Below are positions 1 through 64,000 of a stretch of DNA of 64,000 nucleotides, one piece after another. Under the pieces are notes generated by a model. That model saw only the letters and a list, made by a program, of their open reading frames with translations, was not told where the DNA came from and did not search any database. Positions within the stretch are counted from its first letter, which is position 1. Every line of letters begins with the position of its first letter. A program made the position numbers and the translations under genes. Origin of the DNA: Parabacteroides sp. FAFU027 (GTDB lineage Bacteria > Bacteroidota > Bacteroidia > Bacteroidales > UBA7332); NCBI RefSeq assembly GCF_022808675.1, contig NZ_JAKZKV010000002.1, forward strand, positions 1-64,000, in the 5' to 3' direction.

Positions 1-2
1 AA

Positions 3-149
3 CTTGACAGAACTACATATGAGGTTTTGCAGATCTTGAGTATTTCATTGACTGATAAAACTAATCTTAGAGAACTATTCAACAGAACTAAATTTCAAAA
101 TGACAAAGATCGTTTTAGGCTTAATGAGCCAAGTTTATTTGAGTTTTAA
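3..149 (+). pseudogene. C-terminal tail of a probable IS4-type transposase
   Basis: An open frame enters from the window edge and ends with TAA at 147-149, giving 48 residues. The run around LQILSISLTDKT followed by LRELF resembles the C-terminus of IS4-type (DUF4372-like) transposases common in Bacteroidales; I recognise it from memory of the family, not from a search. Just after the stop is a short inverted repeat (GTCCCA...TGGGAC, 156-174) that could belong to the element's end. The rest of the gene lies outside the window, so I cannot tell whether it is intact. Confidence 0.45.
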
Positions 150-524
150 TTACGTCCCAATTTTAATGGGACACTAGTGAAGTATTATATAAGATAAAAC
201 GATCATCTGGTCGGGAATACCTACTCACCAGAAGTTAAAGTATGCAAACTAAAGTTTTACCTATTTAGGGCTACTCATAAATCCGTATATCGTTCAGCAG
301 ATAGTTTCAAATTATAAAATGAGAATTGTTTTTACACGAAGTGTATATACTACAAAACAATACAACAACAAGTAATTGATATATATGGTAAATTTGCAAT
401 ATCGCATTTACAGCATTGCTAATATCATAAAATAAAAACACAGAGGGGTTACCTTATGAGTATGCCCCTATATGCGATAGCTATCGGTTGCATGTGCAGC
501 TAAAGCCAAAATCATTATTGATAC
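150..524. promoter_or_regulatory. Leader of the propeller/AraC regulator
   Basis: No gene is seen here. At 302-335 (+ strand) the stretch AGTTTCAAATTATAAAATG matches the motif found upstream of the lyase, LamG, susC and other PUL genes, in the same orientation relative to its gene. A perfect 12-bp palindrome CGATAGCTATCG lies at 475-486, about 40 bp before the start codon, and a weak AGGGG/CCCCT stem spans 444-469. This suggests the regulator belongs to the same regulon or controls itself. Confidence 0.45.
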
Positions 525-3308
525 ATGAAAAAACTAGACCTCTTTTTTCTCATCGTTATTTTATTTACTCATTACAACTCTGTTTTCAGTAATAATTTCA
601 TTCAAAAATCAGATCTTCAAAACGGATTGAGTAGCAATTATATCCGTACTATATACAAAGATACAAAAGGGCTATTGTGGATTGGTACTGATAACGGACT
701 GGACAGCTATGACGGGCTTCAATTTGTCAGCTATGGAAAAAGGCTTAAGATGCCATTGAAAGGTATCGTACAATCTATTCTTGAAGTAAAAGACGGAACT
801 TATTATATTGGAACAACCTGGGGCGCTTACATTTATACTGTAACAGGGAATAAAATCAGCCCGATAGACTTTGGCCGTCAGGCTCTTGATGTCAGGCAGG
901 TATTTAAAGACTCAGCAGGCAAAATCTTTTTTATTACAGACAAAGGCCTTTTTCTACTAGGCAAAGATAACCAGGCTTCTCTTTTTGCGACACAATTAAA
1001 GAATCCCCAATTGATTGGTATGACAGAAGATGATAAGCATAATCTTTGGATCATTTCTCACGATGACATTACTCTAATAGATTCACATAAGCTAATTAAG
1101 CCAATTTCAATCAACGAATCTTTATCTGGCCGTAAGATTCTTTCATTATGCTACACCGGCAAAACTGATTTATTTTTAGGCTCCGACAAAGGCATGATGC
1201 ATTTCAACCTTTTATCCCAGACATTAGATGAGATAAAAGGATTTGACAATTTCACAATAACAGCATTGGCTAATGATAAAAAGAACAACCTTTTTATCGG
1301 AACCGACTATGACGGCCTGATTATTTACAATCTAAAAAACGGACAATCAAGAAAAATAGACAATTCAGGAACACCGTCCGGATCCCTCTCGTCAAATGCC
1401 ATTAAATCTCTTTTATTTGATAATGCAGGGATATTGTGGATAGGAACTTTTACCGGAGGATTAGATAAGCTAAACTTACAAAACAACTTTTTGTTCAGAA
1501 ATATTGAAATAACCGGCAACAAAGAAGCCCATATCCGTTCGGTGTATATCTCTCCAAATGATGATAAGTATATTGGAACAAACACCGGGATAATCCGTTT
1601 AGATTATCAAAATCAGGTTATTGCTAAATACACAGGAAAAAATCTACGTTCCAAGATCTTGACTACAATATACCCGTACCCGGGTAACCCTGATATGTTA
1701 TTAATTGGTACCTTCGGAGGTGGAATGAGTGTCTTAAATAAAAAAACAGGAACATTTACAAACTTCTCAGACAAACCCTCTTTTACACAAGGGACAGTCT
1801 ACCGTTTTTGCAAAGACAATCATCAAAACTTATGGATTGCAACCCTTGACGGTGTTTTCAAATATGATCTTACCAAACAAAAATTTATTCAATACAATCT
1901 GACCACTTTGATGGCCAACAATGAAATCTTCTCATTGGATACAGATAAGTCCGGCAGAATCTGGATCGGAACCAAAAACGGAGTCTGTTACTATTCTTCA
2001 TCAGATCACAAATTTCATCTACCGAAAGCACTTGCCGGATTTCGTTTCCAATGCACCTATATACATTGTGACAACATAGGCAATAACTGGTTTTGCTTTA
2101 ATAAAGGTGGCGTGCTTAAATTAGATAAACACCTGAATAAAAAAGCCTGGATTACGACAGAGATAGGTCTGCCCGAAAACTCACCGGCCTCTGTGATAAA
2201 TGACAAAAACGGAAATACCTGGATCAGTACACTTAAGGGGTTATTCAGTATTGATACTAAACATCAGGTCAGCACCTACGATCTGGAAGACGGACTAGCC
2301 GGTACCGGTTTCTGCCCCGGTGTTGCTTCTTCAGACAAAAACGGGAATATATGGTGGAGTAATGAAAAAGGATTAGTTTCGTATAATCCAACCAAAAACA
2401 ATAACAGGAAACAATACAACCTTCTTTTTACAACACTTAGAATAAATGGCACCTCCTACTCTATAGATACGCTTTCCTTTGTTAGTAAGAAATCTATCAA
2501 CAACTATCAGATTCTAATTACAGGTCGGCACAATAACAATCTCGAGTTTTTGGTATCGGCTTTAAATTACGAGCACCCACAGAAAAACAGCTATTCATAC
2601 GAGCTGAATGGCAACGGTTATCATCGAAGTGAAACATCAAGAAATAATATTGCCTCCTTCAATGATTTGGCAACAGGCAACTATATACTCACAATCAAGA
2701 CCAGTGACAGAGATGGAAACCGGGCCAGACAGCCTTTAATCATATCATTTGCTATTGTTCCCTATTTCTACGAAACAACGTGGTTTATCTTTATTATTAT
2801 AGCTCTTGTAGGAGGCTCTATCCTCTATTTTACCCGCAACTACATCTTCCGCATGAAGGATAAGTTCCTGGAGCAACTGGAGGAAAGCAAGAAGAAACAG
2901 CCACAGGGAAGTGGTATCCAGCGGGTATCCGATGAAAAAGGAGAAATCATCAAAGAAAAACTTCTTTCGTATATGCTGGAAGAAAAGCCATACCTCAACC
3001 CGGCTCTAAGACAAGCAGATGTTGCTAAGGCGATAGGATTTTCGGTCCATGAAATTTCGGAGGTTATCAACAGCCAGCTAAATCAGAATTTCGCAGACTT
3101 TGTCAATTATTTCCGGATCGAAGAGGTGAAAAGAAGAATTATAAGTGGAGATAATAAGCTTTATACAATGTCTGCCATTGCCAAACAATGTGGATTCAAT
3201 GTCAACTCTTCATTTATCAGGGCCTTTAAGAAAGCAACCGGAACCACTCCTTCTCAATATTTCAAGAGCGATAACGATGACTCTAATCCGACAGATATCC
3301 GTAAGTAG
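525..3308 (+). CDS. Membrane-spanning propeller/Y_Y_Y/AraC regulator lacking a kinase
   Basis: 927 residues. A signal peptide (about 1-22) is followed by repeated two-component-regulator propeller blades (about 28-625; repeated patterns such as LWIGT and IWIGT), a triple-tyrosine-type beta-sandwich (about 640-745), one membrane helix (about 750-772) and a C-terminal AraC helix-turn-helix region (about 809-912). In Bacteroidota hybrid two-component systems (HTCS), the same periplasmic sensor is normally followed by HisKA, HATPase and receiver domains before the AraC domain. Here the membrane helix runs through a short charged, Gln/Lys-rich linker straight into the DNA-binding domain, so this looks like a one-component membrane transcription factor. 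It probably senses oligosaccharides in the periplasm and controls this locus. Its own leader carries the locus motif. The protein is complete. Confidence 0.85.
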   Translation: MKKLDLFFLIVILFTHYNSVFSNNFIQKSDLQNGLSSNYIRTIYKDTKGLLWIGTDNGLDSYDGLQFVSYGKRLKMPLKGIVQSILEVKDGTYYIGTTWGAYIYTVTGNKISPIDFGRQALDVRQVFKDSAGKIFFITDKGLFLLGKDNQASLFATQLKNPQLIGMTEDDKHNLWIISHDDITLIDSHKLIKPISINESLSGRKILSLCYTGKTDLFLGSDKGMMHFNLLSQTLDEIKGFDNFTITALANDKKNNLFIGTDYDGLIIYNLKNGQSRKIDNSGTPSGSLSSNAIKSLLFDNAGILWIGTFTGGLDKLNLQNNFLFRNIEITGNKEAHIRSVYISPNDDKYIGTNTGIIRLDYQNQVIAKYTGKNLRSKILTTIYPYPGNPDMLLIGTFGGGMSVLNKKTGTFTNFSDKPSFTQGTVYRFCKDNHQNLWIATLDGVFKYDLTKQKFIQYNLTTLMANNEIFSLDTDKSGRIWIGTKNGVCYYSSSDHKFHLPKALAGFRFQCTYIHCDNIGNNWFCFNKGGVLKLDKHLNKKAWITTEIGLPENSPASVINDKNGNTWISTLKGLFSIDTKHQVSTYDLEDGLAGTGFCPGVASSDKNGNIWWSNEKGLVSYNPTKNNNRKQYNLLFTTLRINGTSYSIDTLSFVSKKSINNYQILITGRHNNNLEFLVSALNYEHPQKNSYSYELNGNGYHRSETSRNNIASFNDLATGNYILTIKTSDRDGNRARQPLIISFAIVPYFYETTWFIFIIIALVGGSILYFTRNYIFRMKDKFLEQLEESKKKQPQGSGIQRVSDEKGEIIKEKLLSYMLEEKPYLNPALRQADVAKAIGFSVHEISEVINSQLNQNFADFVNYFRIEEVKRRIISGDNKLYTMSAIAKQCGFNVNSSFIRAFKKATGTTPSQYFKSDNDDSNPTDIRK

Positions 3309-3649
3309 TTCAGCGCTCAATGGTATTACATTGTTTTTCTTCGTGAATAACAACCTTGGATTAGTAGCAGAACAACCCAGGATATCCCCTACTCATACAG
3401 ATAGGGATTATCCTGGGGTTAACCTCGACTATACCTCATCTATACTTGGGGAAATACTCCTATGACAATCGAATGTCCCCTGAATTAGTCATTAATTACT
3501 TTCGGGCTACAAGAGAGAACGATACTCTTTATTGAAATGAAAACAGAAAAGGTATTTCTCAGGAATTGTCACCTATCATCCTAAATCAAAAGAGGGACAT
3601 TCCTTACATGTATAAGAAAAGTTTCCCCTTTACAAATTCGACTAAACCT
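3309..3649. other. Non-coding gap between convergent genes, with a long hairpin
   Basis: I see no gene in this gap. A strong hairpin lies at 3376-3417: CCCAGGATA (3376-3384) pairs with TATCCTGGG (3409-3417), and an inner stem CCCTA/TAGGG (3387-3391 with 3402-3406) adds to it. No T-run follows on either side, so it is not a textbook intrinsic terminator, but it sits between two converging genes where a 3'-end structure is expected. Confidence 0.5.
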
Positions 3650-5092
3650 TTATCTTTTCGATATATCATCATTAGAAATAAACCTCAGGCCATCTACATA
3701 ATTCCCTTTATAAATCCGGGCAAAATCAGTATATTCCATATACGCGGGCTTCTTCAAGTTAGGAGAAATCTCTTTCCCATTGATGACCAGATTTTCGAAA
3801 GTGACATTCCGCACCGCTCGCAGGCTATCGAAACCTTCTATGATTGAAAGATTTGAATTCGAACCGTTATACTGAATATTTTTAAAATAGATATTTTCAA
3901 TCCCCCTACCGGGAGCTAAAGCATACTTTTTATTGAAAGTCACGCGAAGATTCACCAGTTGCCCCTGTTCGAAATCATCTACCCGAATATTTTCAAACCG
4001 GATATTTCTAGCCAGATTCTGATCGGAGACATTAATTGCGATGCAACCCTGATAGTTTATTTGAGGTTCATCATGGTTGAGTATATCTATATTTGAGAAA
4101 GTTATATCCTCCAACATTTCTGCTTTTCCTGGCTCAGGATTACCGTGTGTGCCCATCATGATGGGATGTGCTACATCGGCCCATAAAACAGAATTTGTGA
4201 CTGATACATTTCGACAATCACCATAATATCCCCACCGGTGGCAATACAATGCAATACAATCATCGGAAGTACGGAGAAAAACGCCGTCAACCTTGACATT
4301 GAAACAGCTCATCAGGTCTATGCCATCCGCCCACCCCTTTGAGCTAAATGAACGAATATCACGGATTACCAAACCACTTGACTGACCTCCATAAACGGTA
4401 TAATGGGATGGGTTAATGAAAATAAGTCCCTCCAGAGTGACATTCTTAGACTTCGTAATCTCAACGCCTCTTTCGCCGTGATATAAAATACCTCTCCCAC
4501 AAATACGGACATTCTGCACACTATCACACACTAACTTCGCATTGACAACTGCCCCTCCTGCAATGTAAACCGTTTTACCGGATGAAATCCTCAACTCTCC
4601 TTTTGGATAGGTATGATAACCTGGACCAATATATATCAGGTTTTTATCTTTGATGGATGGAATATCAGACTCCAAACTGTTGGCAAAAATATGCAGGTTA
4701 TGAAATATATCACCATTCACTTCAACAGACAGGTTACCCGGACGTGTGATTTCAAAACGGACAGAGTCATTGCTATAAGTACATGGGATATTCTCGTTTG
4801 CAGGTCTGATACGAACCGTCTTTACAGGCTCCCGATTACAGATTACCAGCACCTCAACTTTTTCTCCTTCAAAATCAAAAGCAACCATAGAGGCCTTTCT
4901 CATATAATGCATATCCACATCGACCGAATACTCAAACAAATCGATCCACCGCCCACCTGCCGTGCAAACTTTGACCGAATAATCACTATTCGGAACCATT
5001 TGTTCCGGGACCAGATAGGTTCTGATTTTTTGACTACAAACATTGGAAATCACTCCAATCGTAAAAAGATAGATTAATAATAAACGATTCAT
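3650..5092 (-). CDS. Secreted parallel beta-helix glycoside hydrolase (GH28-like)
   Basis: 480 residues with a signal peptide (about 1-20, ending near SNVCSQ). An N-terminal beta-sandwich (about 25-150) precedes a right-handed beta-helix. Within the helix, WADGID (about residue 252), TSDDC (about 275) and GTHG (about 314) occupy the places of the GH28 NTD, DD and GHG active-site motifs, so acidic catalysis by aspartates is plausible. The classical Asn of NTD is replaced, so this is a divergent member of the GH28 superfamily (clan GH-N) and polygalacturonase activity is inferred, not shown. It is a paralogue of the gene at 22914-24317, sharing domain order and most motif residues. It follows the tandem-AraC gene by 31 bp and is probably co-transcribed with it. 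Confidence 0.75.
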   Translation of the reverse strand: MNRLLLIYLFTIGVISNVCSQKIRTYLVPEQMVPNSDYSVKVCTAGGRWIDLFEYSVDVDMHYMRKASMVAFDFEGEKVEVLVICNREPVKTVRIRPANENIPCTYSNDSVRFEITRPGNLSVEVNGDIFHNLHIFANSLESDIPSIKDKNLIYIGPGYHTYPKGELRISSGKTVYIAGGAVVNAKLVCDSVQNVRICGRGILYHGERGVEITKSKNVTLEGLIFINPSHYTVYGGQSSGLVIRDIRSFSSKGWADGIDLMSCFNVKVDGVFLRTSDDCIALYCHRWGYYGDCRNVSVTNSVLWADVAHPIMMGTHGNPEPGKAEMLEDITFSNIDILNHDEPQINYQGCIAINVSDQNLARNIRFENIRVDDFEQGQLVNLRVTFNKKYALAPGRGIENIYFKNIQYNGSNSNLSIIEGFDSLRAVRNVTFENLVINGKEISPNLKKPAYMEYTDFARIYKGNYVDGLRFISNDDISKR

Positions 5093-5123
5093 TAATACTC
5101 GGTTTTTATAAAAGAGGATCTAT

Positions 5124-5876
5124 TTAAATTGCCACTCGCGTTAAACTCCTATTCATCTTCAGAAATTCTTTTGGCGAAACACCAAACTCATACTTGAAGC
5201 ATTTTGAAAAATACTTCACATCATTAAAACCACATATAAATGCAACCTCTAGAATATCTTCGACTCCATTTTCCAGTAAATTCCTTGAATAGATAAGTTT
5301 TACCGACCTCATAAATATACCTGGAGACTTCCCTGTTATTTGCTTAATCCGCCGATAGAGAGTGGAAAGAGAGAGATTAAGATCTTGCGCCAAACTGCTA
5401 TAGTCATATTCTGAATCCAGAATATTTTCTTCTATCAGCATAGTTGTTTTCTGAAGGAAATCCTGATGAATTACTAACAAACTCTCTTCTGACAATTTCG
5501 AGAGTTTAGATCGGTATTGACTGGGCAGTAATCCGTACCTGGTTTTAAAACATTGACTAAAATAGTGAGGACACCCGAATCCTAAATGGTAAGCAATTTG
5601 AGAAATGTTGAAAGACTTGTCTCCTAAAAGTTGTAAAGCCTTTTCTAATCTCATTTGAGTTACAAATTCGCAGGGCGATATACCCACCATTGATATTAAG
5701 CGTCTGTACAAAGTTGACTTTGATACTTGTAAAGCCCCCGCAAACCGGTCTAAATCGAATGTACGATCTGTAAGATGATTATTGACAATTTCCAATGCTT
5801 TCCTGAGAAACAAATCATTTGAAAACAACACTCTTTCGATAAAAATAGAGGTGTTTCTGCTCTGTAATAATTGCAT
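5124..5876 (-). CDS. Regulator with two tandem AraC-type DNA-binding domains
   Basis: 250 residues made almost entirely of two AraC helix-turn-helix domains, about 23-122 and 141-243. Each has the family signature: SKSTLYRR, then AYHLGFGCPHYFSQCFK and PSQYR in the first; SLSTLYRR, then CGFNDVKYFSKCFK and SPKEF in the second. No sensor, receiver or membrane segment is present. AraC proteins usually carry one such domain (two HTH motifs) and dimerise through another domain; a tandem copy could bind a full site as a monomer. Upstream, only 23 bp separate the start from a terminator-like hairpin (5899-5916), so expression probably depends on read-through from the lyase gene. An alternative is that this is the separated DNA-binding end of a larger ancestral regulator. 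Confidence 0.75.
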   Translation of the reverse strand: MQLLQSRNTSIFIERVLFSNDLFLRKALEIVNNHLTDRTFDLDRFAGALQVSKSTLYRRLISMVGISPCEFVTQMRLEKALQLLGDKSFNISQIAYHLGFGCPHYFSQCFKTRYGLLPSQYRSKLSKLSEESLLVIHQDFLQKTTMLIEENILDSEYDYSSLAQDLNLSLSTLYRRIKQITGKSPGIFMRSVKLIYSRNLLENGVEDILEVAFICGFNDVKYFSKCFKYEFGVSPKEFLKMNRSLTRVAI

Positions 5877-5898
5877 AAAAATAAAAGTGAAAGAAAAT

Positions 5899-5916
5899 GG
5901 CGACCGGGAAGTCGCC
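5899..5916 (-). terminator. Hairpin between the lyase gene and the tandem-AraC gene
   Basis: GGCGAC (5899-5904) and GTCGCC (5911-5916) form a perfect 6-bp stem with a 6-nt loop. Read on the minus strand it lies 21 bases past the lyase stop codon and is followed by a T-rich stretch, as in an intrinsic terminator. It also lies just 23 bp before the next start codon on the same strand, so it may act as an attenuator. Confidence 0.6.
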
Positions 5917-5937
5917 TTTTGACTATTAACAAAGCAC

Positions 5938-8931
5938 TTATTTAACCATCAAAACTTTTCGTGTTATATTTCCGGTAATATCAGATATGGCCACTATATA
6001 TGTACCTGTAGCAAGATTATTGATATTTACAGCCTGGTTTGAGGAGTTAATCTCTTGTTCCCAAACTAAGCTTCCAACAGAGTTGTATATGTAAATCCGG
6101 CCCTCTTCTATCCCACCAACAACGATCTTCTCTTTTGCCGGATTCGGATAAATTGAGACCTGTTTCATTGCAATCTCTTTCACAATTGAGGTTTTTAAAT
6201 ATAGATTCTTAATCTCAGTCAAGGTCATCCCATAATTATAGAATCGCATATCATCCAGCAAGCCGTTGAAATAGGGATCGCTGCTAAACTGAGATTTACC
6301 CAGATAATTGGCTGTAGTCGCCGCTAAGTCATAAGGTCTCAGATAGAAGGGATAAGAAGTTCCGACAGCAGCGCCATCCAGGTAAATCGTCAGTTTATTT
6401 GCACCCAGAGTTACGGCGACATGATGCCAAGCTCCAATAGGCAAAGCTGAACTTGCATTAACGGTCTGAGTTCTTCCATCTGAACTTAACATTGAGAAAC
6501 TCATCAAGCCAGAGCCATTATATGGAGAAAGAAACATATATGAAGTTGTTCCACTACCTAAATCCAAAATCCGGGACCACGATGTCTGGGCATTGTACTT
6601 CACCCAGGTAGCAATAGTAAAGTCACTTAGTTTCTCTATAAATCCGTTGGGTAATTTCACATAATCATCCACACCATCCATGCTTATGGCATTATTAAAT
6701 TCACCTGTCGCTGGAATAGGTCCGTTATATAGAATTCCTGTGAGATTATTTCCATTTGAATCAATCGCAAAATATCCGGTCGTCTTTTCATCGAATTTAT
6801 AGTAGGGCAATTTGGTCGTAGTTGCATTTATAACATAAGTTACTGTATCGGACACTTGCACTGCTCCGGCTTTGTCGTACGCCTTTGCCAATAATTTATA
6901 CGTCCCCGTTTTATTTACCGATAGTAGATTATAGGTAAATGGTGAAACCTTAGAGGTAAAATATAAACTATCATTAACATACACCTCTACTTTATCCAAT
7001 GCTCCATCCAAATCATACGCAGAACCATTGATATAAATATTAGCCGGAGCAACATAAGCAGTATGGCCTATCGCCGGAGAGACCATCTTAACAATAGGAC
7101 GGATATTCCCCTGAATAAATTTTGCTTTATCAAATACTGCTTTGCACAAAGCATTGGTATTATTACTGGACACAGCAAGTCCTGCTAAAGTAAGACGATT
7201 GAATTTTAAAATGGCACTACCAATGGTAGTCCAGCTCAAACTATCAGGCGATACTGATGCGGTAAATGTATTTCCTGAACGCGATAATTGAAGCCAGTAT
7301 GGAAATGTATTAAACGCTGTATTTGATGCAACTGTTTTTGTTGTTTTTCCGGTACTGTCACGAACGGTAAAAACGGCCCCCTGACTAGCAGTAAGACTTA
7401 ATAGAGCGTTCACCGAATTTTGCTCCAGGTTTTCCCGAATCATAAGTCCGGCCTGACACAACGAATTTACTTCATCTATAGAGTTTATCCTTGCAATGAT
7501 GGAGCCGTCATCGACAATCTTCTGATAGGCAAACTGACAATAATCTGAAGCACCTTTTATTCCGGCACCGGTACCGTAAACAGTAAGAACACTATTTTGC
7601 ATGGTAGTCTTTCCATAGACCGGAAGTTTTGCAATTGATCTGGCACTTATATCCAGGAATTCCCAGGGTAGGATGTAAGTTCCTGAATCAGCCGCTGATG
7701 TCAGAGCCATAATACCCGGTGTATCATAAGTATCCGCATGAACCGCTGTACTTGAAATTGCAGTGGACGGTTGTTGCTGGAGAATCTCTGTAATGCTTTT
7801 TATTTTATCACCCTGATTTAAACGGTGGGCATAATGATTGTAAATTGTCTCCCAACAACGACCATATTTTCCACGGGTAGCAGCTCCCAAAGCGGATTCT
7901 GTGTACCAGGAACAATTCGACCCCATCTGTCTGGAATAGGTTGTATATGGTAAATCATTGTATTTACCCACCCATGCACCTGTACTGTCGGTCATCATGA
8001 TATTGTAACGGGCAACATATTCAGCTCCTTTACGATAACGGCAATTGTCATATCCATACATATCAATGCCCTGATTCCATGACATCTCACAAAATAAGCC
8101 ATAGAGTTGTAGTCCCCCCACAGCGTGTCCCTGGTCACGGCCACTCTCTTCCCATTGACCCCAGATATTGGCTCCAACCGTTGGCAGATTGGGATAGAGG
8201 AAATTGACTGACCTTGTTATATTTCCGGTACCATCTCCGTTTTTAGCATAGCTTAACGCTTCATTAAAAAGATCTTTGTTGTCACAAAATATACCAATGG
8301 CCATGATAGAATTCATATTGCAGATATCCCAATTGACGCGATAATTAGTTGCACAAGCATCATTGTGATTAATTAGAAATATAGAGTTATTTGGATAAAA
8401 TACCGTCATCAGATATTTTTTGAATTTCTCTACATTAAAACCGGAATACCCGCGCATTAATTCTGCTGCCATAGCGAACTGATAGCCATTTAAGCCCAAT
8501 GCCAGAAAACGATCCGAGTTACCCGATACGGAAGTGTTAATATTTGCCCAGGCATTTAAGATTTCAGCGGCTTTAGCGGCGTGTGCCAGATCTCCGTTTA
8601 TTTTATAAATCATGGCATGCTCATAGACTGCAGCCACATCCCGATACATTAATTGGATATTATTCGGTGTTCCGGACCCTCTATACACAATATCCGTTGC
8701 GTGAGAAGTCCAGGACAACTGAGCTTCAGGCGCTGCAAGGAGATTCTTCCAGGCGGTATACCAGGGTTCGGCTTGTTCTGCAATTTTTTGTCTTGCCCGT
8801 GCCAAATCAGACTCTTTGTGCAAAATACCCGGATGCACAAAATCCTGGGCATTTAATTGAATAATCATACCTATACTACACCAAAGAGTCATGAGCATGA
8901 TTGCTTTTCTTAATTGTACTGATGTTTTCAT
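5938..8931 (-). CDS. Secreted alginate-lyase-fold protein with Ig, LamG and T9SS domains
   Basis: 997 residues. Signal peptide (about 1-28, ending LNAQ); alginate-lyase-family alpha-helical domain (about 30-390), with family-like stretches HPGILHKESDL, NWDICNMNS and GRDQGHAVGG; a concanavalin-like region (about 430-610); a bacterial Ig domain (about 615-705); a LamG jelly roll (about 725-900); and a T9SS type A sorting domain (about 920-997, starting VSIYPNPA and ending KVLMVK). The fold is shared by several polysaccharide lyase families acting on uronates (PL5 and PL38 among them); the exact substrate cannot be read from sequence. It is predicted to be exported by T9SS and held at the surface. 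Its leader carries the shared two-part promoter signature. Confidence 0.75.
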   Translation of the reverse strand: MKTSVQLRKAIMLMTLWCSIGMIIQLNAQDFVHPGILHKESDLARARQKIAEQAEPWYTAWKNLLAAPEAQLSWTSHATDIVYRGSGTPNNIQLMYRDVAAVYEHAMIYKINGDLAHAAKAAEILNAWANINTSVSGNSDRFLALGLNGYQFAMAAELMRGYSGFNVEKFKKYLMTVFYPNNSIFLINHNDACATNYRVNWDICNMNSIMAIGIFCDNKDLFNEALSYAKNGDGTGNITRSVNFLYPNLPTVGANIWGQWEESGRDQGHAVGGLQLYGLFCEMSWNQGIDMYGYDNCRYRKGAEYVARYNIMMTDSTGAWVGKYNDLPYTTYSRQMGSNCSWYTESALGAATRGKYGRCWETIYNHYAHRLNQGDKIKSITEILQQQPSTAISSTAVHADTYDTPGIMALTSAADSGTYILPWEFLDISARSIAKLPVYGKTTMQNSVLTVYGTGAGIKGASDYCQFAYQKIVDDGSIIARINSIDEVNSLCQAGLMIRENLEQNSVNALLSLTASQGAVFTVRDSTGKTTKTVASNTAFNTFPYWLQLSRSGNTFTASVSPDSLSWTTIGSAILKFNRLTLAGLAVSSNNTNALCKAVFDKAKFIQGNIRPIVKMVSPAIGHTAYVAPANIYINGSAYDLDGALDKVEVYVNDSLYFTSKVSPFTYNLLSVNKTGTYKLLAKAYDKAGAVQVSDTVTYVINATTTKLPYYKFDEKTTGYFAIDSNGNNLTGILYNGPIPATGEFNNAISMDGVDDYVKLPNGFIEKLSDFTIATWVKYNAQTSWSRILDLGSGTTSYMFLSPYNGSGLMSFSMLSSDGRTQTVNASSALPIGAWHHVAVTLGANKLTIYLDGAAVGTSYPFYLRPYDLAATTANYLGKSQFSSDPYFNGLLDDMRFYNYGMTLTEIKNLYLKTSIVKEIAMKQVSIYPNPAKEKIVVGGIEEGRIYIYNSVGSLVWEQEINSSNQAVNINNLATGTYIVAISDITGNITRKVLMVK

Positions 8932-9679
8932 TGTTGACTTTAAGATAAATGGGATTAGAAGTTTTCTGAATGCAATATTACAATCTCAGACACCTCTAAT
9001 ACAAACTAATACAACTCAAAGAATTTCGATTTTATAATTTGCAACTTATTCATACAACAAACGACTAGCTGTATATGCAAAAAAAGGACTGGATAAGCGT
9101 CCTGCTCTGTATTTACCATATTTCAAAAAGCGAAACACTTTAATCGGATGGGGTTGCATATCTGCGCCCCCATCCGGAAAGAGAGATAATACAGAGACTA
9201 AAAACGATTAATAGAAAAGTTTCCAGACCATAGAAAGGGGCAAAATAGTATTTTATAAAAACCGAACTTTCTCTTAAAAAGAGGATTTTAATTGTAATGC
9301 AATATTACAGACAGAACAACTCAACTCCAATTCTTTATCAACCAAAGACTTTTCATTTTTGTAAATTGAAATAAATAGGTATCTTATATCACTACTGTAG
9401 TCTAGTTTCCAGCAATAACAGTGCGCTTGTTACTGTTGCAGATTGATGTTTTACATCCCTTATCACCCTTTAGGTTCCATCCTATCTCTAAAGTTATAAT
9501 CTCATCAACCGGGATACTTTTGTTTTAAGCCTACACTTCTCTCTATTAAGACTTCTGCAGAACTTTCACTCTATAGTTCTCGATCATACTGGACGATTCA
9601 TAAAACCTGACAGGTAAAATTTCCCGTCAGGTTTCCTTAAAGATATTCTTGCTTCCCAAGAATTATAATCCTGAAAATC
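8932..9679. promoter_or_regulatory. Leader of the lyase operon, with terminators for the gene beyond
   Basis: 748 bp without a gene. On the minus strand, AAATTATAAA (9040 to 9031) and TAATATTGCA (8980 to 8971) form the two-part signature also present before the LamG gene and susC, with the same 60-bp offset. A second copy of TGCAATATTA occurs near 9300. A perfect 9-bp stem CGGATGGGG/CCCCATCCG lies at 9145-9176. Closer to the next gene is a terminator at 9603-9634. The rest is AT-rich and unremarkable. Confidence 0.5.
9603..9634 (-). terminator. Intrinsic terminator of the 9680-12841 gene
   Basis: AAACCTGACAGG (9603-9614) pairs with CCCGTCAGGTTT (9623-9634) apart from one mismatch, 46 bases after the stop codon and followed on the minus strand by TTTTA. 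The arms resemble the recurring palindrome family at 13040 and 49745. Confidence 0.7.
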
Positions 9680-12600
9680 TTATTTGACAGTTACTTTTTT
9701 AGTAACTAAGGCTCCATTACTATTGACAGTAACGATATATATACCCGCTTGAATTACATTAATTACAGTTTTGTCTTTTGTAATTTCTGAGGAATAAATT
9801 TTCTGGCCTAATGTATTGACAACAGACAATTCACCATCACCTTTTGAAACAATCTCAATTTGTCTACTCTCGTTCACTAAGATAGTGACTTCATTCTCTG
9901 CTACTTCATCAATAGCAGTCGCAGTTCCCACTGTATAGTTAATGGTATATGTTTTAGTTGTTAAACCATCTAAAGCTTTCACTTCTATTGTTGAAGTACC
10001 AGAACCGGAAGTCACATCAACAACCTCTGTTCCGGAGACTGTTGCACCTGAAATATTCGCCACAGCAGTCGGAGTTACAGAAGTTGTTCCGCTTGGTAGA
10101 TTTGCAGTATATGCTGTTGTTGCTGGTGAAAATACCGGACTTAAGGCTCCTGCACTTAAAGTCAATGAGGAAAGCGTTGCATCAATATTGGTAATATCAT
10201 ACATCTCTACATTATCAATATAACCTGTTCCGGCAGCGTTACTGCTGTAGTTATTAAAATAGAAGAACTGATTTGCAGAAGTTATGTTTGCTCCGGTTGT
10301 AAATGTAAAATCTACGGTTTGCCAATCCGCTCCTGAAGTAATTGTATTCACAATATCTGCAGCTGTTCCCGACCAACCTGAAACGTTCAAATTAAATGTA
10401 CCTGCATCAACAAAAACTCTCGCTCTGATTCTGTATGTCTTGTTGGCAGCCCAAACTCCGGTCAAAGGATAAGTAATAGAGCCTGCTCTGGTACCGGCCA
10501 CTTTACCACTATTCAAACCACAATATACTCTTGTAACATCAGAATTAATGGTTGCACCCGCCCCCCATGAAGCCGAATATACTGTCAAGCTGTTCAGATA
10601 GGGATCTGTCACCAGATTGGTTCTGTCATCATATAGTTTAGTATCACAACCAGCAAAACTTATTCCGCTTACACTTATATTTTGAGAAGTTGCTCCGGTA
10701 CTGGCTACTACAATATTTCCGCTTACGGCTGTTACTCCGTCATAAGTCACACTTACACTCGCACTGGTTGAGTTAGCCGGCAAAGTGGTCGGATTCACAG
10801 TAATTCCCACAGGAGCAGTAATTGAAATAGGATCGGTCAGATTTGCACCCGATATGGTCAGGATTTGTGAAACAGGAATTTCGCTATTGAAGCTCAAAGA
10901 AGTTTGAGCAACACTAATCGCAGGTACCGGTGGAATGAGATTCACCGTATAGGTTTTAGTGGTGCTACCATCACCCGAAGTAACAACAAGATTTGCAATC
11001 CCCCCCGGGCTAAGAGTGATTGTTCCGGTACCGGTTACAGTTGCAAACTCTTTATTAACCGTTGCACCTACAGTTACTGAGGTGGTTCCAGCAGGAACAT
11101 TCACATTATAAGTGGTAGTCGCCGGATCAAAAGTAAGTGAACCCACAGAGAGGGTAATACCTGACAAAGTGGCATCTTTTACATAACTGGCGGCACGCGA
11201 GGCAATAGTGGTTGCCGACAATCTGCCTTTATAAATATTGAATTCGCCAATCGAACCAATCATATTGGCATCGCCGGGATAACCGGAACGACCCAGATAG
11301 GCCACATTTGCACTTATATTAAATAACTGATTTACATTACTCAACGCTGTTCTTGTTTTATAAACTCCATCCTGATATACAATCACAGAGTCCATCGTCA
11401 TAACTCCTACAATATGGTGGGCTTTACCGTTGGCCATGCTGGCTCCCGATGCAGTAGAAGCTCCATTCCAGGGTTGATGATTGATATTACAGCTTGAAGA
11501 AAAATCGGTGGTATGTACATACAAATAGTCCGTACCATTTTGCAACGTTTGATTACCAGTGTAAAACAGGAAGTTGGCCGCAGAAGTCTTAACGATACCT
11601 TCCAGTGTTACTGAAGGGTATTGCGTTATACCCAGACCGGCAGCCGGTAATGAAATGTATTGGCTGGTTCCACTTGCAAAGTTAGTTCCTGCGGTAGTTG
11701 TATAAACACCGTTTGCAATAGCGCCTGCCCCCATAATCGTTCCATCGGCTGAACCCACCACGTCTTTGGCAGTTCCATCGGCAAAAGTATAGGAGTGAGT
11801 CAATACAGGAGTAGCCACATCTTTACGCCAGTTTACCAGATAGGGGGTACCCGTAGTGCTTGCTTTCAAGGTAATGGTACCATAGTCAGCACCAGAAACA
11901 TCATAGGTGGTTGCTCCGCTGACAGTCGTATAAACGGAACTGGCAGGAGTAGCACCTACAGTAAGCGAAGTGGTACCGGCTGGTAAAACGACGCCATAAT
12001 TATAGATATTCGCATCGAAAGCAGGCTTCAATGTTCCGGCATCCACGGTCAGTGTCGCCAGTTTTGAATTCATGGTTGCATAACGGCTTGCTACAGTAGC
12101 CGCATCCATGGCGCCATCATAAATATTAAACTCATGGATCGGTTGTGTAAATAACGCATCAGACCAGGCTCCTTTTCCTAAATAGGCATAAGTAGTTGCC
12201 AAAGCTGAAACAGCAGTATTATATGAATTTGCGGTCAACACTGTAGATTGCGCCAATACGCCATCATAATATAAGGCAATGGATCCATCGACAGTCGCAG
12301 TTGAAGGTGTTAGTACCGCTACATAATGGTGGGTTTGTTTGGCTCCGGCTTCGGTTCCAACCGCAAATTTTGAGTTATTCAATCCGGCTTTCGTATTTGA
12401 ACCGCTAATCTCCGGTTGCAACATAAAACTGTTTGCCCCTGATGCACCGCCAAAATAGGCTAAACAAGACCATTTGTTAGGGTTGTTCTGGTCGTTACTG
12501 GTGGTAATATAAGCTTCAATTGTTACAGCTGCATAAGTATTCAATGCCATTGCTGTACCATCAAATGAGATATAGCCCCCCATGGTTGTACCTGATGCCT

Positions 12601-12841
12601 GAAAACTATTGTGATTATAAAAATAGCCGTTTTTCACTTCCCAGTTACTACCATTAATGGTTCCGTTAGCTGGACTACCAAGAGCTGTTCCGGCGACATC
12701 GGTTACTGTTGTACCCGTTACTGTTCCGTCCTCAAATGTGTAGGAGTGTTTCAATGTTTGACCATTGAGGGTTGTTGCCCCCAACAGAACCAAAGCGGCA
12801 AAACCGTACTTTGCACTAAGGCGTAAAAACTTGTTTTTCAT
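9680..12841 (-). CDS. Large T9SS surface protein with LamG and cadherin-like domains, no catalytic domain
   Basis: 1053 residues. Signal peptide (about 1-27), two LamG/concanavalin-like domains (about 30-255 and 345-550), several cadherin-like beta-sandwich repeats (about 256-340, 555-640, 895-975) recognisable by phrases such as FDANIYNYGV, FDPATTTYNV and FSPATTAYTA, a carbohydrate-binding-module-like jelly roll (about 735-890; starting near TNLVTDPYLNS) and a T9SS type A sorting domain (about 985-1053, ending KKVTVK). No glycosidase or lyase domain is visible. It is probably a cell-surface binding or adhesion protein for the polysaccharide handled by this locus. It has its own leader, which lacks the shared PUL motif. 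Confidence 0.75.
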   Translation of the reverse strand: MKNKFLRLSAKYGFAALVLLGATTLNGQTLKHSYTFEDGTVTGTTVTDVAGTALGSPANGTINGSNWEVKNGYFYNHNSFQASGTTMGGYISFDGTAMALNTYAAVTIEAYITTSNDQNNPNKWSCLAYFGGASGANSFMLQPEISGSNTKAGLNNSKFAVGTEAGAKQTHHYVAVLTPSTATVDGSIALYYDGVLAQSTVLTANSYNTAVSALATTYAYLGKGAWSDALFTQPIHEFNIYDGAMDAATVASRYATMNSKLATLTVDAGTLKPAFDANIYNYGVVLPAGTTSLTVGATPASSVYTTVSGATTYDVSGADYGTITLKASTTGTPYLVNWRKDVATPVLTHSYTFADGTAKDVVGSADGTIMGAGAIANGVYTTTAGTNFASGTSQYISLPAAGLGITQYPSVTLEGIVKTSAANFLFYTGNQTLQNGTDYLYVHTTDFSSSCNINHQPWNGASTASGASMANGKAHHIVGVMTMDSVIVYQDGVYKTRTALSNVNQLFNISANVAYLGRSGYPGDANMIGSIGEFNIYKGRLSATTIASRAASYVKDATLSGITLSVGSLTFDPATTTYNVNVPAGTTSVTVGATVNKEFATVTGTGTITLSPGGIANLVVTSGDGSTTKTYTVNLIPPVPAISVAQTSLSFNSEIPVSQILTISGANLTDPISITAPVGITVNPTTLPANSTSASVSVTYDGVTAVSGNIVVASTGATSQNISVSGISFAGCDTKLYDDRTNLVTDPYLNSLTVYSASWGAGATINSDVTRVYCGLNSGKVAGTRAGSITYPLTGVWAANKTYRIRARVFVDAGTFNLNVSGWSGTAADIVNTITSGADWQTVDFTFTTGANITSANQFFYFNNYSSNAAGTGYIDNVEMYDITNIDATLSSLTLSAGALSPVFSPATTAYTANLPSGTTSVTPTAVANISGATVSGTEVVDVTSGSGTSTIEVKALDGLTTKTYTINYTVGTATAIDEVAENEVTILVNESRQIEIVSKGDGELSVVNTLGQKIYSSEITKDKTVINVIQAGIYIVTVNSNGALVTKKVTVK

Positions 12842-12899
12842 AATAAATAAAGTTTAGTTGATAATTAGACTATTCTCTTAATCTCCTTGAAGGAGAATC

Positions 12900-12929
12900 C
12901 CAGAACTTGAATTTCGTATTAAGTTCTGG
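12900..12929. promoter_or_regulatory. Palindromes upstream of the 9680-12841 gene
   Basis: CCAGAACTT (12900-12908) and AAGTTCTGG (12921-12929) form a perfect 9-bp inverted repeat about 60-90 bp upstream of the start codon. Next to it TCTCCTT and AAGGAGA form a 7-bp palindrome around 12883-12897. They could be an operator or a structured 5' leader. No T-run makes them a clear terminator. Confidence 0.4.
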
Positions 12930-13039
12930 CTTGAATTTTTGAAAGACAAATCGGGAGGAAAATGGTATTAGATTTATTTCGTAAGAGAGATGTATTAGTC
13001 ACGTATTCTCATTGAACACGCATATAAAATGGAGGGAAT

Positions 13040-13072
13040 AAACCTAACAGGTTTTCAAAACCTGTTAGGTTT
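13040..13072 (-). terminator. Perfect 16-bp palindrome, terminator-like (recurring family)
   Basis: AAACCTAACAGGTTTT, one C, then its exact reverse complement. It lies 34 bp past the stop codon of the LamG gene at 13107. The same arms occur at 49745-49777, with diverged relatives at 43316-43340, 45387-45409 and 9603-9634. Confidence 0.65.
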
Positions 13073-13106
13073 GGCCTTTTAAACACCCTCTTTCAGGTTT
13101 AAAGCT

Positions 13107-16100
13107 TTATTTTACCAGAGCTTTAGTTACAAAGTTGTCTATCTTAACGATGTAGATTCCGGATTTTACAGGAATGAAAGATGCATTCGTAATCTGCAAT
13201 TTACGTCCGGTCAAATCATAAACAGCAACTTTCTCAACACCGGTCAGACCCTTAATCTGAAGACCTCCATCGACCGAGAATACACTGCATCTGTTAGTAA
13301 CTACAGATTTTACAGAACTGATAGGGGTTTCACTGTAGGCAACATCGAGAGCCGGAATTGTACCAAACACATTGAGCAAATCAGTCTGAACTTCAGCGTC
13401 TGTCAAAGCTCTCTTATAAATCCTGAAATCGGTAACCAATGTTTTGCGCAGGTAAACATCTCCGGTATAACATGACCGACCAATCCAATTGTACCATGTA
13501 CCTAATCTGTTGGAATATACTTTTGGCAAGACTGTTGATGGAAAATTGGTAATAGTTCCTGAATGTAACATAATACCGTCAATATAGAGATTACCGGTAG
13601 TTCCGCTTTGTACATAGGTTAAGTTATGCCATCCTCCGGTTAATGCTTTTGCTGCATGAGTTACAGTCTGGTTCTGTGTCTTATAATTGTAAGGAGTAAT
13701 ACTTTGGCTAAGGTCTTTCAGTGAACCTATCACATAACCATTATTATCTGATAAAGCATTCGCCCCGTTTGAGAAAGACCACAAGAAGTTACCATTGCTG
13801 GTAAGTCCGGTATAGCTGTCCTCAATGCGGTAATAAGCGCTCATGGTGTAGTCTGATAGATTATACATCAGCTTTCCAACCTCCTTACCCATATCGAAAT
13901 AGCCAATACTATCTCCCAGGCTGAGGATCTTAAACTGAGCGGAAGTTCCAATGGTTTTTACCATAGCATTTTTCTTCAGGATTCCTTTTAATCCTTTTTC
14001 CGCAACGTCTGTTACCACAGAATCTGTCACATTACTGAAATCAAATTTGACCAAAAGGTCATTGTTGTAGGTAGTTCCCGATTTGGCAAGAACAGTGGCA
14101 TAGAAAGTTTTAGTTACGACCTGTCCGTTCTTTGATAAAGTCGCTGTAAGCGAGTCTGTATAATTAAAATAGTTAGGACAAGTAACAACTCCGGCTGAAG
14201 TAATCAAACTGTCATTGGAGGATTTCCATGAAATAGCAATGGCATTATCCAACGATCCTTTTGTTGGTAAAGTCAGGTTGCTTGTTACTGCAGAAAGGTC
14301 ACCAAGGTTAAGGTTTATCTGCTCAGTAGTCAATTCAGGCAACAGCGCATTTGGATTTTCAGCATAAGCAGCATTCAAATTAGAAATTGTGGTAGTGACC
14401 GGTTCAAAATCACCATAACCATTGGTCAGGTCACCGATCGAGAGTGGCATATTCAACACCTGGAATCCATAAATCATTGTTTTCTTCAGGTAACTGTCCG
14501 AAGGATAACAGGAACGGCCTAACCAGTTATACAATGTTCCGGTTCTACCGGAAACAGGAAGAGTAATTGATGGCAATGCTGTAACGGTACCTGTACTTTG
14601 TTGAACACCATCAACAAAAATTGTACCAGTGGTTCCGTTCTGTGTATATGCAAAATGGTGCCATCCACCAATCGTGGCAGCTTTTGCGGCAGACACTCCT
14701 TGCTGGGCTGAATAATTAGAAGATGTAATACTATAGGATTGATTATTCAAAGGACAAATAATATATCCGTTCAAATCTTTGGTTACATCAGCCGAATTTG
14801 AGAAGTTACAGAAGAAATTTCCAGCTCCGGAAATTGTACTGTAGTCATCATCAACCCGATAAAAACCACAAACTGAGAAATTTTTCAGAGAGTAAATTGC
14901 TTTACCAATCTCTGTTCCCATATCGAAATAGCCGGTACCGTTTCCTGTATACAGTACGTTATACTGGTTGGTAGTACCGATTCGTCTGATGCTGGCGTTG
15001 TTCATTACAGTACCTTCAAATGCATAAGTAGAATTACTTTTTACAACGGTATTTCCACTTGCATTTGTTGAGATTAACGCATTGTCAAAATCCCAGTTTG
15101 CTACAATATCTTCAGCAGCAGATTTGGCTTTAACCGTTACATTGAAGGTTTTGGTCAACGTATAGGTAACACCATCAATTGTCTGGGTAAGAGTTGCGGT
15201 CATTACCACTGTTGCATCGAATTGATCCGGACGGGTTATCGTTCCGTCATTAGCGACTACAGCAGTATTTGAGGATGACCAGGCTACCTGCACACTGTTA
15301 TCTGAAGCCGTCGGCAAAGTCAGGTTTGACGTAACTCCTGTTACGTCACCCAAAGTAAGATTATTATACGACGAAATCAATGCTGAAGAATATCCGTTTA
15401 GAATCATAACCTCGTCTGAAGTAAGAGCTCTGTTATAGATCCGGAATTCATCAATTGCACCGTTTAAAGCCGGGTCATTATATTGTGATTTTGCCAGATA
15501 ATTCAACGTTGTAGATGGCAACATCGATGGATTGATTGTCAGATTTGAGTTTGTTCCGACTAATGAACCATTTACATATAATTTACCGGTACCAATCAGT
15601 GTGGTCGGATCATATTTACAGGTAACGGCTACATGCACCCATTTACCGGTAGGCAATTTCGCCGTTCCGTTAATGAGCTGTTCCGTCCCGCCGTTTTTGA
15701 TGGCAAAACGTGCAATAGAACCATTAGATGGCGTAAGAAACATATAATACGAAGTTCCTGTTCCAAAGTCGAAGATACGCGACCAGGTACTCAACGTATT
15801 GAAATTTACCCATGTAGAAATCGTAAAATCGGTCAAAGTACTGACAACACCCGCCGGCAGAGTCATGTAATCGGTCTTCGTAGGAAAATTTACAGCACTT
15901 CCACTTTTACCTGTTACAACTGCAGGAGCACCAACTAATGTACCTGCAATACCATTACCAGTGTCATCCGTTACGGTTGTACCACTAACGGCATCAAAAC
16001 TATACCGGGCCACCAACCCGGTCGTAACATCATCCGCTAAACAGATCGAAGCGGATAAAAAAGCCAATGCAGAAAGGAGTGATAATCGCCATTTCCACAT

Positions 16101-16130
16101 ACTCTTAAATGAGTAGTTCTTTTTTTTCAT
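13107..16130 (-). CDS. T9SS surface protein with three LamG domains and Ig-like domains
   Basis: 1007 residues. Signal peptide (about 1-32), a LamG domain (about 38-245), an atrophied bacterial-Ig-type domain (about 255-340), a second LamG (about 345-585), a second Ig-type domain (about 625-705; both contain a TSNLTLPT phrase and an ISWKSSN/VAWSSSN core), a third LamG (about 710-925) and a T9SS sorting domain (about 940-1007, ending TKALVK). No catalytic domain is visible, so a binding or anchoring role is inferred. It lies downstream of susD but is separated by a terminator and its own leader, which is a diverged duplicate of the susC leader; co-regulation with susCD is therefore likely. Confidence 0.75.
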   Translation of the reverse strand: MKKKNYSFKSMWKWRLSLLSALAFLSASICLADDVTTGLVARYSFDAVSGTTVTDDTGNGIAGTLVGAPAVVTGKSGSAVNFPTKTDYMTLPAGVVSTLTDFTISTWVNFNTLSTWSRIFDFGTGTSYYMFLTPSNGSIARFAIKNGGTEQLINGTAKLPTGKWVHVAVTCKYDPTTLIGTGKLYVNGSLVGTNSNLTINPSMLPSTTLNYLAKSQYNDPALNGAIDEFRIYNRALTSDEVMILNGYSSALISSYNNLTLGDVTGVTSNLTLPTASDNSVQVAWSSSNTAVVANDGTITRPDQFDATVVMTATLTQTIDGVTYTLTKTFNVTVKAKSAAEDIVANWDFDNALISTNASGNTVVKSNSTYAFEGTVMNNASIRRIGTTNQYNVLYTGNGTGYFDMGTEIGKAIYSLKNFSVCGFYRVDDDYSTISGAGNFFCNFSNSADVTKDLNGYIICPLNNQSYSITSSNYSAQQGVSAAKAATIGGWHHFAYTQNGTTGTIFVDGVQQSTGTVTALPSITLPVSGRTGTLYNWLGRSCYPSDSYLKKTMIYGFQVLNMPLSIGDLTNGYGDFEPVTTTISNLNAAYAENPNALLPELTTEQINLNLGDLSAVTSNLTLPTKGSLDNAIAISWKSSNDSLITSAGVVTCPNYFNYTDSLTATLSKNGQVVTKTFYATVLAKSGTTYNNDLLVKFDFSNVTDSVVTDVAEKGLKGILKKNAMVKTIGTSAQFKILSLGDSIGYFDMGKEVGKLMYNLSDYTMSAYYRIEDSYTGLTSNGNFLWSFSNGANALSDNNGYVIGSLKDLSQSITPYNYKTQNQTVTHAAKALTGGWHNLTYVQSGTTGNLYIDGIMLHSGTITNFPSTVLPKVYSNRLGTWYNWIGRSCYTGDVYLRKTLVTDFRIYKRALTDAEVQTDLLNVFGTIPALDVAYSETPISSVKSVVTNRCSVFSVDGGLQIKGLTGVEKVAVYDLTGRKLQITNASFIPVKSGIYIVKIDNFVTKALVK

Positions 16131-16568
16131 AATTAGAATTTAGTTAATTAAGTCCCCGAAACATCCATGAAAAGAATAGCCTGACATGGATGATTTCATC
16201 GCATATTTACGATGCAATATTAAACATAGCAGCTACCAAATCCCGAATAAAAAAGGGTAAATCGGATTGCATTTTATAATTTACAACTCACTTTACCCAT
16301 CTCATTATAAGCCCCTAATAAAATCCAAATAGATTCACAACAGCTCTAAGACAGAATCTGTCTTAGAGTAAAAACAGACCTCCATTTTCTGGATATTTTT
16401 TATGCAAAAACGAAGGAGAAAAAAGAACTAATAAGCTATATTAAGAAGGAAACTTATACCGAATCCCCGTCAGAGAAACGAAGCCTCCTTGAAAAACAAG
16501 GAGGCTTCTCAATAACCAAACTTTCGTTTTTATCTAAAAAACTAATATCTCAATTTCCACAAAAGGTA
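16131..16568 (-). promoter_or_regulatory. Leader of the LamG gene, duplicate of the susC leader
   Basis: 438 bp without a gene. Bases 16178-16337 align without gaps to 22199-22358 at roughly three-quarters identity by eye, and a further block near 16371-16415 matches 22413-22458. The two-part signature is present on the minus strand (AAATTATAAA at 16282-16273, TAATATTGCA at 16222-16213; 60-bp offset). A perfect 12-bp stem CTCTAAGACAGA/TCTGTCTTAGAG (16344-16368) is found here but not in the susC copy. The susD terminator sits at 16480-16508. Confidence 0.6.
16480..16508 (-). terminator. Intrinsic terminator of the susC-susD operon
   Basis: GAAGCCTCCTTG (16480-16491) and CAAGGAGGCTTC (16497-16508) form a perfect 12-bp stem with a 5-base loop, 60 bp past the susD stop. 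On the minus strand it is followed by GTTTCTC. Confidence 0.75.
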
Positions 16569-18590
16569 TTACCAACCCGGATTTTGCTTTAGTGCACCAT
16601 TGAGTCTTATCTGCTCCAACGGTATGGGAGCAAGATAATCACGTTGTGAATAAAGCAAATTCCCGGGGATTGTGGCAATGGAACGTCCATAATCAGGGTC
16701 GGTAGTACTTACCCCTTTGGTTTCATCATATACACCATATGTCAAAGGGTATTTAGAGGGCTGATAAGCAGGTTGCCCGTGATAAGCCGCATCATTGGCA
16801 ATAGCTGTCATATATTCTGTACCATAAACGTGGCGTCCCAGTTTTTGACCTCTTAAGTTAATGTGAGCAATTCCCCAACGTTTAAGGTCGTTTTCACGAA
16901 ATCCCTCGCCAAACAACTCGCAAGCACGTTCACGACGAATTTCATCAAGCATATTCATTTTTTTACAAACCGTTTTGTTTTGTGACTGATCCCACCATCC
17001 GGCATCCCACACATTGGCAATCAATGCATTTGTCAACGGTGCGACCCCGGCACGTGTCCGGTTTTTATTAACAGAAAAATTCAGATCCTCATCGGAAATC
17101 GAACCATTACCCAACTCTACTACGGCCTCCGCATAAATCAAATGCACTTCGGCCAGACGGATAAGTGGGTAGTCTGGGGATTCAGTAGTGGATGTTGATC
17201 TAAGTGCCCCTTCAGGCATAAACTTGCGGCAGCCGTAGCCATTATTCGTTCCACCATACAAGGTTGGTACATAAACCGTCGCTTTATAACTAAAAGCCGG
17301 ATCATTTTTATCATACGGGACCTTCGGATATTTGGGGGTAGGATATGGTTGACCTGTAACAGTGCAGGCTATACCGTAAGCAGGGTCACTCATCCACGAT
17401 GTTCTATCCGGCAAATAAGCACAACCGATAAAGCGATAATCGCGGTTACGGTACTCATTATTAAAATGAGAGAATCCCAGGAATTGCGGATTGTTTTGCG
17501 CATCAGCCATATCACCCGTATAGCTTATACGAATAGGTAACCCATTGCGACACAGAAACGCTTCACCCAGATAGGTACTGATATTTGCACCTCCCCAGAT
17601 TGGGATTGTATGTCCCAGGTTAATTCCCCCTTGTCTGGAAACAAAATCATATTTCGAACTGAAAATAAACTCTTTATTAGTGGCTTTCCCTGCATTTTTA
17701 AAATTGGAGATGTTACCACCCTGATCGTCAATGTTGAACAAATAGTAATAGCTCAAAGAATCGCATTGGTTCCATAACTGGAAGGTACCGGTTTCCGCTT
17801 CCTGAATCACCTCTTTAGCCATTTGTTTGGACTCGGTCAATAAACCGGTAATAGACGGATAATCGGTAGGTTTAACATTACCTGCACCTTTGGAAGTGCC
17901 ATCTCCATCTAAATCATAGCTAATGGTTGGCACATATTTTTCCCACGTTGCCTCGTAGAGTAATACACGGGCAAGAAACGATTTAGCAGCTTCCTGGCTT
18001 ACCTTTCCCTTATCCGCTGTGGCTATATTTTTCTCCTTAGGAAGTAGTCGTATTGCTGTTCTCAGATCGTTGGCAATAAAATTAACCACTTCATATCTGC
18101 TATTTCTGGGTCCATATAATGTCGGATCATTCAAGTCAAACGAATGATCGGCAATAGGCACGCCTCCAAAATATTGTAACAGGTAAAAATGTTGCCAGGC
18201 ACGAAAAAAGTAGGCCGTCCCGATAGAAGTTCTGATAGTTGCTGTATCCCCTGCATATTCAGTAGCCTTTTCCAATAAAATATTACAGTTACGAATAAAG
18301 CTGTACGGTTTATCCCAACGAAAATCAGTTTGACCGGCAGAGGCTCCGCCATTAGAGCCAAATCCAGAAATATCCATACCCTGATCCATTTTGTAATAGG
18401 CCGCAGCTCCGTTGTAATCTTTCCAACCCTCCATTTGATATAATGCATTTGCTGCTTGCGAAAACTGTGTTGGATTTTTAAAAAAAGCGGCCTCAGTACC
18501 TACTGATAGCGGTTCTTTATTAAGCAGATCGCTACAGCTTGACATGATCAGAGAAAATGCCAATAAAGAATATATTATTATACGTTTCAT
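16569..18590 (-). CDS. susD: SusD/RagB-family outer-membrane glycan-binding lipoprotein
   Basis: 673 residues, longer than many SusD proteins but within range. A lipoprotein signal with lipobox MSSC places the lipid-modified cysteine near residue 19. The body shows SusD family features: an N-terminal NKEPLS segment, a helical tetratricopeptide-like core with YFFRAWQHF, and a C-terminal RRERACELFGEG-type motif followed by LKRWG. SusD proteins sit as a lid on the SusC channel and deliver oligosaccharides. It starts 27 bp after susC on the same strand, and a strong terminator follows it, so the two form an operon. The ligand is inferred from context to be a uronate-rich oligosaccharide. Confidence 0.93.
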   Translation of the reverse strand: MKRIIIYSLLAFSLIMSSCSDLLNKEPLSVGTEAAFFKNPTQFSQAANALYQMEGWKDYNGAAAYYKMDQGMDISGFGSNGGASAGQTDFRWDKPYSFIRNCNILLEKATEYAGDTATIRTSIGTAYFFRAWQHFYLLQYFGGVPIADHSFDLNDPTLYGPRNSRYEVVNFIANDLRTAIRLLPKEKNIATADKGKVSQEAAKSFLARVLLYEATWEKYVPTISYDLDGDGTSKGAGNVKPTDYPSITGLLTESKQMAKEVIQEAETGTFQLWNQCDSLSYYYLFNIDDQGGNISNFKNAGKATNKEFIFSSKYDFVSRQGGINLGHTIPIWGGANISTYLGEAFLCRNGLPIRISYTGDMADAQNNPQFLGFSHFNNEYRNRDYRFIGCAYLPDRTSWMSDPAYGIACTVTGQPYPTPKYPKVPYDKNDPAFSYKATVYVPTLYGGTNNGYGCRKFMPEGALRSTSTTESPDYPLIRLAEVHLIYAEAVVELGNGSISDEDLNFSVNKNRTRAGVAPLTNALIANVWDAGWWDQSQNKTVCKKMNMLDEIRRERACELFGEGFRENDLKRWGIAHINLRGQKLGRHVYGTEYMTAIANDAAYHGQPAYQPSKYPLTYGVYDETKGVSTTDPDYGRSIATIPGNLLYSQRDYLAPIPLEQIRLNGALKQNPGW

Positions 18591-18617
18591 ATTTTACACT
18601 ATTGATTTGTTATACAA

Positions 18618-21600
18618 CTAAAACGTTACATCTAAACCACAGGATAACAAGCGGCTAAAAGGGAAAGTATTATTAGATGACTCTCCATATTCCGGATCAT
18701 AGCCGTCTTTTATTTTGCTCCACTCCCACAAGTCATCACCTGAGAAATATACCCTGACTTTATTGAGGGAGAGTTTCTTGGTTAATACCGGTGGAATAGT
18801 GTAACCTACGACCAGTGATTTCAATCTAATATAGGATGAATTTTGTACACTGACGTCTCTATTTTCGTAATTCCATTTATTGAAGTTCGCATCTCGTGAA
18901 GCCACTGCAAATTGCGCATTCGGATTATCCTCTGTCCACGTTTTACCCATGAAAGTGCTATTTTGCAGCATATAATTCGTTACCCATGGTGCATAAAGGT
19001 TACCAGACCGCAACACGGACTGTTTCCCGACTCCCTGGAAGAAGGCCTGCACATCAATGCCTTTCCATTCGAGTCCGGCTTTAATACCAAATGTCATGTG
19101 AGGAGCCGCATCTCCGGCATACACCAAATCTTTTTGAGTTATAACCCCGTCACCATCTACATCCACTAACTTACGAGCTCCTGCACGAAGGCGATTGGTT
19201 CCTTTTGCAGCTGGAGCTGGAATGATATTTCCTGATTTAACTGCCGTATGTGTAGCATCTGTCCAGTAGTAAGTTTCGTAATAAGAGTCTGCCTCCGTCT
19301 GCGTCTGGAAAACTCCGTTTGTTTTGTAAACATAAATCGCATTGAGTGGTTTTCCGATCAAACGATTGACATTCTTACCGGGGCTGGGTACATTTTGATT
19401 GTTTGTCAGTTCAAGTAGTTCGGTTGAGGCATCGGAAAGAGACCCTCCAATATTGTATGTCACGTTTCCAATTTTATCTCTCCAGTTGAGGGCAAACTCC
19501 CAACCATTGGTGCGTAATTTGCCATTATTTGTCGTTGGAGGTGTAGTTCCAAGAATTGAAGGATAACTCACCGAAATAAACATCCCATCATTCGTTCTTG
19601 AAAAGTAATCAAATGAGCCGGACAAACGATTTTTTAAGAAAGTAAAATCCAATCCAGCATCGTGATTGATGATGGTCTCCCAAGTACGCGTAGATGATGT
19701 CATTTTGCTAAGTGCCAAGGCAGTTTGACCAGCCAATGTCCCTACTCCAAAATAGGTACTTGAAGGCGTTGTTAAAGTAGCGTAAGACTCATAATTATCA
19801 ATACCATCGACATTCCCTGTTTTTCCATAATTATAGCGTAGTTTCAGGAAATCAAGGAATTCAAAGCTTTTCATAAAGCTTTCATTACTGATCACCCATC
19901 CTCCCGATAGTGAATAGAAATTTTTCCATCGTTGGTCAGGATACAGTTTGGATGAGCCATCACGGCGGCCTAAGAAACCGATAAGATATTTATCCATAAA
20001 ACTATAGTCCAGGCGTGTTACATAAGAAAATAATCCCCATGAAGTCTGACCTCCGATCGCTGTATTCTTTGTATCTTCAGTGCCGTTCGTCATTACGCTC
20101 AGGTCTACCAGTCCAGAGCCTTCATACAAAGGACCCAGGTTACGAGCAGCCGTTACGCTTTTAAAATTTTCCTCTTCAGCTGTCACCCCCAACATTCCTG
20201 TGACATGGTGTACTTTACTGAATCTGCTATCATAGTTAACAAATCCCCCAAGAGTCTTATTTTCCCACTTGTTCAGATTCTCAGAAAGTGATCCGGGGGA
20301 TTGTCTGTTGGTAGTAGCTACGTCTGCCCAATCGTAATATTGAATTTTCTGTTTCAGGGTTTGGATATTTTTTTCAACTGTCTTGTAGCCGGCAGTCCCT
20401 GACAAGGTGAGACCAGAAACCAACGCAGAAAGATCCAATGTTGCTTTCAGATTATTTCTGGAGGTAATGTATCCTGTATTTATTTGGCCACCACCGACAA
20501 GACCTCCTACCGGATTTCGGTTACCAAATGTATCGTAAAAGTTTCCTTTTGGAGTGTAGATAGGCCAAAACCAGGGATCGAAATACCCTGAACCCACATC
20601 AGTACTTGGCGTTAAGATATCGCGTTTTTCATAAGCCATACCTGTTTCGATTTTAAGAAGTTTGGTAGCCTGGTAATCCACATTTAAACGCCCGCTGTAT
20701 TTTTTCTCACCATCCTCAGCCACTTTTAATTGCGATTGGGCATCTGAATACCCCAAAGAAGCCATATAGCTAAACTTATCGTCGCCACCGGATACATTGA
20801 TTGCATGTTTTTTCGTACTGGCCTGCCCGTATAACTCATTCATCAAATAGTGATTTGGCTCATAACGGTAGGTTTTGCCGCTGTTGGTCAGGGTTAAGGT
20901 TTCTCCGTTACGCAGTGCATTCCACAGCACATCCCGGGAATAGGTGGTTCCGTTAGCATCCACTCCCCCCAATACACTGCCATCTTTGAATATCCACCAG
21001 TCTAATTGTTTAACGATATCTTCTTTCGCTGTCAAAGTTGGATTATTGGCCATTGCATCCCTATATTGTGCATCATACCACATATCCAGCCATTGCGAGT
21101 TCGTGGTTATAGGCGGTTGAATTCCGTTAATAGTAGTACTTAGAGATCCGTTATAGGTAATTTTTGCTGTACCTTTTTTGCCACGTTTTGTGGTTACTAA
21201 AACTACCCCGGCAGCTGAACGTGCACCATAAATTGCTGCTGAAGCATCCTTTAGTACAGAAATATTCTCGATATCACCGGGATTCATCTGATTAAGCTCA
21301 TCCACAGATCCAGGTACACCATCTATAATAACCAGGGGAGTGGAACTACCATTGATAGAAATATCACCGCGGATTTTCAAAGCCGCCCCTTCACTACCCG
21401 GACGGGTAGAACTACGGGTAACGACCAAACCCGGTACTTCTCCCTGAAGTGCAACTGCTGTATTCGTAAGGCCCCTGTCTTTGAAAGCCTCCTCTCCTTT
21501 AATTTGTGAGATCGCACTGGTCAGAGAGGCTTTCTTCTGCGTTCCATAACCGACAACAACCACTTCATCCATTAGCTTGGTATCTTCGACCAGGGCTATC

Positions 21601-21965
21601 TTCAACGTTTTATTACTTACAACTGGTACGTCCTTAGCCGTATATCCTACATACGAAAAAACTAATATTGCACTTGAGTTAGGCACTAGTATTGTAAACT
21701 TACCGTTTACATCTGTAATGGTGCCTTTTGTGGTACCTTTTACCGATACGTTTACGCCGATAAGCGGCTCTCCTTTTGAGTCAGTCACGGTTCCGGTCAC
21801 AGTCTGTCCCTGCTGTTGAGTTACTTGCTGATTAGCGACTTCAGTTTCTCCGGCATACAATACCTGAGCTGAAGAGAGTAACATCAAACAAAGCAAACCG
21901 GATGTTGCCGCTTTACCTGCATACCGTTTGAAATGTAACGGTTGGCTGCTAGATTTACTTTTCAT
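18618..21965 (-). CDS. susC: SusC/RagA-family TonB-dependent outer-membrane transporter
   Basis: 1115 residues. Signal peptide (about 1-38, ending VLYAGE), a carboxypeptidase-regulatory-like beta-sandwich (about 57-135; GTVTDSKGEPLIGVNV), a TonB-box-like segment and plug (MDEVVVVGYGTQKK at about 131, then the conserved SSTPLVIIDGVPG and ISVLKDASAAIYGARSAAGVVLVTTKRGKKG) and a 22-strand-type barrel ending in an aromatic residue (DVTF). It imports oligosaccharides using TonB energy. No sigma/anti-sigma pair is adjacent and no extended STN domain is visible, so control is expected to come from the AraC regulators of the locus. Its promoter region has been copied in front of the LamG gene at 13107. 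Confidence 0.95.
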   Translation of the reverse strand: MKSKSSSQPLHFKRYAGKAATSGLLCLMLLSSAQVLYAGETEVANQQVTQQQGQTVTGTVTDSKGEPLIGVNVSVKGTTKGTITDVNGKFTILVPNSSAILVFSYVGYTAKDVPVVSNKTLKIALVEDTKLMDEVVVVGYGTQKKASLTSAISQIKGEEAFKDRGLTNTAVALQGEVPGLVVTRSSTRPGSEGAALKIRGDISINGSSTPLVIIDGVPGSVDELNQMNPGDIENISVLKDASAAIYGARSAAGVVLVTTKRGKKGTAKITYNGSLSTTINGIQPPITTNSQWLDMWYDAQYRDAMANNPTLTAKEDIVKQLDWWIFKDGSVLGGVDANGTTYSRDVLWNALRNGETLTLTNSGKTYRYEPNHYLMNELYGQASTKKHAINVSGGDDKFSYMASLGYSDAQSQLKVAEDGEKKYSGRLNVDYQATKLLKIETGMAYEKRDILTPSTDVGSGYFDPWFWPIYTPKGNFYDTFGNRNPVGGLVGGGQINTGYITSRNNLKATLDLSALVSGLTLSGTAGYKTVEKNIQTLKQKIQYYDWADVATTNRQSPGSLSENLNKWENKTLGGFVNYDSRFSKVHHVTGMLGVTAEEENFKSVTAARNLGPLYEGSGLVDLSVMTNGTEDTKNTAIGGQTSWGLFSYVTRLDYSFMDKYLIGFLGRRDGSSKLYPDQRWKNFYSLSGGWVISNESFMKSFEFLDFLKLRYNYGKTGNVDGIDNYESYATLTTPSSTYFGVGTLAGQTALALSKMTSSTRTWETIINHDAGLDFTFLKNRLSGSFDYFSRTNDGMFISVSYPSILGTTPPTTNNGKLRTNGWEFALNWRDKIGNVTYNIGGSLSDASTELLELTNNQNVPSPGKNVNRLIGKPLNAIYVYKTNGVFQTQTEADSYYETYYWTDATHTAVKSGNIIPAPAAKGTNRLRAGARKLVDVDGDGVITQKDLVYAGDAAPHMTFGIKAGLEWKGIDVQAFFQGVGKQSVLRSGNLYAPWVTNYMLQNSTFMGKTWTEDNPNAQFAVASRDANFNKWNYENRDVSVQNSSYIRLKSLVVGYTIPPVLTKKLSLNKVRVYFSGDDLWEWSKIKDGYDPEYGESSNNTFPFSRLLSCGLDVTF

Positions 21966-22913
21966 GTAATTTAAATTTTGGGTTTTTAAAATGAAGGTTT
22001 ACGTAAACCTTATCGTTTTACTATTTGGATTCGATCAGCGATTAGTTTCAAAAAACTACACATAATTTTCGGGGTTAGTTTTATTCGGCTTTTAAGTTCA
22101 TAATTGAGCAATTGTACGATAGACCGGTACGTGAGAGATAATAGGTTGACCTAACCTCTGAGAATTCTATTAAATAATCCTCATCTCTCGTAAAAAAAAA
22201 GCCTGGCATGAATGATTCCAGCGGACATTTACAACGCAATATTAAGCATCGTATCGACCAGATCTCGAATAAAAAAGGGCAAATCGGGTTGCATTCTATA
22301 ATTTACAAACTATCTTATCCAACTCATTACAAGCACATAAGACAATTCAACCAAATTCACGCTATAAATTAGCTATACATAAAACTGAATATGTTTTTCA
22401 GGAAAAACAAGCCTCCATATTCTGGATATATTTTAAGACCAAGGACTAAAAGGCGGTGGATTCAAAGAGAAATAATGCAGATAGACATTCTAACGGATTT
22501 ATAATTCCACGACGATAGCTACAGCGTCCGGCATCCCGAATTCAATCCGGCAGGATGATGTCAAAGGAAGTGAATTCCGATTCGTCCCATGCGGTTCGTT
22601 TATAATTCGGAGGATCTCGGAAATAAACTCAGATTACAACTTAACATTCAGTATATATGAAACAGAGCTACCTAAAGATGATTTATGACATTGAATCGGA
22701 GAAATCATACACCAGCGTTACTTGTTTAACGATAAAATGGGAAATCCAGATCGCGAAGAATAGTATATTAATTGATAATCAATTGAGACGAACATAAAAA
22801 ACGACAGAAGGGTATCCCAACAGTAAAATGGGTACCCTTCTGTTATTTTCTAAAGAGTCAATAAGGGAAAAGCCGGAAACAGAATTATGGTTGTTTACTT
22901 TTCTGTAATATAA
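21966..22913 (-). promoter_or_regulatory. Long leader of susC, and 3' region of the second beta-helix gene
   Basis: 948 bp without a gene. On the minus strand AAATTATAGA (22304 to 22295) and TAATATTGCG (22244 to 22235) repeat the two-part signature with a 60-bp offset. Bases 22199-22458 are homologous to 16178-16420. Between about 22460 and 22800 I see only ordinary intergenic sequence. A terminator for the gene at 22914 lies at 22804-22843. Confidence 0.6.
22804..22843 (-). terminator. Intrinsic terminator of the second beta-helix hydrolase gene
   Basis: ACAGAAGGGTA (22804-22814) pairs perfectly with TACCCTTCTGT (22833-22843), and CCCA/TGGG extends the stem inward past one bulged base. On the minus strand it is followed by CGTTTTTTA, 71 bp past the stop codon. 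Confidence 0.85.
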
Positions 22914-24317
22914 TCATTTTTCAAAACTCAAACCAGTCACAAATTCACCAACCCGGATACCGGCAGTAACAGGATCTAATATAACTTCGTTATTAATCCT
23001 CAGATTCTTAAAAGCCACATTCCGAATCATTTTATCTTTACTAAATCCTTGAATCAGGGAAGGATTTGCCCCACTACCAGTATAGGAAATATTTCGAAAA
23101 ATGACATTTTCAATTCCCCGGCCAGGCCCTGTAGTATATTTCGGATTTTCTACCACTCGCAGATTGAAAAGCTGTCCTTCCTCAAAATTATCTATCCGGA
23201 TATCTTCGTACCGGACATTTCTTACAAGATTATAATCCCCACAACTAATTGCCATACATCCCTGATAATTCCGGTCATCCTCATCGTGTTCTAGTATATC
23301 AATATTATGGAATGAAATATTTTCTATCGTATCTCCTTCATGACTGGTATCTCCATGCAATCCTATATTGGTAGGATGAGCGACATCGGCCCACAAAACT
23401 GAATTTGAAACAATTACATTCCGGGCGCTCCCGTAAAAATTCCAACGGTGCCCATAAACGGCGATGCAATCATCAGAGGTACGGAGAAACACGTCAGCAA
23501 TTCTTACCTCCGAACAACTCATCATATCTATTCCATCGGCCCATCCTTTGGAACTGAAGCTTTTCAGATTAGTTATAGAGATTTGATTCGATTCACCCAG
23601 ATAAACCGTATAATGTTTTGGATTAAATACCGTGATACCGTCTATGGATATATTTTTGGAATGGGTGATTTCCACTCCACGAACCGGTTGATCTATGATA
23701 CCCCGGCCACATATTTTTACGTTTTCTACCTGATTACAGAGTAACTTCCCCTGAAGCACGGCTCCTCCGGCCAGATATACGGTTTTATTGGAAGGAATAA
23801 CAAATGCATCTCCCGGCACATCTTTCGGTTTGTGGATCCCCGGCCCGAAATAGATCACATCCGGATCATCTGCTTTAGGAACATTGGTCTCAACCGGATT
23901 GGCAAAAAGATGCAGGTTGTGACGGGTATCGCCGTTGGTTTCAATGGAAAGTTTCTGAGGTTTATCCAGAGTAAAGTAGAATGTGTTTCCTTCGGTTCGG
24001 GTTGGACTTATACCTGAAGATGTAGGGCGGATACGCACATCGGACAATGTTCCGTTGTTTTTACGCACCTTCACCTCAACACTACCGGCAAAATCGAATT
24101 GCACCATCGATGCATCCTGTACATTGTCCAGATCAACCTGAACTTTGTATTCAAAAAGATCCTGCCACTCCCCTCCTTTCTGACGTACCTGTACGGTGTA
24201 GTCGTCATTATGGCGGGAATATAATAATCCGTTAGGAACAGGATGTATTACCAACTGTTGGGCTGCCCCAACAATTGTAAACAGTGATACAAATAATAGT
24301 ATAGTATATTTCTTCAT
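22914..24317 (-). CDS. Secreted parallel beta-helix glycoside hydrolase (GH28-like), paralogue
   Basis: 467 residues from the start I prefer at 24317, which gives a clean signal peptide (MKKYTILLFVSLFTIVGAAQ); an in-frame ATG at 24341 would add eight residues. An N-terminal beta-sandwich (about 20-150) is followed by a beta-helix with WADGIDMMSC (about 256), RTSDDCIAVYGHRW (about 280) and GLHGDTS (about 318). Pairs of aspartates in these motifs match GH28-type acid catalysis, with the classical NTD changed to WAD. Domain order, the VNGD/TNGD then HNLH stretch and the GPGRGIENV/APGRGIENI stretch are shared with the protein at 3650-5092. The leader upstream carries the shared motif, and the degenerate-receiver AraC gene lies just upstream. 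Confidence 0.77.
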   Translation of the reverse strand: MKKYTILLFVSLFTIVGAAQQLVIHPVPNGLLYSRHNDDYTVQVRQKGGEWQDLFEYKVQVDLDNVQDASMVQFDFAGSVEVKVRKNNGTLSDVRIRPTSSGISPTRTEGNTFYFTLDKPQKLSIETNGDTRHNLHLFANPVETNVPKADDPDVIYFGPGIHKPKDVPGDAFVIPSNKTVYLAGGAVLQGKLLCNQVENVKICGRGIIDQPVRGVEITHSKNISIDGITVFNPKHYTVYLGESNQISITNLKSFSSKGWADGIDMMSCSEVRIADVFLRTSDDCIAVYGHRWNFYGSARNVIVSNSVLWADVAHPTNIGLHGDTSHEGDTIENISFHNIDILEHDEDDRNYQGCMAISCGDYNLVRNVRYEDIRIDNFEEGQLFNLRVVENPKYTTGPGRGIENVIFRNISYTGSGANPSLIQGFSKDKMIRNVAFKNLRINNEVILDPVTAGIRVGEFVTGLSFEK

Positions 24318-24735
24318 AAAAGGTGAATCTAATGATTTCATTCAAAAAACAATCAGATATACTTAGGCACTACACTTGATATTACGTTATAGACTTAAGC
24401 AAATCCTATATAGATAGAGCTTCATGATCTTTTTAGATTTTACGAATCAAGACGGTTTGGACTGACCATCAATCAGAGCTCATTACCCGATTAAGGTTAA
24501 AAACAAAACCTAAACCTATCAAAAACCTACAGCTTATTCCATTATACTTTTATATAAATAAACAACAAAAATATATCGAATCAAACTACAACACTTAATA
24601 GTTAGGGTGACATCTGGTTGCAACTTATAAATTGAGACAAAATGCCACAATCGAAAAATGCCAAACACCTAATTTCCAGACCAGAAAAAAGCGCTACTAA
24701 ATATCCGTGTCATCAACAGGTAACTTCAATGTTAC
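24318..24735 (-). promoter_or_regulatory. Leader of the second beta-helix hydrolase gene
   Basis: 418 bp without a gene. On the minus strand, CAATTTATAAGTTGCAACC (about 24634 to 24615) matches the shared PUL motif; the partner TAATATTGCA at 60 bp is not evident here. The remainder is AT-rich. Confidence 0.4.
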
Positions 24736-25617
24736 TTATTGGCAATGTGTTTTTCTGTAATCCCGGGGTGTTTTTCCAAATAATGCCTTAAATGACCTGG
24801 AAAAATACTTCGGATCATTATACCCGACAGCCGATGCAATCTGCTGAACAGAGTCTGATGTATTCAGTAAAAGACCGGATGAATGCTTTAACCTAACATC
24901 TAAAATAAATGATACCGGAGACATATCTGTCAGCTCTATCATCTTCCGATGAAGTGTAGATTTAGAGATTTTCATACTTTCAGCAAACTGGTCAAAACCA
25001 AAATCCCGGTTATTCAGATTGGCTTCAATTATTCCGGCTGCTTTCGTGATAAAAGCCTCATCACCCGTCAGATGTTTCTTCAAGGGAATATTAACACTGG
25101 CTCTATCCCCTCTATTCAATAATTCAGATTTAATTTTTCCTTTCCGGAGTAGATTTCCAATCATCACTACCACCAATCGGAGATCTATCGGATAGGTAAA
25201 TAAAGCATCAATGTCACAATTATAAAACTCGATCTGATGCTCAAGAATCATTGAATCTGAAATTACAATGATGCCGATATGATGAGTAGTTTTATTTGTT
25301 TTTATAGACTTGCAGAGGACCTTTAAATCCTGTCCAGGCTTTCTTTCACACACGATTAAGATATCCGTCCCTTCGTTTTGAAGAATATCCAGAGCCATGG
25401 AAACGCTATCCACCTTTTTTACGACAAAGTCTGATTCCAGCCTCTCATTAATCAATTGCCCGTAATCACATTTATCCCCCAGGATCAAAACCGAATGGCT
25501 CCTTAGAGGAGGTTGCGGAGTTACCTGTCCGGCCTTTTGCCATATACCATTCATGCTATAACAATTAATATCGAGAAATTTTAAAGACAAATGTATTGCA
25601 CTAATATTCGAAGTCAA
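24736..25617 (-). CDS. AraC-type regulator with a degenerate receiver domain
   Basis: 293 residues: a receiver-like alpha/beta domain (about 41-155) and an AraC helix-turn-helix domain (about 190-290; SKSTLHRK, IASAVGYNDPKYFSRSFK, TPRDYRK). The receiver keeps the fold pattern but not the chemistry: the acidic pair is reduced (VLILGD), the position of the phosphoacceptor Asp after ILIV is Cys, and the Lys usually found before the last conserved Pro is Tyr (FTYP). It resembles the C-terminal third of a hybrid two-component system detached from its kinase, and phosphorylation control looks lost. The first 20-odd residues may not be coding, since an internal Met lies at codon 22. The locus motif overlaps its own promoter region (25681-25714). 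Confidence 0.75.
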   Translation of the reverse strand: MTSNISAIHLSLKFLDINCYSMNGIWQKAGQVTPQPPLRSHSVLILGDKCDYGQLINERLESDFVVKKVDSVSMALDILQNEGTDILIVCERKPGQDLKVLCKSIKTNKTTHHIGIIVISDSMILEHQIEFYNCDIDALFTYPIDLRLVVVMIGNLLRKGKIKSELLNRGDRASVNIPLKKHLTGDEAFITKAAGIIEANLNNRDFGFDQFAESMKISKSTLHRKMIELTDMSPVSFILDVRLKHSSGLLLNTSDSVQQIASAVGYNDPKYFSRSFKALFGKTPRDYRKTHCQ

Positions 25618-25680
25618 AACCCGGAATAAACAAACTCCGCTCAGATTATAATATGAGAAAAAATTACAGGATTCGGAAAA

Positions 25681-25714
25681 TCAGTTTTAATTGCAGATTA
25701 TAATTTGTAGATAA
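25681..25714 (-). promoter_or_regulatory. PUL motif upstream of the degenerate-receiver AraC gene
   Basis: Minus-strand CTACAAATTATAATCTGCAA, 60-100 bp before the start codon, agrees with the shared motif (consensus GTAAATTATAAAATGCAA). It suggests self-regulation or membership of the same regulon. Confidence 0.4.
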
Positions 25715-25775
25715 ATAATCACTATAAAGTGAGACAGTTACCCTAAAATCGACTAATATTGCCAAAGAAACAAGA

Positions 25776-25828
25776 AAGTGGGTATCTGTAAGCTTGGCTA
25801 AAAATCCATCCCGAACAGACACCCACTT
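25776..25828 (-). terminator. Intrinsic terminator of the aldose epimerase gene
   Basis: AAGTGGGTATCTGT (25776-25789) pairs with ACAGACACCCACTT (25815-25828) with one mismatch, around a 25-base loop, 23 bp past the stop codon. A T-rich stretch follows on the minus strand. Confidence 0.7.
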
Positions 25829-25850
25829 CTTTATTATAGCTCAGTACCAA

Positions 25851-26723
25851 TCAATCAATTTCCACCTTCCACTCCGCAGTCCAGCTTTCTCCTGGTCCTA
25901 ATTGGTTGATACCAAATTTCCGGGTTAGTTCTCCATCGTGGTCTTCAAAATCAGCCACACCCGACCAGGGTTCAAGACAAACAAAATCGGCATCCTTTAC
26001 CGCCCAGATTCCAAAATGAGGGAAGTTACTGAAGCTGAAAGTCAGCTTCTGGTCATCCTTACTATTCTGTAAGACTATGCGTTGACTCTTCATATCAGTC
26101 ATCACCAAAGCATCGTTATAGAACAACGGATAAGAAAGGGGCAAGACTCCGTTTTCCAACGGGACCACCTCTGTTTTCCGGAGCAGTTGGTTACCCTGTA
26201 ACGGGTGAATGTTCAGCACCTCATCCTGTTCCAGCCAAAGCTGATAATCGCTATAAACCTTATCCTCATTCACCTCGATGGCAAAAGCCGGATGCGCGCC
26301 GAGAGAAAACCACATCGGTTTATATACGGAGCTGTTCTTAACCCGGTATTCCACACGCAATGCTGCTCCCACCAGGATATACTCCACCTCCAGGTCAAAG
26401 TCAAACGGGAACAATGACCGTGTCTCTTCTGTAGAACTCAATCCGAAAACCGCAGAATCCCCCTCTTGTTTACGCACATCGAAATTCATCTCACGGGCAA
26501 AACCGTGACGGGGCAGATTGTAACTCTTTCCTTCATACTGGTAAGCATTTCCTTTTAATGCGCCCACAATCGGGAAAAGTATCGGACTTGTCTTTCCCCA
26601 AAAGGCTGGATCAGCCTGCCACATCCACTCTTTGCCACTCTTTTTATCGACCAACGATCTCAGCTCGGCTCCCAGTGCCAATACTGACGCTTTGATTTGT
26701 TCGTTTTCTAACTGTATCATCAT
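25851..26723 (-). CDS. Aldose 1-epimerase family protein
   Basis: 290 residues, a single-domain galactose-mutarotase-fold protein of the LacX-like type. Family features include an N-terminal LGAELRSL, KEWMWQADPAFWGKTSPILFPIVG, and GAHPAF carrying the His expected in mutarotase active sites; LEPWSGVADF near the C-terminus is also typical. It has no signal peptide, so it acts in the cytoplasm. It would interconvert anomers of sugars or uronates released in this locus; the substrate is not predictable. It is flanked by terminators on both sides and is probably monocistronic. Confidence 0.85.
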   Translation of the reverse strand: MMIQLENEQIKASVLALGAELRSLVDKKSGKEWMWQADPAFWGKTSPILFPIVGALKGNAYQYEGKSYNLPRHGFAREMNFDVRKQEGDSAVFGLSSTEETRSLFPFDFDLEVEYILVGAALRVEYRVKNSSVYKPMWFSLGAHPAFAIEVNEDKVYSDYQLWLEQDEVLNIHPLQGNQLLRKTEVVPLENGVLPLSYPLFYNDALVMTDMKSQRIVLQNSKDDQKLTFSFSNFPHFGIWAVKDADFVCLEPWSGVADFEDHDGELTRKFGINQLGPGESWTAEWKVEID

Positions 26724-26802
26724 CTTTAGTTTCTGTCTTTATCACTTAAAGATAGCGGTTTTACACCTAAACCTTCCCGAATATTGTCTTTTACCAAATG
26801 AA

Positions 26803-26842
26803 AATGAGGGGATATACTGCTAATTAAGCATATCCCCTCATT
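26803..26842 (-). terminator. Intrinsic terminator of the double-LamG gene
   Basis: AATGAGGGGATAT and ATATCCCCTCATT form a perfect 13-bp stem at the ends of this stretch, with partly paired inner bases. On the minus strand it is followed by TTCATTT and lies 40 bp past the stop codon. Confidence 0.8.
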
Positions 26843-26881
26843 CCACTACAAAACCGTTATACGTTTCATTTGATAAGATGA

Positions 26882-28423
26882 TTACTGCTTAATAAACTTC
26901 ACCGAACTAACGTCTGCTACGTTATCCAATCTCAGCAAATAGACTCCGGCTGTAAGACCACTTATATTCAATTGATTGCCATTTAACACCGTATTTATCA
27001 ACACCTGTCCATCCAGGCTGGATACCTTCACCCGGGTACCTGCGTCAACAGCACTAATATACAAAACGTCTGTTGCCGGATTTGGATAAACTGACACTCT
27101 TTTCTTTACATATGAGATAACAGAGGTTGCAATCGGAATCCGCGACGCGATCTCACTATCAGCACGTTGGACTTTCGACACATGCAATTCATCAATGGTA
27201 ACAGGATTTGCATTTCCCCAATAAGGCAGGTAAACATAACTGGTACTATTCACCGATGGAGCAATGGATACTGACGATTGCGCATCCAATCTCCCGTTGA
27301 TATAAATCTTTGACGATCCGGCTCCCCAACTCAGGGCCACGTGCGTCCAGGTATTCAACGGCAAAACGGTATTACCGGTCAGTCCCCCTCCACCTGCTCC
27401 GTTCCAACTCGACATCGTAATTTTCCCAAACTCATTCACAGAAGAATGAAAGACATACCCTGCCGATGGTTTGACAGTCGTATTAGTCCAGTTGATACAA
27501 ACCAAACCGTAATTGTATGATTCCGGTTTTACCCAAAACTCTATCGTTGCTGCGTTTGTCAGACTTGAAGTAGTCGCCGGGTAACGCACAAAACTATTAT
27601 TGGTAAAATTGGCTGCTTTTCCCAACCCGTTCAGACTGGAAGAATAGTTCAGTGTATTGGTTACCGTACCGGTAGTAGTCTGGTTAAAGTGATCTAGGAT
27701 TACCGAATTGGCATCTGATTGCGTTTCACTGAAGAAGACCGGAATACGGCTCGCAATCTCGGCATCGGTCCGCTGCACTTTCGAGATATGCAGCTCGTCA
27801 ATCGTAACCGCATTGCTATTTCCCCAGTAAGGCAAATAAACATAGCTACTGCTATTAATAGACGGATTAATCGATGTCGCCATCTGAGCATCCACCTTCC
27901 CGTTAATATAAATTTTGGTAGAACCGCTTGCCCAACTGATGGCCACATGCGTCCACGCATTCAATGGCAATACGGTGTTGCCGGTAAGCGAACCGTCACC
28001 ATGCCCGTTCCAACTGGAAGTCGTAATCTTTCCATCCGCATTAATGGATGAATGAAACACATATCCGCCTCCGGGAGCCGTAGTCGTATTGCTCCAGTTG
28101 ATACAGACCAGTCCGAAATTATAGGCAGTAGGCTTCACCCAAAATTCAATGGTGGCTGCATTGGACAGTTCTGATGTGGAAGCCGGATAACGTACAAAGT
28201 TATTGTTGGTAAAATCAGCAGCGTCTCCCAGTCCGTCCAGACTGGTGGAATAGGTAAGCGCAGATTTTAATGTACCGGCTGTGGATTGGTTGAAATGCTC
28301 CAGCAACACGGTATTGGCATCCGCCGTGATTTCAGGGTATTGCGCACGGGTCAATGCCGGACATAGTAATAACAATGATGCAATAAAGGCCATTCTGGCC
28401 ATTAACGGGTAGATTTTTTTCAT
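26882..28423 (-). CDS. T9SS surface protein with two near-identical LamG domains
   Basis: 513 residues. Signal peptide (about 1-27), two LamG domains in tandem (about 35-230 and 233-430) and a T9SS type A sorting domain (about 440-513, VSVYPNPATD to SSVKFIKQ). The two LamG copies are strikingly alike: both contain ATIEFWVKP, GYVFHSS, LTGNTVLPLN, KIYING and SSYVYLPYWGN or TSYVYLPYWGN, which points to a recent internal duplication. No catalytic residues are apparent; it is likely a surface glycan-binding protein. The gene is transcribed divergently from the oxidoreductase at 28759. Confidence 0.78.
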   Translation of the reverse strand: MKKIYPLMARMAFIASLLLLCPALTRAQYPEITADANTVLLEHFNQSTAGTLKSALTYSTSLDGLGDAADFTNNNFVRYPASTSELSNAATIEFWVKPTAYNFGLVCINWSNTTTAPGGGYVFHSSINADGKITTSSWNGHGDGSLTGNTVLPLNAWTHVAISWASGSTKIYINGKVDAQMATSINPSINSSSYVYLPYWGNSNAVTIDELHISKVQRTDAEIASRIPVFFSETQSDANSVILDHFNQTTTGTVTNTLNYSSSLNGLGKAANFTNNSFVRYPATTSSLTNAATIEFWVKPESYNYGLVCINWTNTTVKPSAGYVFHSSVNEFGKITMSSWNGAGGGGLTGNTVLPLNTWTHVALSWGAGSSKIYINGRLDAQSSVSIAPSVNSTSYVYLPYWGNANPVTIDELHVSKVQRADSEIASRIPIATSVISYVKKRVSVYPNPATDVLYISAVDAGTRVKVSSLDGQVLINTVLNGNQLNISGLTAGVYLLRLDNVADVSSVKFIKQ

Positions 28424-28758
28424 AAGCTGTTGGGGATATAAATGATAGTATAAATCTTAATCGGGTTCAGGATACCTTGGGTTAACGACTCAACAAAGAT
28501 AAAGATTATTCTTTAACACAAGTGCTAATATTCATTCTCACCCGAGACAAACATATTATTTTAACAACTGTATATCATACATTTAGAGCAATTCCAAACT
28601 AAATCAGAAAGGTAATCAATTACAGGAAAAGGTTTGAGTCAGGTCAACAACTCCGAAATTAGAAAAGTCTTTGTTTTTGACGTTTGAGAGATCAACTCAT
28701 CTCACATTTTACTAACTTAGAGACCTCTAATCGTTCTGTAAATCTAAACACCACCAAC
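28424..28758. promoter_or_regulatory. Divergent promoter region, LamG gene and oxidoreductase
   Basis: 335 bp between two divergent start codons. It must hold promoters for both genes, but I could not pick out a convincing TAnnTTTG/TTTG pair or the PUL motif. A possible in-frame TTG start for the oxidoreductase at 28684 is rejected in favour of the ATG at 28759. Confidence 0.3.
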
Positions 28759-29757
28759 ATGAAACAAAAAATCAGATGGGGCATATTAAGCACTGCTAAA
28801 ATTGCAACAGAGAAAGTAATTCCCGCTATTCAGCAAGGTGAATATTCCGAAGTAGTGGCTATCTGTTCACGCGACATAACCAAGGCTCAGGAAGTAGCCG
28901 GAAATTTAAATATCGGGAAATATTACGGTAGTTACGAAGAGCTGTTGCAGGATCCGGATATCGATGCCGTTTACAATCCGCTCCCGAACCACATGCACGT
29001 CCCCTGGACAATCAAGGCGCTTGAAGCCGGAAAGCATGTATTGTGCGAGAAGCCTATCGGGCTTAATACGGAAGATGCAAGAAAACTGGTGGATGAAACA
29101 CTGAAGTATCCTCATCTGAAAGTGATGGAAGCCTTCATGTATCGCTTTCACCCGCAGTGGCATCAGGTGTTATCCCTCATCAGGAATGGGGTCATCGGAG
29201 AAGTCCGATCGGTTCACACCATCTTTTCCTATTACAACGACGATCCGGCAAACATCCGTAACCAGATGGGAATAGGCGGGGGGGCTTTAATGGATATCGG
29301 TTGTTACTGTATATCCTTCCCCCGGTTTATTTATGGAGAGGAACCGGAAGCAGTTACGGGTTTGATGGATACGGATCCTCAAATGCATACTGACCGGCTT
29401 ACCTCTGGTCTGATGAAATTCTCTTCCGGTAAATCGGCCTCTTTTACCTGTTCTACCCAGTTGTTCTCTTTCCAGCGAACCGTCATATCGGGTACAAACG
29501 GACAAATCAATATTAAGATCCCGGTCAATGCTCCACCTGCCGGAACCACAACAATAGAGCTGATCAATAACGATGGAGTTAAGGAGTTTTCGTTTACACC
29601 GGTGGATCAATACACGCTTGAGGCAGACGCCTTTTCCCTGGCAATACTGGAGGATAAGCCTGTACCCACGCCATTGGATGATGCGATTGGCAACATGAAA
29701 GTGATCGATGCAATCATTGAAAGTGTAAAAGAAAACAGGTGGATAAATATAAGTTGA
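28759..29757 (+). CDS. Gfo/Idh/MocA-family NAD(P)-dependent oxidoreductase
   Basis: 332 residues from ATG 28759, which fits the family start (KIRWGILSTAKIA). The N-terminal Rossmann domain (about 5-125) shows the nucleotide loop GILSTAKIA, the EKP motif (CEKPIG at about 95) and YNPLPNHMH; the C-terminal alpha/beta substrate domain carries GGGALMDIGCYC (about 173-185), placing the usual catalytic Lys in EKP and Asp in the MDIGCY stretch. These cytoplasmic enzymes oxidise or reduce sugars and sugar acids; the specific substrate is not predictable. No signal sequence is seen. It is followed by a strong terminator. Confidence 0.87.
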   Translation: MKQKIRWGILSTAKIATEKVIPAIQQGEYSEVVAICSRDITKAQEVAGNLNIGKYYGSYEELLQDPDIDAVYNPLPNHMHVPWTIKALEAGKHVLCEKPIGLNTEDARKLVDETLKYPHLKVMEAFMYRFHPQWHQVLSLIRNGVIGEVRSVHTIFSYYNDDPANIRNQMGIGGGALMDIGCYCISFPRFIYGEEPEAVTGLMDTDPQMHTDRLTSGLMKFSSGKSASFTCSTQLFSFQRTVISGTNGQINIKIPVNAPPAGTTTIELINNDGVKEFSFTPVDQYTLEADAFSLAILEDKPVPTPLDDAIGNMKVIDAIIESVKENRWINIS

Positions 29758-29765
29758 AGAAAAAC

Positions 29766-29798
29766 AAATGAGCCGTGACATCAGGTCGCGACTCATTT
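29766..29798 (+). terminator. Terminator between the oxidoreductase and RND operons
   Basis: AAATGAG (29766-29772) pairs with CTCATTT (29792-29798), with CCGTGAC/GTCGCG as an inner stem containing a mismatch and a wobble. It is followed by ATTTTT on the plus strand and sits between two converging genes, so it may serve both. Confidence 0.75.
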
Positions 29799-29832
29799 AT
29801 TTTTACGGAGTATCTCTACAGTGACAAATCAT

Positions 29833-32800
29833 TTACTGAATCCGCCACGCCTTAATCATTGTAGGCAAGACAATGAGCAACAGCGGCAACGCCACAATAA
29901 AGCCGCCAATAATGGCTATGGCCATCGGTTGGTGCATCTGTGCTCCGGTTCCAATACCGAAGGCAATCGGCATTAATGCCACAATAGCACCCAATGCCGT
30001 CATCAGCTTCGGCCGAAGACGGGTGGCTATGGTATAGACAATCGAATCGTCCACCGACAGACTATTTCTTGACTTCTTGTATTGCAGAAAGGAGAAAATA
30101 GCATTCTCTCCGATAATCCCAACAATCATAATCAAACCGGTGTAGCTTCCTACATTCAACGGCGTTCCGGTAATGTAAAGTGCGAGATAGCTCCCCGAAA
30201 TCCCCAGCACAGCAATTAACAGAATCAGCAATGTGATTTTGAATTTCTTGAAAAGGCCCAATATCACATAGAAGACCAGCAGGCTGGCGGCTATCAGGAT
30301 AAATAACAATTCATGAAATGATTGCTGCTGTTCCTTAAAGGCCCCGCCGTACTCTATATTGTACCCCTGCGGCAACTTCACCTTCCGGTAAACTTCCCGC
30401 TGAACATCCCTCATCACGCTACCCAGATCGCGTGCACTCAGACGAGCCGTTACAATCCCCATATTCTGCAAATTCTCACGCTGTATCTCTGCATCGCCGG
30501 GAACTAACTGCACCGTTGCCAGTTCAGTAATGGGCTTTAACTGTCCGTTGGGCAGGAAGAGTTGAGAGCGGCTGATATCGGCGACTCCGGTAGTGTTGTT
30601 ATCGGGATAGATTAACCGGATTGGGGTCAGGCGGTTTTTATCAAAGACGGTACCCTCCACATTTCCCTCCATCGCGGTCTGCATCTGGTATTGCAGGTCA
30701 GTCGGAGTCATTCCGAACTGAGCCAGATTTTTAGGATGTACACTCACATACGGACCGGCAATGGTGATACCATTGAATACATCCGCCGTTCCTTTTACAT
30801 GTTCGACTATTCCTGCAATCTGCTTCGATAAATCCTCCAGCTTCTTCCGGTCTGTTCCGAAAATCTTTACCTCTATCGGCTGCACCGATTCCATCAGATC
30901 CCCCAGCATATCGCCAATCACCTGACCGAAGTCAATCTGTAACGACGGCTGGGTCGATTCGATCTGTTTACGGATATCGCTGATCACCTCTTCTGTAGAA
31001 CGGTTGCGATCTTTTTTCAAATGAATGAGGTAATCGCCATTATTCGGTTCGGTAATGAAGAATCCCATTTGAGTACCGGTACGTCGGGAATAGGCTTCCA
31101 CTTCCGGGATCTGTAGCAACATTTTCTCCACCTGACGCAATGTGCGGTCTGTCTCGTCCAATGAGGTTCCCGGCGGTGTTTTGTAATCCATCACGATACT
31201 CCCCTCATCCATTTCGGGAAGAAAGCCGGTTTCAAGTCGCGGAAATATAAGTGCGATTGAGATGGCCAGCAACGCCATGAAAGAGAGACTGATCCACGGT
31301 TTCTCCACAAAGAAGGAAACCCAGTGACGTTTCCCGTTTGCCAGCGGCTTGTCTTCCTGTTTCTTGGGCAAAAAGACGTTCTTCTTTTCAGGAGATAGTA
31401 ACAGATAGATGACCGGCAGACCTACCCAGGTAACAAAAAACGAACAGACCAGAATGATAATCATCGCATTGGTCATCACTTTAAAATAGGCACCTGCCAC
31501 ACCACTCATCAGGACAAAGGGCAGAAAGATGACGATCGTACTCAGAGACGAACCCACCATGGCCGGAAAAAGGTATTTAATGGCTTTCTGTACCAACAGG
31601 GAAGAGGGTTCATCGGGATGCTCCTCGTGTGTCCGGTGAATTTGCTCCACGACCACAATGGCATCGTCGATGATCAAGCCGATTGCAGCAGCAAGAGCTC
31701 CGATGGTCATGATATTGAGCGTCTGCCCGATTGCATAAAAGACAATCAGCGAAAGCAGTAACGTAACCGGAATGGTAATCAAAATCGTAGTACTGGCTTT
31801 GACCGAACGGAGAAACAGGATTGCTACAAAAATAGCCAGCAACAGCCCCACCCAAAGGGCATCGGTTACGCTTTTGACGGAATCATTGACAAACTCAGCC
31901 TGTACATAATAGGGATGAATAGAGACATCCGGCGGTAACACCTTTTTCAGCTCATCCAGTTTGTTGGCCATGCGATCGGACAGGTCTATCAGATTGGCGT
32001 TGGGTTGTTTCACCACGGCAATCAGAATCCCCTCTTTTCCATTTGCATTGATCTTTACATATTCCTTTGCTTCGCGAATGCCAATCTGCGCAATATCTTT
32101 CAGGGTAACAATGCGTTTCCCATCATTGCTGATGATCACATCATTGAGCCGGTTGATGTTGTCAATGCGGGCATCGGTGGTAGTCAGGTAAAGCAGGCGG
32201 TAATCGGTCAGATAGCCGTTTGATTTTACGAAACCGGTCTGGCTCAACGCCGTCTTGATTTTTTCAGGCGTAATGCTCATGCTGCTCATCTTGCTCTGAT
32301 TGAGCATCACCCAGTATTCTTTCTCTTTTCCACCGATCACCCGTACTTCCGAAGCCCCATCCACCTGTGAGAGGAAAGGCTTAATGGTATAGGTAGCCAG
32401 GTATTTCAGGTCAATGGGCGAACGGCTGTGACTCTCCAGAGTATATCCGATAACCGGTAGAATAGACGGATTCATTCGCTCTACCGTAATTTTGATGTCT
32501 GCGGGCAATTCATTCCGGATTTCGTTAATCTTTGACTCAATCCGTTGCTGACCTAAGTCTATGTTAGAGCCCCAATCCATAAATGCCGAGATTTCGCAAC
32601 TTCCACGACTGGTGGTACTGCGTAAGGTCTTCAGGTCGGGCACTTTCTTCATCGCCAGTTCCAACGGTCGGGTGACGGTAAACATCATCTGATCCACCGG
32701 CAACTCACCCGCATCGGCAATCACCTTGATTTTCGGGAAAGTGATTTCAGGAAAAAGCGTGGTCTGTAGTTTATTATAGGAATATATTCCGCCCAGGATG

Positions 32801-32856
32801 ATGATCACCAGAGCTACAGACAGCGGATTCTTGTAGGTTATAAAGAACTTGTTCAT
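29833..32856 (-). CDS. RND-family efflux permease
   Basis: 1007 residues, typical length for an inner-membrane RND pump. A first membrane helix (about 12-30), a periplasmic porter region with FPEITFPKI, six helices (about 330-490) including the proton-relay helix with paired aspartates (AIGLIIDDAIVVVEQI), a second porter region (about 555-830) and a second set of helices (about 835-1000). It forms a trimer that expels drugs, metals or lipophilic compounds using proton motive force; the substrate is unknown. It overlaps the adaptor gene by 4 bp (ATGA-type), so the two are translationally coupled. Gene order adaptor then permease, with a TolC-like gene upstream, is standard. Confidence 0.92.
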   Translation of the reverse strand: MNKFFITYKNPLSVALVIIILGGIYSYNKLQTTLFPEITFPKIKVIADAGELPVDQMMFTVTRPLELAMKKVPDLKTLRSTTSRGSCEISAFMDWGSNIDLGQQRIESKINEIRNELPADIKITVERMNPSILPVIGYTLESHSRSPIDLKYLATYTIKPFLSQVDGASEVRVIGGKEKEYWVMLNQSKMSSMSITPEKIKTALSQTGFVKSNGYLTDYRLLYLTTTDARIDNINRLNDVIISNDGKRIVTLKDIAQIGIREAKEYVKINANGKEGILIAVVKQPNANLIDLSDRMANKLDELKKVLPPDVSIHPYYVQAEFVNDSVKSVTDALWVGLLLAIFVAILFLRSVKASTTILITIPVTLLLSLIVFYAIGQTLNIMTIGALAAAIGLIIDDAIVVVEQIHRTHEEHPDEPSSLLVQKAIKYLFPAMVGSSLSTIVIFLPFVLMSGVAGAYFKVMTNAMIIILVCSFFVTWVGLPVIYLLLSPEKKNVFLPKKQEDKPLANGKRHWVSFFVEKPWISLSFMALLAISIALIFPRLETGFLPEMDEGSIVMDYKTPPGTSLDETDRTLRQVEKMLLQIPEVEAYSRRTGTQMGFFITEPNNGDYLIHLKKDRNRSTEEVISDIRKQIESTQPSLQIDFGQVIGDMLGDLMESVQPIEVKIFGTDRKKLEDLSKQIAGIVEHVKGTADVFNGITIAGPYVSVHPKNLAQFGMTPTDLQYQMQTAMEGNVEGTVFDKNRLTPIRLIYPDNNTTGVADISRSQLFLPNGQLKPITELATVQLVPGDAEIQRENLQNMGIVTARLSARDLGSVMRDVQREVYRKVKLPQGYNIEYGGAFKEQQQSFHELLFILIAASLLVFYVILGLFKKFKITLLILLIAVLGISGSYLALYITGTPLNVGSYTGLIMIVGIIGENAIFSFLQYKKSRNSLSVDDSIVYTIATRLRPKLMTALGAIVALMPIAFGIGTGAQMHQPMAIAIIGGFIVALPLLLIVLPTMIKAWRIQ

Positions 32857-33785
32857 CGTGCCGGACTTTTTTCAACAACCACTTTTGCCGTATCGGGCAG
32901 TCCATAATTGCCACTGATTAATATCCGGTCAGTAGGAGCCAGTCCGGGTGACAGGATTTCAACCCGGCTTTTCGTCTCAATGCCTTTTTTGACGAGAACT
33001 TTCACTGCTGTTTGGCGATCTGTCATTTTCATAATCCAGAATTCGCTCTGCACCTCATTGGTCAGAATCGCTGATTTAGGCAAAGAGACGGTATGTGATT
33101 TTGTCCGTTTGATGAAATTCACCCGGGCTACCAGATTCTCGGGGATAGAAAGCCCACCGGGAATACGGATGATAAACCTTTGTGTCTGTGCCACAGGGTC
33201 AACCATTGGCATAGAATTAGAAAGTGTTCCGGTAATTTTGCTATTATCGGGCAAGGTCAACTGAAGCGTTTTATTGTTGGACAAAAAAGGGCGCAGTTCA
33301 TACGGAAGCTCCAGCATAAAAACCAGGCTGTTAATATCACTGATCGCAGCCAGCGTTTCGCCATCCTGCACGTAATCGCCCACCCGGTAGGTCAGTTGGG
33401 TAATGTATCCATTTCCCGGAGAAGGTATGCGGACGGTTCCGCTAAAGCGCATGCTACTATCCAATGCTGAAACAGTTGTTCCCAAATGCTCCGCCTCCTT
33501 CGACCGGACGACAAACATACGCTTTCCTTTACTAACCTGTTGTCCCAACTGTACGTTCACCTCCTGGAGATATCCGTTTGTATTGGATTTCACGAAGGTT
33601 TTCACCATAAACGCCGAGGTGGCATTAAGCTCTGTCACCTCGTCCATCTGTCCGGTTTGAGGATTGGCAATAGCTACCGGAGTACGCCCGGCGGTAGTCT
33701 TTTCATCATCCGATGATGCTTCTTTGCCCTTGCAGGATGCGATCGTCAGGGCGATGATCAGGGCGAATGGGAGGAGCTTTTTCAT
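32853..33785 (-). CDS. RND efflux periplasmic adaptor (HlyD-type lipoprotein)
   Basis: 310 residues. Lipoprotein signal with lipobox IASC (Cys about 18). The chain has the lipoyl/barrel-sandwich hybrid and beta-barrel parts of membrane fusion proteins, with GNGYITQLTYRVGDYVQDGETLAAI in the lipoyl half (about 123-147). It is short for the family, with only a brief coiled-coil hairpin. It bridges the inner-membrane pump and the outer-membrane channel. It overlaps the permease gene by 4 bp. Confidence 0.9.
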   Translation of the reverse strand: MKKLLPFALIIALTIASCKGKEASSDDEKTTAGRTPVAIANPQTGQMDEVTELNATSAFMVKTFVKSNTNGYLQEVNVQLGQQVSKGKRMFVVRSKEAEHLGTTVSALDSSMRFSGTVRIPSPGNGYITQLTYRVGDYVQDGETLAAISDINSLVFMLELPYELRPFLSNNKTLQLTLPDNSKITGTLSNSMPMVDPVAQTQRFIIRIPGGLSIPENLVARVNFIKRTKSHTVSLPKSAILTNEVQSEFWIMKMTDRQTAVKVLVKKGIETKSRVEILSPGLAPTDRILISGNYGLPDTAKVVVEKSPAR

Positions 33786-34009
33786 TCGTATAAATATTTC
33801 GTTATTTGTTCATTATGCCCCAAGGCGTATCCATTGAGCTAAGTTATGCTGCCACTTTGTGGAGATTTACAGAATTAAAATAGCACTCAAAAAAAGGCTC
33901 TATAACGGCTTGTATGGAATACATCTCAGCCCAACGTCAACGCCTTGGGTATAAATATGATCCGATTCAGATTGCGTCCTGAAAGGACAACATAATATCA
34001 CATGCGCCA
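33786..34009. repeat. Spacer with a distant inverted repeat
   Basis: CCCAAGGCGT (33819-33828) and ACGCCTTGGG (33940-33949) are exact inverted copies about 110 bp apart, between the TolC-like gene and the adaptor gene. CCCAAGG-type sequence also appears in the terminator at 36297-36333, suggesting a dispersed intergenic repeat. No gene is seen. Confidence 0.45.
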
Positions 34010-35272
34010 TTATTTCTCCCGGTTCCAATAATTCAGTTCATTGACGATCTGATACCCTTCAATGGTGTTGGATACCAACATATTCCTTGCAGTCAGGTAG
34101 TTGCCGATTGCCAGAATATAATCCGCAATATGCACCTCTCCTATTTCCAGCAATTTATGATTGGCATCGAGCAGGGCGCGGGTATAGGTAATCTGTTGGT
34201 TAAGTTCGTGGGTAAGTCTGCGGTTGGCTTGCAATTGTTGCAACAGGCGATTGATTTGCTGATGATATTGCGATGCAAAGAAATCCTGATTTCCGCGACG
34301 GGTCACCTCATCCAGTGCAATGCGGTTGTGCTGCATCTTCCGCTGGTCTCCATCATAAAGAGGAATGCTGACGGTAAATCCTGCCCCTACCCCGAAGTTG
34401 CGGAAAGGCTTCTCAATTAACGAAGAGTTATATCCCCCATCAGCAAAAATGCTGACTTTGGGCTTGTAGGAGAAATCAATCTGTTTATCGCTATTCTTCA
34501 ATTTCAGGCTGTCAATGACATATTGTTCGTGAAAGGTGGATTGGGTAAAGGAGGGCAATACCTCCATGTGAAGCAGCGGGTCAGTCAATGCCTGAAACGT
34601 AGTATCTTCTATGCCACACAAATACCCCAATGAGGCATAATCACTCTGGTATTGGCTTTTGAGCCGTTCCACCTGCAACGATTGCTGTCGCTGACTGACC
34701 AGGAAACTCAGATACTCGGTCTGTTTATAAGTACCTCTTTCTGCCAGTTTTTTCAGAATCAGCTCTTCTTTTTTCAGCAGGCTCAGCATCTCGTCGTTAA
34801 ACAGATACTGCTGCCAATCCCCAAAGGCTACCAGGAACTGGCTGGTCACACTCTTTTTCAGCTCTTGTTCTGAGATCTTGCCGGTATTGCGGAGGGAACG
34901 GTTTTGCAGGGTAGTTGCTTCCAACTGGTTACGTTGGTTCTGTCGGCCGACTATCTCTTTCGAAATTGACACACCCGTATTCATATTTGCCCCGTTGGTA
35001 ATCGCCTGGTCATATCCCCATCCGTTCAGTACCGGGGCATAATAGTTCGTGCTATTGAAGCTCACCTGAGGCCCCCAGCCGGCACGGGTACGCAAGCTAT
35101 CAATCCGGCCCTGTTCCTGTTGATTGCGGTAGTCTTTGAGTAACGGACTGTTTTGCAGGGCCTTTTGGATGAAAAAAGAGAGTTCCTTTGATTGCTGGGT
35201 AAAAGCGAATGAAATAGAAACGATACTCATCACACAAACTCCCCCCAGCTTCTTTTTCCATGAATTATTCAT
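34010..35272 (-). CDS. TolC-like outer-membrane efflux protein
   Basis: 420 residues, signal peptide about 1-25 (ending AFTQQ). Two repeats of the outer-membrane efflux protein family with long amphipathic helices (for example LLKKEELILKKLAERGTYKQTEYLSF) and beta-strand segments. It is expected to form the trimeric exit duct for the RND pump. It lies upstream of the adaptor gene on the same strand, separated by 224 bp, so an operon with partial internal control is likely. Confidence 0.88.
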   Translation of the reverse strand: MNNSWKKKLGGVCVMSIVSISFAFTQQSKELSFFIQKALQNSPLLKDYRNQQEQGRIDSLRTRAGWGPQVSFNSTNYYAPVLNGWGYDQAITNGANMNTGVSISKEIVGRQNQRNQLEATTLQNRSLRNTGKISEQELKKSVTSQFLVAFGDWQQYLFNDEMLSLLKKEELILKKLAERGTYKQTEYLSFLVSQRQQSLQVERLKSQYQSDYASLGYLCGIEDTTFQALTDPLLHMEVLPSFTQSTFHEQYVIDSLKLKNSDKQIDFSYKPKVSIFADGGYNSSLIEKPFRNFGVGAGFTVSIPLYDGDQRKMQHNRIALDEVTRRGNQDFFASQYHQQINRLLQQLQANRRLTHELNQQITYTRALLDANHKLLEIGEVHIADYILAIGNYLTARNMLVSNTIEGYQIVNELNYWNREK

Positions 35273-35435
35273 AATTATCGAGTGAGTTCTTATTGCTTAT
35301 AGACTGTTTATTATAGCTTGATTTCAGAGCCAACTATACTCCACCTTATCTGAAAGTTGCACTTCTCAACATATCATAGATAACTGTTCGTCAAAATCTT
35401 GCGCCAAAGTTAGTAATCTTAAAGAAATTACCTAT

Positions 35436-36248
35436 TCAAAAACTGTAACTGACATAAAACCCCGTCTGCCGGGATTGTACAGACGGCATTAAGGTTAACT
35501 TCGCCCCCAATCGTCTCTTCAGCGAATCATAGGCCCAATATGAGGCCTGAGTGGTCATCATACCAACAGCAGCTCCCATCAATACGTCATTTACATAATG
35601 AGCATTGTCCGCAACCCTGCAAAACCCGACATATCCGGCTGAGAGATATGCCACTGCCGAAACCCAGGGGCTGATGTATCCCAACTCTTTTGAAACAAAA
35701 GTAGCCGAAACAAAAGCCATAGCAGTGTGCGCCGATGGGAATGATTCCCTTGCCCGGCGGTCAGGACGGGTTTCATGTACCAACAATTTGGTTCTGTACA
35801 CCACAAAATCGTTAACCACACAGGCTACCGCCAGAACCGCGGTACGGTCAATAAATTTGTGCTCTGCTTTTACCCCACACAGGTTTAATGCATACTCTGC
35901 AGCAATCGGAGCGTAACGGACATAATCTTCACCCAGATTGATATAATGTTTACTCAATTGATTATTCCAGCTCAATTGTCTTTGCAAGTCCTCCTTCAGG
36001 TGCGGTACAGCCATAATAGCCAGACTTCCCGCTGCCAGACTTGCCGGAACAATACTCTCTTTCACATATTTCGAATTATACCATCGGGGAGAAATCCTGA
36101 CAACAGATACTGTATCAGGAATCGGTTTTACAGAATCGGTTTGCGCTGCTACTGACTGGGTAATGAGAGTTATTACCGGAAGGAGGAGCAGTATGAGCTG
36201 CTTTATTTTACATATTCCTGAAAATCCCATACAAATCTGGTTTTGCAA
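35436..36248 (-). CDS. PAP2-superfamily phosphatase
   Basis: 270 residues with an N-terminal hydrophobic signal or anchor. All three PAP2 motifs are visible: KLLVHETRP (KxxxxxxRP, about 152-161), PSAH (about 168-171, in place of PSGH) and RVADNAHYVND (RxxxxxHxxxD, about 208-219), with a Cys where the usual Ser precedes the last Arg. These are vanadium-haloperoxidase-fold acid phosphatases acting on lipid phosphates such as undecaprenyl-pyrophosphate or phosphatidate. Several hydrophobic helices suggest membrane attachment. The substrate is not determined. It follows the terminator of the ATPase gene, so it is probably transcribed alone. Confidence 0.87.
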   Translation of the reverse strand: MQNQICMGFSGICKIKQLILLLLPVITLITQSVAAQTDSVKPIPDTVSVVRISPRWYNSKYVKESIVPASLAAGSLAIMAVPHLKEDLQRQLSWNNQLSKHYINLGEDYVRYAPIAAEYALNLCGVKAEHKFIDRTAVLAVACVVNDFVVYRTKLLVHETRPDRRARESFPSAHTAMAFVSATFVSKELGYISPWVSAVAYLSAGYVGFCRVADNAHYVNDVLMGAAVGMMTTQASYWAYDSLKRRLGAKLTLMPSVQSRQTGFYVSYSF

Positions 36249-36296
36249 TGTTTATTCTCTAAAACGGAATGAAAGTAATGATTATTTCAAAAAAAC

Positions 36297-36333
36297 GCCC
36301 AGGACAACGTTATTTCAGTACGTTGCCTTGGGC
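36297..36333 (-). terminator. Intrinsic terminator of the DUF234 ATPase gene
   Basis: GCCCAGGACAACGT and ACGTTGCCTTGGGC pair with two mismatches over 14 positions. On the minus strand this is followed by GTTTTTTTG, 57 bp past the stop codon. Confidence 0.8.
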
Positions 36334-36389
36334 TGAATATATTGTAGAAACGAACATTGACCTTTTAAGGGGTTACAGATATGCGACCA

Positions 36390-37754
36390 TCATTTTAACA
36401 TCCGGACAATATCATCGGGGAAAAATATTTTATAAGGAATAGAATCAACCGGATTAGTTTTTAAGAATAGACAAGGAATAATTTCTTTTCCTTTGGCAAA
36501 AGGCAGTTTTGAAGCTTTGATTTCAAGCTCCCGCACTAATCTTGATACATTTTCAGCTTCCGTCCATTTACATTCGCCTACTAACAACACCTTGCCATCA
36601 ATAGATTCAGCAACCACATCCACTTCAATTCGTTCGTCCTTTGAGACATTCCCCCACCAACTACGCGCATAACCAAAGATGTACCCATCCACTTCTATAC
36701 CAGAGATTGCCTGACGACATAGTTTCTCCCACCAAAAAGATATATATCCGGGAATTTGCCCGGCTATACGTTCTAAAACAAGATTGCCCTTGTCTAACTC
36801 TATCAGGGAACGATTAGGAACAACAAAAGTAAAGTAGAAATTCACAAATGGATCCGAGATCCTGTAATAGCTTTTTTTGTTATTCCGGATGTTTTCGCCA
36901 AAAGGGAGCTCACGTTCGATATACCCAAGTTGAATCAGGCGGTCTAATGGTCCGGCTAGACTAGTCGCAGGCTTTTCCAACCGTGCAGCAATTTCAGATA
37001 GCCGGTGTACCCCATTACCAATCAAAGTCAGAATCGTGTATGATTGCGTCGTATCACGCATATCATCAACAAATAAGCGCAAAGGTTCTTCAATCAATGT
37101 TCCCAACGGAGAAAAAAGATGTGAAAGCAAAGCATCATTCAGACTTTGCTCCTGTAAGCGTAATTCCCAATAACGCGGCACCCCTCCCCATATCGAAAAT
37201 TCAGTAATTGCCTCTTCTGCCCCGCATTTCAATATTTCCTGAAGATATGGAAGCTTCATAGGCCGAACCTTCAAAATAATATCAGCACGTCCGTACAATG
37301 GAGCTGTACTGTCAATAATCAATCCATGCATCAACTGCTGAGATGATCCACAAATAATCAAATGAAAGCGGTTTTCTCCTTTATCTATCAATCGCTGTAT
37401 TGTCGCAGGCAGTTCGGGAGAACTCTTTACCAGATAAGGAAATTCATCTAAGCATAAGGTTATTTTGGTGGTAATACGTTGATTCAATACAGTAAACAGG
37501 GCTTCCCAATTGGGATATTTCACTAAATCAAAACCTGGAATAACATTTGATAAAGTCTGTGCTAACAAAGTGATTTGCTGTGTACTTTCAGTCTGATCCG
37601 CCATAAAATAGATATCCGTTTCAGTTAATACCCGTTTTAAAAGTGTGGATTTACCACAACGTCTGCGACCATATACGACAATAAAACCAGACTTATCACC
37701 GGTAATAATTTTCCGAATACGTGCTTGTTCTTCTGTTCTGTTAACAAATTTCAT
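36390..37754 (-). CDS. AAA ATPase with DUF234/PD-(D/E)XK-like C-terminus
   Basis: 454 residues from ATG 37754, which gives the usual family start (MKFVNRTEEQ); an upstream ATG at 37784 would add ten residues. Walker A is GRRRCGKSTLLKR (about 27-39), Walker B is TLCLDEFPYL (about 100). A winged-helix region follows (about 240-320), then a DUF234 C-terminus with RIEVDVVAE and VLLVGECKW (about 380-405), matching an E/D...ExK nuclease-like core. Such 'archaeal-type ATPases' are widespread but of unclear function; links to mobile elements or defence have been suggested for some. It stands alone between terminators. Confidence 0.82.
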   Translation of the reverse strand: MKFVNRTEEQARIRKIITGDKSGFIVVYGRRRCGKSTLLKRVLTETDIYFMADQTESTQQITLLAQTLSNVIPGFDLVKYPNWEALFTVLNQRITTKITLCLDEFPYLVKSSPELPATIQRLIDKGENRFHLIICGSSQQLMHGLIIDSTAPLYGRADIILKVRPMKLPYLQEILKCGAEEAITEFSIWGGVPRYWELRLQEQSLNDALLSHLFSPLGTLIEEPLRLFVDDMRDTTQSYTILTLIGNGVHRLSEIAARLEKPATSLAGPLDRLIQLGYIERELPFGENIRNNKKSYYRISDPFVNFYFTFVVPNRSLIELDKGNLVLERIAGQIPGYISFWWEKLCRQAISGIEVDGYIFGYARSWWGNVSKDERIEVDVVAESIDGKVLLVGECKWTEAENVSRLVRELEIKASKLPFAKGKEIIPCLFLKTNPVDSIPYKIFFPDDIVRMLK

Positions 37755-37965
37755 CTGACATAATTTATTTTGTTCGAGCCACATATTGTGTTGATAACTA
37801 TCGGTATCATACTATAATATCATAGCCTTTATGAATATTTATTCCTGCTCGTTTCATTCGAGCATCAATCACAACACACAATTATGTAGTACAAATATAA
37901 TGTTTCTCCTACATAATACAATGCGTTAACTAGCATTTATTGTCTTCAACTCCGAAGCAAGAAAA

Positions 37966-37989
37966 AAGGGGCACCTTTCGGCACCCCTT
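37966..37989 (-). terminator. Intrinsic terminator of the PEPCK-like gene
   Basis: Minus strand: AAGGGG, a small internal loop, CC, GAAA loop, GG, then CCCCTT with a following run of T. It ends 22 bp past the stop codon. Confidence 0.8.
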
Positions 37990-38011
37990 CAAAATATATC
38001 ATTCAAGAAAT

Positions 38012-41000
38012 TTATTCAGCAATCGGTTGCATCGGATCAACACCCAACGAACCTTTCAGATAATCCAGGTATGACGGACTGCTTACCATTTCCAGCTTCG
38101 CTTTCGCCGCCTCCAGTCTCGATGGAAGATCCAACCGGACTACTGTAGAGGCAAAGTTTTTGCGGCTCAAAACGTCTTCCATGTAAGCGACATTCTTTGT
38201 CCACAATGCAATATCGCGGTTTTGTTTTTCAACCAAACGAGCCTTATACCAGTCACTGTTCAAAACGACCTCACGCTCAAACATTTTCCGGACATCCGGA
38301 TGATTGCGGTCTTTACCTTTGTAATGGCCATCGATCATGATGTGCACCAAAGCTTTCAATGGAGGACATAACCTTTCGATGGTTCCATCTTTCATCAAAC
38401 CTTCAGCTACACGTTTCTGAGTGACAGACAGGTTGTCGATTGACGCAATAAACATATCCATGTCCTGCAATTCAGGACGCAACATGTCTTCGCTGAATAC
38501 GGCATCTGCCCGGCTGAAAATACGTGCCATGAAGTGTTTCACAAAATTGATTGTGATGCGGTATCCCAACAAACTGGCATCTACTTTCCGTCCGTTGTGT
38601 TCAAAGTCTTCCACTTTTTCCAGGTATCCGTTCTCGATCAGGAACTTCGGATCGCGTTCTTCAACTGTCATACGACACCAGATTTCCGGGATCAACAAGC
38701 TAACGTCGTGGTCAACTTTATACTTCGGACCAACGTAACCCGCAGCTGTACTGAAACCGTGGTAGTCTGTCAGAATATATGATAAGAAAGCGTTGTTCAA
38801 ATCAGCAGCCGGCAACAAGTTGTTGAACGGTCCTTTTGTCAAAGCGCCCTCAGAACCAAAACCTGTTGTTGATGGAGATTTACCTGTAATACTACAGATG
38901 AAATCGATGAACAACTCAGGCAACTCCTGATAGTGGATCGGGTTGTACACAGCCAAAGGCGGAACATTGTTCTCCGGTTCTGCAGGGTTGTTTCTACGTC
39001 CGGGAAGCACTGCATTCACAGGCATATACAACGGTTCATCCAGTGGAATTTTACGGAAAATACGGGTTGAAATTTCACCCACATATTTATCCAGCGGATC
39101 TACCAGATCAGGACGGGTCTGCAGGTAACGCGGGTTCTTAGACGGTTTACCATCAACCAAACGGGGCTCCGAAGGAATAACCAAAAACTCAGGGCTATCG
39201 CTTGCCAGGAAGTTATTGATCAGATCTTTCACCGGTTGAGTGTACAATTCAAATCCAATAGCGTCATCCTTAATCTCCTGAACTTCTTTACGGGTCAGCG
39301 GTTCAAAGTTCGAAGTGAAGGTACCGGGACTTGACAGGTCTTTTTCGCCCTGTTTGTCATATCCTTTAATGATACAGTCATCCGGACGCTGGAATAAGCG
39401 AGCTTCACAGTTCTTGACAATCTTCACACTCGGATTCTTGTATTCCGGATTCAAATGAGACAGTTTATCAGCATCCAAAATAATAGAGGCTGTGATATCA
39501 TCTTCAACCTGCACTTTGGCTGAAGGGTTAAAGTCCTGACGCAACAGGAATATTCTCCAGGAACCGTCTTCTTCGTGACCAACGCGCAGGTAGTTCGACA
39601 ACAGTTTATTATTGTGGAATTTCAACTCATTGCCGGGAATACCGTTAACCTTATCCACCGAGAAATATTTACGCCAGTCAGCATCCCATTCAGCAGAATA
39701 GTTACCTTTAATAACGTAGATCAACACTCTTATACGCTGAGGTAGTGATGCCAACCATTCATTGTACTCATCAGTGTACATATCGGATGGAGTCAGCAAT
39801 TTAATCACCGATCCCAGAGAGCGCTTGGGGCTTAAGATGTGACGGGGTTTATTTACCGAATAATCAGCCGGAACTTTAAAGCGGGTTGAAAAATCATGAG
39901 CCATGATTTTCTCCACCATATCCATATCTTCGTTCAGGTCGCCGACGATGTACGATCCCTGAATCATTGCATCCTTAATGGATTTTGAGATCTCGGATTT
40001 ACCACCGCCCGAAACAGTACATGGCTTATGGCAAAGGGTTCCTTCAGCATACGTACCTACCAGATGCCATTTAGGACCTTCCAGGCGCTTTTTCATTTCG
40101 ACTTTATAGCCATTCGGGTAGATATATACTTTGTACGGCAACAGTTTGATCGATTGTTTTCCGGCTCCCTGCTTCCAGGTAATACTTTGCGTTTTCAAAT
40201 CGAATACGGTATCTTCCGGAACATAAATCACATTTCTGTGGTTGCTGTCAATCGCGTATCCTTCTTTCTGCAAGTCCACCAAATCGGCATACAGGGAAAC
40301 AAATGAGGCAAAATTCATTCCATTGGTTGGAATGCGCTCATCAATGTAACATTTCTCTCCCAGGTTATAGCTACGGAAGGCAATTGCACCACCCGCGTGC
40401 TCTTCTTCGGCATACCCAAACAGGTTGGCAGAATAACTAATCATGGTCTTGACCTCTTTTTTACAATAACCGAAATAGTTATCGGAGATCAATGTGATAA
40501 CAACGCCGCGCTCATCACGACAAGTAATTTTAAAAGCGTTGCCATCATTATATTTTTCATCTTCATTTTTCCAACACATACCGTCACGACGCTGGCGTTC
40601 GGTCGCTTCGTCGTAATGAGGAAGGCCAAGCTCTTTTTTGGTCAGGGTCTGCATGTGCGGAGCCAGAATCACACAACCGGTGTGTCCTGTCCAGTTTTCC
40701 GGTGACAATGCAGCGTCGTTTTCAGGCAGGAACGGGTCTCCTGCATTTCCAAAGATTGACTCAACGAAATCCAGGTTAGAAACCAGCGAACCCGGAGCCA
40801 GGAACACGACTTCCATTGATTTTTCGCGGATTACTCCGGGAACTTCAGGAACAACAATGGGTCTCAGCATCAAGCTTACAAAAAGCTGAGCCGGTTCTTC
40901 CAGATTTGCAGTAAATGGCAAAGTCATTATATCTTTCGGCGGATTCAATGCGTGCTGCAACAACCGGCAGAAAGTTACCTTTGGCACTGCTTTTTTATCG

Positions 41001-41479
41001 TCCGCGATAGGCAATCCCCCTTCTGCAACGTGGAAAACCCCTTTCGTTGTCCGACGATCTGACTTCGGATTATTCAAAATCCCCTGAGCAGTACGATACG
41101 TTGTAATCTGATCATTTTCGTAATAATCAGCCCCCGGAGGAATGGATATAATACGCGCCAATCCATAGCGATCGAGAATAAACGACTTTCTCGGAAATGC
41201 GAAAGAATTGTCACCGGGTACATCTTTGAGGTAGTCTTTCAGAAAATCCCTGAGACGCATACCTATTGGTGATGCATTATTGGATAACAATTCCGATTTG
41301 ATATTGTAGTTATTCAATAATGGTTTTGCAATCTCCAGAAAATCAGTATTGATTCCGTAGTTACATGTCGGATAACCATCGGCGGCCAGTTTCAGGTTGA
41401 TGTATTCAATCTTCTTTTTCTCTGACACCACTGGCTCATGCTCATCATAGCCAATTCCAAAGGTTCGGTTTACAGTCAT
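38012..41479 (-). CDS. Very large PEPCK-like protein, probably PPi-dependent
   Basis: 1155 residues without a signal peptide or membrane segment. The size is about twice that of ATP- or GTP-dependent phosphoenolpyruvate carboxykinase and matches the roughly 130-kDa pyrophosphate-dependent form described in Propionibacterium and Entamoeba. A phosphate-binding-loop-like SGGGKSEIS lies near residues 488-496, followed by a GDLNEDMDMV segment, and a GKSPSTTGFGSEGALTKGPF stretch near residue 870. I base the call on size and general resemblance recalled from memory; it was not searched. If right, it interconverts PEP and oxaloacetate with phosphate and pyrophosphate in the cytoplasm. It stands alone with a long leader holding paired palindromes. 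If wrong, it is an uncharacterised cytosolic protein. Confidence 0.5.
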   Translation of the reverse strand: MTVNRTFGIGYDEHEPVVSEKKKIEYINLKLAADGYPTCNYGINTDFLEIAKPLLNNYNIKSELLSNNASPIGMRLRDFLKDYLKDVPGDNSFAFPRKSFILDRYGLARIISIPPGADYYENDQITTYRTAQGILNNPKSDRRTTKGVFHVAEGGLPIADDKKAVPKVTFCRLLQHALNPPKDIMTLPFTANLEEPAQLFVSLMLRPIVVPEVPGVIREKSMEVVFLAPGSLVSNLDFVESIFGNAGDPFLPENDAALSPENWTGHTGCVILAPHMQTLTKKELGLPHYDEATERQRRDGMCWKNEDEKYNDGNAFKITCRDERGVVITLISDNYFGYCKKEVKTMISYSANLFGYAEEEHAGGAIAFRSYNLGEKCYIDERIPTNGMNFASFVSLYADLVDLQKEGYAIDSNHRNVIYVPEDTVFDLKTQSITWKQGAGKQSIKLLPYKVYIYPNGYKVEMKKRLEGPKWHLVGTYAEGTLCHKPCTVSGGGKSEISKSIKDAMIQGSYIVGDLNEDMDMVEKIMAHDFSTRFKVPADYSVNKPRHILSPKRSLGSVIKLLTPSDMYTDEYNEWLASLPQRIRVLIYVIKGNYSAEWDADWRKYFSVDKVNGIPGNELKFHNNKLLSNYLRVGHEEDGSWRIFLLRQDFNPSAKVQVEDDITASIILDADKLSHLNPEYKNPSVKIVKNCEARLFQRPDDCIIKGYDKQGEKDLSSPGTFTSNFEPLTRKEVQEIKDDAIGFELYTQPVKDLINNFLASDSPEFLVIPSEPRLVDGKPSKNPRYLQTRPDLVDPLDKYVGEISTRIFRKIPLDEPLYMPVNAVLPGRRNNPAEPENNVPPLAVYNPIHYQELPELFIDFICSITGKSPSTTGFGSEGALTKGPFNNLLPAADLNNAFLSYILTDYHGFSTAAGYVGPKYKVDHDVSLLIPEIWCRMTVEERDPKFLIENGYLEKVEDFEHNGRKVDASLLGYRITINFVKHFMARIFSRADAVFSEDMLRPELQDMDMFIASIDNLSVTQKRVAEGLMKDGTIERLCPPLKALVHIMIDGHYKGKDRNHPDVRKMFEREVVLNSDWYKARLVEKQNRDIALWTKNVAYMEDVLSRKNFASTVVRLDLPSRLEAAKAKLEMVSSPSYLDYLKGSLGVDPMQPIAE

Positions 41480-42111
41480 GATTCTTGTTTATAATAGTTA
41501 GTAGTGATTAATTCATTAGTCGCTGATAACCAGTAAAAGTAGTGGTTTAAATGCAATTGACAATAAGAATTCAGTTTCTTTAATTAGGGGTAGCAAAAAA
41601 ACTCTTACCCCATATACCAATAGACCCTTTAACAAAAGTCTTATCGATATACTTAGATATCCCCCGGAAAATCTATCCCTACAATTATCTCTTCTGGATT
41701 AGGGGTATAACCGTAAATACAATCAATCAGGAAACACACTTTAGGGTTATAACCCTAAAAACGCATGCAAATTTACAACTATATCAGGTTGTACCCAAAC
41801 AAAATCCAACCCAGATGATCCGCACTTCTCTTGCGAAATATCATGAAGAATCCTTGATGACGAATATTCAACTCTATGCTATTGAATAAGATTGTGATCT
41901 TTTTTAAGCCGATGAAAAGGGCAAGCCCGTTTTCATAGCTTCCTGCCCCTAACCTTGAAAACGGTCGCAGATCTTTTCAACGGTTTATTAATTCATTGAA
42001 ATCCCCTCATTCGGAGTACGACTTCAAGTCGCGCCCCGAATACCCAATAAAAACGGCGCTTAATCACCAGTTATCTGGTGATTAAGCGCCACAAATATGA
42101 GCAATGAAACA
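41480..42111 (-). promoter_or_regulatory. Leader of the PEPCK-like gene with paired palindromes
   Basis: 632 bp without a gene. A perfect 20-bp palindrome TTTAGGGTTATAACCCTAAA lies at 41750-41769, and an imperfect copy TTAGGGGTATAACCGTAA at 41699-41716, 52 bp away; TTAGGGGTA occurs again at 41584-41592. This looks like a set of operators for a dimeric repressor or activator. Towards 42000 the sequence is a dispersed-repeat-like stretch, followed by the DUF805 terminator. Confidence 0.45.
42055..42090 (-). terminator. Intrinsic terminator of the DUF805 gene
   Basis: GGCGCTTAATCACCAG (42055-42070) and its exact complement (42075-42090) form a perfect 16-bp stem with a 4-base loop. On the minus strand it is followed by GTTTTTATT, 22 bp past the stop codon. 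Confidence 0.9.
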
Positions 42112-42492
42112 TTACGCCAGCTCTTCGGTTACCTCTTTCGGATTAATACCGTATTCGTTTTCACCCGGTTTGCCTTCGGTAAACATCAGCACCAACAACC
42201 AGATAGCGCCAACGATAGGGAGTAAAATAATCAGGTAAAACCAACCGCTCTTACCCACATCATGCAGACGGCGCACTGTTACAGCCAACCCCGGAATAAA
42301 CAGTCCTAAGGCAACGATAAAATAAAATACGCCATAAAACAGCGGCTGAATGGTCGTTCCTGCAATATTATCAATGACAATAGCCACTAGAAGACATAAG
42401 AATTGAAACAAAGCAAAGAACCAATACTCACTTCTTCTGGCTCTACCACTAAAGGTTGCATAATTTCGCAACGCACTCAAAAAATAATTCAT
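42112..42492 (-). CDS. DUF805 small membrane protein
   Basis: 126 residues. It starts with the family-typical YFLSALRNYATFSGRARRSEYW, followed by three or so membrane helices (about 27-45, 51-75, 82-105) and VRRLHDVGKSGWFYL, the most conserved DUF805 stretch. It is an inner-membrane protein of unknown function. It lies 77 bp downstream of the Bax-inhibitor-type gene on the same strand and is probably co-transcribed with it. Confidence 0.9.
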   Translation of the reverse strand: MNYFLSALRNYATFSGRARRSEYWFFALFQFLCLLVAIVIDNIAGTTIQPLFYGVFYFIVALGLFIPGLAVTVRRLHDVGKSGWFYLIILLPIVGAIWLLVLMFTEGKPGENEYGINPKEVTEELA

Positions 42493-42569
42493 ACATAAAG
42501 ATTTAAAGTTCTCCTACTCTATGGGCTTTTCGGAATCCGCCGGATAAACTATTACATTATATTCTACTA

Positions 42570-43253
42570 TTACTTCTTCCGCCCCAAAAACCGCAGCAAA
42601 TACAAAAACAAGTTGATAAAGTCCAGATATAAGGAAAGTGCACCCAGGATGGCTAGCTTTTGAGTCTGTTCGTTATCTTCAACGCTAACCAGCGCTTTGA
42701 TTTTCTGGGTATCGTAAGCGGTCAGTCCCACAAAGATGAGTACCCCGGCATAGGTTGTGATCCAGTAGATTGTTTCGTTATTCATAAAGAGGTTGACCAC
42801 CGAGGCGATGATCAGGCCCAGCAAAGCCATAAAGAGCAGGTTACCCCACGAGGTCAGATCTCGTTTGGTATAATAACCATAGAGACTCATAGCCCCGAAA
42901 GTAGCGGCTGTTACCACAAAGGTAGAGGCAATGGAAGCCGAGGTATAAACTACGAAGATGCTCGAGAGAGTAACACCTGTCAGGAAAGAATAGATAACGA
43001 AGAGAATGGATGCTGTATTCAGCGTCAACTTTTGGATACTGGCGGTCAGGTACCACACCAATCCCAATTGGGCGAACAGCAATACATAGAAGCTGACTTT
43101 ACTGCTGAAGATGAGACTCAGTACAGCTTCCGATCCGGAAACTACATAAGCTGTAGCAGCCGTAATCAGCAGTGCGGTACACATCCACACATATACTTTT
43201 TGCATCAGATTGATTTGTACCGTTTGCACCTGGGTAAGAGAAGTTGTTGTCAT
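42570..43253 (-). CDS. Bax inhibitor-1/YccA-family membrane protein
   Basis: 227 residues with seven hydrophobic helices between about 20 and 222. The end segment with TAYDTQKIKAL, then a short loop and LYLDFINLFLYLLRFLG, is the conserved signature of the family. Members act as membrane proteins that leak calcium or protons or interact with proteases such as FtsH; in bacteria the role is poorly known. No special regulation is visible. Confidence 0.92.
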   Translation of the reverse strand: MTTTSLTQVQTVQINLMQKVYVWMCTALLITAATAYVVSGSEAVLSLIFSSKVSFYVLLFAQLGLVWYLTASIQKLTLNTASILFVIYSFLTGVTLSSIFVVYTSASIASTFVVTAATFGAMSLYGYYTKRDLTSWGNLLFMALLGLIIASVVNLFMNNETIYWITTYAGVLIFVGLTAYDTQKIKALVSVEDNEQTQKLAILGALSLYLDFINLFLYLLRFLGRKK

Positions 43254-44180
43254 AGTATTTTATCATTTAGTGGTTATTGAATTATCTTATTTCGATTCTG
43301 CTTTCAGTCCAGAATCTAACAGGTCACCAAGACCTGTTAGGTCTCATCAACACGACCGCAAGTCTGGCTCTAATCCTTCTTTCAGGCATCTACACAATAG
43401 CTTTACGAGTGTAACTGTGTGATTAATTGCAAAATATCCTTTCAAGAGTCCTCTTAAAGACAGCTTAAAAGCCTATTTTCACAACCCGAAAACCAAAATT
43501 ATGAATATATTCCGCAAATCAGCAAGTTTTTCCTCAGATAATCTATATTTGGATTCATTTTTATTTGAAAACAAAGCGTGATAATGAATAGTAAGTAATG
43601 AGCATAAGTTATTGTCATATTTACCCCATCCCCCTGAAGGGGGCTTTTACCGCAGTGGGATTTGAATTTAACTACGGCTTCTACTGTTATAAACTCATTG
43701 TTTTCACTACAGTAAGTCCCCTTTAGAGGTCCCGATATCTATCGGGATAGGGGTAAAAATAGAAAAGTAAATTAATACGACATTTATTCAATCCTACTAC
43801 TTATATATATTATTACATCGCAAAAATACTTTCCCTAATATTGCAAATGGAGAGACCCTTCCTTATTTGAGAATAGACTACGTCCATTTTTAATTTCGTG
43901 GCTGAAAATATCGTTATCATTATTGAAGGCTTAACCTCTCAATAATTCAGTCAACTACTGGATATCGTTATCTTATACTTCTCTGGGGCTGTTTGGTCTT
44001 ATCAACCCGGCAAGCGGCACGAAGCCGCTGCCCGGCGTGCATAGTAACTTCCTTTGGGCACAGCGTCGCTAAAAAAAGGTACAAGCAGGTTAAGTCCGGA
44101 TATTTCGTAACTTTTCAAAGAACCGCCACAAGGTCGAAGCCAGAGTTTTCAATCTATATTTTCCCTACCCTTGCTCCGGT
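43254..44180. repeat. Repeat-rich intergenic region
   Basis: About 930 bp without a credible gene. A relative of the recurring palindrome lies at 43316-43340 (CTAACAGGTC/GACCTGTTAG, perfect 10-bp arms). A GC-rich dispersed element with CCCCCTGAAGGGGGC runs from about 43626 to 43757; an inverted relative is at about 48282-48400. From 44008 a stretch CCGGCAAGCGGC resembles 45288 onward, on the other side of the next gene. Confidence 0.55.
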
Positions 44181-44304
44181 GATGTTACGGCGATGTTACG
44201 TGGTTGATAAACCTATATTCCATACACATTCCATAGATATCCCATACTTACACCATATATGTTCCATACTTAATAAGGTATGGGTTATCTAATAAATAAC
44301 TTTG
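44181..44304 (+). promoter_or_regulatory. Helically phased repeats and promoter of the 44399 gene
   Basis: GATGTTACG occurs at 44181 and 44192 (11 bp apart). CCATA then starts at 44220, 44231, 44242, 44253 and 44264, exactly 11 bp apart each time, with an inverted TATGG at 44279. A TAACTTTG (44297-44304) matches the TAnnTTTG -7 consensus of Bacteroidota, with no TTTG at the expected -33 position. This arrangement suggests an activator-dependent promoter. Eleven-bp direct repeats are typical for OmpR/PhoB-type regulators, but the binding protein is unknown. Confidence 0.6.
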
Positions 44305-44398
44305 CAAATACTATGAATAGAAAAATATTCATACCTTTATCAACACCATAACATCACCGGAATAACCATAGAGTAACAATACACAAACACGATATATT

Positions 44399-45208
44399 AT
44401 GGCAAAGGTAAAAGGCATATTCAATGTACAGGGAACAGTGCAGAACGTATCGTTTTACACCATGCGGGGCAGTGACGAAGTCATCATGCGGGCAAAAGGC
44501 GGACCGAAGAAGAGTACTATTAAGCGCTCGGAAAAGTTTGCAAAGGTTAGACTAAATAACCACGAATGGAAGGGCTGCACACAAATGGGCTCAGGAATCA
44601 AAGGTTGTTTCTGGGGAATGTCACGTCTGGCCGACTATCCGTTTATCGGATCGCTCAATGCATTAGCAAAGAAGATCCAGCTGTGTGACACCGAAAACCC
44701 ACAGGGGGAACGAAGTCTCTATCTTTCTCGCCATAAAGAGCTGATTACGGGATTTAACCTGAATAAGAACAATCCTTTTGACAGCCTTTTCAAAAACAAC
44801 ATCGGCTACACCATCGACAGGGAATCACTCTCAGGAAACATCACAATCCCACGGATAAACACCGAAGTACATCTGAATAATTACAGAAAGCTACCGCTTT
44901 TCCGATTGATAATAGGACTGGGCTGCATGTCGGATATCGGACTGGATAGTGAAAAGAAAAATTATATTCACCTGAACAGTGACCTGTACCATCACGGGAA
45001 AATCTTCACCAGTGAATGGATGCCTACGCAGGGTATTTTCGAAGAACAAAAGGCCGAGCTTATCATTCCGATACAAGAATACCAAAAGATGAACGAGCAT
45101 ATCAGCATTCTGCTTTGCGTTGGTATTGAATTCGGCACGTTGGGAAATGACGGAAAGCCGGTGGAGGTGAAATACGCGGGTGCGGCGAAGATACTGACAG
45201 TGGTATAA
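44399..45208 (+). CDS. Unknown Bacteroidota protein, 269 residues
   Basis: I recall the N-terminus (MAKVKGIFNVQGTVQNVSFY followed by a basic KGGPKKSTIKRS stretch) from uncharacterised Bacteroidota proteins, but no domain or function is known to me. There is no signal peptide or membrane helix. The N-terminal 70 residues are basic, the rest is beta-strand-rich and neutral. It starts at ATG 44399 behind a promoter with 11-bp phased repeats and an approximately 88-base leader containing a TATGAATA/TATTCATA hairpin. Both flanks carry related GC-rich stretches (44008 and 45288), so the gene may be a mobile cassette. Confidence 0.7.
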   Translation: MAKVKGIFNVQGTVQNVSFYTMRGSDEVIMRAKGGPKKSTIKRSEKFAKVRLNNHEWKGCTQMGSGIKGCFWGMSRLADYPFIGSLNALAKKIQLCDTENPQGERSLYLSRHKELITGFNLNKNNPFDSLFKNNIGYTIDRESLSGNITIPRINTEVHLNNYRKLPLFRLIIGLGCMSDIGLDSEKKNYIHLNSDLYHHGKIFTSEWMPTQGIFEEQKAELIIPIQEYQKMNEHISILLCVGIEFGTLGNDGKPVEVKYAGAAKILTVV

Positions 45209-45386
45209 GGATTTAGGTCAATATAAACCACCTGACTAAGCTCTCGTACTGAGCTAAACCCTTTTTGGGGGCTTTTACATCCTGGGAATCCGGCAAGCAG
45301 CTAAGAGCAGCAGCCAGGTGTGGGGTGCCTACTTTCATCGACTTTCGGTCGGTTGAATCGAAACGGATAATATGATATCACCGGTT

Positions 45387-45409
45387 TAACAGGTTTTGAA
45401 AACCGGTTA
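45387..45409. repeat. Palindrome of the AAACCTAACAGG family, diverged copy
   Basis: TAACAGGTTTT and AAAACCGGTTA form an 11-bp stem with one mismatch and a single-base loop, located between converging genes and 18 bp from the strong terminator at 45427. Confidence 0.55.
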
Positions 45410-45426
45410 GGTTATTGATTAAAAAC

Positions 45427-45470
45427 AAAGAACCGCAGCAATTCTCCAAAGAGAATCACTGCGGTTCTTT
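45427..45470 (-). terminator. Bidirectional terminator of the DUF3467 gene
   Basis: AAAGAACCGCAG (45427-45438) pairs perfectly with CTGCGGTTCTTT (45459-45470), and ATTCTC/GAGAAT forms an inner stem. A T-run follows on the minus strand. It can also serve the converging plus-strand gene. Confidence 0.88.
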
Positions 45471-45490
45471 ATCTTGTATGGGTACAGGAA

Positions 45491-45793
45491 TTACGCTTTA
45501 CCGCCAGGTCCCAATACGGTTGGAGAGGGCTGTTGGTCAATCTCCTTTTCGAGCAAAGGAATTTCGCCGTATTTGCGTTCGTACTTCCCTACGTTATCAG
45601 AGATAGCCAGTAAAAGACGCTTAGCATTTTCAGGCGCCATGATCACGCGAGATTTGATTTTTGCTTTTTCCACACCCGGCATCATCTGCACAAAGTCAAG
45701 GATAAACTCAGCGCTGTTGTGTGTAATAACAGCAAGATTAGAATAGGTACCTTCCGCGATGTTTTCGGGCAGGTCGATTTCAAGATTGTCCAT
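45491..45793 (-). CDS. DUF3467 protein
   Basis: 100 residues. The core AEGTYSNLAVITHNSAEFILDF followed by PG...KAKIKSRVIMAPENAKRLL is the DUF3467 signature; members are about 100 residues long. It is a small cytosolic protein of unknown function, widely conserved in Bacteroidota. It is monocistronic, with a strong terminator just downstream. Confidence 0.9.
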   Translation of the reverse strand: MDNLEIDLPENIAEGTYSNLAVITHNSAEFILDFVQMMPGVEKAKIKSRVIMAPENAKRLLLAISDNVGKYERKYGEIPLLEKEIDQQPSPTVLGPGGKA

Positions 45794-45940
45794 AATACGG
45801 TTTCTTTATATGATTAATGAATGATTAAATTCACAGGCTCTTAAGCGAATGGTAAAACACCCGTGCTTAGGCAGAAGTAATTTTACACTCTCAAACACAA
45901 ATGTAACAATATTATTCTCACATCCGGCTAAATAATAAAA

Positions 45941-45974
45941 AAAAGGCACAACAGACGAATCCGTTGCACCTTTT
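45941..45974 (-). terminator. Intrinsic terminator of exuT
   Basis: On the minus-strand RNA, AAAAGG-UG-CAAC pairs with GUUG-UG-CCUUUU, a 12-bp stem including two G-U pairs, followed by further U residues. It lies 26 bp past the stop codon. Confidence 0.8.
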
Positions 45975-45999
45975 CAAAAAACAATATATTTGTGGTCGA

Positions 46000-47439
46000 T
46001 TACAAATCCGTGATAGGTTTGTGTTTAGGCACTAACAGTTTGATCACTGTCCAAGCAATGAGGTATGCAAATCCGCAAAGACCAAACATGATCGCGTAAG
46101 CATTTTGCACATGCGACTGAACTACCGCTGTTGCAGCATCGCCAACCAGGTTTTGAGCAGTAGCTGCAGCTTCTCCGAGACCTTTGTGATAGTCAGTCAG
46201 ACGACCTGCAAGCTGCTGAACCAATACACCTCCGATACCACCGGCAAGGCCACCGATGCCGGTTACAGATGCTACCACTTTCTTAGGGAACATATCCGAA
46301 ACGGTAGTAAACAGATTTGCAGAAAACGCCTGGTGAGCTGCTGCTCCGATACAGATTACGATCAATGCATAGATATAAGCATTGTCGCCGAAACGGGCTG
46401 TACTACCAAGATATGGTGTAGCCAACAGGAACACAGGCAATACTGCGATGATGAACATCGCCAGCAAACGTGCTTTATAAGGCTCCATGCCTTTGTTCAT
46501 GAATACCATCGGGAAACCTCCTCCGGATACACTACCAACGATGGCAACACCATAGACAATGAACAGAGGAATCATGATCGCATGGCCTTCCATATTGAAC
46601 TGCTGTTTCATGAAGTCAGGCAACCAGAACAACAGGAACCACCAGATTCCGTCAGTCAGGAATTTACCCATGAAAAATGCCCAGGTCTGACGGTAACCTA
46701 ATACTTTATACCATTTTACTTTTGAAGCCTGATCTTCCTCTGCAGGATTATCACATACTTCATCGTCAGAGTGGATATAATCATACTCCTCTTTTGACAA
46801 ACGTTTTTGTTTGCCCGGAGAAGAATATAAAGCGAACCAGAAGAACAACCAAAGGAAACCTACAACACCTGTGATAATGTAAGCCATTTTCCAGCCTGCG
46901 ATAGCTCCGTCAAACCAGGTTGCATAAGCGATCGCCGGTACTACAAGCGAAGCAATCATAGCTCCGACGTTAGATCCCGAATTGAAAATACCGGTAGCCA
47001 ACGCACGTTCTTTTTTAGGAAACCATTCAGCTACGGTTTTGATAGATGCAGGGAAGTTACCAGCTTCACCAATACCGAACAATGAACGGATTATAGCATG
47101 CATATATGCCATACTGCCGGCAAATGCATTTAATATACCAAATACAGACCAGATGATTAATGAAAGTGCTAATCCGAGTTTGGTACCGATTTTATCGATG
47201 ATAAAGCCCGCCAGAAAAGTAACCAGGGCATAAAAAAAAGTAAACCAGGAAGTCACTAACGCAAAGTCCGTATTTGACCATCCCAGTCCACCTTCAGAAA
47301 CGGGTGAAGAGAAAAGTGGCTTCAGATAACCGATCACCTGACGGTCCATGTAGTTGATCGTTGTTGCAAAAAACAACAGCGCTACGATGGTCCAACGGTA
47401 ACCTTTTACTTTCTCGGCTACTTGATTTGTTGTACTCAT
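46000..47439 (-). CDS. exuT: Hexuronate transporter, major facilitator superfamily
   Basis: 479 residues with 12 predicted membrane helices and a longer central loop (about 210-245) rich in charged residues. N-terminal stretch RWTIVALLFFATTINYMDRQVIGYLKP and the second-loop motif GFIIDKIGTKLGLALS are typical for the anion:cation symporter subgroup that includes ExuT. It lies in the same strand and order as eda and kdgK, so uptake of galacturonate (or glucuronate) by proton symport across the inner membrane is the likely role. The exact sugar acid cannot be told from sequence. Confidence 0.85.
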   Translation of the reverse strand: MSTTNQVAEKVKGYRWTIVALLFFATTINYMDRQVIGYLKPLFSSPVSEGGLGWSNTDFALVTSWFTFFYALVTFLAGFIIDKIGTKLGLALSLIIWSVFGILNAFAGSMAYMHAIIRSLFGIGEAGNFPASIKTVAEWFPKKERALATGIFNSGSNVGAMIASLVVPAIAYATWFDGAIAGWKMAYIITGVVGFLWLFFWFALYSSPGKQKRLSKEEYDYIHSDDEVCDNPAEEDQASKVKWYKVLGYRQTWAFFMGKFLTDGIWWFLLFWLPDFMKQQFNMEGHAIMIPLFIVYGVAIVGSVSGGGFPMVFMNKGMEPYKARLLAMFIIAVLPVFLLATPYLGSTARFGDNAYIYALIVICIGAAAHQAFSANLFTTVSDMFPKKVVASVTGIGGLAGGIGGVLVQQLAGRLTDYHKGLGEAAATAQNLVGDAATAVVQSHVQNAYAIMFGLCGFAYLIAWTVIKLLVPKHKPITDL

Positions 47440-47532
47440 TGTATTTTGATTTTAATGTGTTTTCTAATTTTCGAGAGAAAGAGATAAAAATCTCCTCCCC
47501 CGCTCTTCACAGGGCAGAGGAGGAATCTAACA

Positions 47533-48201
47533 TCACTTTCTAACTTTATTTATTATGGCAAATGCATTTCTACATTTCTCTGTTATAGCAGCCCAGTTCT
47601 GAGCTTTAATTTCTTCTGCAGGAAACAGGTTAGAACCCATACCTACACAGGTAACACCTGCATCAAACCAACCTTTGAGGTTAGCTTCTTCCGGTTTAAC
47701 ACCGCCGGTTACCATCAACAAGCTCCATGGCATTGGCGCTTTAAGTCCTTTCACGAATGCAGGACCAACTACGTCACCAGGGAATACTTTGCAAAGGTCA
47801 CAGCCCAATTCCTGAGCGAAACCTACTTCTGATACAGAACCACAACCCGGAGTATAAGGAACCAGGCGACGGTTACATACTTTTGCGATTTCAGGGTTGA
47901 ACAACGGACCCACTACGAAGTTTGCACCCAACTGAAGGTACAATGCAGCAGTAGCAGGATCAACGATTGAACCGATACCCATCACCATTTCGGGACACTC
48001 TACAGCAGCCCATTTTACCAACTCACCGAAGATTTCGTGTGCGAAATCACCGCGGTTAGTGAATTCGAAAGCGCGAACACCGCCTTCGTAACATGCTTTT
48101 ACTACTTGTTTTGCCACTTCCACATCTTTGTGGTAGAACACAGGCACCATACCGGTCTGTGACATGGCTGTTATTGTTTGGATTTTAGTGAATCTTGCCA
48201 T
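47533..48201 (-). CDS. eda: 2-keto-3-deoxy-6-phosphogluconate aldolase
   Basis: 222 residues from ATG 48201 (start MARFTKIQ, preferred over the ATG 18 bp upstream). An alpha/beta barrel with FEFTNRGD (Glu at the place of the general-base Glu45) and CKVFPG holding the Schiff-base Lys. It splits KDPG into pyruvate and glyceraldehyde-3-phosphate, the last step of uronate breakdown. It sits between kdgK and exuT on the same strand; the 281-bp gap to kdgK is filled with dispersed GC-rich palindromes. Confidence 0.9.
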
Positions 48202-48482
48202 AATAATAGACCTCTCCACCCCTCCAAAGGAGGGGCTTTCAGGAGGGTTAGTTTTAATATTGTTAATCTATTTTGATTTCACCCCTATATCCCCTAAAGG
48301 GGACTTTGCCTTCTGCGATCAATTGGAGTTTAACAAGAACCCTCGAAATTACCAATTGCTTCTACCGCAAAAGCCCCCTTCAGGGGGTTGGGGGTAATGA
48401 AAGTTGAGAAAAAGTATTCTCTAAATATACCGTACACCACCAAAAGCCTCCCCTTTGGGGAGGTTTGGAGGGGGCTCTTTTT
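48202..48482. repeat. GC-rich palindromic repeats between kdgK and eda
   Basis: Contains CCTCCAAAGGAGG near 48210-48222, CCCCTAAAGGGG near 48291-48302 and CCCCCTTCAGGGGG near 48365-48378, flanked by related sequence; an inverted relative of this element lies at 43626-43757. The stem CCTCCCC/GGGGAGG at 48447-48463 is 20 bp past the kdgK stop and acts as a likely terminator. No gene is seen. Confidence 0.6.
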
Positions 48483-49523
48483 TTATCTTGATACTCGTCC
48501 TGAAGCGTCACCGCCCATCAGCTTCTCAACCTCTTCAACAGTTACGAGGTTAAAGTCACCGTAGATAGTGTGTTTCAGGCAAGATGCTGCAACTGCAAAT
48601 TCAAGCGCTTTCTGATCATCAGTTGTGTAAGTCAGCAAACCGTAGATCAAACCACCCATGAATGAATCACCACCACCTACGCGGTCAACGATGTGAGTGA
48701 TATCGTAGTCTTTTGATACTTTCAAAGAACCGTCAGAATACAAACAGCCTCTCCATGTATTGTGGTTAGCGTTGATAGAACCGCGAAGAGTCACGATTAC
48801 TTTCTTAGCGCGTGGGAAACGTTTCATCAACTGAGTACATACTGATTCGAATTCAGCAGCATTCACTTCGCCACCGGTGTGGTGAGAATCGAAACCTTCC
48901 GGTTTGATACCGAATACCATTTCAGCATCTTCTTCGTTACCCAGGATTACGTCACAACCTTCTACCAAAGCAGGCATTACCTCAGCAGCAGTTTTACCGT
49001 ATTTCCAAAGGTTTTTACGGAAGTTAAGGTCAGTAGAAACCGGCACGCCCAATTCGTTAGCTGTTTTGATAGCTTCCAGACAAGCGTCAGCAGCACCCTG
49101 AGAAAGAGCAGGAGTGATACCGGTCCAGTGGAACCAGTCAGCGCCTTTCAACACCTCTTTCCAGTCGATCATACCGGGTTTGATGTCAGCGATTGAAGAG
49201 TTGGCACGGTCATAAACCACTTTACTTGCACGTGCTACAGCACCTGTTTCAAGGAAGTAGATACCCAAACGATCGCCACCGTAAATTACGTTGTTTGTGT
49301 TAACGCCATATTTGTGAAGGCTTGACAAACATGCTTTAGCGATATCATTTTTAGGTAAACGGGTTACGAACTCAGCGTTCATTCCGTAGTTAGCCAAAGA
49401 TACTGCTACGTTAGCTTCACCACCACCATAAGTTGCAGTGAACTCAGTAGACTGAATAAAACGCTGATAGCCCGGAGTGGCCAGACGGAGCATGATTTCT
49501 CCAAAAGTTACAACCTTTTTCAT
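48483..49523 (-). CDS. kdgK: 2-keto-3-deoxygluconate kinase (PfkB family)
   Basis: 346 residues, a ribokinase-fold sugar kinase. N-terminal GEIMLRL and GGGEANVAVSLA, and the C-terminal PfkB signature DRVGGGDSFMGGLIYG with its catalytic Asp. It phosphorylates KDG to KDPG with ATP, directly upstream of Eda in the pathway. A promoter can be made out on the minus strand (TATCTTTG at 49653-49646), overlapped upstream by a 22-bp hyphenated palindrome (49669-49690), so it probably starts the kdgK-eda-exuT transcription unit. Confidence 0.92.
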   Translation of the reverse strand: MKKVVTFGEIMLRLATPGYQRFIQSTEFTATYGGGEANVAVSLANYGMNAEFVTRLPKNDIAKACLSSLHKYGVNTNNVIYGGDRLGIYFLETGAVARASKVVYDRANSSIADIKPGMIDWKEVLKGADWFHWTGITPALSQGAADACLEAIKTANELGVPVSTDLNFRKNLWKYGKTAAEVMPALVEGCDVILGNEEDAEMVFGIKPEGFDSHHTGGEVNAAEFESVCTQLMKRFPRAKKVIVTLRGSINANHNTWRGCLYSDGSLKVSKDYDITHIVDRVGGGDSFMGGLIYGLLTYTTDDQKALEFAVAASCLKHTIYGDFNLVTVEEVEKLMGGDASGRVSR

Positions 49524-49645
49524 TTGAAATAATTTTGTTATTCGTGTAAATAGCGGAACCAGAACCGGAAGATCTTTATATTAACCGGCTACTGACCGAC
49601 CGCTTATTTATAGGTTAAATAATTAATATCCTTATTATTGGGGTG

Positions 49646-49690
49646 CAAAGATATAAGTTTATCCTGAATTTGCGCAACCGATTGCACAAA
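49646..49690 (-). promoter_or_regulatory. kdgK promoter with palindromic operator
   Basis: Minus strand: TATCTTTG (49653 to 49646) fits the TAnnTTTG -7 element, with GTTG about 20 bp upstream as a -33 box. TTTGCGCAA (49669-49677) and TTGCACAAA (49682-49690), around CCGA, form a 9-bp inverted repeat with one mismatch over the -33 box, a plausible site for the LacI regulator at 51480. Confidence 0.5.
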
Positions 49691-49744
49691 AAATTTCAAC
49701 GTCTCTCTGTATGTCATTCGGAACACCCTTACGAATGCGGAGAA

Positions 49745-49777
49745 AAACCTAACAGGTTTTAAAAACCTGTTAGGTTT
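49745..49777 (-). terminator. Perfect 16-bp palindrome after uxaC (recurring family)
   Basis: AAACCTAACAGGTTTT, one A, and the exact reverse complement; identical arms to 13040-13072. It lies 33 bp past the uxaC stop codon, between uxaC and kdgK, where it could end uxaC transcription. Confidence 0.65.
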
Positions 49778-49810
49778 AGCCTCTTAGAGCGAATCCAGCA
49801 AAAGAGGAAA

Positions 49811-51217
49811 TTAGAACTGGAAGAAGTTTTTAGCGTTGTTGTAGCTGATATCTTCTACCATTTTGCCCATGAATTCGATTTCACTTGCAGGAAGAGCACC
49901 ACGCTCCACATCTTTACCGATCAGGTTACACAAGATGCGACGGAAATACTCGTGACGAGGATAAGAAAGGAAGCTGCGTGAGTCGGTCAACATACCTACG
50001 AAGCGGCTCAGCAGACCCAACACAGACAAGCTGTTCATCTGGTTGATCATACCTACTTCCTGATCAAGGAACCACCAGCCTGATCCGAATTGGATTTTTC
50101 CGGCTACACTACCATCCTGGAAGTTACCGATCATAGTAGTGATCAGGTCGTTATCGCGTGGGTTCAGGTTGTAAAGGATCGTTTTTGCCAACTGATTGTT
50201 GGTATCCAGACGGTTCAGGAATTTAGACATTGATTTAGCAACGGTAAAGTCACCGATTGAGTCGAAACCTGTATCCGGTCCGAGATTTTTGAACAGACGT
50301 GAGTTGTTGTTACGGATAGCGCCGTAGTGGAACTGCTGAGTCCATCCTTTTTCACAATCCATCACTGCAAATTCAACCATCATTGCTGATTTAAATTTCA
50401 GGATTTCTTCGTGAGTCAGCTCTTTGCCGCCATATACTTTATTAAAGATAACATCGATTTCAGCCTGAGTATAATCTTCAGCATAGAACTCTTCGATACC
50501 GTGGTCGCTCAATTTACAACCCACTTCAGCGAAGAAGTCGTGACGTTTGCGCAACGCATCGATTACATCAGAATATTTAGAGATAGAAACGCCTGATACT
50601 TCAGACAATTTCTCGATATAAGCACGGAATTCAGCAGGAACCTCAACAGCCATCGCTTTATCAGGACGCCATGTTGGCAACACTTTCACTTCGAAACCTT
50701 CGTTTTTCAACGCGATGTGGTATTCCAATGAATCAATCGGATCATCAGTAGTACATACCGCTTCCACATTGTAATGCTTCATCAAACCGCGTGCAGAATA
50801 TTCAGGAGTACGCAATTTAGCGGTACACACATCGAAAATTTCTTTTGCAGCCTCCGGTTTCAGGATTTTATCCACACCGAACCCTGTTTTCAATTCCAGG
50901 TGAGTCCAGTGATAAAGCGGGTTACGCATGGTGTAAGGCACTGTTTCAGCCCATTTCTCGAATTTCTCCCAATCAGAAGTATCTTTTCCGGTACAGAAAC
51001 GCTCATCCACACCGTTGGTACGCATTGCACGCCATTTGTAGTGGTCACCTTCCAACCAGATCTGACCGAGGTTGTCAAACTTGCGGTCTTTAGCGATAAA
51101 TTCGGGATTCAGGTGACAGTGATAGTCGATAATCGGCATCTTAGCCGCGTGCTCATGATACAGCTTTTGGGCTGTTTCGTTTTCGAGAAGAAAGTTCTCG
51201 TCCATGAATTTTTTCAT
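49811..51217 (-). CDS. uxaC: Glucuronate/galacturonate isomerase
   Basis: 468 residues, the usual length. The amidohydrolase-like barrel shows DYHCHLNP near the N-terminus (metal-binding His pair), TTDDPIDSLEYH, and GSGWWFLDQ and SFLSYPRHEYFRR towards the C-terminus, all family signatures. It converts galacturonate to tagaturonate (and glucuronate to fructuronate), the first cytoplasmic step. It is divergent from the LacI regulator across a 262-bp region with operator-like repeats. Confidence is high. Confidence 0.96.
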   Translation of the reverse strand: MKKFMDENFLLENETAQKLYHEHAAKMPIIDYHCHLNPEFIAKDRKFDNLGQIWLEGDHYKWRAMRTNGVDERFCTGKDTSDWEKFEKWAETVPYTMRNPLYHWTHLELKTGFGVDKILKPEAAKEIFDVCTAKLRTPEYSARGLMKHYNVEAVCTTDDPIDSLEYHIALKNEGFEVKVLPTWRPDKAMAVEVPAEFRAYIEKLSEVSGVSISKYSDVIDALRKRHDFFAEVGCKLSDHGIEEFYAEDYTQAEIDVIFNKVYGGKELTHEEILKFKSAMMVEFAVMDCEKGWTQQFHYGAIRNNNSRLFKNLGPDTGFDSIGDFTVAKSMSKFLNRLDTNNQLAKTILYNLNPRDNDLITTMIGNFQDGSVAGKIQFGSGWWFLDQEVGMINQMNSLSVLGLLSRFVGMLTDSRSFLSYPRHEYFRRILCNLIGKDVERGALPASEIEFMGKMVEDISYNNAKNFFQF

Positions 51218-51479
51218 TGCGCAATAAAATTAGATTATATGGTAAAATGAAAGTTAGTTTAAAACCCGTCAAGCTTACAAATCGTAAGCACTTATGCGAT
51301 AAAACATACATAGCTAATATACAGTCATTTACACAAACACACAAGCCTGTGTAAAATTAGTGTGTCCGCGCACAAAAGTACAAAAATATTTTGACACACA
51401 AAATCTTTTAGTAATTTTGCACCGTATCTTTCAATTAGTAATTTTGTGGTCGCACACACGAGGTATTTGTAAGTATCAG
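51218..51479. promoter_or_regulatory. uxaC/LacI divergent control region
   Basis: For the plus strand, TTTG (51390-51393) and TAATTTTG (51412-51419) make a promoter with an 18-bp spacer; TTAGTAATTTTG is repeated 27 bp later (51435-51446). GTG/CAC-rich inverted repeats include TTTACACA/TGTGTAAA (51328-51355), TGTGTCCGCGCACA (51361-51374) and TGTGGTCGCACA (51445-51456). The last lies over the second TAATTTTG, suggesting autoregulation by the LacI-type protein. Confidence 0.5.
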
Positions 51480-52544
51480 ATGAATAAATCTACCGATAAA
51501 ATAAGAATTGTGGACATTGCCCGTCTGGCAGGCGTGTCAGCAGGAACAGTGGACAGGGTACTGCACAACCGGGGAAGCGTATCAGAAGAGAGCCGCATCA
51601 AGATTGAGAACGCGCTCAAGACGATGAACTACCGCCCCAACGTATATGCCTCAGTACTGGCGCTGAAGAAGAAGTTTCAGTTCGTGTGCATTTTACCTAT
51701 ATATAATGAAGGGGATTATTGGGAAAAAGTGGAAGAGGGTATCCAGAGAGCGGCAGACGAATTTGCCCCGCTGAATGTCTCGATGCGCTACATCTACTTT
51801 AACCAGTATGATGTCTACTCCTGCCGGTTGGCTTTTGAGAAAGTAATGCAATCAGAACCCGATGCGGTACTTTTCCCTCCTTTCTTTAAAGAGGAGTCAA
51901 AAATATTCGCCGAAGGTCTATCAGAAAAAAGTATTCCGTTTGTGTTGCTCGATTCTTTGATTACAAAACCGGAGCCTCTCGCCTACTTTGGACAGGATTC
52001 GTTTCAAAGCGGATTGATTGCGGCTAAATTACTGATGCTATCCATGCAACAGGATTCGACCATCGCCCTGTTTCATACTTACCGGATCGGAAATCTGGGT
52101 TCTAACCAGACATTGGAACGCAAAAAAGGCTTCCTGCATTACCTGAACAACCATTTTCCCGAGTGCAATACGACCACAGTGGAGCTCAATGCCGTCAACC
52201 CCGAACAGAACCGACTGGCGATAAAGAGCTTGCTGGAAAGCAACCCCAACATCAAAGGGGCCGTTATCTTTAACTCGCTGACCTATATGGTAGCTGGGTA
52301 TCTGGAAGATTTCGGACGGACAGACATACAAGTGATCGGTTATGACCTGCTCGACCGAAATGTGGAGTTCCTCAAAAAAGGGGTGGTTAACTACCTGATC
52401 GCCCAACGCCCTGAAGTACAGGGTTACAACGGTGTGAAAGCGCTGTGCGATTTTCTGGTATTTAAGCAACTGGTCAAACAGATCAATTATATGCCGATTG
52501 ATATCCTGACCGGAGAAAATATTAATTATTATACCTCTTACTAA
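51480..52544 (+). CDS. LacI-family transcriptional regulator of the uronate genes
   Basis: 354 residues from ATG 51480; the longer GTG-started frame from 51360 adds 40 residues without family character. The helix-turn-helix is IVDIARLAGVSAGTVDRVLH (about 10-29), the rest is a periplasmic-binding-protein fold ending with LTGENINYYTSY. It lies between divergent uxaC and uxaB and likely senses a uronate or KDG-type intermediate. Operator-like repeats lie in its own promoter and before kdgK. Confidence 0.88.
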   Translation: MNKSTDKIRIVDIARLAGVSAGTVDRVLHNRGSVSEESRIKIENALKTMNYRPNVYASVLALKKKFQFVCILPIYNEGDYWEKVEEGIQRAADEFAPLNVSMRYIYFNQYDVYSCRLAFEKVMQSEPDAVLFPPFFKEESKIFAEGLSEKSIPFVLLDSLITKPEPLAYFGQDSFQSGLIAAKLLMLSMQQDSTIALFHTYRIGNLGSNQTLERKKGFLHYLNNHFPECNTTTVELNAVNPEQNRLAIKSLLESNPNIKGAVIFNSLTYMVAGYLEDFGRTDIQVIGYDLLDRNVEFLKKGVVNYLIAQRPEVQGYNGVKALCDFLVFKQLVKQINYMPIDILTGENINYYTSY

Positions 52545-52666
52545 AGAGTAAAAAGGGAGTCAGATGGAGTTATATGGAGTAAACGGAGCGGTAACTCCCA
52601 CCCTCAATCCCTCACTCCTTCAATCCCTAAAAACCTTGACTATTTCACTAACTTAACTATACAAAA

Positions 52667-54103
52667 ATGAAAGCTTTAAACAGACAAAACGTGAGCGCCA
52701 GCCAATATCCTGAGCGCATTATTCAGTTCGGTGAAGGTAACTTCCTCCGCGCATTCGTTGATTGGATCGTATGGAACATGAACAAAAAAGCTGACTTCAA
52801 CAGCAGCATCGTAGTGGTTCAACCCATCGAAAACGGTATGGTAGATATGCTGAACGATCAGGATTGCCTTTACCACCTTAACCTGCAAGGTCTTGACAAA
52901 GGTAAACAAGTGGACAGCATCGAACTGATCGACGTGATCAGCCGTGGTCTAAACCCTTACACTCAGTTTGATGAATACATGAAACTGGCTGAAAATCCTG
53001 AAATGCGTTTTGTTGTTTCTAATACAACTGAAGCGGGTATCGCTTTCGATCCTGCTTGCAAACTGGAGGACGCTCCTGCTAAATCTTACCCTGGCAAACT
53101 GACTCAGTTGCTTTACCACCGTTTCAAAACCTTCAATGGCGCAGCTGACAAAGGTCTTCACATCATCCCATGTGAGTTGATCTTCCACAATGGTACTGAA
53201 TTGAAAAAATGTATCGAGCAATACATCGAATTGTGGAACCTGGGTGCAGACTTCAAAGCATGGTTCGAAACTGCATGTGGTGTTTACTGTACTTTGGTTG
53301 ACCGTATCGTTCCGGGTTACCCAAGAGATACCATCAACGAAATCCTTGAAAAAGTACAGGTTGAAGATAAATTAGTGGTTAAAGCTGAAATCTTCCACTT
53401 GTGGGTAATCGAAGCTCCTGAATCATTAGCAAAAGAATTCCCTGCTGATAAAGCCGGCTTGAACGTATTGTTTGTACCAAGCGAAAAACCTTACCACGAT
53501 CGTAAAGTTACTTTGCTGAATGGCCCTCACACTGTATTGTCACCTGTAGGTTATCTGTCAGGTCTGGATACAGTAAGAGAAATCGTAGAAGACGAAGTAA
53601 CCGGCAAATTCGTACAAAAAGCGATGTTCGAAGAGTTGCTTTCTACCCTTGACCTTCCTGAAAAAGAGTTGGCTGAGTACGGTGAGTCAGTGGTTGAGCG
53701 TTTCCGCAACCCATTCGTAAAACACTTCGTAACCAGCATCATGCTGAACTCATTCCCTAAATTCAAAACCCGCGACCTGCCAGGTTTGAAAATTTATCTG
53801 GAAAGAAAAGGCGAATTGCCGGCAGCGTTGACTTTGGGTCTTGCAGGTATCATTACTTACTACAAAGGTGGCAAACGTGGTGATGTGGAAATCGTTCCTA
53901 ACGACGACAAAGCAATCATCGACCTGTTGGCTGAATTGTGGAAAACCAACGATGTTGCCGCAGTAGCTAAAGGTGTACTGGGCGCTGAGTTCATCTGGGA
54001 CGAAGACCTTAACAAAGTTCCTGGTTTGACTGAGAAAATCACCGGTTACCTGGCTTCTATCCAGGAAAAAGGTATGCTGGAAACAGTAAAAGGAATTATC
54101 TAA
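52667..54103 (+). CDS. uxaB: Tagaturonate reductase (altronate oxidoreductase)
   Basis: 478 residues, polyol/mannitol-dehydrogenase superfamily. FGEGNFLRAFVDWIVW is the nucleotide-binding N-terminus, VVSNTTEAGI is characteristic of UxaB, and KVTLLNGPHT is the conserved catalytic-Lys/Asn region. It reduces tagaturonate to altronate with NADH. It follows the LacI gene on the same strand by 122 bp and precedes uxaA by 194 bp; the gap to uxaA holds palindromes, so uxaA may have additional control. Confidence 0.94.
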   Translation: MKALNRQNVSASQYPERIIQFGEGNFLRAFVDWIVWNMNKKADFNSSIVVVQPIENGMVDMLNDQDCLYHLNLQGLDKGKQVDSIELIDVISRGLNPYTQFDEYMKLAENPEMRFVVSNTTEAGIAFDPACKLEDAPAKSYPGKLTQLLYHRFKTFNGAADKGLHIIPCELIFHNGTELKKCIEQYIELWNLGADFKAWFETACGVYCTLVDRIVPGYPRDTINEILEKVQVEDKLVVKAEIFHLWVIEAPESLAKEFPADKAGLNVLFVPSEKPYHDRKVTLLNGPHTVLSPVGYLSGLDTVREIVEDEVTGKFVQKAMFEELLSTLDLPEKELAEYGESVVERFRNPFVKHFVTSIMLNSFPKFKTRDLPGLKIYLERKGELPAALTLGLAGIITYYKGGKRGDVEIVPNDDKAIIDLLAELWKTNDVAAVAKGVLGAEFIWDEDLNKVPGLTEKITGYLASIQEKGMLETVKGII

Positions 54104-54297
54104 GAAAGCCCCACCCCAGCCCTCCTCCAAAGGGAGGGAGAAAGACCGGGGTTAATGACATACCACAGAGAACCGCAGAGATTTTGCACGGAGAAACACG
54201 GAGTAAAATCCTCTGCGGCTCTTGTAGTATAAGGAGAAGACATCAAGCCAGTCTTGAAAATAGTAAATTGTAAATACTTAAATAGTAAATAAACAAG
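54104..54297. repeat. Repeat-bearing gap between uxaB and uxaA
   Basis: CCCTCCT/AGGGAGGG (about 54120-54138) inside a CCCC...GGGG frame, followed by ACCGCAGAG (54171-54179) and its near-complement CTCTGCGG (54212-54219), a long imperfect inverted repeat. Both resemble other dispersed intergenic elements of the window. No gene. Confidence 0.45.
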
Positions 54298-55788
54298 ATG
54301 CAAACTCAATATTTAAGAATCAATCCTGAAGACAACGTTGCGGTAGCCATCGTAACCTTGTCAGCCGGCGAAACGGTGAATGTGGATGGTAACGAAGTTA
54401 CCCTGCTGCATGAGATCCCTGCCGGACATAAGTTTGCGTTGCAGGATTTCGCTGCGAAAGATTTCGTGGTGAAATACGGATACGCTATCGGTCACGCTCG
54501 CGAAGCCATCGCTAAAGGCGCTTTGGTGAATGAGAAAAACATCAAAACCAACCTCGACGGGGTATTGGAATACACCTATTCTCCTAAACTGGAGTTCCCT
54601 GAAATCGCTAACCGCAACCTGACTTTCAAAGGTTACCGTCGTAAAAACGGTGATGTAGGTGTGCGTAACGAAATTTGGGTTGTTCCAAGTGTAGGCTGTG
54701 TTAACGGTACCGTAAACCAACTCGTGGAAGAGCTGAAAAAAGAGACTAACTGCGCTGGCGTTGACGCTATCGTGGGTTATCCTCACAACTACGGTTGTTC
54801 TCAGCTGGGCGACGACCACGAAAACACCCGTAAAATCCTTCGCGATATGGTGATGCACCCAAACTGTGGTGCCGTGCTGATCGTAGGTCTGGGTTGTGAA
54901 AACAACCAGGTATCTGCATTCAAAGAGTTCCTCGGCGATTACGATACTGAGCGTGTGAAATTCATGGAGACTCAGAAGGTGGGTGACGAATTCGAATCCG
55001 GCATGGAGCTGATGCGCGAACTTTACGCAGTGGCATCAAAAGACGTGCGTACCGATGTACCTTTGGCTGAGCTGAAAGTGGGCTTGAAGTGTGGTGGCTC
55101 TGACGGCTTCTCCGGTATTACCGCTAACCCGCTGTTGGGTGTATTCTCTGACTTCCTGGTAGCTCAGGGCGGTACTTCGGTATTGACTGAGGTGCCTGAG
55201 ATGTTCGGTGCGGAGACTATCCTGATGAACCGTTGCGAAACTACCGGTCTGTTTGACAAAACCGTTCACCTGATCAACGACTTCAAAGAGTACTTCATCA
55301 AAAACGAACAGCCTATTTATGAAAACCCTTCTCCGGGTAACAAAGCGGGTGGTATCTCTACTTTGGAAGAGAAATCATTGGGCTGTACCCAGAAATGCGG
55401 TAAGTCTGTTGTGAAAGACGTATTGATGTATGGTGACCGCATCCATACCAAAGGACTCAACCTGTTGAGCGCTCCGGGTAATGACCTTGTGGCTGCTACG
55501 GCATTGGCTTCTTCTGGCTGTCAGATCGTACTCTTCACGACCGGTCGCGGTACTCCATTCGGTTCTTACGTTCCAACGATGAAGATCTCTACCAACTCGA
55601 ACCTGTACAACAACAAACCGGGCTGGATCGACTTCAACGCAGGCGTAATCCTCGAAAACAAAACGATGGAAGAGACTCACGAAGCATTCGTAGAGTACAT
55701 CATCAAAGTGGCAAGCGGCGAGCTCGTGAACAACGAAAAGAAAAACTATCGCGAAATCGCAATCTGGAAAATGGGTGTTACATTGTAA
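54298..55788 (+). CDS. uxaA: Altronate dehydratase
   Basis: 496 residues: an N-terminal SAF domain (about 1-95) joined to the catalytic altronate dehydratase domain. Signatures include KGYRRKNGDVGVRNE, VGYPHNYGCSQLG, GLGCENNQ, LKCGGSDGFSGITANP and FTTGRGTPFGS. It dehydrates altronate to 2-keto-3-deoxygluconate and is a metal-dependent enzyme. Downstream is a perfect terminator. The complete set with uxaC, uxaB, kdgK and eda allows growth on galacturonate. Confidence 0.95.
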   Translation: MQTQYLRINPEDNVAVAIVTLSAGETVNVDGNEVTLLHEIPAGHKFALQDFAAKDFVVKYGYAIGHAREAIAKGALVNEKNIKTNLDGVLEYTYSPKLEFPEIANRNLTFKGYRRKNGDVGVRNEIWVVPSVGCVNGTVNQLVEELKKETNCAGVDAIVGYPHNYGCSQLGDDHENTRKILRDMVMHPNCGAVLIVGLGCENNQVSAFKEFLGDYDTERVKFMETQKVGDEFESGMELMRELYAVASKDVRTDVPLAELKVGLKCGGSDGFSGITANPLLGVFSDFLVAQGGTSVLTEVPEMFGAETILMNRCETTGLFDKTVHLINDFKEYFIKNEQPIYENPSPGNKAGGISTLEEKSLGCTQKCGKSVVKDVLMYGDRIHTKGLNLLSAPGNDLVAATALASSGCQIVLFTTGRGTPFGSYVPTMKISTNSNLYNNKPGWIDFNAGVILENKTMEETHEAFVEYIIKVASGELVNNEKKNYREIAIWKMGVTL

Positions 55789-55818
55789 GCAGCAAAGAAC
55801 AATCAACCCTATATAATG

Positions 55819-55848
55819 AAGCCCGCTCGATGGATATTGAGCGGGCTT
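55819..55848 (+). terminator. Intrinsic terminator of uxaA
   Basis: AAGCCCGCTC (55819-55828) and GAGCGGGCTT (55839-55848), perfect 10-bp stem, followed by a run of T residues, 30 bp past the stop codon. Confidence 0.93.
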
Positions 55849-55866
55849 TTTTTTGTTGTCAAATAC

Positions 55867-56562
55867 TTACTTGGGGTCTATAGCTCTAAATTTCATATAA
55901 TAAAAAAAGAGAAACATACATGGAATGAATTGATACTGTATCAATAGAAACAACTGTTCTATTAAATACAAAAACATCGTCTTAACATAAGCTAGCAGTC
56001 CTATTTCACAACCAAAGCCAGACTCAAAACCATCAAAATTAGCAGTTTCATAAAAAAGGTATCGTCTTGTTTGCGAATCATCTGATTCTTCTGGCATTTC
56101 ACTTCTTATGTATACGAAATCCTTATTTTCACTAGTAGATGGCTCTCCCTTGAGACCTTCTCCAGAAGTAACAGTATAAGCACCCTCATAATCGCCAAAA
56201 AAGTAATTCGACTTAAAAAAGTTCAAATAGAAAAGAGCAATCACAATAAGAAGGACTGGCATTACCTCTGATGCTTTAAAAAATGGAGCAAAGCGTCGAA
56301 AAAAATACAAGACTAGCTTATACAAAATAGAACCACCAACAACTACAATTACAACGCCCAATATATAGATATATGACGATTGAAATATTTTACCAAATAA
56401 ACTTTCAGAGTCAACACAGTTAAAAAAAAATTTCAGATGGACCCGGATATTTGAAAGCCAAGTCATAAAAAAACGGAGTAAGGTCAAAAAGATAGTAAAT
56501 AGAAACGAAGCATATATACTCAACTTGAATATCCTAATCGTTTTAGCATTCATAAACTTCAT
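55867..56562 (-). CDS. Unknown membrane protein with four helices
   Basis: 231 residues with hydrophobic segments at about 10-33, 64-91, 100-123 and 190-222; between the last two is a soluble loop containing SSENKDF-like polar sequence and EMPEESDDSQTRRY. I do not recognise a family. It starts 6 bp after the small gene at 56569, so the two form an operon. Base composition is more AT-rich than the uxa genes alongside, consistent with an accessory island. Confidence 0.6.
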   Translation of the reverse strand: MKFMNAKTIRIFKLSIYASFLFTIFLTLLRFFMTWLSNIRVHLKFFFNCVDSESLFGKIFQSSYIYILGVVIVVVGGSILYKLVLYFFRRFAPFFKASEVMPVLLIVIALFYLNFFKSNYFFGDYEGAYTVTSGEGLKGEPSTSENKDFVYIRSEMPEESDDSQTRRYLFYETANFDGFESGFGCEIGLLAYVKTMFLYLIEQLFLLIQYQFIPCMFLFFYYMKFRAIDPK

Positions 56563-56568
56563 ATTTGG

Positions 56569-56790
56569 TTAATCCTTGATCAAACGGCATTCAATTTCTG
56601 ATAGAGTTTTATTTAAATACGGCTCAAACTCATGCTCCATTACTCCATCAACTCGTTTCAAAACAAAATCATTTTTTCTTGCTGCGTGTATTTCCCCATT
56701 TTGCAAATAAAGTTTCTCATTGGGTTCTGACAAGATTTCGTATATCCCTTTTAGCCCTTTGCATCTTACATTATCTCCTTTCTTGTACAT
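56569..56790 (-). CDS. Unknown small protein, possibly SH3-like
   Basis: 73 residues. The first half, with KGDNVRCKGLKGIYEI then LYLQNGEIHAARKNDFV, looks like a small beta-barrel of the SH3/KOW kind, as seen in several small proteins; that is inference. The second half is acidic and helical. It precedes the membrane protein gene with a 6-bp gap. The function is unknown. Confidence 0.55.
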   Translation of the reverse strand: MYKKGDNVRCKGLKGIYEILSEPNEKLYLQNGEIHAARKNDFVLKRVDGVMEHEFEPYLNKTLSEIECRLIKD

Positions 56791-56811
56791 ACGTATAGAA
56801 TTTATGATTTA

Positions 56812-56879
56812 CATAAAAAGTGGGATTCGAACCCACACCTTCGTTGTCAACGATGTTCTTCCAATTAAACTATTTAACT
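56812..56879 (-). tRNA. Degenerate tRNA-like sequence, GAC in the anticodon position
   Basis: Minus strand. The T-arm is perfect (GTGGG, TTCGAAT, CCCAC at 56836-56820), the D-arm is good (TA GTTT AATTGGAA GAAC) and a TTGACAA loop places GAC as anticodon, nominally Val. The anticodon stem has only three good pairs (TCG/CGA), the acceptor strands AGTTAAA and TTTTTAT pair at only the inner three positions, and there is no CCA. It is probably a tRNA pseudogene or remnant rather than a functional tRNA. Confidence 0.4.
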
Positions 56880-57070
56880 CCCATTTTCATGTGAATATTT
56901 AACTCTACATTAAATTCCCATGAAATACGAGATCGCAATTGTGCCAGTTTCTTTGAAACAATCTGAAAAATATCTGATAGATAATTTGGAATTAAAAAGG
57001 CACAATGCTCTTTCATAACTTCCATTATTTCCATAATGATTCATTTTAAAAGATTCTGTGCACTATTGCA

Positions 57071-57139
57071 TTGCTTTCGATGGGACTTGAACCCACATCT
57101 GCAAAAACGTGCCACCTATCCAATTCAGCCACAAAAGCA
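57071..57139 (-). tRNA. Degenerate tRNA-like sequence, anticodon arm shortened
   Basis: Minus strand. The acceptor is good (TGCTTTT with GAAAGCA, all seven paired including one G-U) and the T-arm is good (GTGGG, TTCAAGT, CCCAT). The D-arm can pair three bases. Only 14 bases lie between the D-arm and T-arm, too few for a normal anticodon arm and variable loop, so no anticodon can be assigned. It is 69 bases long and has no CCA. A remnant or tRNA mimic is more likely than a decoding tRNA. Confidence 0.4.
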
Positions 57140-57230
57140 TCCAAAATTATAAATAAATATTTGTTTGGCAAGAATATACCTATTCTTGTTTATGTCTCTT
57201 CAAAGCAAATACAAATCCCACTTCAACCCG

Positions 57231-57694
57231 CTACAAAATGTAGAACTAAGAATTACACCTCAACCAACCATCTACAAAATGTAGGAACAAGAATCAAACC
57301 TTATTCAACCCTCTACATTTTGTAGAAACAAAAATGAGTATTCATTCAACCCGCTACAAAATGTAGAAGCTTAGTTTAAGCTGCAGTGGACCATCTACAA
57401 AATGTAGAAACCCCAACGACAACCCATTCAACCCGATGCAATTTGCAGAATCAAGAATGAGGCATCATTCAACCTGCTGCAAAATGCAGGAGCTTGTTTT
57501 ATGTTGTTGTGGAGTTGCTGCAAAATGCAGGAGCTCCAACGAGATCCTATTCTTCCTCCTGCAAATTGCAGGAGGTTGAATAAGTATGCATCCAACCGCC
57601 TGCAAAATGCAGGAACATGAATAAGGTCCGTTTCAGGCTGCTGCAAAACGCAGCGACCTGAATGGCACACCAACGAGCATTCTGCAAAATGCAG
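57231..57694. repeat. Array of 12 palindromes with an exact 41-bp period
   Basis: Twelve 13-bp hyphenated palindromes start at 57231, 57272, 57313, 57354, 57395, 57436, 57477, 57518, 57559, 57600, 57641 and 57682, always 41 bp apart. Copies 1, 2, 4 and 5 read CTACAAAATGTAG; copy 3 is its reverse complement; copy 6 is intermediate (ATGCAATTTGCAG); copies 7, 8, 10 and 12 read CTGCAAAATGCAG, copy 9 has AAT in the centre and copy 11 an arm mismatch. Arms thus changed together, preserving symmetry. The 28-bp intervals vary but are related (copies three units apart are about 57-79% alike). No copy is present 41 bp outside either end. It is not a CRISPR array and not coding. Confidence 0.9.
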
Positions 57695-58000
57695 ACTACA
57701 GCTCAACGTCATGTGCAAAAAGCGTTTGGTCGGTCAATGTAGCCTCCGGATCAATTCGAAACAAGAACAATCCCTTGCCTAAAAAATGACTATTCTTTCA
57801 GAAAGCGGGTAGTCTCCCCAATGGCATTCAATCCTCCTCTATCCCCTCTCACCACACCCCAAATCACACTTATTATCAATCATACAGGAATTTCCGCACA
57901 ACAAATTCAAACCATTCTAAAAATCAAGTATATTTGTGTGCATTAAGATCAAATAATACAATTCGCTCTCTAAATTTCTACATTAAATTACAACAGTACC
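57695..58000 (+). promoter_or_regulatory. Leader of the alpha-2-macroglobulin gene
   Basis: 306 bp without a gene. TATATTTG (57929-57936) fits the TAnnTTTG -7 element, about 65 bp before the start codon, without an obvious -33 box. The rest is unremarkable. Confidence 0.4.
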
Positions 58001-61000
58001 ATGAAACCACACCTACTCTACCGCGCCACGCAATGGCTGCTTATCCTTTCATTTGCTGTATTACCGCTATCCTGTAAAAAAGAACTGAAACCCCTGACCG
58101 TTGATCCGGCCTTTGCGGCTTATGTGATATCCTTCACATCGGGGGTGGTATCCAATGCAACCAAAATACAGGTACGGTTGGTGCAGGAATGTAAAGAGGC
58201 TGTTCCCGGAAAAGAGCTGTCATCCAATCCGTTTTCGATCAGTCCGGGAGTGAGCGGAAAGGCGGTATGGGTGGATCGTCAGACAATTGAGTTTATTCCG
58301 GACGAAAAGCTGGAGTCAGGTGAGATTTATACCGTTGACTTTGCCCTGAATGATTTCGTACAGGTACCATCGGAATTGAAGACGTTGAAATTCCGCTTTC
58401 AGGTGATGAAGCAGAATATCTCGTACGAGTTTAACGGGATAGAGCCGGAGAATGAATCGGACATGAAGCTGCAAAAGATACGCGGTAGTTTTACCACCGC
58501 CGATGTGGCAGAGGGAAGCGAACTGGAGAAGATTATAGAATTCAGTGGGAAAGCCGGTGAGCATGTCAACTGGATTCACAGCAAAGATGGACATTTTCAC
58601 AGCTTCACACTCGACAGTGTAGAGCGGAAGGAGGATGCTTATAAAATAGACATTGAATGGAATGGTAAGAAAATAGGGGCTAAAAATGGATCTGAAGAGT
58701 TTGAAATGCCCGGAATCAATGAGTTCAAGGTGATCCATGTCAAAACCGTTTCGGTTCCCAAAGCCCAGATTGAGGTCTATTTCTCGGATCCGGTGAGCAG
58801 GATGCAGGATCTGGATGGACTGTTTAAACTCTCAGGCAATATTCCCATGGGAATCATGGCCAACGGGAATGTGGTAAAACTGATCCCAACCCAACCAGTC
58901 ACGGGGGAAGTAGATCTGATGGTTTACGGAGGAATCCGGAATACCCTCGAGCGTAGTATGGGGGCAGGCCAGAACTTCCGGTTGAAGTTTGTCAGCCTGA
59001 AGCCTCAGGTGGAACTTATCGGAGACGGTGTGATCGTTCCTCACAGCGGGGGAATAATGTTTCCCTTCCGGGCTGTAAGCCTTTCGGCTGTGGATGTGAG
59101 GATCATCAAGATTTTTGAAAACAACATCGTCCAGTTTTTACAGACAAATCAGCTGAATGAAAACAATGAGCTCAAACGTGTGGGCCGGGTGGTGTACAAT
59201 CAGGAAGTACAGCTTACCTCCGAGGAAAAGATTGATTATACCCAATGGAACAACTTCTCGCTGGATCTATCCAAACTCATCGAAACAGAGCCCGGGGCTA
59301 TTTACCGTGTGGAAATCAGCTTCCGGAAGAAGCATTCGCTCTATCCGTGTGTAAACAAATCGGAAGACAAAGAGGAGTACACCGAACCGGAAGATCCGAA
59401 TAAAGAGTACAACGAACCGAACACCTGGGGGTATTACGAGGATGAAGGCGAATACGATTATGAAGATTACAAATGGCAGGACCGCGATGATCCCGGCAAA
59501 CCCTCCTATTACATGGGCAATGCGCACAAGGTGGCGAGAAATATTCTTGCATCGGATTTTGGGATAATCGCCAAAGCCGGTACAGATAATAACTATTTCG
59601 TGGCTGTAACCGACCTCCGCGATACCAAACCGTTTGAAGATGTGGAACTGGAATTCCGGAACCTGCAGAATCAGGTCATCGGGAAATCGAAAACCGATGG
59701 CGACGGGTTTTGCAAAATCAGGTTGCAGGATAAGCCCTTTGTAGTCATCGCCAAAAAGGACAAAGAAAGAGGCTACCTCCGGTTGGATGACGCATCATCC
59801 TTATCGCTTAGTATGTTTGATGTAGCCGGTGAGGAATTGAAAAAAGGGGTACGCGGCTTTATTTACGGTGAACGTGGCGTGTGGCGTCCCGGTGATCTGA
59901 TCTATCTGACATTTATCCTGGAAGATAAAAACAAATCGCTTCCGGCAAACCACCCCGTCATCATGGAACTGTATAATCCATCGGGGCAACTGATCAGCCG
60001 GATGGTGAAAACGGCTAACCTGAATGGCTTCTATAACTTCCTGATCAAAACCAACCCAACTGCTGCAACCGGAAACTGGTCTGTAAAGATGCGCGTCGGA
60101 GGTTCGGTCTTTGCCCGTAACCTGAGAATCGAGACGGTAAAACCCAACCGACTGAAGATCAATCTCAACTTCGGCTCGCAATTATTAAAAAAGGGTGTTC
60201 CGGTAAATGGTAAACTTCAGGTCAACTGGTTGCATGGCGCTCCGGCGGCTAATGCAAAGGTGAAAATTGACGCTACAGTAGCTGCGACCAATACTACCTT
60301 TGCCGCTTTTCCCGGATATATATTTGACGACCCGGTGAAGAAAGTGGCCTCTCAGGATATTTCTGTATTTAACGGCACACTCAATCCGGAAGGAGCGGCA
60401 GCAGTCAATACGCACTTTGATTTTGCATCCGATGCTCCGGGTATGCTGGCGGTACAGATGAAAACCACGGCCTTTGAAGGAGGCGGGGATTTCAGTACCG
60501 ACCGGGCTATATTCAATTATTCTCCCTACAAATCCTATGTCGGGGTAAGAATACCACAAGGCAAGGGATGGAACAACGCACTCAACTCCGACGAAGTCAA
60601 TCTTGTCCCCATTGCACTGGTGGATGAAAACGGAAGGGGAAAATCGGGAAAAGTCAAAATCGAAGTTTACAGCGTTTACTGGCGTTGGTGGTGGGAACAT
60701 CAGGCAGAAGAGAATCTGGCCGATTACGTAACCAACCAACACACCAACCTGATCAAATCGGATATTGTTTCTATTACCGGTGGCCGCGGTTTTTACCAGA
60801 TGTATCTCGGCTCACAGGACTATGGACGAAAGCTGATCCGCATCACCGACCTGGAGAGCGGACACAGTACAGGGGGTATTTTCTATACAACCTATAAAGG
60901 CTGGTGGAGCAATGCCGGAAACGACAATCCCGGTGGAGCGGAGATGCTCATGTTCCAAACGGATAAGAAAGAGTACAAAACCGGCGAAAAGATTACTATC

Positions 61001-63550
61001 GATCTACCGGTTACACACCGTGGTAAAGCGCTGATCAGCGTGGAGACAGGTAGCCGTGTATTGAAAAACTTCTGGTTTGAACCGGAAACGGATAATTCCC
61101 GCTTCAGCTTTGAGGCAACACCGGATATGGCTCCGAATATCTATATTCACGTCACCTATATCCAACCGCATAATCACGGCAAGAATGATTTCCCGATACG
61201 GATGTATGGCGTCCAGTCGGTAAAAGTGGAAGATCCTCAAACCCATCTTTCACCCCGAATCACCATGCCGTCTGAGATCAAGCCGTTGCAGAAATTTAAC
61301 ATTAAGGTGGACGAAGCGAGCGGTAAAGCCATGACCTACACCATTGCCGTGGTAGATGAGGGACTGCTCGATCTGACACGTTTCAAAACGCCAAATCCAT
61401 GGGATGCTTTCTATACCCACGAAGCGTTGGGTGTGCGCACCTGGGATTTATACAAATATGTGGCCGGTGCATTTACCGGCAAACTGGCCGGACTGTATGC
61501 CATCGGCGGCGACCAGTATTTTGACCGAAAAGGCAAAAACAACAGTAACCGCTTCAAACCGGTGGTTTTGTATCAGGGTCCTTTCACGGTGGAGGCTAAG
61601 AGCTCCCGCACGCATACCTTTACGATGCCCAACTATGTGGGTTCGGTACGGGTAATGGTCGTTGCCGGAAATCAGGGAGCATACGGTTCGACTGAAAAAG
61701 CCGTTCCGGTGCGACAATCGCTGATGGTTTTACCTACTTTGCCACGTGTCATCAGTCCGTCCGAGACAATCAAAGTCCCGGTTTCGGTATTTTCAATGAA
61801 TCCGAAGATTAGGAATGTAACCGTTCAGATTCTAACCGATAACAAATTCGCCATTGCCGATGGTGCTGTCCGCAAAATTGCATTTGATAAATCGGGTGAA
61901 AAGATGACCGAATTTACCCTGAAAGCCAAGAACACCACCGGAGCCGGTAGGATCATGATCAAAGCAATCTCGGGAAGTAACGTTTCCACGTCAGAAACTG
62001 TCCTGAACATCCGGCTCCCGAATCCACCGGCTGCAAAAGTCATCACAGCAACACTCCAACCGGGCAAAACCTGGTCGCAGGTGGTCAGTGCCTTCGGCAT
62101 ACCGGGTACAAACTCAGGTACGGTGGAAGTATCCCGTTTCTATCCGGTCAATCTGGAAAAACGGTTGAGCTACCTGATTCAATACCCGCACGGCTGTATC
62201 GAACAGGTGACGTCGGCAGTATTCCCGCAACTCTTTCTGCCTCAGATGATGGATATGAACGATGCCCGCAAAGCAGAAGTGGAAAGCAATGTAAAATCAT
62301 GCCTGGCCAAACTGAAGAGTTATCAGTTGGTCAACGGGGGCTTCTCCTACTGGCCCGGTGAATCGAATATTGCAGATGCCTGGGGAACCAATTACGCCGG
62401 ACACTTTATGCTCGAAGCACAGGCCAGAGGATATCAACTGCCGGTGGGGCTGCTTAATACGTGGTTAACCTACCAAACCCGTGAAGCCAACAACTGGAAA
62501 CCTTCCCGTAAGAATTACGGAACGGATCTCATTCAGGCTTATCGTCTTTACACCCTTGCTCTCGCTAAGAGACCGGCCCTGAGCGCCATGAACCTGATGC
62601 GTGAAACAGCGGAGATTGATCTGGCGGCGCGTTGGCGGCTTGCTGCGGCATATTGTGCAGCCGGCAAACCCGAGATTGGTGCGCAGATTGTATCCGGTAT
62701 TCCGCTCAAACCACAAAAAAGGGAAGAGTACTTTGACACCTACGGAAGCTACGGTCGGGACGAAGCCATGATCCTGGAAACTCTGGTCATGCTGAAAAGA
62801 AGATCGCAGGCAGAGGCTTTGGTCCGCGATATTGCCAATGTCCTGTCGTCAGACGAATGGTTAAGTACGCAGACAACCGCTTACATGCTGCTTGGCGTTT
62901 CCAAATTCGCAGGCGGAAATGCGAATGGCGGCAATCTGAAATGCTCGCTGAACATCGCCGAAAAAACAATGCAGATAAATTCTCCGAAAGTGATTTCGCA
63001 AAACAATATCGGATTTAATACCGGCTATCAAAAGAAAGTTACAATCACGAACAATAGCAGCCAACCTTTATTTATCCGCGTGATCACACAAGGCGTTCCC
63101 CTGATGAAGGGACAGGAAGCGACAGCTCAAAATCTGGCCATTGCCACTTCTTATGCAGATATGAAAGGACGTCCGTTGAATCCGTTATCCATCAAACAGG
63201 GAACACAATTCTATGTCAATCTGACGGTGACGCACCCGGGTGTCCGGATGGATTACAAGAACCTGGCCGTTTCGATGCTATTCCCATCGGGTTGGGAAAT
63301 TCTCAATGCCCGTATGGATAACATCAAAAGTGCTGTCCTGAAAACCGACGAGCCGGATTATCAGGATATCCGGGATGACCGGGTGTACATGTATTTCAAT
63401 TTGGCGAAAGGTCAGACCAAGACCTTCAGGGTATTGTTGCAGGCGGCTTACCTGGGCCATTACTATCTGCCATCCGTACAATGCGAAGCCATGTATGACA
63501 ACTCGGTAAGAGCATATACCAAAGGATATTGGGTGGGAGTTGTCAGATGA
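58001..63550 (+). CDS. Bacterial alpha-2-macroglobulin, thioester type
   Basis: 1849 residues, close to other bacterial A2M proteins. An N-terminal signal ends at LSC (Cys about 25), so it is probably a lipoprotein, although Pro at -3 is unusual. Macroglobulin and MG2 domains fill the first half (GVRGFIYGERGVWRPGD near 620 is the classic MG2 start), an A2M domain lies near 1180 (VVDEGLLDL, then YVGSVRVMVVAG), and a TED domain carries PHGCIEQ with the thioester Cys at about 1399 and its Gln three positions on. It traps proteases that attack the periplasm. An acidic, tyrosine-rich insert lies at about 450-505. It overlaps pbpC by 4 bp; A2M-PBP1C pairing is the standard arrangement in bacteria. 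Confidence 0.95.
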   Translation: MKPHLLYRATQWLLILSFAVLPLSCKKELKPLTVDPAFAAYVISFTSGVVSNATKIQVRLVQECKEAVPGKELSSNPFSISPGVSGKAVWVDRQTIEFIPDEKLESGEIYTVDFALNDFVQVPSELKTLKFRFQVMKQNISYEFNGIEPENESDMKLQKIRGSFTTADVAEGSELEKIIEFSGKAGEHVNWIHSKDGHFHSFTLDSVERKEDAYKIDIEWNGKKIGAKNGSEEFEMPGINEFKVIHVKTVSVPKAQIEVYFSDPVSRMQDLDGLFKLSGNIPMGIMANGNVVKLIPTQPVTGEVDLMVYGGIRNTLERSMGAGQNFRLKFVSLKPQVELIGDGVIVPHSGGIMFPFRAVSLSAVDVRIIKIFENNIVQFLQTNQLNENNELKRVGRVVYNQEVQLTSEEKIDYTQWNNFSLDLSKLIETEPGAIYRVEISFRKKHSLYPCVNKSEDKEEYTEPEDPNKEYNEPNTWGYYEDEGEYDYEDYKWQDRDDPGKPSYYMGNAHKVARNILASDFGIIAKAGTDNNYFVAVTDLRDTKPFEDVELEFRNLQNQVIGKSKTDGDGFCKIRLQDKPFVVIAKKDKERGYLRLDDASSLSLSMFDVAGEELKKGVRGFIYGERGVWRPGDLIYLTFILEDKNKSLPANHPVIMELYNPSGQLISRMVKTANLNGFYNFLIKTNPTAATGNWSVKMRVGGSVFARNLRIETVKPNRLKINLNFGSQLLKKGVPVNGKLQVNWLHGAPAANAKVKIDATVAATNTTFAAFPGYIFDDPVKKVASQDISVFNGTLNPEGAAAVNTHFDFASDAPGMLAVQMKTTAFEGGGDFSTDRAIFNYSPYKSYVGVRIPQGKGWNNALNSDEVNLVPIALVDENGRGKSGKVKIEVYSVYWRWWWEHQAEENLADYVTNQHTNLIKSDIVSITGGRGFYQMYLGSQDYGRKLIRITDLESGHSTGGIFYTTYKGWWSNAGNDNPGGAEMLMFQTDKKEYKTGEKITIDLPVTHRGKALISVETGSRVLKNFWFEPETDNSRFSFEATPDMAPNIYIHVTYIQPHNHGKNDFPIRMYGVQSVKVEDPQTHLSPRITMPSEIKPLQKFNIKVDEASGKAMTYTIAVVDEGLLDLTRFKTPNPWDAFYTHEALGVRTWDLYKYVAGAFTGKLAGLYAIGGDQYFDRKGKNNSNRFKPVVLYQGPFTVEAKSSRTHTFTMPNYVGSVRVMVVAGNQGAYGSTEKAVPVRQSLMVLPTLPRVISPSETIKVPVSVFSMNPKIRNVTVQILTDNKFAIADGAVRKIAFDKSGEKMTEFTLKAKNTTGAGRIMIKAISGSNVSTSETVLNIRLPNPPAAKVITATLQPGKTWSQVVSAFGIPGTNSGTVEVSRFYPVNLEKRLSYLIQYPHGCIEQVTSAVFPQLFLPQMMDMNDARKAEVESNVKSCLAKLKSYQLVNGGFSYWPGESNIADAWGTNYAGHFMLEAQARGYQLPVGLLNTWLTYQTREANNWKPSRKNYGTDLIQAYRLYTLALAKRPALSAMNLMRETAEIDLAARWRLAAAYCAAGKPEIGAQIVSGIPLKPQKREEYFDTYGSYGRDEAMILETLVMLKRRSQAEALVRDIANVLSSDEWLSTQTTAYMLLGVSKFAGGNANGGNLKCSLNIAEKTMQINSPKVISQNNIGFNTGYQKKVTITNNSSQPLFIRVITQGVPLMKGQEATAQNLAIATSYADMKGRPLNPLSIKQGTQFYVNLTVTHPGVRMDYKNLAVSMLFPSGWEILNARMDNIKSAVLKTDEPDYQDIRDDRVYMYFNLAKGQTKTFRVLLQAAYLGHYYLPSVQCEAMYDNSVRAYTKGYWVGVVR

Positions 63551-64000
63551 TAAATTTCAGTATTTGGACTAAATTGATGGATAAAACAAAAGTTATCAAC
63601 ATCCTCAACAAAATAAAAAGCCGGTGCATCAGACACCGGCTTTACTATCCTTATCCACGCTTCTGGATATTGACGGCATTTGCCATATTCATGATCTGGT
63701 TTGCATTCGCTCTTCCCAGACCCTTGTTTAAGCCGGTATATTCGACCATCATCGAAGACGAAAACGGCAACTTTCTCTCTGCCCGGATCGCCAACGATTA
63801 CCAGTGGCGATTTCCGAAGACGGATAGCGTTCCTGATAAATTCAAACAATGCGTGAGGTTTTTCGAGGATGAATACTTCTTCTATCATCCCGGGGTAAAT
63901 CCGGTCTCATTTGGTCGGGCCATTATCCAGAACATTAAAGCTAAGAAGGTAGTCAGTGGCGGCAGTACGCTCACCATGCAGGTCATTCGCATGAGTCTGA
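63547..64000 (+). CDS. pbpC: Penicillin-binding protein 1C, N-terminal part
   Basis: 151 residues, cut off by the end of the window. It starts with ATGA overlapping the A2M stop (an in-frame ATG at 63577 is an alternative). A cytoplasmic basic segment and a membrane helix (about 44-57; FWILTAFAIFMIWFAF) are followed by the start of the glycosyltransferase-51 domain: FFEDEYFFYHPG (motif with the catalytic Glu, about 104) and GGSTLTMQVIRMS (about 139-151). It polymerises peptidoglycan; co-occurrence with A2M suggests wall repair after damage. A terminator-like hairpin lies within codons 24-33. Confidence 0.88.
   Translation, partial: MINFSIWTKLMDKTKVINILNKIKSRCIRHRLYYPYPRFWILTAFAIFMIWFAFALPRPLFKPVYSTIIEDENGNFLSARIANDYQWRFPKTDSVPDKFKQCVRFFEDEYFFYHPGVNPVSFGRAIIQNIKAKKVVSGGSTLTMQVIRMSL
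63617..63643 (+). terminator. Terminator-like hairpin inside the 5' end of pbpC
   Basis: AAAGCCGGTG (63617-63626) and CACCGGCTTT (63634-63643) form a perfect 10-bp stem with a 7-base loop, directly after A2M and inside the pbpC reading frame. The following T-run is short (TTT, then ACT), so termination would be partial. Confidence 0.5.

Follow-up and report, generated by a model that had tools for sequence, protein, structure and literature searches.

Organization of the palindrome array

What could hold a series of short palindromes at one exact spacing in intergenic DNA, and to what kind of system might such a series belong? The question was raised by an array in the window, by which we mean the whole stretch of 64,000 nucleotides from Parabacteroides sp. 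FAFU027 that was analyzed (Table 1). The initial annotation had described twelve 13-bp palindromes at an invariant 41-bp period without a base gained or lost, and this description held: all 12 starts fit 57231 + 41n (n = 0–11), with zero indels. Ten of the 12 units matched CTRCANNNTGYAG exactly, for which the chance expectation in the window was 0.16; at least 10 matches occurred in 0 of 100 shuffles. Copy 6 (ATGCAATTTGCAG, 57436) and copy 11 (CTGCAAAACGCAG, 57641, within the TGC-type block) had one mismatch each. The proposed growth by 123-bp steps was in agreement with TRF, which assigned the array a period of 41 bp (score 155) and, with a higher score (305), one of 123 bp.

Table 1. Coordinates of the window array, its parts and the arrays with the same palindrome in the FAFU027 genome.
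Feature	Position	Strand	Description
Entire array	57231..57694	.	12 palindromes, exact 41-bp period, intergenic, gene-less
Copies 1–5, TAC-type (CTACAWWWTGTAG)	57231..57407	.	Same palindrome as the array before DUF6261 C1:47397
Copy 6, ATGCAATTTGCAG	57436..57448	.	Broken outer pair; sits where the two blocks meet
Copies 7–12, TGC-type (CTGCAWWWTGCAG)	57477..57694	.	Same palindrome as the array before DUF6261 C5:97748
11 intervals of 28 bp	57244..57681	.	Weaker second dyad in each
Own-genome CTRCANNNTGYAG arrays	C1:48142, C2:57231, C2:65994, C2:69123, C3:295667, C5:98491, C5:104284		

The two arms had been said to change together, as was also observed: pair 3-11 was complementary in 55 of the 57 units in the genome, where 27.5 were expected. 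This co-variation was arranged as two blocks, TAC-type units first and TGC-type units second, and a half-and-half unit, CTACAACTTGCAG, was located exactly at the block junction in the C3 array of the sister genome. Two blocks that meet at a hybrid unit indicate that inheritance and recombination account for part of the arm co-variation. The intervals had been regarded as free of selection, which was contradicted by their second dyad (consensus GGTTGAAT...ATTCAACC), centered 20.5 bp from the flanking palindromes. When the own-genome arrays were pooled, interval complementarity was 43% at this half-period center vs. 18–26% at neighboring offsets.

Neither Rfam nor ARAGORN gave a match across the array, and A-tracts inspected by eye lacked the 10-bp steps of phased curvature. 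A protein-coding tandem repeat was rejected; the open reading frames were short (84 and 96 aa) and covered parts of the array only, and the coding reading fails because 41 is not divisible by 3 and TAC-type units contain TAG. An A2M gene at 58001 lies downstream. Since no DUF6261 gene (see below) adjoins the array, it was classed as a gene-less copy rather than a full locus. Elsewhere in the window, two degenerate tRNA-like sequences on the minus strand (56817–56875 and 57072–57138), recognized by Rfam and not by ARAGORN, were found inside 55866–57216, a segment that did not align with the sister genome's orthologous locus. A match to the DUF805b cis-regulatory RNA (42511–42543, minus strand) scored just above the Rfam cut-off.

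Arrays with the same palindrome

At least seven CTRCANNNTGYAG arrays were present in the FAFU027 genome and four in a sister genome (G002; JAUZOF01, 'Bacteroidota bin86(7d)'). They comprised 7–13 units, with spacing errors in 0 of 83 intervals, and the surrounding genes were divergent, codirectional or convergent. When tandem dyads (periods 15–89) were sought without regard to sequence in 464 kb of the FAFU027 genome, a single 41-bp array was recovered, that of the window (the 464 kb do not include the other 41-bp arrays with this palindrome), together with two further arrays of 23/46 bp. A related array at L034:7060-7245 (G000:C1:~261 kb) consisted of CTGCAAWTTGCAG palindromes of 13 and 14 bp, ~40–41 bp apart, with a different interval (GGAGATAATTTC...AAGTTCTGAG).

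Orthologous arrays differed in copy number by whole units. In 14 conserved orthologous units compared with the sister genome, changes were found at 0 of 182 palindrome positions and 11 of 392 interval positions; after adding the faster C3 array, the change rate was 4.6% in arms and 8.5% in intervals. Because the orthologous flanks were indel-free as well, nothing can be concluded from the lack of indels between orthologous arrays, and the argument for fixed spacing derives from the one period that unrelated arrays have in common. A block of 408 bp, array plus flanks, was common to L033 and L039b, and the sister genome has a different array at the C1:48142 site. Flanks of different arrays had no common ends except in L033, L039b and L042.

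When 84,980 genomes were scanned for CTACAWWWTGTAG pairs with any gap of 14–44 bp, a gap of 28 bp (period 41) was found in Prolixibacter denitrificans, P. bellariivorans and Prolixibacteraceae MAGs, and a gap of 27 bp in one Paludibacter MAG and one further Prolixibacteraceae MAG. In a Dysgonamonadaceae MAG, window-type palindromes recurred every 21 bp, which is half the period. The intervals in these genomes were unrelated to those of the window array, and matches beyond these Bacteroidales had other gaps and were apparently unrelated. Irregular spacing in related genomes, which the initial annotation had named as evidence against its reading, was not encountered; all arrays detected had a spacing of 40–43 bp, bar the 21-bp arrays of the Dysgonamonadaceae MAG.

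Association with DUF6261 genes

Two of the own-genome arrays (C1:48142 and C5:98491) lay 67–86 bp from the start of a gene for a DUF6261 protein (PF19775), as did arrays in two MAGs. The DUF6261 genes at C1:47397 and C5:97748 are preceded by the same palindromes as occur in the window array, TAC-type and TGC-type, respectively. Over three sets of loci, tandem repetition (at least 55% identity) was detected upstream of DUF6261 at 100 of the 126 loci tested; these are partly orthologues and hence not all independent, and most of their arrays are unrelated in sequence. The period was 41–43 bp or two to three times that in 99 of the 100. In the discovery set (82 loci with sufficient upstream sequence, 15 genomes), repetition was found upstream of 64 loci and downstream of 2, and 63 of the 64 periods were 41–43 bp or a two- to threefold multiple of it, the exception being a run of N. 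Dyad-chain scores of at least 20 were reached in 26 of these upstream regions and in 0 shuffles, and the best period in those 26 was always 41, 42 or 43 (18–74 tested). Upstream repetition was likewise found at 25 of the 28 loci of a second set, identified via the palindrome, with all periods 41–42 bp or multiples, and at 11 of 16 loci from other classes of the phylum (0 of 16 downstream). As background, any period at that level was seen in 51 of 1301 windows of the FAFU027 genome (4%).

DUF6261 was present in 15 of 119 relatives, where a single genome had as many as 18 copies, and 12 members of a phylum-wide sample of 395 genomes carried it. All seven Bacteroidales genomes with CTRCA arrays carried DUF6261 vs. 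0 of 2 genomes with isolated pairs only. The FAFU027 genome also harbors 41/42-bp arrays without a DUF6261 gene in the vicinity. A stretch of 14.8 kb was 100% identical across two of its contigs (G000:C1:715000-730000 and C7:60000-75000), and DUF6261 loci occur in duplicate in these two contigs; the duplication is either real or one of assembly.

The window array thus almost certainly belongs to a class of DUF6261-linked phased dyad arrays, and it looks like one half of an undescribed system of protein plus DNA array. The association with DUF6261 is strong and, within the literature searched, new: no earlier description of the arrays was found there, and a single paper, on streptococcal daptomycin resistance, named DUF6261.

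DUF6261 is a family without known function, of ~245 aa and predicted to be all-helical. No known DNA-binding domain was matched, NCBIfam, PHROGs and PADLOC yielded nothing credible, and a ZorA match was dismissed as it falls within a coiled-coil stretch. The structure model was weak (mean pLDDT 55.9). Searches of the PDB by sequence and fold returned generic helical bundles only (Z < 9 where such folds need ~13); S23/Avd-like four-helix bundles were among the fold matches of this weak model, tied with others. Pfam Nop had 0 matches among 45 members, hhalign with an IS110 protein gave no match, and no occurrence in IMG/VR was confirmed.

A second helical protein family was noticed at L120:6060-7081 (G000:C1:~142 kb; member at 6356–7078), with no Pfam family and no profile similarity to DUF6261. 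Arrays at multiples of ~21 bp were located upstream in 12 of 14 of its loci and downstream in 0 of 19. They are direct repeats without dyads, some of which could be coding heptads, and the link of this family to arrays is a lead only. The L303 array, in which most units contain TAA and the half-period is ~20.5 bp, is not coding, and the 21-bp direct repeats at L121:13723-14172 (G000:C1:~170 kb), just after a helical-protein gene, read as an open heptad frame (IEIxLTE repeated) and are possibly coding.

Anatomy and sequence turnover of linked arrays

Among linked arrays, periods of 41 (46 arrays), 42 (34) and 43 bp (5) were found, with a median of 6 units and a median distance of 88 bp to the start codon. 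The palindrome differed by locus (e.g., GAAACTSAGTTTC, GCCCAGTCTGGGC, TTCGTCCCGGGACGAA and TTGCGGCGGCTGCCGCAA). A second dyad was positioned exactly half a period from the strongest one, at 20.5 bp in arrays of period 41 and 21.0 bp in those of period 42, scoring 0.455 and 0.459, respectively, vs. 0.247 when shuffled. Conservation pooled over 48 arrays was high in the arms, 2–7 bp from the main center; the linkers (8–13 bp) and both loops were variable, and the arms of the second dyad slightly exceeded the linkers. With an identity between units of ~0.5, the linkers are mildly variable. Dyad symmetry mainly belongs to the consensus of each array, and compensatory change between units within an array was significant and modest (z = 2.8 and 3.0).

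Array similarity remained at background until the DUF6261 proteins were ~40% identical. Among protein pairs at 77–90% identity, some had identical arrays and some had unrelated arrays, such as L162/L173 (86%, same genome) and L248/L258 (90%), whose units were unrelated despite the close proteins. In a search for a specificity segment in DUF6261, no protein segment correlated with array sequence. Unrelated arrays beside close proteins indicate that dyad and phase were retained while the sequence was replaced. The conserved feature of the class is thus the dyad plus the period, about four turns of B-DNA.

Gene-less copies were not confined to the window palindrome. A second example in the same genome is GAAACTSAGTTTC: one array is linked to DUF6261 C1:772426, two others, at C1:585655 and C12:16762, are gene-less, and the period is 41 bp in all three. 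In a congener (G001), the sole DUF6261 gene has an unrelated array (GCCCAGTCTGGGC), and the genome's single CTRCA-like array is no longer arm-symmetric in part of its units (CTACATTTTCTAG and CTACGTTTTCTAG beside CTAGATTTTCTAG) and has kept the 41 bp. This is a hint, from one genome (n = 1), that symmetry decays when the cognate DUF6261 gene is missing. In Prolixibacter, gene-less CTACA arrays occur, yet the palindrome was found in 0 of 15 DUF6261 upstream regions fetched, which argues against a simple rule linking gene-less arrays to a cognate gene.

Comparison with known systems

The closest architectural analogue is TIGR-Tas. Some TIGR arrays are palindromic stem-loop arrays, with TasA, and TIGR has hypervariable spacers of 8–12 nt, units processed to 36 nt, and Tas proteins with a Nop domain (PMC12045711). 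In both cases a tandem array of 5–15 units, each with two alternating repeats, lies by the gene of a single protein, and the repeat sequence is constant inside a locus and different among loci. Unlike in TIGR-Tas, a Nop domain was undetected in DUF6261, the linkers (~0.5 identity) are not hypervariable and the unit is 41–43 bp; also in contrast to TIGR-Tas, the DUF6261 array loci are chromosomal in Bacteroidota. A CRISPR array was rejected: the intervals have a common consensus and drift as the rest of the unit does.

The initial annotation had suggested the core of a MITE such as BrickBuilt of Porphyromonas gingivalis, which is likewise an intergenic, multi-copy tandem array in Bacteroidales. 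The BrickBuilt unit is 23 nt long and repeated in tandem; the element has a leader, a tail and small terminal inverted repeats and no attached protein gene, and the text of the paper mentions no palindrome (PMC4596501). This identification was discarded, the window unit being 41 bp and not 23 nt. Tandem dyads of ATACGNNCGTAT with 23/46 bp at G000:C1:301461 (L128:5461) and C1:323172 (L129:7172), both starting near TTAAGGTGAT and ending near ATCGAATATTACCCTAT, are nearer to BrickBuilt in period than is the window array. REP/BIME elements resemble the arrays in their clustered short intergenic palindromes and in having dispersed copies plus one linked protein gene. They differ from the arrays found, beside which there is no Y1 transposase and in which the arms are wholly different per locus and the period is fixed. 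REP/BIME with RAYT was rejected: the genome has 8 Y1_Tnp matches, 0 of them within 30 kb of the CTRCA arrays found, and none of the six Y1_Tnp loci fetched had a 41-bp dyad array.

In the partition systems parC/ParR and parS/ParB, phased, centromere-like multi-site DNA adjoins the gene of its binder, which sits as a dimer on dyads. The DUF6261 loci share phased multi-site DNA beside the gene of a (candidate) binder. They differ in that no ParA/ParM-type gene was noticed beside the arrays, many different arrays occur per chromosome, and DUF6261 has no RHH/HTH domain.

Possible mechanisms

The mechanism that best accounts for these data is a phased dyad array acting together with DUF6261 as a cooperative dimer-on-DNA system, to which we give a roughly even chance. 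The element would have two parts: alternating dyads (A each 41–43 bp, B half-way) and a DUF6261 gene normally directly downstream; the window array would be a gene-less copy of the DNA half. Each dyad may be occupied by a dimeric protein, probably DUF6261. With arms 2–7 bp (~4.5 bp) from the centers, successive half-sites would be roughly one helical turn apart and would face the same side of the DNA, 41–43 bp corresponding to four turns of 10.25–10.75 bp and 20.5–21 bp to two turns. Neighboring dimers would bind cooperatively over 5–12 units. At linked arrays, DUF6261 binding might control its own gene, and gene-less arrays, including that of the window, might form a fixed nucleoprotein block serving as anchor or boundary.

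One period in unrelated sequences cannot be due to descent or slippage, so the spacing itself matters. The proposal of a dimer-binding array on one DNA face fits the related loci in its geometry, dyads at 41–43 bp recurring in unrelated sequences; as to the protein, position and co-occurrence make DUF6261 a candidate, and whether it binds the arrays directly we consider evenly balanced. Near-identical DUF6261 proteins with unrelated arrays, and the lack of a protein segment that tracks them, are awkward for an ordinary sequence-specific binder. Tentatively, and with low probability, the DUF6261 loci could be a new type of system, protein plus array, whose array sequence may vary freely and serves as a locus-specific address. 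DUF6261 would then recognize the dyad with its helical phase, or else a hairpin, and the sites addressed would be the gene-less arrays of the same sequence elsewhere in the chromosome.

That the array acts as a DNA lattice rather than through RNA we infer with slightly better than even confidence. In an RNA system, which seems rather unlikely, the array would be transcribed as a string of hairpins and bound or processed by DUF6261, as in TIGR-Tas or CRISPR. The layout is as reported for TIGR (PMC12045711), with the gene of a helical protein alongside, a pair of alternating repeats in each unit and locus-specific sequence. Recognition of a fold, not of sequence, would also explain unrelated arrays beside near-identical proteins. 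RNA folding was strong on both strands (z = −11.6 and −9.1); since either strand of a palindromic array will fold well, this does not decide between RNA and DNA. The initial annotation had set RNA aside because of its weak 5-bp stem, an argument that is incomplete, as neighboring AAA and TTT units pair together. What weighs against RNA is that the unit length follows B-DNA turns (41–43 bp, and 21 in related arrays), that the linkers are mildly variable, unlike guide spacers, and that G-U pairs on the gene-sense strand were not in excess (71 G-T vs. 115 A-C; the apparent A-C excess was gone against slid controls, which had the same ratio). Moreover, no promoter motif was consistently ahead of the arrays (TANNTTTG, before or after arrays, was too rare to decide), and gene-less arrays occur in every gene orientation, including divergent.

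It is improbable that the arrays are a selfish or passive, minisatellite- or MITE-like repeat with DUF6261 as neighbor or mobility factor. Unequal crossing-over would then hold the period, and template switching at quasi-palindromes would keep the arms paired, in line with the exchange of blocks (408 bp in L033/L039b; the different array at C1:48142 in the sister genome), the shifts of copy number by whole units and the TAC/TGC mosaics, whose blocks are joined through a hybrid unit. However, slippage cannot yield the same 41–43 bp for unrelated sequences at some 100 loci, nor favor upstream over downstream of one gene family, and arrays conserved between species changed in their intervals and not in their palindromes (11/392 vs. 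0/182). An ordinary multi-site operator, by which DUF6261 regulates itself and the genes beside gene-less arrays and nothing more, is less probable still. The location upstream of the gene, at a median of 88 bp from the start codon, and several gene-less arrays between divergent genes or ahead of a start codon would suit it, but L036c (C2:69123) and L072 are flanked by convergent genes and have no promoter to act on, DUF6261 has no recognized DNA-binding domain, and 5–12 sites at fixed spacing exceed the usual need of an operator.

Significance

These arrays are common in Bacteroidota and apparently undescribed, and through them a protein family of unknown function gains a testable partner. 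They represent a rare case in which sequence is nearly free and symmetry and helical phase are fixed across some 100 loci, raising the question of how a protein might keep pace with the array sequence or disregard it. A DNA-based system would amount to a new phased nucleoprotein lattice, an RNA-based one to a relative of TIGR-Tas in layout.
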